Shown here: in pieces, positions 1 to 12,524 of the stretch | How the letters are laid out: every line of letters begins with the position of its first letter | Position numbering within the stretch: position 1 is the stretch's first letter | Assembly (NCBI GenBank): GCA_030608765.1 | Contig: JAUWDN010000011.1 | Coordinates: 1 to 12,524 of the forward strand | Source: Promethearchaeota archaeon | GTDB taxonomy: Archaea; Asgardarchaeota; Lokiarchaeia; Sigynarchaeales; SOKP01 | Length of the DNA: 12,524 bases | Direction: 5' to 3' | Notes under the pieces: model-generated | The model's database searches: none | What the model was told of the DNA's origin: nothing | The model's input: only the letters and a program-made list of their open reading frames with translations | Made by a program: the position numbers and the translations under genes

Positions 1-1331
1 GCGTATTCTGTTGTTTCTCTATTCATCTCTTGAACTTTTTCGATATCTGATTGTTTTGTGCTATCGAAACAAATAATTGGCATACAAATTGCTTGCCTAC
101 AACGTTCAATACTAGCAATCCACATAACAGGTGGAAAACCATATTTTTCCATAGCAGCTGTATACATATCAGCAAAATGAGCGCATTCGTTCCATGGGGT
201 ATAGAATGTAATGAACAAAAATCCTGCCTCCCAAAACGAATAAGGAACCGCAATCTTATTGGGTTTCTTTAATCTGCTTGCGATTTGTTTAGGATGTAGT
301 TCCTGAGGTTTCATGCTATCAGGGTCTTTAGCTCTATTTTTCTTGAAATCCTCAGCCATTTTATTGATTCTATTAACTACATAATCTAACTCTTCTTGAG
401 TTTGTGCCCAGCACTCCCAATTCATCCACCACTTACTAATCCCTAATTGTTCATAGAATTCATAATCGTGAGGAACCTTATCTTTTGGCCAACGCGTCAT
501 TACTAAAGGATAATTCCCACCTTGAACCATAACGGTGTTGTGAGCAATTCCAAACTCTTGTTTTCCAATTTCAAGTGTTAGGTCCTGCATATCCTGAGGA
601 TTGGACATACCCCATACAACTACAGTTTTAAATTTTGGATGTGGGTAAATCTTAACTGCGACTTTAGTCATTACACCTAGAGCTCCTTGTGAACCCATTA
701 AAAAGGACCAAATATCTGGACCTAATCCGTATTTATAGAATGGTTTCGCAAAAGGCAATGCCCAAGAGCCAGTTCGCACAATATCTCCGTTTGGAAACAC
801 TATCTCACCGCACATAAAGTTATCACCTTGTGGGCCAACGGAGCTAGTGTCAAGGGAAAATCCTCGATCGATAGCATCGCCCATTACGGTAGATGCTGGT
901 GGCGCACCGTCTGGTACGGGAGGTGCCCACTCTGGATAATTTTTGTGCATGTAAGCCCAAAGTTCTCCAATTGTGACTCCTGGTTCAACTACGACGTATC
1001 GATTATCTGTATCGACTTCGATAATTCTATTCATTCTACCTAAATCAAGCATAACTCCAGCAGGCTTAATGGTTGGACATGCAAAGCCGCCAGATAGTCC
1101 GGCTGAAATTGGTGAGACTGCAATTTTTTCTGCAGAGCAGTAAAGTAGGATTTTACGGATCTCCTCCACATATTTAGGACGTACGACGATATCAGGAATT
1201 TGAGCTTCTAATCCCATTACAGATTTGGAAAGATATGACGCTGTAATTGCCTTGTTATTGGTGGCGTAATCCTTGCCTACAATACCAATCATCGCTTCTA
1301 AATCTTTATCATCTGGTAATTTATAACTCAT
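1..1331 (-). CDS. VAO/4-cresol dehydrogenase-type FAD-binding oxidoreductase (C-terminus cut by window edge)
   Basis: An open frame of 443 codons begins at ATG 1331 and runs off the left edge; an in-frame TAA two codons upstream fixes this start. It encodes a flavin oxidoreductase of the vanillyl-alcohol oxidase/PchF group. Visible are a PCMH-type FAD-binding half (about residues 45-235), with LSGGFACPTIKPAG (79-92), LDLGRMNRIIEVD (95-107), VEPGVTIGELW (115-125), the family-typical GDNFMCGEIVFPNGDIVRTG (169-188) and GSQGALGVMTKVAVKIYP (213-230). The substrate cap domain begins after about 235. Family members are about 520-560 residues, so roughly 80-120 residues are missing. Known relatives oxidise phenolic alcohols, alkylphenols or hydroxy acids; the substrate here cannot be told, and the residue that would bind FAD covalently may lie outside the window. 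It has its own promoter and sits after a T-tract terminator, so it is probably not part of the ABC operon. Confidence 0.85.
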   Translation of the reverse strand, partial: MSYKLPDDKDLEAMIGIVGKDYATNNKAITASYLSKSVMGLEAQIPDIVVRPKYVEEIRKILLYCSAEKIAVSPISAGLSGGFACPTIKPAGVMLDLGRMNRIIEVDTDNRYVVVEPGVTIGELWAYMHKNYPEWAPPVPDGAPPASTVMGDAIDRGFSLDTSSVGPQGDNFMCGEIVFPNGDIVRTGSWALPFAKPFYKYGLGPDIWSFLMGSQGALGVMTKVAVKIYPHPKFKTVVVWGMSNPQDMQDLTLEIGKQEFGIAHNTVMVQGGNYPLVMTRWPKDKVPHDYEFYEQLGISKWWMNWECWAQTQEELDYVVNRINKMAEDFKKNRAKDPDSMKPQELHPKQIASRLKKPNKIAVPYSFWEAGFLFITFYTPWNECAHFADMYTAAMEKYGFPPVMWIASIERCRQAICMPIICFDSTKQSDIEKVQEMNRETTEY

Positions 1332-1390
1332 ATTTTAATACCTTATTGTCTTTATTTTTTGTAATTTTAGAATTTAGATTAATTATTCTT

Positions 1391-1398
1391 TATTTATA
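1391..1398 (-). promoter_or_regulatory. TATA box of the FAD oxidoreductase gene
   Basis: The minus strand reads TATAAATA here, preceded by TTCGAACC, which resembles a purine-containing BRE. A start site about 25 nt downstream (near 1368) would leave a leader of about 37 nt before ATG 1331, with a weak AAGGT ribosome-binding motif close to the start. Confidence 0.5.
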
Positions 1399-1440
1399 GG
1401 TTCGAAAATTAATTGCTTAATTTTAAATTTGTTATTACGA

Positions 1441-1454
1441 TATTTCATGAAATA
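1441..1454. repeat. 14-bp perfect palindrome, possible operator
   Basis: TATTTCATGAAATA is a perfect palindrome about 45 bp upstream of the TATA box of the FAD oxidoreductase gene. A dimeric regulator could bind it, but at this base composition one or two such palindromes are expected by chance in the window. Confidence 0.2.
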
Positions 1455-1546
1455 GATGTCTTTTTCTTATAATTGTACGGTTGAATCCTACAAAATTCAA
1501 ATTATTCAGTAGTGAAAGATAAGTCTTTGATTGGGACCTACATCTT

Positions 1547-1554
1547 AAAAAAAA
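1547..1554 (-). terminator. T-tract terminator after the operon
   Basis: Eight consecutive T on the minus strand begin 18 nt after the stop codon of the longin-like gene, with another T5 in between. Archaeal transcription commonly ends at such T tracts without a hairpin. This marks the probable 3' end of the ABC operon. Confidence 0.5.
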
Positions 1555-1571
1555 TGAGGAAAAATTTCTTT

Positions 1572-2378
1572 TTATCTCTTTAAAAACCTCTTTGAAGAGG
1601 ATCTGATTCCAATAAATAAAAAGAATAGTGAGAAAATCAAAGTTAATGGTAAGGACCCTAGCACAATATATGCAAAAGCAGGTTCTGACGAATAGAAAAA
1701 TAAGGTGACAGTAAGGCCTAGATGTACAAGAGAATTCATAACGGCTAAATTTCTGTTAATGGATAAAAACCCAAAAACAAGATTTGGAAATAGAAATAAT
1801 ATTACAATATTACCCGTAGATAGAAGGATTAAAGCAGGGAAAAATCGCGAAAATAATTGATCAAAGTTGAAATATTGAGTTAGATTGAATGCGGCATAAA
1901 TAAGAAGTGTAGCATTAATACTTACGAAAATCAAGAGAATGGTAAATGGTACGTTAATTAACCACGAAACAGTTACTCTAACGATAGGAGAATGAATTAT
2001 TTTAGTTCTTAAAACATCTTGAATTACTTTTTCCATTTCTTCTTGAATAATTTTCTCTGTATCGTAATTAGGTGAATAAGAATCGATAAATTCTTGTAAG
2101 ACTTCTTTTATTATTTTAGTAACCAGTTCATTGTTATCGTTCGAGCTTACAATAGCAGCTCCGAGTAATCTTTCATCCTCGTTTGGAACGAGTATAAGTT
2201 TGTTGTTTTCACCGAGGTTAACATTTTTTACAGCCGTTCCTAAAGCTTCCCTACTAAAATTTGCAATGGAAGTGAAAAACCCTATTAACAAATTGTCATC
2301 ATACTGTTCTTCTCTCGTAAACTCTTTGGAATATAATAAAATTCCGCTTTCATCTAGTATGTATAGATTTTTTAACAT
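1572..2378 (-). CDS. Longin-like domain protein with four membrane segments
   Basis: 268 residues, ATG start preceded by AAAGGT. The N-terminal part (1-100) reads like an Asgard longin-type domain: a first strand NLYILDESGILLYSKEF (4-20), helix DDNLLIGFFTSIANFSREAL (27-46), strands around 59-78 and a C-terminal helix LVTKIIKEVLQEFIDSY (85-101). Sybindin/TRAPP, AP-sigma and SNARE longin domains start the same way. A charged linker (105-130) leads to four hydrophobic segments, about 135-163, 177-204, 208-230 and 233-257, and a basic tail (SSSKRFLKR). The longin part would face the cytosol. It is the last gene of the operon, 38 bp after the pseudo-ATPase. Longin domains usually bind small GTPases or partner longins, so a role linking the transporter to such a partner is inferred. 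Roadblock-type folds look similar and cannot be excluded by eye. Confidence 0.7.
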   Translation of the reverse strand: MLKNLYILDESGILLYSKEFTREEQYDDNLLIGFFTSIANFSREALGTAVKNVNLGENNKLILVPNEDERLLGAAIVSSNDNNELVTKIIKEVLQEFIDSYSPNYDTEKIIQEEMEKVIQDVLRTKIIHSPIVRVTVSWLINVPFTILLIFVSINATLLIYAAFNLTQYFNFDQLFSRFFPALILLSTGNIVILFLFPNLVFGFLSINRNLAVMNSLVHLGLTVTLFFYSSEPAFAYIVLGSLPLTLIFSLFFLFIGIRSSSKRFLKR

Positions 2379-2416
2379 TTTTTTTATTACCTTTTTTTAT
2401 ATCCAAACTTTAAACT

Positions 2417-4123
2417 TCATTTACTTTCGATAAATTCCATATAATCTCCAATTGAGGCAGTAGATCTTTTAAAACTATATAAACTTGGACCGAGTAATTC
2501 GGTTATTTGAATTATTACTTCTGGAATACTATCTTTGATAAAAATCTTAAATTTTTCTTTTTTTCTTTCTTCGATTATTACATCTATTTCTTTCATTTCT
2601 TTAAGTTTTTGAATCGATAAATCATCTGGATCGTTCAATTCTATGTTTAGAATTTCACCATATTGGGGTAAACTTTCAATGTAATCTTTAAAAGATCCTA
2701 TTTTAGAAGTATTTTTTGTAATAGTTAGAATTTGGTCGCAATTTGACACGATTTCTTCAGGGCCATGGAAAATTAGTACTACATGAAAGTTTTCTTTGAT
2801 TTTATTCATGTATGAGTTAAATTTCTCGTATTCTAATTTTCCTAATATTCCAAAGGGAATAGAAAACATAATAATCGTTGGCGACTGAATTAAGGCTCGT
2901 GTAATCGAAAAAAGGAGAAATTCTAAAGGCGTTAACTGGGAGAATTTCTTATTTTTCTTGTTTAACAAGCCTGTTGATTCTAAAACCTTCTTAATAAACT
3001 GCTTCTTACGGCTAAAATTATAGGATTTCTCGATTAGAAATTCTCCCATTATTTCATCCAAACTCTGAGCTAATCCCGCATCCCTTAAAATTAAATTAAA
3101 ATCACTTTTCTTTTTCCGATAAATCTCGTTTAAATTAATATTATATTGAAGTGCTTTCTTAACTCTCATCTTTGTAATTGACGAGTCGTAGGCTTGAGGT
3201 AAGATAAAGATCTTTGCTTTTTCTTCTTTAGATAGCAATATCATTGGAATTCCGAAAATTTCTATTGAGCCTGAAAAATCAGATTGGCTTCCAGCGATAG
3301 TATCAAATAAATTCAATAAATCTAATCTAGGATCGATGCTTTCCAAGTGTTTTTCATCAAAAATTATACCAATAGATTTTCCTCTATGAATTTTAAAAGA
3401 AAGGTTATTAATTATATTACCTACAGAGACGCGCTTAAGAACTAGATCTTGAGAATTCTCTTTTAACTCATCTTTATTGACGCCTGTACAAACCAATTCG
3501 CATACTTTTTCAGGTATTTCATAAACATGTGGGGGGTCTTCAACACTCCAATTCTTGATAATTTCTAGTTCATTAAATTCTCTTTCAGAAATAATTTTTG
3601 ATAGTGATTTTGAAAATGAAAAAGTTGGAAGAATGGGATATTTTTCTAAGTTGATTTTTAATTTAATAACAAAATCAGGATACGAGATTCGAATTTCTCT
3701 ATAATATGGATTATTTTTTATTTTATAATTTTCAAACTTTTCTTCAATTAGTTTAACTTCAGTGTTTAAATGTTTTAAGTGGTTCTGAAATTCAGTTCTT
3801 ATTAGTCTTCTCATTCGATGAATAATTTTAGCCGGATTAATCGTCCCATCCTCATCGAAATCAGGTTCAAATAATATCTCACTAAAATCAATTTCTTCCT
3901 CAATAGGAGTATAAATCTTTAATAACGGTACGCCTTTTTCAATAACATCGCTATTTGTAAAAAACAAAACTTCAATAAAGGATTTTTTGTAAAGTAAGTT
4001 AATGATAGAAGCGATTCCAAAAGTGTTTTCCCTATAAGTCATCCAGAAACGCTTAGAAAAACGAATTGCCTCTAGAATTTTTTGCCTTAAATGTTCTAAC
4101 TCTATTTCTCTAGAGTTCTTCAA
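2417..4123 (-). CDS. Degenerate ABC protein (pseudo-ATPase) with E2/RWD-like N-terminal domain
   Basis: 568 residues from a TTG start; GAGGTG lies 7 nt upstream and the gene overlaps the previous one by 14 nt. Residues 1-110 are unassigned. Residues about 115-215 resemble the UBC/RWD fold: a leading helix, strands REIRISYPDFVIKLKINL (142-159), a proline turn KYPILPTFSF (161-170), then a helix LEIIKNW (186-192) and the final helix EIPEKVCELV (202-211); no catalytic Cys is evident. Residues 227-485 follow the ABC fold but with broken motifs: the Walker A position reads GIIFDEKHLES (252-262), the signature is LTPLE (397-401) and Walker B is TIIMFSIPF (416-424) without Asp/Glu. The Q-loop ILPQ (Q310) and an H-loop His (H453) remain. 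The C-terminal 80 residues match the DUF4162-like tail of the other two ATPases. ATP hydrolysis is unlikely; a structural or regulatory partner is inferred. Confidence 0.75.
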   Translation of the reverse strand: MKNSREIELEHLRQKILEAIRFSKRFWMTYRENTFGIASIINLLYKKSFIEVLFFTNSDVIEKGVPLLKIYTPIEEEIDFSEILFEPDFDEDGTINPAKIIHRMRRLIRTEFQNHLKHLNTEVKLIEEKFENYKIKNNPYYREIRISYPDFVIKLKINLEKYPILPTFSFSKSLSKIISEREFNELEIIKNWSVEDPPHVYEIPEKVCELVCTGVNKDELKENSQDLVLKRVSVGNIINNLSFKIHRGKSIGIIFDEKHLESIDPRLDLLNLFDTIAGSQSDFSGSIEIFGIPMILLSKEEKAKIFILPQAYDSSITKMRVKKALQYNINLNEIYRKKKSDFNLILRDAGLAQSLDEIMGEFLIEKSYNFSRKKQFIKKVLESTGLLNKKNKKFSQLTPLEFLLFSITRALIQSPTIIMFSIPFGILGKLEYEKFNSYMNKIKENFHVVLIFHGPEEIVSNCDQILTITKNTSKIGSFKDYIESLPQYGEILNIELNDPDDLSIQKLKEMKEIDVIIEERKKEKFKIFIKDSIPEVIIQITELLGPSLYSFKRSTASIGDYMEFIESK

Positions 4124-7100
4124 TTTTTGGCACCTCTATTAATTTGTATCTGAAAAATTGTTCCATTTTTGAATCTATTTGCTTTATTTCTTTGATGGAA
4201 TCATTTCCTACTTCATTTTCAATTTTATTAATTAAATCATTTACATTTAGATTGGTGAATAATGAATAATCCGTACCTACTTTATTTTCTAATACACTCT
4301 CAATACCGTCTATTGCTTCCAACCTCTGAATTGCGTTCTCTTTGATTTCTCTAAAACATAATTCTATAGATCTCCCCTTTCCGGGTAATTGTGCTAGTAA
4401 ATCTTTAGGTTTACCGAAATCTATAATGCCTCTATTTCTACCGAAAATTGCTACGCGATTACAAAATCGGGATTCTTCTGGATAGTGAGTTATTACGATT
4501 AACGTAGTTCCAAATTGTTCATTTATCTTAGTTAGAGCTAACCATAAATTCTCTCGAATAATCGGATCTAAACCTGAAGTAGGTTCGTCTAAAATAAGAA
4601 AGATAGGAGAATGAATTAATCCAATAGCTATACTAACTCTTCTTTTTTGACCTCCTGAAAGATTTCTCACGAGTTCATTCATTTTATCCTCTATTTCGAG
4701 GTTGCGTAGGAGTCTTCTCGACCTACTTATGATCTCTCGTTCAGTTAGTCCATATTGACCTCCAAATGATAACAAATTATCTAAGACGGTAAAGTTGTGA
4801 TAAATTTTACCCAGATCTTGGGGGACATAACCATATATTGGTCTTATTTTTTTAGAATTTCTTTTATTAATGTTTAATCCAAAAATTTGACAGAACCCGG
4901 TAATTTTTCTCATTCCCAATAATCCTTTTATAAATGTGGATTTACCTGCTCCACTTTCACCTAAGATTCCTAATATTTGACCATGATCTACTTTCATAGA
5001 CACAGAATCAACAATTAACTTTCCTCCAGCGTATACACTAAAATTTTCGCAAGAAATTGCTGGAAATCTTCGTAGATAAGAGGGCGTTACAAATCCTCCT
5101 AAACCTAATTTTTGGATGATTCTTTTTATTAACGAGAGTTTTTGACGTATTTTAAGGAATATGAGTATGCTAATAATTCCCGCTTCTGTTAGTAAAATAT
5201 AAACTAATAATAAGTTCCATGGTTTTGAATCAAAACTTTGATCATATTTTAACTCGTCTATTATTATGATTCCGTACGGAGAATTTCTTAAATCCCCTCC
5301 AAATGAAGGGTTATCACCAATGCCTCCCGTACGACTGCTTATGCAATCAGCAAACCAGAACAGAGCTTCTTGAATGTTTTCCGGTTGAAAATTATAATCG
5401 TAAAGAGCCTTAGAAGCCATGTATGTAGTAAGAAAAGAAGATGGTAAATCTAAAAATTGTCCCATCATAGGTATAAGAGAAAAACTACCATCGGAAGTTT
5501 GCGATAGTTTTAGAAAATCAATTGCTGACATTTTAGACATGGGGCCGTTAATAAAACCCTCGTGAAAAATTTGTAAACCATAATATGTTGAAATAATATC
5601 ACTATGAAAACCTATAAATATAGAAAATCCTCCGTCAGCATTTTGACACGACCTTACCCAATGTGTTAGATTATCATAATGAATTCTATTTAATCCATTT
5701 ATTAACTCTAAGGAAATTAATGCCCAATAAGTGCTTTCTACAGTGGACACATTTGTGTTTATAAGATCAGTAAAAATGATAGAATAGGATCCAAATAGGG
5801 ATAATACATGATCGACATCGTTTCCTACTCTAAAACCTCCATCAGGATTCTGTAAATTTGCCAAGTAGTTTTTAGTAATATTTAATAAATATGGTGGAAA
5901 CCAAGGGCGGTATATTGGGATTATCATTTGCAACAGCTTAAGACCACAATATGTAGAAAAAAGAGTTGCGTTTTGACCGGGTTGTGAGCCAAATCCTCCC
6001 TCGTTAAGATTGTAACACATCCATGTAAAATTTAAGATGTTATTTTTTACAAATTGAAACTGTGGAGTCTCAATAGAATCTAAATAGCCCATATTATAAT
6101 ATGTTAACATCCCAAAATAATTAGACTCAAGTGTAATTTGCCCGAATAGAGCATTTCTTGCTTGGAAAAAGTGTAACCATCTATAATATCTAATTGAGAT
6201 CTGGTTTATCGCGTTTGTTTCTTCAGGAGTAAGTACTATCATGCTTTTTAAAATATCGATTGATTTCATTGCTGCCCAACCTGACTTGAAATCAGAAATT
6301 GTAACGTTAGGGCGAACTCCAAATCCACCATTATTATTTGAACAATTTAAGACGAAATTTAATGTTTTATTCTCATTAATTAAAAAATTAAGCCCTAATA
6401 GATCTAGTGTTGAAATTGAGTAATAAGTTGTTTGGACATCAGACATGCCCGTTTCAGGATTAAGATACCCTCCATCGATTAGATTATAATGTGAACTGAA
6501 ATAAGCTCCAATATCTAGGCGCTCAGCTAAACTATACGACATATTCATTCCTAAAAATGCTCTTACGCCAAAATATGTTGTTTCAGGAGTTGCTATTAAT
6601 GAATCATTTGTTATTCTATAACTACCTATCAGAGGAGTCCAAGTAGAATTAATGAATTCTCCAATTTTTTGGTTAGTAAGAATTGAACTTTCTGCTATAC
6701 TGTATGCTGAATTAATGGCACAAAATGTTGAAATTATATCAGAATCGTTTAAAAGTTGATTAAATTTAAAACCCCACCCGCCTCCATTTAGGGCGTTTAC
6801 TAAATAATCGGCAATATCTTCAGTTTCGCCAAGTTGGATTTTTTTCTCAAGATACGATGTATTCATTATTTTTAGAGTTTCAATTGCCTCATAAGTTGAA
6901 AACATGTTTCCAAATCCAGCTATATCTGAATATGAACCGTCAATATTTTGCTTTTCAAATATATAATCAAAAAAGAAATCACGAAAGAAAAATTCCAAAT
7001 TAGGGTTGTTATTAGGATTTAATAACTCTGGAGCATAAATACTTGAAAAAGAATAATTAATAGAATCAATAGCTCTATAATTTGAATCAATATCCGGTTC

Positions 7101-7301
7101 AACAAATAATCCTATGTCATTGTGATGAGTACTCGTGAATAGAGTTGCCAGATTCTTAACTTGAATTACATCTTCTTCACTTATATAGTAAGTCCAACGA
7201 ACATTTATTAAAACTAAAGATAAAATCGGAGTTCCAACTAAAATGCTGAATATAATGAGTCTTTTAATCCATTTCTTGTTTTTCCGACTTAGCTTTATTA
7301 T
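4110..7301 (-). CDS. Extracytoplasmic prenyltransferase/terpene-cyclase-like toroid fused through a TM helix to an ABC ATPase
   Basis: About 1063 residues, counting from an ATA at 7301. The first ATG/GTG/TTG in frame is a TTG at 6998, but the frame is open for 101 more codons and holds a full signal anchor: basic KLSRKNKKWIKR (3-14), then hydrophobic 15-32. Residues about 120-690 carry some ten to twelve alpha-alpha repeats with the motif (N)DGGF...S..TYY.L, at about 121, 173, 276, 323, 433, 486, 555, 603 and 660, as in protein prenyltransferase beta subunits and squalene cyclases. The last repeat GGIGDNPSFGGDLRNSPYG (659-677) is Rab-GGTase-beta-like, but the zinc His is Asn673 and no ligand Cys is evident. 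TM2 is 697-716, followed by a basic stretch. Then comes a complete ABC domain: Walker A GILGESGAGKST (778-789), Q-loop Q828, LSGGQ (881-885), LILDEP (902-907), His939, and a DUF4162-like tail. Inferred topology is N-in, toroid outside, ATPase inside. Confidence 0.85.
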   Translation of the reverse strand: MIKLSRKNKKWIKRLIIFSILVGTPILSLVLINVRWTYYISEEDVIQVKNLATLFTSTHHNDIGLFVEPDIDSNYRAIDSINYSFSSIYAPELLNPNNNPNLEFFFRDFFFDYIFEKQNIDGSYSDIAGFGNMFSTYEAIETLKIMNTSYLEKKIQLGETEDIADYLVNALNGGGWGFKFNQLLNDSDIISTFCAINSAYSIAESSILTNQKIGEFINSTWTPLIGSYRITNDSLIATPETTYFGVRAFLGMNMSYSLAERLDIGAYFSSHYNLIDGGYLNPETGMSDVQTTYYSISTLDLLGLNFLINENKTLNFVLNCSNNNGGFGVRPNVTISDFKSGWAAMKSIDILKSMIVLTPEETNAINQISIRYYRWLHFFQARNALFGQITLESNYFGMLTYYNMGYLDSIETPQFQFVKNNILNFTWMCYNLNEGGFGSQPGQNATLFSTYCGLKLLQMIIPIYRPWFPPYLLNITKNYLANLQNPDGGFRVGNDVDHVLSLFGSYSIIFTDLINTNVSTVESTYWALISLELINGLNRIHYDNLTHWVRSCQNADGGFSIFIGFHSDIISTYYGLQIFHEGFINGPMSKMSAIDFLKLSQTSDGSFSLIPMMGQFLDLPSSFLTTYMASKALYDYNFQPENIQEALFWFADCISSRTGGIGDNPSFGGDLRNSPYGIIIIDELKYDQSFDSKPWNLLLVYILLTEAGIISILIFLKIRQKLSLIKRIIQKLGLGGFVTPSYLRRFPAISCENFSVYAGGKLIVDSVSMKVDHGQILGILGESGAGKSTFIKGLLGMRKITGFCQIFGLNINKRNSKKIRPIYGYVPQDLGKIYHNFTVLDNLLSFGGQYGLTEREIISRSRRLLRNLEIEDKMNELVRNLSGGQKRRVSIAIGLIHSPIFLILDEPTSGLDPIIRENLWLALTKINEQFGTTLIVITHYPEESRFCNRVAIFGRNRGIIDFGKPKDLLAQLPGKGRSIELCFREIKENAIQRLEAIDGIESVLENKVGTDYSLFTNLNVNDLINKIENEVGNDSIKEIKQIDSKMEQFFRYKLIEVPKIEEL
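4131..4136 (-). promoter_or_regulatory. Ribosome binding site for the TTG-started pseudo-ATPase gene
   Basis: GAGGTG lies inside the end of the toroid-ATPase gene, 7 nt before the TTG at 4123. This spacing decides the TTG start and indicates coupled translation through the 14-nt overlap. Confidence 0.6.
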
Positions 7302-8332
7302 TAAGATCCACCTTCATTAATTAATTCCATATGATTCTGTTTAGTTTCTTTTTCTTCCTCTTCTTGAATTCTAATTTGAAAGTATCTTCTAAAGTTAGCT
7401 GTGTCTCTGCTCATTGAAATAACTTTAAACTTGTTTTCAAATAGAAATTTCATTAATTTAGGTAAATTATCTTCAAAGTCATCCATTAATACCTCTATAG
7501 TTTCATTCCCAACTCGTAATACTTTTTTTATTGAAGGATACTTTTGAATCGTTTTAATTATTTCTTGGTCTAAATTTTCAATTGAGACTCTTGCTACTAA
7601 GCCATTACTTGGTAAAGCGTTTATTAGATTTTGAGGAGAATCAAATTCAAGTAATCTTCCTTCTCTTAGGATTGCAGTTTTATCACATATTAATGACGCT
7701 TCTAAATCGTGAGATATGATAAACATTGTTGTGCTTAATTGCTGGTTTAACTTCTTTAGATAACTAAGTATTTGATAGCGCTTCGATGCATCTACGCCGG
7801 TTGTTGGTTCGTCGAGAAATAAAACTTTAGGGCTATGAATTAAACCAATAGCCATTGAAAGGCGTTTTTTTTCCCCTCCACTCATTTTTTTTACTCTTTT
7901 TTTCCAAGTATCTTTAGGAATATCTAATATCCCAAATAGTTTCTCTGCTGTTAATTTAGCTGTTTTTTTATTCATGCCGTAAGTTGATGTAAAGACTTCA
8001 ACGTTTACCATAGGATTTAAATCAAAATATAAATTTAATAATTCTAATTGTGGTACGTATCCAATATTGCTTAAAATTTTTGAGTAATTAGCTTTTTTAC
8101 TAGGATTTAAACCTGTAACTAGTACATTTCCATTCCAATTCTTTTTTTCAATTTGACAAGTCAAGACCCTTATAATAGTTGTTTTTCCAGCTCCAGAAAT
8201 ACCAAACATACCAATAATTTCACCCTTTTTCACGTTAAAAGACACATCATAAACTATTTGCTTTTTCCCAAATATAACATTCAGATTATCTACTGATACC
8301 ATTGCATCTTCAGAAGTTTCGGTAAGCTCCAT
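7301..8332 (-). CDS. Canonical ABC transporter ATPase with DUF4162-like tail
   Basis: 343 residues from ATG 8332. A longer in-frame ATG at 8344 exists, but it overlaps the GAGGTG that lies 4 nt before 8332, so the shorter form is preferred. All catalytic motifs are intact: Walker A GISGAGKTT (44-52), Q-loop VPQ (Q95), signature KMSGGEKKR (149-157), Walker B VLFLDEP (170-176) and H-loop ISHD (His208). Residues about 245-325 form the small C-terminal domain common in ATPases of ABC-2 exporters (DrrA/CcmA/NatA group), followed by an acidic tail. The start is 1 nt after the stop of permease 2 and the end overlaps the toroid-ATPase gene by 1 nt, so the products are surely made together. It should power the permease pair, probably as a heterodimer with the ATPase domain of the fusion protein. 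The substrate is unknown. Confidence 0.92.
   Translation of the reverse strand: MELTETSEDAMVSVDNLNVIFGKKQIVYDVSFNVKKGEIIGMFGISGAGKTTIIRVLTCQIEKKNWNGNVLVTGLNPSKKANYSKILSNIGYVPQLELLNLYFDLNPMVNVEVFTSTYGMNKKTAKLTAEKLFGILDIPKDTWKKRVKKMSGGEKKRLSMAIGLIHSPKVLFLDEPTTGVDASKRYQILSYLKKLNQQLSTTMFIISHDLEASLICDKTAILREGRLLEFDSPQNLINALPSNGLVARVSIENLDQEIIKTIQKYPSIKKVLRVGNETIEVLMDDFEDNLPKLMKFLFENKFKVISMSRDTANFRRYFQIRIQEEEEKETKQNHMELINEGGS
7308..7312 (-). promoter_or_regulatory. Ribosome binding site supporting a non-canonical ATA start
   Basis: GGTGG (followed by ATC, so close to the GGTGATC consensus) lies in the last codons of the canonical ATPase gene. Six nt later comes TAATA, where the stop TAA shares its last A with an in-frame ATA at 7301-7299. 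This is the geometry of a TAATG stop/start overlap with G replaced by A. Confidence 0.45.
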
Positions 8333-8333
8333 C

Positions 8334-9566
8334 TTACACCTCATATTTTCTTCTTTGGAATATTATAAATGACAAAACTACGAGAGTTAAACTTACGCCT
8401 AATAACGCAAAAAAGTCAAAACCGAACACTGATTTTCCTTTAGTGATTATTCCCGTAATTAAAGGGCTTCCATGAGATAACGGAAGTATGTATGCAAAAA
8501 CCTGTAAATAGATGGGCATAGCATCAATTGGAATGAATATCCCACTTAAAAGAATTAATACCAGAAATGTAGCTAAAAATAGTTGGTTTGCTTGTGTCTT
8601 AGTTTTGCTTAAAGTGCTTATAAAAATACCTATCGCAAGACCTGTGAATCCTAAAATAAAAAGTGAGAGAAAGAGATCAAAAAATGAACCTACTAAATAC
8701 AATCCAAAACTTAACGCACTAATAATAAGTGAGAAACTTTGAATTACCAAAATACTCATATAAGTAAGGTATTTAGCTGTTAGAATCTCAACTCTCTTGA
8801 CGGGTGTAAGTAGTAATCTAGCAACTGGTTTTTCTTGGACAATTGTCAAAATTGTTGAAACCATACCCACCCCAATAATCATGAAAGAGAGAACTAATAC
8901 CATCATGTAATTATAGTTGAAACTATAACCCTCAGGAATTGAAAACTCTTCAAAACCATTTATTTCAAACTGAGGAGTTAAATTGTTTTGAGAGACGAAA
9001 ATTTTAATCGAGTCATAAACCGCATTTAAACTTGCTTGAATTTTTTTTATATCTGACGAATCTGTTATACAATCTATTAATCCGGGATACCCCCAGGTGA
9101 TCAACTCCGAGAAATCAACAGGGATTGAAATAATAATTTTAATTTTTTTAGCAGTCAAATAATTTCTTGCTGTCTCCATCGCGTAAATTTCTTCCGTAGC
9201 ATTAAAAAATTGGACGAGGTTTAATAAATTCGAACTATTTACAGCTTCTACATATTTGAGGTTATAATCATCCAGTTCTGATTCGGTAAAATTATTTTCT
9301 TCTATAAATGTATTAGAGTCGTAGGATACCACTACACAATTAATAGGCTGCATAGTAGCACCTGAATTACTAGAAGTTAAGCCTATTGCAACAACCACAA
9401 GAGGAGGCACAATCAAAGCTATAAAAATATTGAACTTATCTGTCCATAGTAGACGAAACTCTTTTTTAATTTGTTTAAGTAATCTGAGAAGCCCTTTTTT
9501 AAAATTTAAATTCTTTAATTTGCTTGACTCTAAATTATTTTTGTTATGGTTTTCTCTGCTTCTGAT
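8334..9566 (-). CDS. ABC-2 type permease 2 (true start upstream of TTG, probably ATC)
   Basis: About 410 residues. The first standard start codon in frame, TTG 9416, falls in the middle of the first membrane helix. The frame upstream encodes a basic cytosolic tail and QIKKEFRLLWTDKFNIFIAL (32-51), which aligns with LIQKEFNRIKSDRRTLLLLF of permease 1. The best start is ATC 9566, 7 nt after GGAGGTG; no ATG, GTG or TTG exists between the upstream in-frame stop (9617) and 9416. The topology follows the ABC-2 (PF12698-like) plan: TM1 about 46-63, an external domain 64-215, then five more segments near 218-241, 266-291, 295-317, 328-346 and 383-402. The cytosolic loop RLLLTPVKRVEILTAKYL (250-267) is the likely coupling helix, and SGIFIPIDAMP (341-351) is typical of the family. 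Four N-glycosylation sequons lie in the external domain and none elsewhere after TM1. It begins 4 nt after permease 1. Confidence 0.88.
   Translation of the reverse strand: MRSRENHNKNNLESSKLKNLNFKKGLLRLLKQIKKEFRLLWTDKFNIFIALIVPPLVVVAIGLTSSNSGATMQPINCVVVSYDSNTFIEENNFTESELDDYNLKYVEAVNSSNLLNLVQFFNATEEIYAMETARNYLTAKKIKIIISIPVDFSELITWGYPGLIDCITDSSDIKKIQASLNAVYDSIKIFVSQNNLTPQFEINGFEEFSIPEGYSFNYNYMMVLVLSFMIIGVGMVSTILTIVQEKPVARLLLTPVKRVEILTAKYLTYMSILVIQSFSLIISALSFGLYLVGSFFDLFLSLFILGFTGLAIGIFISTLSKTKTQANQLFLATFLVLILLSGIFIPIDAMPIYLQVFAYILPLSHGSPLITGIITKGKSVFGFDFFALLGVSLTLVVLSFIIFQRRKYEV
8337..8342 (-). promoter_or_regulatory. Ribosome binding site of the ATPase gene inside the permease 2 stop region
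   Basis: GAGGTG followed by TAA encodes the Glu-Val-stop end of permease 2 and at the same time is the ribosome binding site for ATG 8332, spacer TAAG. Confidence 0.6.
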
Positions 9567-9570
9567 TCTA

Positions 9571-10722
9571 TTACACCTCCAGTTTTTTAAATTTATAAGA
9601 AATGTACGCAGCAGTTAAGAAAACTAACGAAATTAATAGCAGAGAAAGCATATGTTCTATATTTAAATTTAATCCTCTTAACGTAATATCTGTGATTAAA
9701 ACAGAAGCATGGCTTAAAGGAAGAAAGTCTGCAAGGAACCGTGCCCCTCCTAATGATTCAGCTGGTAAAAGCGTACCTGAAAAAATAATCATAACAATAA
9801 ACAACATCAAATACATTTGATTAGCTCCTTGTTCAGTCGGACTAATAGCTGAGATAAATAGACCAATTGCTACTCCACTGAGGCCAATCATGACCAAAAC
9901 TAGATAGAAAGCAAATAGAGATCCTAAACTATATAGCCCGAAAAAAGAAGTCATTACAAATATTTCTGTGGCCTGCACTAGCATTATTACTGTATTTGCA
10001 ATTAATTTACTAATGAGAATATCTCTCTTTGATGTAGGTGTTATAAGCATTCTTGGAAGTGGACCTTCGGATACAATTGACAATGATGTTAGGTTCATTG
10101 TAGTGCCTATTATTATTATCGGTAAAATTAAAGAAAGAGAATAATTGAGTAGTTGAGATTCCCACGAAGGAACTCCGAATTCAAGGTGAGGGACCATTAT
10201 GGTAAAATTTTCTAACATATTAATTTCTACCCGAAAAAGAGCTATTGGTTCTTGGAGCGCAACCTCGATCGCACCGACAGCACTTAAATCAGATCCATCA
10301 ATATAGTATATTAAAACAGGGTTAGAATTATTTACTATTGACTCAGAAAAATTCTGAGGAAGCACAATAAAAACATCTATTATATCGTTTTTTAATAAGG
10401 AAAAACATTGATTGACTGCTTGGTTATACTCCCCGCTATTAGTGCTATTGAAATAGCGATAAAGATCCCATGCTGTTGTATTGTGTTCCATTATTGAGAT
10501 GAAAATGTCATCATACTCTGATGAGTTTGACGCAAAATTATCATAAGTAGGCATTTCATCGCGGCTAATTATTACAGCAGTAAAAAATTTAGTAGGACCA
10601 ACACCTGTAGTAAGCCCAAAAATAACGATTAGTATCATAGGAATAGTAAATAGAAGAAGTAAAGTTCTTCTATCAGATTTAATTCGATTAAATTCTTTTT
10701 GGATTAATCCAGCTATAGTCAT
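9571..10722 (-). CDS. ABC-2 type permease 1
   Basis: 383 residues from ATG 10722. The N-terminus LIQKEFNRIKSDRRTLLLLF (6-25) is the usual ABC-2 opening, an amphipathic helix before TM1 (20-40). A large external domain (41-193) follows, then TM2 194-214, TM3 240-262, TM4 268-292, TM5 299-318 and TM6 354-376. RMLITPTSKRDILISKLI (224-241) is the probable coupling helix contacting an ATPase, and SGTLLPAESL (315-324) matches the family turn seen in permease 2. Seven N-x-S/T sequons lie in the external domain against one in the rest. It is clearly a paralogue of permease 2 with a diverged external domain, so the pair would form a heterodimeric membrane core. As first gene of the operon it has its own TATA box about 60 bp upstream. 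Its C-terminal Leu-Glu-Val-stop is written by the ribosome binding site of the next gene. Confidence 0.92.
   Translation of the reverse strand: MTIAGLIQKEFNRIKSDRRTLLLLFTIPMILIVIFGLTTGVGPTKFFTAVIISRDEMPTYDNFASNSSEYDDIFISIMEHNTTAWDLYRYFNSTNSGEYNQAVNQCFSLLKNDIIDVFIVLPQNFSESIVNNSNPVLIYYIDGSDLSAVGAIEVALQEPIALFRVEINMLENFTIMVPHLEFGVPSWESQLLNYSLSLILPIIIIGTTMNLTSLSIVSEGPLPRMLITPTSKRDILISKLIANTVIMLVQATEIFVMTSFFGLYSLGSLFAFYLVLVMIGLSGVAIGLFISAISPTEQGANQMYLMLFIVMIIFSGTLLPAESLGGARFLADFLPLSHASVLITDITLRGLNLNIEHMLSLLLISLVFLTAAYISYKFKKLEV
9574..9580 (-). promoter_or_regulatory. Strong ribosome binding site supporting a non-canonical ATC start
   Basis: GGAGGTG, nearly the full anti-16S complement, overlaps the last codons of permease 1 and is followed 7 nt later by in-frame ATC 9566-9564. 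A site this good with no standard start codon behind it, in a frame that clearly encodes the permease N-terminus, argues for initiation at ATC or for a sequence error here. Confidence 0.5.
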
Positions 10723-10782
10723 TAAGCTAAGCTCTCACAAAAAATAATCTAGAAATTTCAAGAATTACTAAATAATTAAAAA

Positions 10783-10790
10783 ATATATAA
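10783..10790 (-). promoter_or_regulatory. TATA box of the ABC operon
   Basis: The minus strand reads TTATATAT followed by a T run, preceded by an AAATTAGG stretch that could act as BRE. Expected transcription start is near 10760, giving a leader of about 38 nt before ATG 10722. The match is good, but the region is very AT-rich. Confidence 0.5.
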
Positions 10791-10801
10791 CCTAATTTAA
10801 T

Positions 10802-10807
10802 AAAAAA
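10802..10807 (-). terminator. T-tract terminator after the zinc-protein gene
   Basis: Six T on the minus strand start 24 nt after the stop codon at 10831. Together with the TATA box just downstream this suggests that the zinc-protein gene and the ABC operon are separate transcripts, possibly with readthrough. Confidence 0.35.
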
Positions 10808-10830
10808 GTTATTGCTAATTTGTTAAATAA

Positions 10831-11382
10831 TTAATTTTTAGGACTATTTTCGAAAAATTTACTGTTTGATAATGAAGTCGTGTTTCTTATTTTCAAAAGC
10901 GCTCTCCTTTTTTTATCGTTAATAATAAATTTTCGAAAAATTTCATTTTTATCGTTAATAAATTCCCAAAATTCTTCGTAAATCTCTTGTAAAGTCATAT
11001 TATTTTTTTTGTTAAAATTTTCTTCGAATTGACTTGTTTGTTTTTTATAGATCGTTTTTTCTGATATATCTTCTTCTGGTTTAATTGAATTGTAAAGGTC
11101 TAAGCTATTGACAAAGTGATCCTTATAGCTCGGCTTAAGGTTTTTATCCTTTTTGGTTTTTTCTGGATTTAATTGAAAATCTACTTTCTGATACCCACGA
11201 ATTGAAAAATTTTTGTCCAGAAATAATTGAAAGTGGTGTTGACATACTTTATCTTTAGGAACCGAGATAGTAGTTAATTGAGACGCTTGATTGATTATAG
11301 ATTTGGGAATCTGAATAATTTTTTTAGACTTACACACAGGACATATGACTTCAATATACCTATTGATTGCTATTGTTTCCAT
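10831..11382 (-). CDS. Small zinc-binding protein with Asgard-type CxxC...CxH domain
   Basis: 183 residues. The first 68 form a compact domain: YIEVICPVCKSKK (9-21) with Cys14 and Cys17, a middle part with QLTTISVPKDK (35-45), Cys47 with His49/His50, then LDKNFSIRGYQKVDF (55-69). Cys14, Cys17, Cys47 and a histidine are likely zinc ligands. I recall this C-x2-C / LTTIS / C-x-HxF / DKNF-RGYQ pattern from many Asgard archaeal proteins, but I know no assigned function. Residues 70-125 are charged and probably disordered; MTLQEIYEEFWEFINDKNEI (129-148) begins a predicted helix, and the tail is basic. There is no membrane segment. It lies 108 bp before the ABC operon on the same strand, probably with its own promoter, and diverges from the acyl-CoA synthetase gene. 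A regulatory or scaffold role is possible but unproven. Confidence 0.7.
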   Translation of the reverse strand: METIAINRYIEVICPVCKSKKIIQIPKSIINQASQLTTISVPKDKVCQHHFQLFLDKNFSIRGYQKVDFQLNPEKTKKDKNLKPSYKDHFVNSLDLYNSIKPEEDISEKTIYKKQTSQFEENFNKKNNMTLQEIYEEFWEFINDKNEIFRKFIINDKKRRALLKIRNTTSLSNSKFFENSPKN

Positions 11383-11411
11383 TTAGAAAATCAAAAAATA
11401 ATGTATTTTTT

Positions 11412-11436
11412 CGTCTTACATTTTATTTACGTCTTA
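11412..11436. repeat. Direct repeat CGTCTTA, 18 bp apart
   Basis: CGTCTTA occurs at 11412-11418 and again at 11430-11436, with T/A flanks matching at 10 of 12 positions. The copies lie between the minus-strand TATA box and the start of the zinc-protein gene, where a repressor could block transcription. Chance is possible. Confidence 0.25.
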
Positions 11437-11439
11437 GAA

Positions 11440-11447
11440 TATAAATA
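11440..11447 (-). promoter_or_regulatory. TATA-like element upstream of the zinc-protein gene
   Basis: The minus strand reads TATTTATA, preceded by CGAAATTAGGGG, which contains a BRE-like CGAAAT. A start near 11418 would give a leader of about 36 nt before ATG 11382. On the plus strand the same bases read TATAAATA and could serve the acyl-CoA synthetase gene with an 80-nt leader, but a better box exists for that gene. Confidence 0.4.
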
Positions 11448-11516
11448 CCCCTAATTTCGAAAACAATATAGTTTCAACCTTCAAAACTAAATTTTAAGTT
11501 CAATAAATTATAATCT

Positions 11517-11524
11517 TTTATATA
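11517..11524 (+). promoter_or_regulatory. Consensus TATA box TTTATATA for the acyl-CoA synthetase gene
   Basis: TTTATATA matches the archaeal box A consensus. Its usual distance to the start site places transcription initiation near 11546, so the mRNA would be leaderless or have about a 5-nt leader before ATG 11551. The AAGGGA at 11535-11540 would then lie outside the transcript. Confidence 0.5.
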
Positions 11525-11550
11525 TTCTTTTCAAAGGGACAAATTAAATT

Positions 11551-12524
11551 ATGAGCGATCAAATAACTGATATGGACGTTTTCTTTAACCCTAAATCCAT
11601 TGCTATTATAGGTGCTTCAGATACTTTCAAATTTGGTTATACTATGACAAATTATTTATTGAATTCGAAATTTAAAACATATCCCGTAAATATAAATAAA
11701 GATATTATTTTTGGTCATAAAGTATTCAAAAATATTAATGATATACTAGATGACATCGAATTAGCAATTATCGTAGTAAATAATGAACATGTGCTTCAAA
11801 TAGTGAAGGATTCTGTCAAAAAAGGAGTTAAAGGAATAATTATAGAAACCGCAGGCTTTGCTGAAACGGGTATCGAAAAATTTGTTAAAATCCAAGAAGA
11901 AATAGAGGTAATTGCTAAAAATTCGAATGTTAGAATAATTGGTCCTAATTGTGTAGGTGTTACTAATTTCAATAACAAATTTACGACTACAGAAATAGAT
12001 TTTAATCAATCTATAGAAGGGGGCACTATTTCTATTATCGCGCAATCAGGTGTGTTAGGAAATATATTTGTTGAATGGTCAGCAAGTCAGAAAATTGGTT
12101 TTTCGAAAACTATAACTCTTGGAAATAAAGTAGATGTTGATGAGATTGATATGTTGGAATATCTTGAGAAAGATGAGAATACTAATGTAATAACGGTTTA
12201 TTTAGAAGGCGTGAAACGAGGACCAAAGTTAATAGAAATATTAAGAAAATTGACTAAACCTGTTATAATTCTAAAAAATGGTCGTAGCGAAATTGGTTCT
12301 AAAGCGATAAAGAGTCACACTGGCTCTATTGCTGGAGACGATAAAATTTACGATGCGATTTTCAAACAATATTCCGGTATTTATCGCGTAAATAATTTTT
12401 ACGAGATGTTTGATATCGCTCAAGTATTTGCTACTCAACCCTTACCTAAAGGTAAGAACATTGCAATAATTACATCTTCTGGAAGTTTAGGTATATTAGC
12501 ATGCGACGAAATTGAAAGACTAGG
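11551..12524 (+). CDS. NDP-forming acyl-CoA synthetase, CoA-binding/ligase part (C-terminus cut by window edge)
   Basis: 324 codons from ATG 11551 to the window end, no stop. The product is the alpha-type part of an ADP-forming acetyl/acyl-CoA synthetase, which makes ATP from acyl-CoA, ADP and phosphate in anaerobic archaea (or the reverse). Motifs in order: the CoA-binding start FFNPKSIAIIGAS (11-23), GVKGIIIETAGFAE (92-105), RIIGPNCVGV (128-137), SIIAQSGVLG (161-170), ITLGNKVDVDEIDMLEYL (188-205), YLEGVKRG (217-224) and KSHTGSIAGDD (254-264). His256 in this last motif is the expected phosphohistidine, and ITSSGSLGILACDE (307-320) opens the next domain. Whether the ATP-grasp beta part is fused (about 700 residues) or separate cannot be seen. 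It is divergent from the zinc-protein gene, so there is no sign that it works with the ABC system. Confidence 0.93.
   Translation, partial: MSDQITDMDVFFNPKSIAIIGASDTFKFGYTMTNYLLNSKFKTYPVNINKDIIFGHKVFKNINDILDDIELAIIVVNNEHVLQIVKDSVKKGVKGIIIETAGFAETGIEKFVKIQEEIEVIAKNSNVRIIGPNCVGVTNFNNKFTTTEIDFNQSIEGGTISIIAQSGVLGNIFVEWSASQKIGFSKTITLGNKVDVDEIDMLEYLEKDENTNVITVYLEGVKRGPKLIEILRKLTKPVIILKNGRSEIGSKAIKSHTGSIAGDDKIYDAIFKQYSGIYRVNNFYEMFDIAQVFATQPLPKGKNIAIITSSGSLGILACDEIERL

What the first reader, a model, noticed from the sequence alone, without database searches (positions are those of the whole stretch)
1572..10722. Candidate undescribed Asgard transporter system: two permeases, two active ATPases, a pseudo-ATPase and a longin-like membrane protein
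Six genes sit within 9.2 kb, with overlaps or gaps of 1-38 bp, so they very likely act together. Known ABC-2 exporters need one or two permeases and one or two ATPases. Here there are in addition an external alpha/alpha toroid carried by one ATPase, a degenerate ATPase with an E2/RWD-like domain, and a longin-like domain on a four-TM anchor. I know no described transporter with this set. The longin and RWD folds are typical of eukaryotic trafficking and ubiquitin systems, so in an Asgard archaeon this could be a membrane machine linked to GTPase or ESCRT-like biology. That last step is inference.
Basis: partly seen in the sequence, partly recalled or inferred. Interest (0 to 1): 0.88.

Follow-up and report, generated by a model that had tools for sequence, protein, structure and literature searches.

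The report
Asgard transporter operon with trafficking domains
A six-gene set in Asgard archaea joins an ATP-driven membrane export pump to two protein folds (longin and an ubiquitin-enzyme-like RWD domain) best known from eukaryotic membrane traffic and ubiquitin systems; the set has stayed together over long evolutionary time, but its cargo and regulators are not yet known.

The parts
9571..10722 (-). Gene 1: ABC-2 permease (383 aa), large loop after the first membrane helix
   Evidence: Pfam PF12698 8.1e-24; closest solved chain 9ju6/8yzp, titled ABC transporter G family member 23-like, 1e-13
8334..9566 (-). Gene 2: ABC-2 permease (about 410 aa); probable ATC start at 9566
   Evidence: Pfam PF12698 2e-25 (translated from 9569, one codon upstream); same closest solved chain, 9.1e-8; start inferred
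9574..9580 (-). GGAGGTG, Shine-Dalgarno-like stretch before the inferred start of gene 2
   Evidence: read; inference
7301..8344 (-). Gene 3: active ABC ATPase (347 aa) with Walker A, signature and Walker B
   Evidence: Pfam PF00005 6.6e-24; motifs found in 39 of 41 loci, the other two being pieces cut by contig ends
4110..7298 (-). Gene 4: membrane helix, toroid, membrane helix, active ABC ATPase (about 1062 aa); probable ATA start at 7298
   Evidence: Pfam PF00432 2.5e-28 and PF00005 1.8e-25; hydropathy peaks at residues 15-33 and 696-714; Walker A and signature in 46 of 46 loci
5229..7121 (-). Toroid region of gene 4 (about residues 60-690), predicted outside the cell
   Evidence: profile matches RabGGTase beta 6.7e-25 and FTase beta 6.9e-18; no DxC, DxDD or thioester motif in the window copy; 14 NxS/T sequons in residues 81-543, 4 more in the ATPase part
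2417..4123 (-). Gene 5: degenerate ABC ATPase with RWD/E2-like N-terminal domain (568 aa)
   Evidence: no Walker A, signature or Walker B by pattern in 46 loci, two of them truncated and two duplicates; fold of residues 222-567
3458..3826 (-). RWD/E2-like domain of gene 5 (residues 100-222)
   Evidence: hhalign to Asgard UBC/RWD proteins: repeat 1 94.2%, repeat 2 98.7%, repeat 3 96.7%, repeat 4 2%; three of four of those proteins pass Pfam UQ_con
1572..2378 (-). Gene 6: longin domain on a membrane anchor, four helices in the model (268 aa)
2001..2378 (-). Longin domain of gene 6 (residues 1-126)
   Evidence: order of strands and helices; helix 1 (27-45) is the best conserved element of those compared

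Best explanation
The six genes encode one membrane complex. Shown: two different ABC-2 permeases and two different ATPases with intact motifs, the parts of an asymmetric exporter. Inferred: these four form the pump. Gene 4 carries its own extracellular toroid of the RabGGTase-beta/squalene-cyclase fold, without the catalytic motifs of those enzymes, which most likely binds or receives the exported substance; because that fold holds isoprenoid chains in its relatives and archaeal lipids are isoprenoid (both recalled), the likeliest cargo is an isoprenoid lipid or lipid-linked compound. Gene 5 (degenerate ATPase plus an E2/RWD-like domain without a catalytic cysteine) and gene 6 (membrane-bound longin) form a cytosolic regulatory or docking module that decides where or when the pump works, probably by binding a partner such as a small GTPase or an ubiquitin-system protein.
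For: Gene order kept in 30 of 44 loci with tight spacing (median gaps -10.5 to 35 bp over 26 loci). Pairwise distances of all six proteins correlate (Spearman 0.83-0.93, 325 pairs; not corrected for shared ancestry). Active motifs kept in genes 3 and 4 and absent in gene 5. Closest solved chain of both ATPases is ABCA3, a phospholipid transporter, with ABCA1 and ABCA4 also near the top; both permeases match the same solved eukaryotic ABC transporter. Toroid fold and missing catalytic motifs. The N-terminal parts of gene 5 are better conserved than its ATPase part (0.61 and 0.51 against 0.47, 13 sequences; its C-terminal tail 0.53). Longin helix 1 is conserved at 0.87 against 0.60 for the membrane part (19 sequences).
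Against: Cargo rests on fold analogy only. The best family model for both ATPases is DrrA, a drug exporter model, below its cut-off. Solved structures are a small, biased sample, so the ABCA match may say little. A GTPase-like gene was seen in only 1 of 30 loci. No physical association could be tested. In L010 and L012 no permease gene lies upstream of gene 3, in L066 the set is rearranged, and in L067 no gene 6 was found in 5.8 kb downstream of gene 5.
Confidence: 0.45

Rival explanations
1. An ordinary ABC-2 drug or peptide exporter (DrrAB-like) with lineage-specific accessory subunits; the longin and RWD folds serve only as structural adaptors.
For: Both ATPases score best against the DrrA model (188.1 and 159.9 bits); PMC7997004 names drug and antimicrobial peptide export as the most commonly recognised functions of Asgard ABC efflux systems (section 12 read).
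Against: Scores are far below the DrrA cut-off of 312.45 bits; the accessory set of toroid, degenerate ATPase and longin is kept over great divergence, which a generic drug pump would not need (inference).
Confidence: 0.25
2. Not a transporter but a transmembrane signalling machine: the toroid senses something outside and ATP hydrolysis passes the signal to the longin and RWD domains inside (like mechanotransmission ABC proteins such as FtsEX, recalled).
For: The toroid is joined through a membrane helix directly to an active ATPase; the inside parts are typical docking folds.
Against: Two ABC-2 permeases are present in all 30 complete loci; FtsEX-like systems use a different permease type (recalled).
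Confidence: 0.2
3. Two separate complexes made from one operon: a pump (genes 1-4) and an independent longin/degenerate-ATPase membrane adaptor (genes 5-6).
For: Longin relatives with membrane helices exist elsewhere, without matches to the other five genes in the 8-9 kb (6 kb for L127) fetched around them (L121, L122, L123, L127, L128); gene 5 is on the other strand from genes 1-4 in L066; L067 has genes 4 and 5 without a gene 6.
Against: Where the contig reached, gene 5 always had gene 4 beside it in the 44 loci; gene 5 is itself an ABC-fold protein, whose natural partner is a permease or another ATPase.
Confidence: 0.1

Closest known systems
ABCA lipid transporters of eukaryotes (ABCA1, ABCA3, ABCA4) and the solved 'ABC transporter G family member 23-like' protein (8yzp, ABCH class as recalled)
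   Same: Nearest solved relatives of the two active ATPases and of both permeases; ABCA chains are also among the top Foldseek hits of gene 5; large extracellular domains (recalled)
   Different: Those are fused chains (recalled); here six separate genes, an extracellular toroid on an ATPase chain, a degenerate third ATPase and a longin protein
DrrAB-type and RbbA-type prokaryotic ABC-2 exporters
   Same: ABC-2 permease class and DrrA-like ATPases with a C-terminal tail
   Different: Scores below the family cut-offs; no toroid, degenerate ATPase or longin in those systems (recalled)
NosDFY
   Same: ABC-2 exporter with a large external partner protein (recalled; NosDFY is a Foldseek hit of gene 5)
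   Different: NosD is a separate beta-helix protein; no degenerate ATPase, RWD or longin (recalled)
Longin proteins of TRAPP, adaptins and SNAREs
   Different: Here joined to membrane helices and encoded beside an ABC exporter
Protein prenyltransferase beta subunits (RabGGTase, FTase)
   Same: Toroid repeats
   Different: About twice the length, predicted outside the cell, no DxC zinc ligands or other catalytic motif in the window copy

Membership tests
ABC-2 type exporter | ABC-2 permeases above Pfam cut-off | tested here: met
   PF12698 84.8 (gene 1) and 90.1 bits (gene 2) against 31.6
ABC-2 type exporter | ATPases with intact Walker A, signature and Walker B | tested here: met
   genes 3 and 4
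DrrA subfamily (TIGR01188) | score at or above curated cut-off | tested here: not met
   188.1 and 159.9 against 312.45 bits
RbbA (NF033858) | score at or above curated cut-off | tested here: not met
   at most 144 against 1050 bits
ABCA lipid transporters | permease and ATPase fused in one chain (recalled) | tested here: not met
   separate genes
ABCA lipid transporters | lipid transport | not testable with these tools
   no assay possible
Longin domain | longin fold | tested here: met
Longin domain as GTPase partner | binds or regulates a small GTPase | not testable with these tools
   1 of 30 loci has a GTPase-like gene by motif scan
RWD/E2-like fold | homology to UBC/RWD repeats | tested here: met
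   94-98.7% to three of four repeats, 2% to the fourth; three of four of those proteins pass UQ_con; direct Pfam RWD only sub-threshold in one relative, 16.9 against 22.8 bits; the N-terminal model is of low confidence and its fold was not searched alone
Active E2 enzyme | conserved catalytic cysteine | tested here: not met
   among columns present in the window copy, residues 1-222, only position 208 has Cys in 3 or more of 45 rows (22 of 45)
Protein prenyltransferase beta subunit | toroid fold | tested here: met
   PF00432 2.5e-28; RabGGTase beta 6.7e-25
Protein prenyltransferase beta subunit | zinc ligand pair D-x-C (recalled) | tested here: not met
   absent in 14 of 15 rows; one row (L068) has an isolated DDC at 258

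The most novel reading that the evidence does not exclude
An ATP-driven lipid exporter under direct control of trafficking-type modules: a membrane-bound longin and a dead E2/RWD domain on a degenerate ATPase recruit a GTPase or ubiquitin-system partner, so that membrane lipid movement is tied to a eukaryote-like signalling layer in Asgard archaea, before eukaryotic endomembranes existed.
Probability: 0.25. Interest if true: 0.92.

Novelty: new variant of a known kind. Interest (0 to 1): 0.74.

Why it matters
Asgard genomes hold many eukaryote-like trafficking folds whose jobs are unknown, and in the Asgard strain MK-D1 small GTPase genes are reported not to lie generally in operons with longin genes (PMC10933270, passages seen). 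Here a longin and an E2/RWD-like domain are locked genetically to a defined membrane machine, which gives a concrete, testable complex for what such folds did before eukaryotes. If lipid export is confirmed, it would link membrane lipid handling to trafficking modules in the closest archaeal relatives of eukaryotes.

Tried and rejected
Own-genome search: no genome is held for the window. Sequence-only search of solved structures with the longin profile gave two weak, unrelated hits (0.45 and 0.62); the fold comparison did better. Pfam on the degenerate ATPase family: ABC_tran in 2 of 17 members, best 0.0051. Whether the neighbouring gene 10831-11382 (Pfam CpXC only at 0.034) is a seventh member: it lies near the set, upstream or downstream, in many loci, but 7 of 8 genomes searched have 3-13 matches to it, so membership is left open. 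Whether residues 1-112 of gene 5 are a second RWD copy: 13% at best, not claimed. L069 and L070 hold no gene-5 match by blast or profile and are treated as other systems, although one search had a gene-5-profile hit there (5.9e-18 and 4.0e-17) over the ATPase part. Rfam at gathering cut-offs and the tRNA scan of the window were empty.

Genome counts at limits stricter than the tool's tally (45, 47, 43, 44, 48) are hand counts from the listings. The protein searches list only the best 120 of 159, 132 and 171 hits, most without an organism name; one named hit is only 'marine sediment metagenome'. That search finds only relatives that share short exact words. The order count used 48 loci; the 30 short pieces L030-L059 were left out of it.
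Full report
WHAT IS THERE. Six collinear genes lie on the minus strand from 10722 to 1572. In transcription order: permease 1 (9571-10722), permease 2 (8334 to about 9566), ATPase (7301-8344), toroid-ATPase (4110 to about 7298), degenerate ATPase (2417-4123), longin membrane protein (1572-2378). Both permeases are ABC-2 type (PF12698, 8.1e-24 and 2e-25); both ATPases match PF00005 (6.6e-24, 1.8e-25); the toroid matches PF00432 at 2.5e-28. Flanking genes are an FAD-binding protein (3-1331, minus), a small protein with a CxxC pair (10831-11382, minus) and a CoA-ligase-like gene (11551 onward, plus).

RWD/E2-LIKE DOMAIN. The profile of gene 5 also hit, in other genomes, proteins (1.0e-7 region: 3.5e-8 to 4.0e-7) with several UBC/RWD repeats and a cysteine-rich, RING-like C-terminus (RING by eye, Pfam's only RING hit is 0.57). 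Three of four pass Pfam UQ_con (31.7-36.3 bits against 27; the fourth, a fragment, 18.3), and one passes RWD. Profile comparison of residues 100-222 gave 94.2%, 98.7% and 96.7% to repeats 1, 2 and 3 but 2% to repeat 4; controls against the ATPase part, C-terminal part, RING part and longin domain were all below 1%; the 56% to residues 1-112 is only the 13 shared overlap columns. In an ordinary search the UBC/RWD protein hit the gene-5 copy of G083 (L066) at 1.1e-12. No catalytic cysteine is conserved, so it is not an active E2.

TOROID. Its profile finds RabGGTase beta (6.7e-25), FTase beta (6.9e-18) and squalene-cyclase-like chains. The pair D-x-C is missing in 14 of 15 rows, thioester motifs in 15 of 15, and DxDD in the window copy, the only one checked for it. 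Two cysteines (428, 652) are invariant in 15 of 15 rows. Hydropathy peaks at 15-33 and 696-714, a basic N-terminus and 14 sequons between residues 81 and 543 (4 more lie in the ATPase part, so this is weak evidence) place it outside the cell (inference).

CONSERVATION. A scan of named species genomes found 29 loci, all titled Lokiarchaeota or Lokiarchaeia. Of the other 14, 11 are cut by a contig end on at least one side (one of these, L067, has 5.8 kb downstream of gene 5 without a gene 6); L010 and L012 show no permease gene upstream of gene 3 despite 3.8 and 4.4 kb of sequence; L066 is rearranged, its contig ending just past gene 5. Among the 30, gene 3 is split into two frames in L006, L024, L061 and L075; L006 and L024 also carry 1.4-2 kb of extra sequence at its start, and L074 and L075 carry two opposite-strand genes between genes 4 and 5. 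Over 26 complete loci the lowest identities to the window are 41, 36, 49, 34, 22 and 26% for genes 1 to 6, and distances of the six proteins correlate at 0.83-0.93.

DISTRIBUTION. In 227 genomes of the phylum, the gene-5 profile matches 56 at 1e-5, 45 of them at 1e-20 or better; the toroid profile matches 60 at 1e-20, 47 of them at 1e-100 or better; the longin profile matches 134 at 1e-5, many of them other longin proteins, 43 of them at 1e-25 or better. 44 genomes have both toroid and gene 5 at the strict limits. Four differ: G047 (contig starts inside gene 4), G084 (gene 5 runs into the contig end), G101 (contig ends inside the toroid) and G158 (gene 5 found by direct comparison, 22% identity). 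So 48 genomes hold all or part of the set; the other 179 showed none of it at these limits.

WHAT IT RESEMBLES. The nearest solved chain of both ATPases is ABCA3, and both permeases match one other eukaryotic ABC transporter. The best curated family is DrrA, well below cut-off. The paper searches listed no paper that describes this set; they cover openly licensed PubMed Central papers only, and most hits were seen as listings. Seen further: PMC7997004 (passages and section 12), PMC10936438 and PMC10933270 (passages), PMC6601246 (passages).

HOW IT PROBABLY WORKS. Shown: composition, motif state, folds, and long-term linkage. Inferred: genes 1-4 form an asymmetric exporter; the toroid receives a hydrophobic, probably isoprenoid, cargo; genes 5 and 6 regulate or place the pump. 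The best conserved part of the longin protein is helix 1 (0.87 against 0.60 in the membrane part), and the N-terminal parts of gene 5 are better conserved (0.61, 0.52, 0.51) than its ATPase part (0.47), its tail being 0.53, which fits binding surfaces. Against a fixed GTPase partner: only 1 of 30 loci shows a GTPase-like gene. Against the lipid cargo: no direct evidence.

VERDICT. A real, widely conserved and apparently undescribed Asgard gene set: an ABC-2 exporter variant with an unusual accessory set. Its link to eukaryote-like regulation is attractive but unproven.

Noticed in passing
L006, L010, L012, L024, L061, L075: gene 3, just after the Walker B DEPTT codons: In 6 of 35 gene-3 copies a short stop-containing insert interrupts the gene at the same codon right after DEPTT; most can fold into a hairpin, and L010 and L012 show bulges around it. 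A small archaeal bulge-helix-bulge type intron is a guess; programmed frameshifting is another. The window copy is uninterrupted. One paper search was made, seen as a listing only.
   Followed up: partly
7298 and 9566 (minus strand): Gene 2 and gene 4 lack any ATG, GTG or TTG before their first membrane helix in the window and in 6 of 30 and 14 of 30 complete loci, against 0 of 30 for genes 1, 3, 5 and 6; in the window and the six relatives looked at, ATC, ATT or ATA codons stand near the expected start, 7 bases after a GGAGGTG for gene 2 of the window. Non-AUG initiation is likely.
   Followed up: partly
L081:3485-5257 (minus), L082, L079, L080: An Asgard protein family with four UBC/RWD-like repeats and a cysteine-rich RING-like C-terminus, in 40 of 227 genomes at 1e-10; it looks like a ubiquitin-ligase-like protein.
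   Followed up: partly
L121:3082-4951, L123:4181-6027, L122, L127, L128: Other longin proteins with three to five predicted membrane helices, in tandem pairs (L121, L123) or singly, without matches to the other genes of the set nearby.
   Followed up: partly
window 10831-11382 (minus): Small CxxC-containing gene often next to the set, upstream in some loci and downstream in others; 7 of 8 genomes searched have 3-13 matches to it.
   Followed up: partly
L006:3809-5746, L024:4341-5791, L074:10934-12956, L075:7733-9377: Extra genes inserted into the set: at the start of gene 3 in L006 and L024, and two opposite-strand genes between genes 4 and 5 in L074 and L075.
   Followed up: no
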